Shown here: positions 1-22,144 of the stretch, one piece after another | Layout of the letters: the number at the start of each line of letters is the position of its first letter | Position numbering within the stretch: position 1 is the first letter of the stretch | Assembly (NCBI GenBank): GCA_018398765.1 | Contig: JAHBMJ010005724.1 | Span: forward strand, 46,122-68,265 | DNA: 22,144 bases | From: Chromera velia | Lineage: Eukaryota > Sar > Chromeraceae | Reading direction: 5' to 3' | Made by a program: the position numbers and the translations under genes | The notes under the pieces: generated by a model | Database searches by the model: none | Seen by the model: only the letters and a program-made list of their open reading frames with translations | What the model was told of the DNA's origin: nothing

Positions 1-588
1 GGGGGGGGGGGGACGAAATAGAATTAGAATACAAAAGGAGAGAGTTTCTTTGGAAAGGATGAGCACCACATCGTCTGTTTATCTTTTCGGAGGCTTGCTC
101 AGATTGACTAGTGTCGCACAAAGAAAGGTGCCCCTGGGATTCGTTTCTTTTCTGGGTCAAGCCTTTTGAGAATCTACCGAGGTTCTTTGCTTCACGAAAG
201 GACCTGCGCTACACAGGTTTAATTCCGCCTGAGGTCATTACGTATGCAGATCGCCCGAAATCTGTCCTGGTCCTCCGACCTGTGATTGTTGCGTTGCAGA
301 AACTAAAAGGAATGGTCTCAAAGAAAATGTACAGGAGCACGAAAGTCATGTTGCCCCATACAGAGGCGGTTTTTGTCCCTTTGCCCTCCATGGTTCTTAG
401 AAAGGGCGGGGATCTTCAAACGTAAGGAGGTCTGTTCTTCTTTCGTACTGAGGAGACGGCTATCTGCTGTGTCCGTCCGCCGCTACGGGACAACACACAA
501 CAGTCTCACCACGAAATGAAGCCGGGAAGAGGCGCAGTTAGCTTGCTGGAAGAAGATTGTCCATTTTCTGTCGTTCATCGCTTGGAAC

Positions 589-660
589 GTGTCACTCAAT
601 GGAATCGCTTCGAAAACGTGAAACGTTTTGAGGACTCGGTGACACTTCTCAGAGTGACAC
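589..660. repeat. Nested inverted repeats upstream of CH gene
   Basis: GTGTCACT at 589-596 is the exact reverse complement of AGTGACAC at 653-660, and a further GTGACAC lies at 639-645. Between them AAAACGT (613-619) and ACGTTTT (623-629) form an inner 7-bp inverted repeat with a 3-nt spacer. Paired half-sites like these suit a dimeric DNA-binding protein or a hairpin, but no function is shown. Confidence 0.45.
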
Positions 661-962
661 GACACGAGAGCCGGCCGGCCCAGGCCGCGGGGCCCGACCG
701 CGGCACCCGCGACAATCCGCGACATCCCGCGGCGCATGCAACCCTTTGCAGTGCATGCACACACTATATATATATTGCACACTACCTACATGTGCAACAC
801 AAAGTACGATCTGTCGATGCACAACATTGTGTCCTCTGGGCCTCTCTCTGACTGAGCTAACGACGTGTTTGTTTGTGCTCTACAGTCTCTGTTCTGCTCC
901 ACTGCTCCACTGCTCATCATTTCGGCACTTACCGATGAGGTAGACGGACTGAATCGCTGTGT

Positions 963-983
963 TGTGTTGTTTCAAACAACACA
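963..983. repeat. 10-bp palindrome with 1-nt centre
   Basis: TGTGTTGTTT (963-972) and AAACAACACA (974-983) are perfect reverse complements around a single C. The element lies about 40 bp upstream of the TATA-like sequence of the CH gene, so it could be a binding site; this is inference from symmetry and position only. Confidence 0.5.
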
Positions 984-1015
984 TGCAGTTTGTGTTCAAC
1001 AACAAGCAACACTGC

Positions 1016-1029
1016 CCAATACATATAAA
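1016..1029 (+). promoter_or_regulatory. Possible CCAAT/TATA promoter of the CH gene
   Basis: CCAAT lies at about 1016-1020 and is followed at once by TATAAA at 1024-1029. The first ATG of the downstream gene is at 1211, which would leave a leader of roughly 150 nt if transcription starts about 30 nt past the TATA element. The CCAAT-to-TATA spacing is much shorter than in animal promoters, and TATA use is uncertain in alveolates, so this is a tentative call. Confidence 0.25.
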
Positions 1030-1210
1030 GCCGCTTTCGCTCGACTGACGCGCGCGCCAAGCTGTCAAGCTGATAGGCCCTCTGTGGTCTTCCTCTCTGT
1101 CAACTGAGCTCCGAAGCAAACGACTTCCAGGTCGCACTCTGACTCACTAGCTCCAACCAAGGAGCAAGGCGAACCGTGTCACTTTACTTCACAAAAAAAG
1201 GCACAACAAA

Positions 1211-2061
1211 ATGTCGCGCTTGCCACCCCTGTCGCCCCGTCACGACCTTCAAAGGTTTCCGCTTCGGATGCCTGGAGGGTCCCAACAGAAGGGGGGCAAG
1301 AGTGGCCCCGGAAAGTCCCAAGCGACCTCCATCTCCCCACTCCCCCAAGAAGCGGAAAGAGAAAGAAAACTCCGGGAAGATTTCAACAGGGCCACAGGGT
1401 CGCCTTTGGTCCCTGCACTTCTCGAGGAACTACGAGAAAGGCCCCAGGACACCCACATTGTGCATCCCACCTTCCTCACAACCAACCGCAACAGCTCCTC
1501 AGGTTCCCAATTCACGTCCCCGGCCGTATGGGCCGAGTCCCGGGTCCGAGAGATCGCCTTCATTGCCGAGAAGCTTCCACTGCCCAATATCCTCCCTGCA
1601 GCCATGGCTGTGCAGACCATTGCGGAGCTCGGAGTCGCAGTGCCCAAATTTGACTATCCGCTGCTTACCCTAGCGTCCCTCCTTGAGTCTGCAGTGTTCT
1701 CGGACGTCCAGGAGGATGTCCTCCCCGTCTCTCAACCGCAGTCGCATAGGGAAAGGGACCAGGAGGCAACCGCACAGGGGACTGAAGGAGCAGGTCGGTT
1801 CGAGAGGATTCAGACGTGAACAGTCACTTTGGTTTCCATGGAAATGTAGGCGAGAACATGATCTCGGACTGACTGTTCATTCTCTTGTTCGACTGCAGGG
1901 GTGTCACACATCAATCCTGTGGACGGGAAAGGGCCCCGGCCTTTGTGGCTCTCCCAGGTGTCCAACTGCGATCTGCAGGACGTCGCCGTTCGGACAGCAA
2001 AGGCTTACGGGGGACCTGCCGGGGGAGGAGGGTCAGTTGTTTCTGTCTCTCTCTGTGAGTG

Positions 2062-2119
<58 letters not shown>

Positions 2120-5100
2120 TATGTCTGCGTGCTCCACTAGAGTCCCCGTCTGAAAATTTGCGTTCTTTCTTTCATGATGAAGGAGAGATTTCCACAAATC
2201 TAAATCTAGTAGAAACATTTGGACAGGAGGAAAGCTGTGTCTGGTGCTTTTCCCTTATCCTCTTCTGTCCCATTATTGTCCCCGTTGCTTGGAATCCTCG
2301 TGGCACAGCTGCATCAGTATGTTATCCTCTTCTGTCCCATTATTGTCCTCGTTACTTGGAATCCTTGTGGCACAGCTGCAGCAGTATGTTATCCTCTTCT
2401 GTCCCATTATTGTCCTAGTTACTTGGAATCCTTGTGGCACAGCTGCATCAGTATGATACTTCTGCTCCATTTATTTTCCTGGAGATGCACACACACATAT
2501 GGCACGTGCAGGCCGAGATCGACCAAGCCGCCCGCGCCTTCACACCATCCCCCTGCTTCTGCCGTCTCTGCTTCGAGTCCTTTGTCTCCTTCCCGGGGAC
2601 TTGCCTCACACCCAGAGAGAGAGGGTCGGATATTCAACGCAGACAGACAGGTTGGAGAGACGGAAAGAGACGGCAGAAGGTCTACGAAGAGCAGAGGAGG
2701 GAGGGAAACCCAAACGTCCCCCAGAGGGAACGATTCCTGTGCAGTGCCCTCCCGTCTCCTTTCCCGTCAAGCTCAAAGAGCAGTCTCGGTCTCCCCACAT
2801 TTGATCAACAGAGTTCCTTGGTTCCTTCTTGTCCGGTCAGTCGCCTGAAAAACCTTTCTTTCTCTTTGTTTTCTTCTTCTACGGTCTTAAGCTTCGCATG
2901 AATCGTGCCTAATTTGTGCAAACACATGTGCATCTTATTCAATCGTTTTTTTTTCTGCTGATCTTCGTCCTCCTCCTCTTGTCTCGTCCACCCAGTCTCT
3001 GACAGCCCCCCCGATGTTCTCATCTTTCTTATCCTCCCTTCTGCTCTGCTCTTTCGTCTTTTCAGGCGACAAGCGAGGGCTTTAGAACTTCTAAATAAGA
3101 AGTGCGCCTCCTTGACCGTGCGAGCGGCCTATGTGACGACCGTGAAGGCCCTCAGTAGGGACGTCCTGCTGAGGGTCCAGGAAGCACACAGGTTCGAAAT
3201 CAGGAGACTGCTCTTCTACCTCTGGTCCGCGCACGCAAAAGACAACGTCAAACACAGGTGCGTGGGGGAGGGCTTTCGATCTTTCTGCGTCAAGTAATCC
3301 TTGTGTCAGCTTCCGTCTCACAAAAAGACAGCGCAACTGAATGACTCGGTCCTGTACGAAGACCATTACATGCATGCACACACAACCCTTGTTTCCTCCC
3401 TCCTCCCCCCCCTGCAGAAGTGCCCTCGAGAACGTCAGCAGAGCTGCCGCAGAGGCGTTGGGCGTTCCCTTTCTCAGGTGGAGAGTGTATGTGGAGATGA
3501 CCAAAGGCATCCGCATGAGGCAGCACGCCGAGCTAAAAACGGCAGAGGCAACCACCATCCAGGAGTCCCTTCTGTCTCTTCAGGGAATGAACAGCGAGAC
3601 GGAGGCAAAACTGGAAAGTGCGGCGGCGGAGGTGACCAGTCTGTCTGTACAGCTGAGCGCCGCCACTACCAAGGCCCTTCTGTTGAAGAATCTCCTTTCG
3701 TCGTCCTGTCACCTGTCTGTGCGAACACTCTGCAGAGGACTTCTATCTCCTTTCTTCGAGGAAGTCGCCAGACTGGCTGGCCTCAGGTAGGCCGCATGGA
3801 TCTTTGTGTCTTCCCAGGATCGACAGATTGTTTCTGCTTCTGTTTGAGTCAGATAATCTTTTTAAAAGCCGCATGATATCGACCCCCCGTTTGCTTGCAA
3901 TGTATGGCTTGCTGTACGTTTTCCATTTGCACATCTTCTCCTCTCCCATGATGTTCTTTTTTCTGTTCTTCCCGCAGGGATTGGAGTCTGGATCTCCGCC
4001 TCCACATGCAGGACTTCAAAGTGGGTGTCCCTCTCTCTCTCTCTCTCTCTCTGTGGGGTGTGTGTGTGCGTGTGTGTGAATGCATGAAATAGAAAAATGA
4101 ATGTCGTGTTGAGTAAATCCGCGCGTGTGTGCCGTCTCCCACAAGACAAGGAAGGAGTGCATGAGAGAGGGATGGAAACCTCCGCAGGCGTCCACTTCTT
4201 CACCCTTCATTTCTTTTTCTGTTCGCCCTTTCTTTTCTCGTTTCTCCATCCTTCTTTCTTTCCTTCCTTCCTTCCTTGCTTGCTTCCTCCCTTGAAGTCG
4301 CTTCTTTTTGCATTTCTTTCCTCTTCACCTTGTCTCTTTCCTTATCATCTTGTGACAGGATTTCTATTCTATTTTTGTCATCCTGCCTCTCTGGCTTGTT
4401 GATCTGACTGCAGAAACTTCTGAGTGTGGGAGAACAAAACCGAATGACCTCTATCGCCCAGCTGTCACTCGAGGGACTCTGCATTCGGTTCGTTAATTCA
4501 TTTACTTTCATACTGTATGAATCTGTATGAAAGTAAATGCATGCACGAGGGACTCTGCATTCGGTTCGTTGATTCACGTGAATGTCTGTCTCCTTGCCTG
4601 TATGTCTGCATGCCTCTTGTTGCTCTGTCAGTTGAAGGGTTTCTTCTTTTGGCGATTGACTCCTTAGCGATCACCAATTCTTTCGGGATGGTCATAAGAG
4701 TGAAGACAAAGAGTTCTTGTCTCTGCCTACCACCCCTGAGTCATTCTTCGCTCTCCATGCTTGCTTTCGTCTCGCACTGATCCCACGCACATAGACCGGC
4801 AGTCAGTCAGTCCTTGTGGACCCTTTCAAGTGCGTAATTGCTATCAACTGGAAGGAAGAGACTCTCTTCTTTCTGCTTTGGGAGGACATCTGTTTGTGCA
4901 GGTGATTGAACCTCCAACTGGCGTCTGTGAAGGCACAGGCCAATATACATTCATTCCAATACATGTATAAATATACATTATTCAAATATTCATTGGCTTG
5001 TAATGGTGCAGGTGGTTGAACCTCCAACTGGCGTCTGTGAAGGCACAGGCCAAGACCGCATTTGAGAACGACATCCCGCTGCAGAGCTCAAACCCGAGAG

Positions 5101-8091
5101 CCTTCCATCAGTCACAGATGAGGTCAGGCAAACAAAAAGAAAGAGATAACTGTGCAGGGGGACAGGCAAAGTTGAATAGAAAGACAGGGAGTCATTGCTT
5201 GTTGGAGCTCTCCTTCATTCAATTGCAAGCGTGCAACACTGTGTTCTCTCGTTGTCTTTCAGATACAAGATCCTGAAGGACCTCCCCCCGATAGGAAATC
5301 TTGGGGCCGGTCTCTCCGATGGGAGGGCCCTGGTGGCGGCGCTGTCGGGATTGAGGGACGAGAGGGAACGCGAGGGGGCGGGGGCGTTGTTGGCAGGGGG
5401 TGGAAGAGGGGCGGGTGCTGAGCTGTCTCTGGGAGACCTTTTGGGTTTAGATGATACGGATCCTTTGAGACGTTGCGAAACTGCAGTGCGTCTATTGGGG
5501 GAACTTGTGAGTGGGTCAACTGGGGCAAAGGGGCCGATGCTGCTGGAGGTCAGTGAGAGATTTTCGGTGTTCAGCCTGTCTTTTTGTTGGCTTTTTACTT
5601 TTCACTTCTGTCGACAGGCGCTCTCTAGTCATCAGAATTGGCAATTCAGTGTTCGTCTCATGGAAACAAATGCTGAGATGGATCAGCGCAGCTGATTGGC
5701 GCACTGAATATGCTGCACACACATTTCATAATCTTTGTTTGCAGGCCAAGGAGCTCTTTGAGGGTGATGAGAAGAAGATTTCTGCTGCCCTGTGTGCGTT
5801 GATCCTCTCTCGTCCTATCCTGCCGTCCTTCTCGATGGATGCCCTCTCAGAACCTCAGCTCGAGGCCCTTTTCTCTGCTCCTGAGGGGGCAAAAATGACT
5901 TCAGTAGGGGCCTCACAGGGGACGGGAGAGGAACAAAAGGGGGAGGGGGGTGAAGAAGGGACAGACAGGGAAGATGAGGAAGGTGCAAGTGGAGGAGACG
6001 GAAAGAAGGAGAAAGAAGGAGGGAATGAGCCCCTGAGCAAATCTCCCGTCTCCGCCAAATCCACTCAGCAGACTGAAGGGAAGGACCAGCTCGGGGAGTC
6101 CAAAAAGGAAGAGGAGGGAGAGGGAGGAGGGAAGGCCGGAAAGCGGAATGCAGCAGACAGTCAGTTCGATTATCCTTCTGGATTGTCTGTATCGTAGATA
6201 TGTATGCACAAGGGCATGCACAATATGGGTGATGTCACATATCCAAAATGTATTGAAGCTGGGCAGAGAGTCAGAAACTTCTTTGCCCGAGTGCTTCTGA
6301 CGTTCTTCTTCCTCTTTCTTGTTGTGGTATTTCTCCCCATAGAGTTCTTTCTCTGTGTTCCTTTTCTCTGCATCGGGAATGCCGAGGGTATTTTCTCTCT
6401 GCCGGACAACTTTCTTCATCCGAATGAGATCTTTGGTCTCCATGCGTGAAGTACTTTCTCTCTCTTTGTTTTCTTCTCTCTTCGTTTGTGCGTGTGTCTG
6501 CAGATCTACCGCTCCTCTCTGATCCGGTGGCAACGGCAATTCATGCGGTGAGATCCTTGAGAGAACGCACAGCACTTGTGTTGGAGCGTCGGGACTCTTT
6601 TCCTGATTTTGCGCTTCTGCTTCGGAGAGGCGAGCTCTTGGAAAGACTTGAGAGACTATCGGTGGAGGACCTCATCCTCAGGTGAGCGCTTGGGAAGATG
6701 AAACCCGGGCTGCCGTTGTTTGTTTACACACACATCGCGGTGACGTACAGGCTGAAAAGAAACGTTGAAAATTATGTATGTAGGGGGAGAGAAACACGCC
6801 ACGGTTTTTTATTCCAGTTGCCCTCATTGCGTTGTTTTTCGTTTTCTTCTTCCCACAGCCGCGCTGCTCTCCACGATTCCTTCTTTCACGCATTCTGAGG
6901 AGAAAGGACGTCCTTTCTCTTGACCTTCATTTCTGAAACATGGATTCCGTTTCTTGAGTAAGAGACTGAACATGCGCATTATTTTTCAACCAATGAGACA
7001 AACCGGATGCATGAAATCACACAGACGCATATTTTGAGCGGGTCTCTTTGCATCTTTTTTTCTTTCTTCAGGTGGGTGAACTTCCACATATCCTCATTGG
7101 CCTCGGAGGTGCAGAGCTTCTCGGACGACCTGCGTGACGGAGCCGCCCTTTTTCTTCTGTTGAACGTGATCGCTCCAGAGACGGTGCCGAAGGAGGCGGG
7201 GGTCCCTGACGCGAGGAGACGGGCAGAACTTGTGGTGGAGGCGGGGAGACGGGTAGGGTCCTTCTCCCTCCTCACTCCCGACGCCATTCTGGAGGGCCAG
7301 GCGGACCTTCTGGCCGCATTTGCTGCGTCGCTCTTCATGGCAAGGTGAGAGGGAAGGAAGGAGGGAAAAAAATAAATACTTAGAGATCAATTTGCAGACA
7401 GTTAGAGACAAAGTTCATTAGGAGGAATGAAGAAGATCAGACAAGCTGAGAGGCTCATGCATTTTTTTTGTTAACAGTAGCTTGACAACTTTTCCTCCTC
7501 CGCTCTTCGGTCCTGTACTGAGTGTTTGTTCATCGTTTTCACCTGATTTCATCTTTATTCTTCTCTTCTTGGGCGTATGTAACTGCAGGCCTGCGCTTCT
7601 TGTCCGTCCCTCCAGCTCCCTCAAGTCTCCCCTGGAGCTGCTGAACACAGCCAACGCCACATGGCACGCCCACGCGAGGCAGCTGAGCCTCAGGGAAGAG
7701 AGGAAGAGAAGATTAGAGGGAGGAATGAGCCCAGCTTCACCGCGTCGCATCACTGCGGTGGGCGTTTCTTCCTCCCCTGGGGCGGCGTCTGGGGGAAGGT
7801 CTGGTGGTGCAGAGGAGAAACAAGAGGAGGCTGCCAGACTCAGACAGGAGGCAGAGGAGCTCCGGGAATCCGAGAGCTTTGTTGAATACCTCGATGACCT
7901 CAACAGACAACTCCCGAGATTAGAGGCAGCAAAGAGGGTAGGTGCATTGGGCAACCTCACAAGTCTCCCTCTAGGCTCACACTTTGTTTCTGCTGTCCCT
8001 CAATTCAAAGCGCATCATCAGTCTTTCAGTCAGCATGCTTACAGGAAGAGTGTGGATGTTTTTTTTTTCTTTTTTTCTTTTTGTCTTTTTT

Positions 8092-8130
<39 letters not shown>

Positions 8131-8187
8131 CTCTGTCTTTCTCTCTCTCTGTCTTTCTCTCTCTCTGTCTTTCTCTCTCTCTCTGTC

Positions 8188-8218
<31 letters not shown>

Positions 8219-11200
8219 GTTTTTCTTTCTTTTTTTTTATTCTTTCTGTCTGCAATCTAAGTGTCTCCAGTTGAAGGAGGCAGGCTTCCCACTTCTCTCT
8301 GTGTGCGAAACAAAGTGCTTTGCCTTCATCATTTGAAATATGTTTGCTGAGTGCGAAAGAGTATGATCAGAGAGGTGATGAACGATCGAACAATTTTGCT
8401 CCTGCCTGTTTGCATGCGTCACTCCCACCAACTTGTGCAGGAAGTCCAAAGGGGTCGGAAGATCGCAGAGGCTTTGCAGCACAAACTCCGGAGCTTCCAA
8501 GAGGAAATCTTTATTGGAAGGGCACAGTCAGTTCTTCTTTCTTCCCTCACGCTTTTGTGTTTTTTCCATTCCGTCTCTCGCGATTCTCTAGATCCTTCTG
8601 CTTTTTCCTATTCAAAGTCAGAGTTTCTGCCCCAACCGTTGCGATTTTTCGATGTTACGTTTGCCTGTGATGCCGTGCTCGTCAATCGGAACCCAAGCTC
8701 TTCTCAGGGAGTCAAAACCCCACTTTTCCAACATTTGCTGCTCTGTCGATGCAGGGGCAAACCCCGAATGATCCTGGACAAGCAGCAGCTGCGGGAGATT
8801 GCCCGGTTTTCTTCTGTCGCTCCTGGAGTGCTGAGGGCAATCCTTGCGAAGGTCGGTGAGATCTCTCGTTGAGTGTCAGTGAATATGCATGTGGGGGGAT
8901 GTCTGCTGAGCTGTCCTTACTTGTCTTCAACGAAGAATCTGTCGCGTTTCCAGGCGTTTTCTGCCACTAACGTTCGTCCCCCCCCCCTTTCACTGTACTC
9001 AATCACTCTCAGGGTCCGAGGGGTGAGAGGTTTGACGAGACACGCGACAAGGTGGACAGCCTCCTGAGGGAACAGTTCGCGTTCATTCGGAACGTGTTTG
9101 TGTCATATGCCACGAGGGGAGAGAACGGGGCGGGGGACGGGGAGGGACACGGAGAAGGGGAGGGAGGCACAGAAGGAATGGGCGTTAGCTCGGCAGGGCT
9201 CGTGTGTCTATACTCGGACTGCAAACTGAGGTCTCCCTCGTTTACGCCCGTCAAGGTTGGTCAAACGTCGATGCTTTTTTTTCACTTGCAACTCCTCCAT
9301 ACTGCCATCTGTCTTCTGCCCCTCTTTGACGGCGCTATTCATCTTTTAGGTCTCAACGATGTCCATCTCTCTTTTGATGTCCGATCGAGCCTCTAGGAGT
9401 CTCAAAGGTTGGTTAGCAGACAGAGTGCCTCATAATATTGACATAGATGCGCATGCACGTTAATTCTTTTTTCTTTTTTTTCAGGTGGAAGCGATCTTTG
9501 ATGAGATCGAGAAGGGCGACATAGAGAGGAGGGGGGAGGGGGGCACTGAGGAGAAAGGGTCGGGAGGGAGGGGCCCCGGCTCAGACTTTCCTCCTGCTCT
9601 GGAGGGGGAGGGGGGGCCCTTCCTCCTGGGCCCCTCCAGGTTCGTGGAGGCTCTCCTTCGCATCGCTGCAGCCTTCAGGTCCCAAAAGAAGAAAATCGTG
9701 GAGAGGCTGGAGGAACTTTTAGAGACCCATATGAAGGTCAGAGAATGGGGACTCTGGGCTGAGATGAAGATCGCAGGAAGAGAAGTCAAGGGAAACCAAA
9801 AGAAAAGAAGAACACAGCAGAGCAGAGCAGGTTGATCAAATATGAAAAAGTCAATAGCCTATTTCCACGCACCTGCACATGTTTTCCATCTGGTTTGCGT
9901 CTCTTATGGCTTCTGTCTTTTCCTCTTCGTGTGTTTGTTTGTGTCTGTGAGATCAACAATTCAGCCCAACCTGGCATCCAAACTGGCGGGCACAGATGTG
10001 TTCCGAAACGAGGCCTACAAGACGAATGTACGGCAGGCTCTAAGATCCCACAGCGGTGCGCTTCGTGCGGTGTACCGCGTCTACTCTCAACTGGACGCAA
10101 TGGACACTTCGGGCAGTATGACTGTGAACGTGTCGGAGTTTGTCGATCTGCTCTGTCACAGTGGGTGTCTGTCCGGGTCAGAGAAGGAAAGGGAGAAGAC
10201 GGGACAGGACCCGAATGGAAGTTCCTCCTCGGCGTCTGTGGGGGCAATGGGTGTTCCGGGTCTGGACGTTTTGGTGTCTTCGCTTCGAGAGGGAGACGTG
10301 CGAGACGTTTTTCATCGGATTCAAATGAGGGCGTTGCAGGCGGCTGAGGGAGACGGGGGACAGTCTGAGGCGGGGGGGGAGGGCACGAAGACTGAGGTCG
10401 GTACAGCTGTCTGCATGGCTGTGAAAAGAAGAAAACCTGGGCAGATGAGGACAGACAATTGGCAGTGTGAGGGATCGGGTACATTTGTGCTTTAGGGCTC
10501 AGGTTTCTTTCTGCACGCATCCAATAGGCAAAGCCAATTCGTGAAGGACTTCTTCACTGACTTCTGACTCTATGCAAATATTTGCCTTTTCTTTTTGATC
10601 GACTTTGATTTTCAGCCTATCTCTTTAGACAAATGACTTCTCATGGGTCTCCGGTTGGTGAACATGAGTGATACTAAGGCGGAAAAAAGAACGCGCACTG
10701 AGCACTCCGAAATTGTCGAATGTTCCCATACGTGATTGTGTTCATGCAGGAGGTGGGGCTCGATGACGATGACCAACTCGCATTCTCAGAGTTTCTCGAC
10801 GGAATGGTGGCGGTGGCTTTGTTTGCAATTCCGTCACCCTTCCTGGCCTCTCACGACAAGCTGCACATATTCTTGAACACAAGGTAAGCCACCTCTTCCC
10901 TTTCTTCTGTCCCTTCTTCCTCTTCCTTTTCTTTTCCCTCAGTCATTCTGCCCCTTGACTGTTTTCGGCCAGTGGAGTTCCTCGCTTTTAACTGGGCTGA
11001 AATGTTTTTTGCGTGGGTGCATGTGAATGCATACATGTGCACGTGCGTCTGCGTGAAAAGTAGGCAGAAGCAGGAGAGACAGCTCCATTTGATTGGATTA
11101 GGTCGCTTTTTTGACGCATGTTTGGCACGTACTATCGCTCTCCTGTGCTTAAAGTGGGGATTTCAGAGCCCTATTCTGGTTATGAAACCAGTCTTTTTAT

Positions 11201-11468
11201 GGTGTTATGGTTGTTTTCATTTCGGCCGAGCATTGCAGATTATTCCCCGGCTTAGTCTCTTACTGGAAACAGCGGCATCGGCTCCACCCGTCTGTCCCCT
11301 TCTCTGATGTAAAGATCCTTCTTTTGAAATTGGGATACGCAAAAGAAAACGGAGATGATATTGGAGATGCTTAAGCGAATTGTCGAACAATAGTACCTCA
11401 TTGAAGTGATCAAGTAGGTTGCGGTTGCTGTTGACTGCAGACACTTCCGCAAACGCTCTGTAATATGA
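1211..11468 (+). CDS. Tandem CH-domain, EF-hand protein (20-exon model)
   Basis: Probably an actin-binding or cytoskeletal protein controlled by Ca2+. Exons: 1211-1793, 1899-2031, 2512-2835, 3066-3257, 3418-3786, 3978-4020, 4414-4487, 5012-5122, 5263-5548, 5745-6159, 6504-6681, 7072-7344, 7589-7937, 8441-8526, 8755-8851, 9013-9255, 9485-9736, 9965-10396, 10750-10883, 11441-11468. The sum is 4602 nt, or 1533 residues. The ATG at 1211 has A at -3 and an in-frame TAG at 1148. Order: Pro/Ser-rich N-terminus (1-345), helical and coiled-coil part (346-560), CH1 (about 565-740), acidic linker (to 843), CH2 (about 894-995), coiled coil (about 1010-1170), Gly/Glu-rich spacers, EF-hand-like loops (1383-1394 and 1483-1494). 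Tandem CH plus C-terminal EF-hands recalls alpha-actinin, but the CH sequences look fimbrin-like and no spectrin repeats are evident. Exon 3 and the last exon are the least certain. Confidence 0.72.
2065..2114 (+). repeat. (TG)n(AG)n compound microsatellite in intron 2
   Basis: An uninterrupted TG run (2065-2086) passes directly into an AG run (2087-2114) just downstream of the intron 2 donor. The same compound order, read along the transcribed strand, appears on the minus strand at 14.28-14.32 kb. Confidence 0.9.
2255..2455 (+). repeat. 67-bp minisatellite, three copies, intron 2
   Basis: Copies start at 2255, 2322 and 2389 with a strict 67-bp period. Each starts TTATCCTCTTCTGTCCC and ends in a GCATCAG or GCAGCAG then TATG. 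Only a few substitutions separate the copies, so the expansion is recent. Each copy contains a pyrimidine-rich stretch and ends in a CAG, so it resembles a splice acceptor upstream of the exon I place at 2512. Confidence 0.9.
3066..4487 (+). other. Exons 4-7: helical and coiled-coil region before CH1
   Basis: These exons encode residues about 347-573. The segment is Ala/Leu/Glu/Lys-rich with long helices, for example LKTAEATTIQESLLSLQG near residue 450 followed by heptad-like spacing of Leu and Val. Exon 5 also carries a FLRWRVYVEM motif. Exon 6 is only 43 nt and is fixed by phase on both sides (phase 2 in, phase 0 out). Exon 7 ends inside the Arg codon that precedes the first conserved Trp of CH1. 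Confidence 0.75.
4029..4078 (+). repeat. (CT)n and GT-rich microsatellite in intron 6
   Basis: A CT run at 4029-4052 is followed by a GT-rich stretch to 4078, just after the intron 6 donor at 4021. The remainder of the intron is strongly pyrimidine-rich, including a TTCC run near 4255-4278. Confidence 0.85.
4470..4576 (+). repeat. Duplicated exon 7 tail and donor site around a hairpin
   Basis: The last 18 nt of exon 7 plus the first 13 nt of intron 7 (4470-4500) recur at 4546-4576 with 30 of 31 bases identical. Between them lies a 15-bp perfect inverted repeat, 4499-4513 with 4525-4539, around an 11-nt loop. The second copy therefore offers an intact CG/GTTCGT donor 76 nt downstream of the real one. 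An insert with inverted ends flanked by a direct repeat looks like a tiny mobile element, though 31 bp is long for a target-site duplication. Confidence 0.9.
4896..5053 (+). repeat. Duplicated acceptor and exon 8 head; upstream copy has a stop
   Basis: Positions 4896-4943 and 5006-5053 match at 47 of 48 bases, offset 110. Each holds GTGCAG followed by the first 42 nt of exon 8. The single difference, A at 4905 against G at 5015, turns the CH1 core Trp codon TGG into TGA in the upstream copy. The 62-bp spacer (4944-5005) is AT-rich. Using the upstream acceptor would end translation at once, so the downstream copy must be the productive one. Confidence 0.92.
6504..7344 (+). other. Exons 11-12: CH domain 2
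   Basis: Exon 11 is a helical lead-in ending LSVEDLILR. Exon 12 starts with WVNFHI and carries SDDLRDGAALFLLLNVIAP, a close match to the fimbrin/plastin CH pattern (RWVN-x-H-L, then DL-x-DG, then LLN-x-IAP). Exon 12 ends after a helix containing QADLLAAFAASLF. The intron between the two exons splits the Arg codon just before the Trp, as in CH1. This is the strongest domain call in the window. Confidence 0.88.
7589..9736 (+). other. Exons 13-17: coiled-coil and Gly/Glu-rich region
   Basis: Exon 13 has two charged helical parts (around RQLSLREERKRRLEGG, and EEAARLRQEAEELRESES) separated by a Ser/Gly-rich loop. Exons 14-15 continue the helix with RKIAEALQHKLRSFQEEI and REIARFSSVAPGVLRAIL. Exon 16 includes QFAFIRNVFVSYA followed by a Gly/Glu-rich insert, and exon 17 has FDEIEKGD, another Gly/Glu-rich insert, and FVEALLRIAAAFRSQKKK. 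The last two resemble degenerate halves of EF-hand-like helical pairs, but I cannot assign them. Exons 16 and 17 both begin and end in phase 0. Confidence 0.7.
8059..8238 (+). repeat. 180-bp pyrimidine tract in intron 13
   Basis: This stretch is almost wholly C and T on the transcribed-sense strand: T runs, then TTTC repeats, then TC repeats broken by single G. Such homopyrimidine tracts with mirror symmetry can form intramolecular triplex DNA. It lies well upstream of the acceptor at 8440, so it is longer and further away than a normal polypyrimidine tract. Confidence 0.9.
9965..10883 (+). other. Exons 18-19: two EF-hand-like loops
   Basis: Exon 18 holds YSQLDAMDTSGSMTVNVSEF. Taking D of MDTSG as position 1 gives D1, S3, S5, V8 and E12, a near-canonical Ca2+-binding loop except that Met replaces Gly at position 6. 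Exon 19 holds VGLDDDDQLAFSEFLDGM; counting back from the Glu gives G1, D3, D5, L8, E12, so position 1 is degenerate. A Gly/Ser-rich insert separates the pair. The exon 18 donor is GTCGGT at 10397, phase 0. Ca2+ binding by the first loop is plausible and by the second doubtful. Confidence 0.7.
10884..11468 (+). other. Last intron and 28-nt terminal exon (alternative end at 10887)
   Basis: At 10883/10884 the sequence AG/GTAAGC is a strong donor that also reads as Arg-stop (TAA at 10885-10887). If spliced, the only well-placed phase-matching acceptor I found is CTGCAG ending at 11440, giving RHFRKRSVI and TGA at 11466-11468. AATAAA follows about 30 nt later. If retained, the protein ends eight residues sooner, at 1525. 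I favour splicing because the donor matches the other 18 introns. Confidence 0.5.
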
Positions 11469-12245
11469 TTTTTAATTATAACTGTTAAGAGTCAATAAAC
11501 AGTTACCTGTATAGTGGCATGAACCATACTAGGTACTTGTGAATTTAAGTCTTTTGGTTGACTATCACCCAGATTTTGCTGGTTATCAGTATGATGATTA
11601 TTGGGATTCAAAAATTAAAGTTTAAATGTTCATATCTAAGTATAATCTAGAGTATAATAACTCAGACTAGTTTCCAATCATTAAATTTATATTTAAACGA
11701 TTCCTCTAGAACGTCTTTCCATGATAGCAGCTGCAATTAAAGTTTAAGAGTCTTGATCGAACATGATCGATCGATAGTCTATAGAAAATCAACGTTCTCC
11801 TACATTTTTACATAGATTAATAACTAGATTAATAGACTAGTTAATAGGTTGATAAGAAACTCCATGAAATTGAATTGAGTTGAGAATTGCGCGATGATCA
11901 CCGCCCTAGTCACCGCCATCAAATAAATCTTTGAAGTTATTTAGGCAAAGAAAGTAACAAAATTTACTCAATTTCTTTAAATTTTTCTCGCACCTTCTTC
12001 AATTTTAAATACATTTTATGTTCCGTTCAATTTCCCTGAAGACTTTCAAGTAGTTGTAAAATAAAACTGCTACAGCATATCAGCCAGAGCTAGGGAGCGA
12101 CGGAGCGAGTAGCAACGGGGACATCGAATGCGCGTTGCGACTGCCAGACAGCCGGGACTCGAGTCCGTCCGATCTCGCACATGCAGGCATCTTCTTTCAA
12201 TTCCCTTGCGGTGCCCTCCCTAGCGCCTTCCATTGACAAACATCG
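11469..12245. other. AT-rich island between convergent genes
   Basis: From about 11460 to 12070 the base composition turns strongly AT-rich, unlike the DNA on both sides, and returns abruptly to GC-rich near 12085. No long frame is present on either strand. It contains AATAAA near 11496, short reiterations of AGATTAATA near 11815-11850, and ATCGATCGAT near 11766. It lies between two converging genes, so part of it is likely 3' UTR and terminator; an inserted element is also possible. Confidence 0.6.
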
Positions 12246-13795
12246 CTATCCGGCTTGTTGACCGGTCGACCCCCTGCTTCCTCCCCTAGCAGGCGACTGC
12301 CCCTCTCTTGACCCCCCTGCCCGCCCCCCTCGTCTGGGAGAGAACGCAGCTGCTGCAGCTGCAGAAGAAGAAGAGGAAGAAGAAAATGGGAGAGGGGAAA
12401 GCTGTAACAGCCTGGAGGTCGGGGAGAGGGAAGTACGCCTCCGTGAGGCAGAAATGTGGTTTGCGTTGTCCTCTCCTGCCTGCCCCCCGACCGACAGTCT
12501 GCCCCTCCGCGTAGGACTTTGGCTCTGACCTTCCCTGTCCCCCCCCTTTTCTTCCTCCTTCCGTCTCCCTCCCTCAGCCTCCCTGTCTCTGAACCCGCTC
12601 CGTGCACGTGCCGGTGATGACTCACTGGCACCTTCTGCTTCGGGGGGGGCGTTCCGTCTCCTTGGAGAGACGGAGACGCTCTGACGTCTTGTGGGAGACC
12701 TTCCACTTCCCTTCTCCCTCTGCCCCTGTCTCTGTTTCCGTGCCTCCTCTTCCTTCAAGAGCATACCGAGACGGCCGTCGAGAAACATCCGAAGGGTTTC
12801 CCCATTGCGAAGGTAGGGCACATAGGGTGCAGGGAGAGCGGCATCGAGTGGAGGTTGGGGTAAGGAGGGGGGAGGGTTGGAGGGTTGAGCGTTTGCCGTT
12901 CCGTTCCCGAGGGGCAGGAAGGGTCTGGGTGGGGGTGGGGGTGTGGGGAGTTGGAGGGGCCACTCCATTCCGGTTCTCTCGTTGACCAGAGAGAAGTCTC
13001 CCATGTCACTGCAAGCAAGGATCATTTAGATTCGTCCCGTTTTTGCATGTCGCTGAATTTCCAACTCTACGCTTACTTCAACCACCGACATTCTGAGAAG
13101 TTTGGACAGGCGTCTGCTCACGTGCAATCCATAGAAGAACATTCTTTCGTCTCTCTCTCTCTCCCTCCCCATTCGTCTATGCGAATGTGCATCTGTCACA
13201 ACCGCGAAACGCCGCCGAAGCACACCAAGTGGACTTGCCTGAAGCGTTGGACTTCAATCGGAATGAAAGTTCGACAGGAGAGAATCAGATTTTCAAATCA
13301 AAGCCCATGCAGAGCGGAAATGAGCGAATATCTTGTGAATGGTAGACGAATAATGACCGATTCCTCTTTCACTGCAGCGATGCCTCCCGCCCTTTTCTTC
13401 TTGCAACTCTGTCGATCGAGCGAATGTTTGCCATCTGAATGAATTTCACTCTGACATTGCTTCATCACTCTTTGCTGCGCAGACCCCAAAACGAATGACG
13501 CTTCTCAAGCTCAAAGAAGGAACGAGACTGACTGACTGACTAACGCGATCAAATTGAGGACTCTGGCCACTCTCATCCAGGTCATCACGGGGACGGGTTT
13601 CGGAGCGTCGATGGGGACCAGAACCTTCGGAATGGGGGGGAAGAAGTGGCCCGAAGCTTTCTTCAGGGGGTCGCACTCAGCCGGCAATCCACCTCCCCAG
13701 GCAACTGAATACGCGAGGGGAAGCTGCGGATGCGGGATGGACCTCAGCTCCTCCTCCGTGAGGTCGTCTTTGAGGAATTTCTCTGCATGCATCAT
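12246..13795 (-). CDS. Two-exon gene, Pro-rich and Arg/Ser-Pro-rich protein
   Basis: I do not recognise this protein. Exon 1 runs 13795 to 13545 and exon 2 runs 13008 to 12246 (stop TAG). The intron has a GTTAGT donor and a TTGCAG acceptor, and phase 2 agrees on both sides. Length is 337 residues if the start is the ATGATG at 13795-13790. The first 84 residues look folded, with KDDLTEEELRSIPHPQLPL and FFPPIPKVLVPI. Next come a Pro-rich segment (TPPPPPRPFLPL), an ordered patch near VPYLRNGETLRMFLDGRLG, and a long disordered tail with repeated RSPTRR, SPRRR and SPTSR motifs and a Ser/Ala run. Basic Ser-Pro motifs suggest phosphorylation and perhaps a nuclear or cytoskeletal role; this is inference. 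The start lies within a tandem repeat, so upstream exons and an acceptor at the same place remain possible. Confidence 0.6.
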
Positions 13796-14145
13796 CCATG
13801 GGGGTCCCGTATCGACCGTGTGGGCACAGACAAAAGGAAAGAAAAGAGGAATTTCTCTGCATCCATCATCCATGGGGGTCCCGTATCGACCGTGTGGGCA
13901 CAGACAAAAGGAAAGAAAAGAGGAATTTCTCTGCATGCATCATCCATGGGGGTCCCGTATCGACCGTGTGGGCACAGACAAAAGGAAAGAAAAGAGGAAT
14001 TTCTCTGCATCCATCATCCATGGGGGTCCCGCATCGACCGTGTGGGCACAGACAAAAGGAAAGAAAAGAGGAATTTCTCTGCATCCATCATCCATGGGGG
14101 TCCCGTATCGACCGTGTGGGCACAGACACAAGGAAAGAAAAGAGT
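13772..14145 (-). repeat. 74-bp tandem array, five copies, at the 5' edge of the minus-strand gene
   Basis: GAGGAATTT anchors recur at 13772, 13846, 13920, 13994 and 14068, exactly 74 bp apart. Copies differ by a G/C swap (GCATGCATC or GCATCCATC; copies 1 and 3 against 2, 4 and 5) and one T/C change in copy 4. Read on the minus strand, each unit is pyrimidine-rich, then has ATGGATGATG, then GCAGAG and the first nine bases of coding sequence. The innermost copy runs on into real coding sequence. Because 74 is not a multiple of three and the unit is open, all three plus frames stay open through the array; these are artefacts. Confidence 0.93.
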
Positions 14146-14278
14146 GGGGGTGCGGGGTCGGAAAAGAGACAAGTTAAACAACAGGTGGAGAAAGCCCTAC
14201 AGAGTCAAAGAGTAGACGTCTCTTTCTTCATGATGCGACTTTTACAAAAACATTCCTCTCTCACTCTCTCCTTCTCAC

Positions 14279-14326
<48 letters not shown>

Positions 14327-14776
14327 ATGTAAGTATATACATGCATACATACATCGACGTCGAAAAGGAATCAAGCGATGACGGCACAGCCAGCGAGTCG
14401 AGAACCAAACGGAGAAAAGAACAAAAAAGTGACATGAGACAGAAACAACTTTTAAAGAGCTTTGGGAAGACATAAAATAATGCCACGATGAAATTTTAGA
14501 AAACGATAGGGAGGAAGATGGAATGCAGCACAGGGTGAAATAAATCACCAGAAATGCAGACAAACAAAATTTTGAAACCAGTTGTATTGATTTGAAGACC
14601 AAGCTGCTTTCTGTTGAAGCCCTGACCAATGAGATCCCCTTCTTTTTTGACCTTCCGCCCCCCCGCTTCGACTTTCTCCATTTTTTTGTTTTTTTCCTCC
14701 CCACCCTTCGGCCTTTTATCCACGTTCCCCTTTTCCCTCTCCTTTTCTCTGTCTCTTCTATTACGCGGAGACCCAG
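14146..14776. other. Low-complexity spacer, no supported gene
   Basis: This stretch holds a (CT)n(CA)n compound microsatellite at 14282-14324, a mixed region to about 14640, and a pyrimidine-rich tract on the plus strand from 14637 to 14763. A purine-rich plus frame around 14355-14472 (Glu/Ser/Lys-rich) and a frame from 14592 look mildly protein-like but lack matching splice sites. The long pyrimidine tract directly precedes a possible acceptor at 14776. Confidence 0.5.
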
Positions 14777-15001
14777 GATGGGGGGAAGGAGACGTTCCAC
14801 GCCCCGTCTCCTCACCCCCCTCTCGTGGGCGTTTCATCCTACAAGTTTCCGGGTACAAACAAGGAGTTCGCAAGTGATCCTGCTTCAGAAAACCAGGGCG
14901 AAAAAGTTTCGCTACAGAACCCTACAAAAATACCTCCGTCTACCCCTCCGATTCCACCCGATCCACCGGCCTATCTGGTGCAACTACATATGACACACTG
15001 A
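14777..15001 (+). CDS. Possible terminal exon of an unresolved gene
   Basis: After the pyrimidine tract, ACCCAG ends at 14776, and one frame is then open for 74 codons to a TGA at 14999-15001. The peptide is mixed in composition, with VGVSSYKFPGTNKEFASDP, SLQNPTKIPPSTPPIPPDPP and a final LVQLHMTH. The minus strand of the same DNA is broken by stops. I could not find the preceding exon. It cannot belong to the gene at 15707, which has its own start preceded by an in-frame TAA. The family is unknown. Confidence 0.3.
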   Translation, partial: DGGKETFHAPSPHPPLVGVSSYKFPGTNKEFASDPASENQGEKVSLQNPTKIPPSTPPIPPDPPAYLVQLHMTH

Positions 15002-15706
15002 AATCATTCTATATGTTGGGCAAGTCATCCCGAAACCTCGTTAATCTGCTCCAAGACTTGAGTGACAAACCAAAGAGATAAATCCGACTTTGGCGGGATT
15101 GCCGAGACACTCATTAATGCACCAGATTGGCTGATGTGGTATCAGGGCTGTCAGGTACTACAGATCGTAATAAATACACATTCCTCAGATGATTCCTGCT
15201 GGAATCCTGCTGGAAGAGAGATGCGTGCAATTGCGTGCATGGCATCCTCAGTGCGGCGGCGCGCACGAAGTAATTTCGCCCGCGCGCGCGGCGCCGCGGC
15301 TCAAAATCCCTGAAAAAAAATCGCAGGCCAGCGCTTGCAGTCTCCAAAGCGCTATAGCCGGACCATCCCCCACTCAAGACTTTGCAAGCCTGGAAAGGAT
15401 AGACAATTATGAAAGCTTGGTGCCATACACGCTCGATTAGACTTGTGGCGGAAGGTTTAGACGTATGCAGTGGGAGGTTCGCGGTGCAGGTGAAGTCCGA
15501 AGGAAGGAAAAATGGAGGGCAATTTCTGTTCAGTCTCCATCCGTCCACCTCGACTGAGCAGCTAAGACGATCTTTTGACAGCTAGCTCTATTTTTTCGAT
15601 CTCGCAGTGGCTGTTTGGCATGGCGCGGGAGTAGGTGGCTTGAGGCCGCTTTGTTCTCGTCGTCTGCTGTAATTGCAGTGCGTTGTCAGGCCGCGTGTAA
15701 TGTGAC
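15002..15706. other. Upstream region of the coiled-coil gene
   Basis: No firm gene. A 144-codon frame on the minus strand, 15548 to 15114, has no low complexity and would diverge from the coiled-coil gene, but it shows no recognisable motif and crosses a CpG-rich patch (15250-15302) with near-palindromic CGCGCGCG. The patch, an ATTGG at about 15125 and the 160-bp gap before the ATG suggest this interval may act as a promoter. An A8 run lies at about 15313. Confidence 0.4.
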
Positions 15707-16543
15707 ATGAGTGGCGTCACAGACGAAGGGGGGGACGCTGGGAGTTTACGAGAGAGTGCGGGGGCAGAGAGCAATCGGAAGACACGAGAGGCCCGGCGCC
15801 ATGAGAAACGGCAGAAGGCTCTTGAAAATCTCAGCAAGATGCGGGATATGGCAAAAGAACGGCATGACCTGTTCGATTCCATGCTGAAGGAATTGAGAGA
15901 GCTTCGATCGCGCGTGAAGAGTTTGGAACTCGAGAAGAAGAGGCTGCAGGATGAAGTGACTGACTTGAGATTACAAGGAAACGACGACGTGAGGGAGAGC
16001 TGTAAGTCGTTTCGGACTGTCCTGGAAGGACAAAGAGAAAGTGTCCACCCTGTCCTTCCTCTGTGCCACCATCCGTGCTGTGTCGTTCTCCTGCACCCCC
16101 TGTCATTCCCATCTTTCCGCTCTCCCACGTTCGCCGTCTCCTCTGCGTTTTCCCCCAATCTCTCGTCCACTCCTCGGCTAATCTACCCTGTCTGTCTGTT
16201 TGTTCGCGTGTGACCTCATCCATCTGTCAGTAGCTCTATGCGTATGTCTGTCCACATCGATCATTCATCTTTCCCGCCTGTAATGCCCCCTTTCTTTCGC
16301 CGTTTTGACGGATACACTTCACTCCACTGCAGCCACTGCACCCACGTCACCCCTCTCGCACTCGTGCTGTGTCTCTATGCCCCCTTCTGCTTTGCGACTG
16401 TTCTCTTTGACATGGCTCTTCTGCTTGCGTCCACCTCTTGTCCGTTCCTTTTCCTTCCCGAGTACTGCCCTCTCCCTCTGGCTGCTCCCCTCAGTAGCTT
16501 TCGCCCCCTCGCATCCTCGTACCACGCATGTACAACGACAATG

Positions 16544-16606
<63 letters not shown>

Positions 16607-16634
16607 CCCTCACACACACCCTCACACACACCCT

Positions 16635-16665
<31 letters not shown>

Positions 16666-18146
16666 GTTGTCCATCTTCCCTCCGTGCAGACGCCGAGAAG
16701 GAATTACAGATTTTCAAAAAGAAGTACGACCAGATTACTGTTGAGAACATTAGGCTGAATAAAGAGCTCGGAAAGGTCTCCAAGCGACCCCCTCTTCCCC
16801 CCAAGGGGGGGGGGAGTTACGCCAACACGAACGGTGGCCTGGGGCTGCACACAGACCTAGATGAGGCTGGATACCCTCCCCATATACCTCACACCCCCCG
16901 TACCGCGGCGTATTCTTCTCACGACGGCCTCCTCAGAGCAAACGGAGGTTCTGCTCCCTTCCGACGAAGCAGTTCCGATCATCGTCTCCCCTTCCACCCT
17001 CCACCCGGGTCCGCCGTCGGTTCTGCAGCAGGGCAGCGGTCTAACTCCCAGTCAGTGCTCGATTTTCTAGATCCAGAGAAACCCAAACCCCCGCCTTCCC
17101 CCTGTCACGCACCTCATCGCCATCCGCGTGTTGATGATGATGGGGCAGAGACAGAACGTAGTCCGCCTGTGACGTCCCTTGCCCCCTCTCAGTCTGGCTT
17201 TCCTATGTCCCCCAATGCATCCTCCTCTTCCCGGGCCGACCCCCAAGAAGACGAAAACGGTTTGGCAATGGAGGAGGTGCCTTCGGATGATCAGGAAGAG
17301 GAAGAGGGGAACAAACTTTTGGAGGGGGCGTTTCGGTCTCTGACGGCATCAGGTGGAGCCAGAGAGGGCCATATGAGTGCCGGGGGGCGGGTAGGGGCAT
17401 CTCAACAGCTTCTTTCTCCGCATCGGAGAAGGGATGGGGGAAGTCCGCCCGGGGAAAGGGGGACGTCGTTAGGGGTGCGTAGAGAGAGAGGAAGGTCACA
17501 AGGGGGGTATATTGGGGGTATTGAAAGAGATAGAGATAGAGACAGGGGGGGGGCTCCTGGGGGGGTTCGCGGGGGTCCCACCTATCCGGCCTCTTCTCGT
17601 CCGCGTTTATCCTCTGACTTGCAACCTGGAGGTGGGGGAGGATACTCGCATGTTAATGGTACCTCCACTGGGCATCCGCACGCGCGTTCTTCTTATGAAC
17701 ACGACGTGGGTCGGGTGCGACAGTCAGCGGGGGGTCCTGTGAGGGCAAATGCTACAGCAGTCAGGGGGCTCGGGTTTTTGGGTGGGCGGAGGGAATTTGG
17801 TCTTCAGGGCCTCGAAGGGGGGGGGGTTGAGGTTGGAGGAACAGAGAGGGACGAGGGGTCGAAACCGCCCTCACCTGCCGGGTCGTGGTTTGGGAAACTG
17901 TTTGGAGGGTCCCAAAAGGCAGATACGCAGGGCCACCAGGCAGCAGCAAACGGGGGTGTTCCGTTGAACGGCACCCCATTGGGAGGGGGCAGGAAGCCGG
18001 GGGGGTGGAAGAGTAGTGCGCCTGCAGGCGGGCATCATGATGGTAGGGGTAACGGGGGTGAGAATGGTACTGTTGGCCGGGAAGGGTTGGACGATCTTGG
18101 GAATGGTCCGGTAAGAAATGATTGGGAATACATACCTCCTTTCTGA
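15707..18146 (+). CDS. Coiled-coil protein with long Gly/Pro/Ser-rich tail
   Basis: Two exons: 15707-16001 and 16690-18146, joined in phase 1 (donor GTAAGT, acceptor GTGCAG), giving 583 residues. The start is well supported by an in-frame TAA at 15698-15700. Residues about 22-130 form a coiled coil (for example [19 protein letters not shown], then [19 protein letters not shown]), and exon 2 continues it with [27 protein letters not shown] motif, which resembles an SH3-binding site, marks its end. The rest is disordered: Ser/Pro-rich, an acidic patch [10 protein letters not shown], Arg/Gly-rich repeats, and a short patch SWFGKLFGG before the C-terminus DWEYIPPF. No catalytic domain is visible. 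A scaffold or cytoskeletal linker is plausible but unproven. Several runs of 9-10 G lie inside exon 2. Confidence 0.82.
16546..16665 (+). repeat. (CA)n microsatellite in the coiled-coil gene's intron
   Basis: About 120 bp of CA repeats with CCCT interruptions at regular 14-bp steps (ACACACCCTC units near 16604-16638), ending just upstream of the acceptor at 16689. It replaces the usual polypyrimidine tract with alternating purine/pyrimidine, a pattern able to form Z-DNA. The open frame that reads His-Thr repeats through it is an artefact of the CA period. Confidence 0.93.
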
Positions 18147-18222
18147 ACCTCCGATGTGACTGACTGTTTCTTGAACCTCCGGTGTGACTGACTGTTTCTT
18201 GAACCTCCGGTGTGACTGACTG
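18140..18222 (+). repeat. 27/28-bp tandem repeat spanning the stop codon
   Basis: Copy 1 (18140-18166) is TTTC then TGAACCTCC..., and its TGA is the stop codon of the coiled-coil gene. Copies 2 (18167-18194) and 3 (18195-18222) have an extra T and a G for A. A (CTGG)n run follows at about 18228-18250. The extra T means later copies do not keep the same stop frame. Confidence 0.9.
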
Positions 18223-18594
18223 ACCGACTGGCTGGCTGGCTGGCTGGCTGATTGATTCGCGGACTCATTGCATGATTGGAAGGAAGAAGAGACTTCTGTT
18301 TCGTTGAGGTGGTGATACTGGGAGAGCGAATGGATGAAGAAGAGAAGAGGCGTGCATGTACATTTTGTATGTGTGTGTGGGTGATCTGACTCTATTTTGT
18401 ATGTGTGCGGACAAAAAAGTTGGAAGGACGTAGGGAAAAGCGTTGTTGTGCTGCCTTTCTTTTCGACGTACAAAACTTTATCTTCTTTATTCTTTTGTCA
18501 CTCCATCTAGATTCCTTTTCTTTTTCTGCCAAACTTCCAGGGACGGAATTCCCTTCCATCGTGGAATTCCTTTCTTCCTTTGAGCTCGTTATTA

Positions 18595-18633
<39 letters not shown>

Positions 18634-18833
18634 GTTTGCTTCCTTGTCTGTTTCCGCCAAATTCAATTCGTCCTTTTTCATTCATCCGGATCGTCTTGTT
18701 GCGTCGCCCCCCGTCTGACTTCGTCTCCGTCATTTTGGGCCTTTTCTTTCTCCTCTAACAGTCAAGTCTGTCGTGGCTGTCACTTCCTAAGTCCCTTTCT
18801 GTTGTTTGTTTTTTCCTGAAGGCGTTGGCCTGT
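18223..18833. other. Downstream region with microsatellites, no gene seen
   Basis: Contains (CTGG)n at 18228-18250, short TGTG-rich stretches near 18366-18410, and an uninterrupted (CT)n run at about 18600-18630. From 18460 onward the plus strand is strongly pyrimidine-rich. It probably includes the 3' UTR of the coiled-coil gene. No long reliable frame and no clear AATAAA signal were seen. Confidence 0.5.
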
Positions 18834-19121
18834 ATGGAGACAAAGGGAGGGGTACGGGGAAGGCTCGTGGTATTCTGTCTGTCCTTCTTCCTTCTTCTCA
18901 TTTATTTTCCCCTCCTGTCTCTCGCATCTGCTCGCTTGCCTTCGACGCTGCCTGTCTCTGACCCTCCCATGCATGGGTCGGGTTGCTGTGGCTGTAGGGG
19001 AGCAGCACAAAGGGAGAGCGAGCACAGGCTTTCAGTAGTGCCTTGGCTTTGGCTTGTGTGGCGACATTGTGAAGGCAGGGTGTGTGGGGGGCCTTCCTGT
19101 CCGATCGTTTTTCTTCTGTGA
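18834..19121 (+). CDS. Weak candidate: small secreted Cys-containing protein
   Basis: An ATG at 18834 opens 95 codons to TGA. The peptide begins basic (METKGGVRGR), then has a 20-residue hydrophobic stretch ending SLASA, typical of a signal peptide with an Ala-x-Ala cleavage site, and a short mature part with CCGCRG and several more Cys and Trp. However, the start context is poor (T at -3) and pyrimidine-rich DNA readily yields Leu/Phe/Ser-rich frames that mimic signal peptides. The hydrophobic part coincides with such a tract. Confidence 0.2.
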   Translation: METKGGVRGRLVVFCLSFFLLLIYFPLLSLASARLPSTLPVSDPPMHGSGCCGCRGAAQRESEHRLSVVPWLWLVWRHCEGRVCGGPSCPIVFLL

Positions 19122-20364
19122 GACCGGCCCTCTCTTTCTCTTTCTCTTTTACTCCACTTGCTCTACTTCTTTTGCCTTTGTTTCCGTCTGCGTCTTCGCA
19201 TGCTATCGAACTCTCTCTTATCAGGCACCAATGAGAGTCAGCATTGTCCCTTGTGTGTTTGTCTGGTGTTCCTATCTGCAAACCTCACTCCTGCTTTTTT
19301 CTATCGTATTCCATTCACCACCCCGACACGACCCGCTTTCGCCCCACTGTCCACTGTACTTGTCTCTCTCTTGGCTTTCTCTCTCTCTTCACACGCGCGT
19401 GTGCTTGGAGACAGAATTTGGGAAGGAGGGGAAAGGTGAGAGGCAGAACGAGAGACCGTGGGTGGTGTATCTTCCTGGCGTTCTTTCCTCTTTTCTTTCT
19501 CTTCCTCTTTAGTGCCTTCTTTTTCGTTGTGATTTCTGTCTTTCCTTTTCATCAACTGGTCCTTCCGATTCCTTGCTTTCCTTCGTTCTCTCTTGTCCGG
19601 TCTTTTCGTCTGCCTGTCTCTTTGTTTGCTTTTATAGACGAAAAAAGAAGAATGGCTTTCTGGCACTCGAGCAAAAGATGTTGAACCGCAAAGGTGGCAG
19701 ACGATAGACTGACGCACGCAGAAAGACGAAGAAGAGTGAAGACAACTCCATTGCCCTTCTGCACCGTCTGCCACGTGTGTTTTTCCCAAAAATCCCGTGA
19801 CAGCATTGAAATTGCGCAGTATTTTGACGAGTCTCTTTTCCATCAACCTCCTGTTGAAGGTTGGTGTCCCTCTTCATTTCACTTTAGAAAGTTTAGCCGC
19901 TCTGCTTGCCGCTCTTTCCTGCGGGTACATAGCAGACCGGAGTTTCATTTTTCTTTTTCTCTCTCTGTTGTTCTTTTTTTCCGGAAGCACCTAGAACTGT
20001 TTTCTTTTACTGTGCCTCTTTCCTTTTGTACAGACCTGTCTCTTCTCCTTTTTTTCTTCTGTCCTTCCTTCACGTTGTTTTTGTGGTGTCATTCGATTTG
20101 GACGCGAAATTTCTTTTTTTCTTTCAGAATCAGACGATGAGTGAGGAAGGGAGGCGCTGGTAGGCATATAGATCTGTTGCTTTGTTTTTGTTCCGACTTC
20201 TCCGAATGAATGGCGCTTCTGAACTTTTTCGTTTATTTTGAGGTCCTTTTGTTTTGTGCACTCTTTCGTCGTTTTCTTCCTTGCTTCCTTGGTTCCTTCC
20301 TTCCTGCCTTCCGTCCGTCCTTCCTTGGACCGAAGAGAGTCTGTAGTTCATTCGTTGTAGAGAA
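19122..20364. other. Pyrimidine-rich region with exon-like islands, unresolved
   Basis: Long plus-strand pyrimidine tracts (about 19460-19635 and 19935-20125) are each followed by an AG and a short purine-rich island: TATAG at 19636, and TTTCAG ending near 20127 followed by ATGAGTGAGGAAGG. A frame at 19694-20140 contains FCTVCHVCF, a CxxC-like cluster. The pattern resembles an intron-exon series on the plus strand, but I cannot join a phase-consistent model, so no gene is called. Confidence 0.4.
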
Positions 20365-20771
20365 ATGGAGCCATCCAGTGAGAGATGTCTCCTCTCAATG
20401 GTGGAAGGAAGGGAGGCCCTGGTAGTTGATTTTTCGTCATTGAAGAAGGGGAAAGGGGGAAGGGAAAAGAAAGCATCGAGGGCGGTGAAATCAAGGGGTG
20501 GGGGGGTGAAAGAACAAAGGACGAATAAGTGTTCCTTCCAGTCAGTGAGTCAGTCAGTCAGTTTATCGAGTCAGCAGAAATTGAGTCACAGTCGGCTTAT
20601 GATTTCTTTCTCTCTTTCCTTTCGTTCTTTCTTTCTTTCTTCCTTCCTTCCTTCCTTCCTTTCTTTCTTCCTTTCTTTCTTTCTTTTCTTTCTTTCTTTC
20701 TTTTCTTTCTTTCTTTCTTTCTTTGGCCTGCCAGGCTCCCATTTGGTTCATCCAGTCGCCGCAAGGTATAA
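20365..20771 (+). CDS. Weak candidate: two-exon small basic protein
   Basis: An ATG at 20365 in good context (A at -3, G at +4) opens a Lys/Arg/Gly-rich frame. A GTCAGT donor at 20541, the donor most used in the CH gene, and a GCCAG acceptor ending at 20734 after a long pyrimidine tract join in phase 2. This gives about 70 residues ending SFQLPFGSSSRRKV and a TAA at 20769-20771. Without splicing the frame runs 180 codons through the repeat to 20907. No family is recognised. The match of donor, phase and tract is suggestive only. Confidence 0.27.
20608..20725 (+). repeat. (TTTC)n/(TTCC)n pyrimidine tract
   Basis: About 118 bp of nearly pure pyrimidine with TTTC and TTCC units, preceded by a CAGT-reiterated stretch at about 20538-20563. 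It looks like the long pyrimidine tracts inside the CH-gene introns at 4.2 and 8.1 kb. Confidence 0.9.
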
Positions 20772-22144
20772 CCGCCGCGTCACGTCGCTTTGTGTCCCCT
20801 TGCATGTTCAACCTGGGATCGATGGGTGGACTCGAATGATTGAAAGTCCTGCAGGAGGCGAGGGGAGGAGAAACCATCAGAACGATGTCGGATCAATACT
20901 GGATTGATGAGAGAAAATGAATTAATCGCATAGAGAGGAATCTCAGGGAGGAAAGAGGAATTGGGAGCAGCAGCAAAGGGGAGGGAAACGAAAGGGGGCC
21001 GGGTACTGTCTGTCTTTTGTTGGTATGCAGTCTGTCTACCTGTCTCTCGCCTGCTTTCTCGTTGCAGTAGTATCGTATGCGGGGGAGGATTGACTCACTG
21101 GAGAAGGATTCGGGAGGCCAGAGGTAAAAAAAGAAAAGGGGGTCTGGAGGGAGGGACACTCTTTGCATGGGCGCACCCGAGGACCGAAGGATGGATCGAA
21201 AACGCGCAAAGTCAATTTAAGGCACTCACCCACACCTGATGAAGCTGTCAATCGTTTGAATCACCTTGAAGGAGATGGATGGATGGATGAATGATTGGAT
21301 GCGTGTAGTTGCATCGCCTTGCATGGATGCATGTAAGTGTGGGTCGGGGAAGCGGTTTGTGTTTCTGTGTTTTTGTTCCGACCAGGCTGGTCGACTGACT
21401 GTTGTGGTGCCACTCTTTTGGCGACCCCCCTGCATGGCTAGCTGCATGGTCTGTCAGATTCCATGCGGGTTCGTCCTCAATGATCGGAGCCTTTCTCCTA
21501 CTCACCTAGCCTTTTTCTGTGTCGATCGGATTAGATCGAGAGAAGCCCTATGTAGGCTTCGACCATGCAATGTTCAATTGATCGAACTCTTCGCATGTAC
21601 TCGCATGCATGCAATTACCGACTCAGAGACTCCAAACTCAATGTGGATTCGAGTCGTTTAGAGTCGTTTAAATTCCTCGTATTTTATGATAATTGTAAAT
21701 CTCTCGATAAATGCATCTGGGTTTTGAGCTTTAAGCTTGAAGTGTCTGCTTCAAAAAAATAAATAAAAAACTAAAAAGTAAAATAAAATAAAAGTGATTT
21801 CATGCAGGCAATTAACTTTTTTATTTTTTTATATATGGGGAACCTAGGTTTTGAAGCTAGTTTTAGAGCTAGTTTTGAAGCTGATATAAAGTTATATAAG
21901 TGACGAATCGTAACATAGTGAGGCGAGCCACGGGACCGGCCAATCCCGGGGTGAGCCGAACTAACGCGCACCGCCGCCGCACGGGACGCCCGCAGCTCAG
22001 AGACCAACACATGCACGCAGGCTCATGGAGGCGCCGCCATGCCAGTCTGTATTAGAAGAGAATTAAATAAAATAGAAATAAAGTGGAATTAATTCAGTCA
22101 GCTGCGTATAGCCTGGATTGAGTAAACAACAGTTGCTTGCAAAG
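20772..22144. other. 3' end of window, no supported gene; AT-rich island
   Basis: No convincing frame. Open frames at about 21266-21661 (+) and 21771-22016 (-) lack motifs and splice logic. GATG repeats lie near 21273-21290, GCATGC occurs at about 21602-21607, and GAGTCGTTTA is repeated in tandem at 21652-21671. From about 21672 to 21910 the DNA becomes AT-rich, with AAATAAAATAAAA runs and a reiterated GCTAGTTTT, then turns abruptly GC-rich (21925-22040) with CCGCCGCC. The switch is like that at 12.08 kb. Confidence 0.45.

Follow-up and report, generated by a model that had tools for sequence, protein, structure and literature searches.

In Chromera velia, duplicated exon-intron boundaries flank small hairpin elements and, probably, further short inserts

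Introduction

In MITE and foldback families, the target duplication is short and of fixed length, and in the case of poison exons and decoy splice sites, a spare site is present whose use yields an early stop. When introns are gained by tandem duplication or break repair, duplicated splice signals are said to supply the raw material for intron change. Two articles deal with this form of intron gain (PMC2809761; PMC3296678). Introners, for their part, make new introns and, in the sections of the sources concerned, come with direct repeats of 3–9 bp and 3–5 nt (PMC9860276; PMC7789003). Among the titles and abstract beginnings listed in searches of the open-access literature, none dealt with splice-junction duplications in Chromera or with hairpins bearing such duplications.

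An assembly of Chromera velia is given, in the part of its description considered, as 193.66 Mb in 5953 scaffolds (PMC4501334), and a set of about 313 million Chromera reads is described elsewhere (PMC6920818). The window analysed here, i.e., the whole stretch of 22,144 nt from contig JAHBMJ010005724.1 of assembly GCA_018398765.1 (positions 46,122 to 68,265 of the forward strand), contains an intron with a direct duplication at each end, namely one across the donor and one across the acceptor. The original prediction had singled out the acceptor-side duplication, which is real, but had overlooked its counterpart across the donor.

Materials and Methods

The comparison covers 42 loci, namely 13 picked by BLAST, 28 picked by a strict hairpin pattern and the donor side of the window. 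The 13 do not include the BLAST matches L001, L004, L005, L009, L016, L018 and L020, which were dropped as corresponding to the window itself or to second matches at the same place. The matches listed for the strict pattern included 50 of the 55 sites, spread over 42 contigs, 35 of which were examined. Four loci picked for their array or long-palindrome look (L062–L065) stand outside the 42. The duplications at L003, L007 and L014, missed by the automatic search, were set by hand, as was that of L013.

Gene structure was predicted by an unsupervised HMM, for which the window plus 193 kb from other contigs served as the first training material; 33 fetched loci and exon context were added in a second round of training, the final training set including 34 of the 42 tested loci. 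For the junction test, one copy of the duplicated block was deleted together with the insert, which gives the empty site, and the HMM probability of a junction within the block was recorded. Pfam was applied to 10 of the 32 block-adjacent peptides, picked as familiar-looking and some of them trimmed.

Results

The intron spans positions 4488–5011 (524 nt). It is preceded by an exon at 4414–4487 (+), reading KLLSVGEQNRMTSIAQLSLEGLCIR in translation and delimited in the HMM by an acceptor at 4413 and a donor at 4488, and followed by an exon at 5012–5122 (+), which begins one base before a Trp codon in translation and is called with the same limits by the HMM. On the acceptor side, positions 4896–4943 and 5006–5053 (both +) are identical at 47 of 48 bases, the sole mismatch being A at 4905 versus G at 5015; each copy is composed of 6 nt of intron end (GTGCAG) and 42 nt of exon, and base 4905 turns TGG into TGA (4903–4905) in the upstream copy. 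Both the duplication, with its acceptor and 42 nt of coding sequence, and the stop as its single difference had been claimed beforehand and held upon alignment. Spliced from donor 4488 to acceptor 5011, the translation reads LEGLCIR followed by WLNLQLASVKAQAK, while splicing to acceptor 4901 places a stop directly after LEGLCIR. The upstream copy provides a spare acceptor with a putative exon start at 4902, scoring 7.1, i.e., above the 5.3 of the working acceptor downstream, whose exon starts at 5012. The HMM assigns a probability of 0.999 to acceptor 5011 and of 0 to acceptor 4901, but since this model weighs the reading frame, the latter value is uninformative on splicing strength. With two good acceptors, the upstream one scoring higher, the cell must choose between them and may leak to the spare one.

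The two copies are separated by an AT-rich insert of 62 nt (4944–5005, no strand assigned). A genome search, which skips very common words, returned no copy of this insert besides itself, its folding is no better than that of shuffles (z −0.7), and its likeness to the hairpin family described below is not significant, 60 of 500 shuffles reaching its score; a loose motif test flags it as hairpin-like, a result given no weight.

The original prediction further placed the stop at the conserved Trp of CH1. By eye this fits, the stretch LCIRWLNL being comparable to LILRWVNF of the clear CH domain, which lies downstream and is recognised by Pfam with an E-value of 4e-12. In the CH1 region, Pfam CH stays under its cut-off (E 0.01 and 0.04) with a matched stretch that begins past the Trp, and BLASTP between the CH1 stretch and the clear CH stretch is not significant; because the Pfam score is under the cut-off, the CH1 assignment is plausible but unproven.

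On the donor side, positions 4470–4500 and 4546–4576 (both +) are identical at 30 of 31 bases, the repeated block comprising 18 exonic and 13 intronic bases, with a hairpin of 45 nt in between (4501–4545, no strand assigned). The first copy holds the working donor GTTCGT at 4488 (HMM donor probability 0.72) and the second a spare, intronic donor at 4564, whose score of 2.76 equals that of the first. The remaining intron body between both duplications amounts to 319 nt (4577–4895, +). Chance cannot plausibly give a match of such length and spacing, and a scan of the window yields only two such spaced repeats, i.e., the acceptor-side and the donor-side ones.

Under a looser scan, a single further repeat appears, a 67-nt unit in three tandem copies inside the gene (2255–2458), with an HMM junction probability of 0.03 in the block. 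Elsewhere in the window, a 74-bp unit is repeated about five times without insert on the minus strand (13772–14218), with an HMM minus-strand acceptor at 13783 in the exon-adjoining copy; it constitutes a third splice-site duplication of the window, and a genome search finds the unit nowhere else. A 28-nt unit in three tandem copies (18144–18227) abuts the end of a long open frame (16305–18146).

The donor-side insert is clearly a member of a dispersed hairpin family. As a foldback element, it gives a DNA fold of −13 kcal/mol over 4496–4550 (z −6.3), and the strict hairpin pattern occurs at 55 sites in the genome of 177.8 Mb (4040 contigs) versus none in the reversed control. A 20-nt hairpin arm has 168 + 184 genome matches, again with none in the control. 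When the intron is used as a genome query, 25 rows are returned, and all 24 besides the full self match cover the hairpin part, one of these being the window's own hairpin read backwards. No sequence in viral_contigs matches a 22-nt arm exactly, and plasmid records gave no match. The longest arm noticed, at L062, is about TTTACTTTCATACAGAATTCTTTTTCAGGGAGCGC. In 12 arm copies scored for splice-site likeness (L043–L057), the end of one arm, TTTACTTTCATACAG, is acceptor-like with a score of 4–5, close to the genome median of 4.8, and the other arm contains a donor-like motif, either GTATGA (1.2–2.8) or GTAAA (2.5–4.4), for a genome donor median of 4.2; with such splice-like motifs in its arms, the hairpin element may carry its own weak splice sites.

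Direct duplications enclose all 28 hairpins chosen by hairpin sequence alone (20/20 and 8/8), the weakest being that of L048 (15 of 16 nt), and likewise flank all 13 BLAST-picked hairpin loci. Over the 42 loci, block length ranges from 16 to 82 nt (median 33.5), and most units measure about 70–140 nt. L003 and L014 are four-copy arrays and L007 has an 18-nt block with mismatches. Identity between copies reaches 1436 of 1479 positions over 42 of 43 blocks, L013 being excluded as gapped and the blocks being selected for likeness in the first place. The G+C content of 43 blocks is 0.54 versus 0.49 in their surroundings, and by eye the outer block edges display no motif that would name an enzyme. 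Hairpin ends are sometimes truncated and arms partly repeated. Hairpins and blocks also form arrays; an exon end, together with its donor, occurs six times at L063, and an acceptor-like block seven times at L065. Among the loci picked for their look, L062 is a long near-palindrome, and the arrays at L063, L064 and L065 have 6, 6 and 7 blocks, respectively, placed around hairpins. At L015, which also has a hairpin duplication, a separate 60-nt duplication (1704–1873, 58/60 identical) consists of an acceptor-like block around a 50-nt non-hairpin insert.

With the insert and one copy removed, a junction is predicted within the block (P > 0.5) at 29 of 42 loci, corresponding to 17 of the 28 pattern-picked loci, 11 of the 13 BLAST-picked ones and the window donor. 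The mean junction probability is 0.648 over the 42 loci, compared with 0.116 in windows of the same size from the same loci, a level reached in none of 20000 random draws. A junction falls in the block at six of the eight held-out loci, i.e., those absent from HMM training. The first, weaker HMM already placed one in the block at 13 of 31 loci for 3.8 expected, and failed on the window's own donor. By class, 29 blocks hold a junction, 11 are noncoding and 2 exonic, the respective fractions of control windows being 0.106, 0.647 and 0.246. From these fractions, random insertion followed by loss of exonic events predicts far fewer junction blocks, i.e., about 14:86 junction to noncoding instead of 29:11 (binomial 9e-17). 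Among the 13 blocks without predicted junction, some may have one that was overlooked, and others may be truly noncoding. Donor-type blocks contain more exon than intron (medians 31 versus 6 nt at 13 loci; Wilcoxon 0.0002), and in acceptor-type blocks (16 loci) exon and intron content do not differ significantly (p 0.11).

As a control, 193 kb from 20 arbitrary contig stretches, a small sample, contain a single junction-bearing spaced duplication (L025, P 0.98) and none with a junction around non-hairpin filler. The other spaced duplications of this control, mostly repeat families, have junction probabilities of at most 0.32; duplication per se thus does not trigger the HMM junction call. The L025 duplication (429–569) is a perfect one of 42 nt whose insert resembles a decayed hairpin, none of 500 shuffles reaching its score, and this is the only hairpin-like insert among the spaced duplications of the control.

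Pfam backs the coding side in seven genes, with families above cut-off, namely kinesin (L071), actin (L066), FAD_binding_2 with Succ_DH_flav_C (L008), Ras (L019), NOG1_N with MMR_HSR1 (L014), mitochondrial carrier (L013) and SNF2 (L003); SET is sub-threshold at L017, and two further scanned peptides are without family. PDB searches concur on actin and kinesin. For kinesin, the reading is GYNSTVLAYGQTGSG in the working copy, which is intact, and GYNSTVLAYRQTGSG in the spare one, where Arg replaces a Gly of the GQTGSG motif; in this single picked example, the change in the spare copy is a damaging one, like the TGA at 4903–4905, as expected of an idle copy.

In terms of splice-site scores, the spare acceptor outscores the working one in 7 of 15 acceptor-type blocks (chosen from clear calls, together with the window acceptor), ties with it in 5 and falls below it in 3. 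Among 10 donor-type blocks, the spare donor outscores the working one once, falls below it three times and ties with it in the other 6. When the whole extra length is used for arrays, it is divisible by three at 14 of 42 loci, which is the chance level, so there is no sign of selection for inclusion; taken as single units, 10 of 42 are multiples of three, several array lengths being off by a base.

Discussion

The acceptor-side duplication is quite probably a scar, left when a short DNA segment inserted at the border of exon and intron with an unusually long target duplication. In the sequence of events proposed, a short insert would enter along with a long direct duplication of its target, i.e., 48 nt on the acceptor side and 31 nt on the donor side. 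Since the whole splice site is contained in the block, both the insert and a spare copy would end up intronic, and the mRNA could stay unchanged if the copy adjoining the exon body is used. Insertions would persist where the block regenerates a splice site. The hairpin may be mobile, the duplication being left by staggered breakage, and insertion may prefer exon edges, or else exons with later loss of harmful events. Having neither a second copy nor a significant likeness to the hairpins, the 62-nt insert is connected to them only by its anatomy, from which we infer that it arose by the same process. The spare acceptor would be mostly silent. The anatomy itself recurs with a single dispersed family of hairpins, and an excess of predicted junctions is present in the duplicated blocks.

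The original prediction had offered either a poison switch or a recent duplication that its position keeps harmless. The latter fits best, the recurrence of the anatomy around a repeated hairpin giving it a likely cause, and the poison option is without positive evidence. A poison-acceptor switch would consist in the conditional use of 4901, so that the TGA just past the junction lowers the amount of mRNA by nonsense-mediated decay. The spare acceptor is indeed complete, it outscores the working one (7.1 versus 5.3) and its predicted use gives an immediate stop; yet the same anatomy is found in unrelated genes, and at the hairpin loci most idle copies would lead to a stop or a frameshift, the extra length failing to be a multiple of three in 28 of 42 cases, as by chance, which makes such a switch decidedly improbable. 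An assembly artefact is scarcely credible: a short-read Chromera assembly with many low-complexity stretches, as parts of its description have it (PMC4501334), might produce one, but here many independent loci with differing blocks and with mismatches between copies are involved, and most units are about 70–140 nt. Even so, the copy number of the long arrays may be wrong in the assembly.

Beyond insertion as such, what brings hairpins and exon-intron boundaries together can be read in several ways. We tentatively propose, as a possibility short of an even chance, a mobile hairpin that homes to these boundaries, its machinery sensing junction DNA or a transcription-linked structure, copying 16–82 nt and multiplying splice sites (6–7 in some arrays) with the gene left unbroken. 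Break repair could achieve as much without any mobile element, if, at the edges of exons under transcription, staggered breaks or a switch of template copied 15–80 nt of flank and captured filler, the hairpin being no more than a favoured filler. The variable block length, the truncated hairpin ends and partly repeated arms, the 62-nt insert with no other genome copy and the non-hairpin insert within the acceptor-like duplication of L015 all suit break repair, whereas arms identical at hundreds of genome places do not, nor does the hairpin-like insert in the sole junction-spanning spaced duplication of the 193 kb control, small as that sample is; on balance we consider this account doubtful, though worth keeping in view. 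That insertion strikes anywhere and selection removes the exonic events, the junction excess reflecting survival alone, agrees with the scarcity of exonic-looking blocks (2/42 versus 0.246 of control windows) but would make junction blocks about 14% of the survivors, against 29 of 40 seen, and is therefore unlikely.

Should the junction preference prove true on a full annotation, it would represent a mutational route to spare splice sites in bulk, as raw material for alternative splicing, and a class of elements evading purge by duplicating the very signal they interrupt. If boundary homing were true, introns would grow and gain spare donors and acceptors in bulk. The natural arrays, in addition, make the choice of the spliceosome among near-identical donors or acceptors directly testable.

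Respective to described systems, the locus shares with poison exons and decoy sites an alternative acceptor, 4901, whose use gives a premature stop in translation, the difference being that the anatomy would here be explained by insertion. It differs from intron gain by duplication or repair in that the copies lie on either side of an insert and that an intron already present has become longer. The donor-side insert resembles MITE and foldback elements as a dispersed near-palindrome without coding capacity, with dispersed copies and inverted-repeat ends (55 sites versus 0; z −6.3), a family to which the 62-nt insert cannot be assigned (no other copy; 60/500 shuffles). In place of a short, fixed target duplication, however, the blocks span 16–82 nt (median 33.5 over 42 loci) and mostly hold a predicted splice junction. 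With introners, described in parts of the literature as short repeated elements, often with inverted repeats, linked with introns and their splice sites in protists, alveolates among them (PMC9860276; PMC7789003), the difference lies in the 16–82 nt direct repeats and in a window insert located at one end of a longer intron: the window does not have a new intron with the element or its duplication as its limits, but one of 524 nt in which 319 nt of other sequence lie between the duplications. The likeness lies in similar elements being found at many introns, 29 of the 42 loci having theirs at a predicted exon-intron junction.
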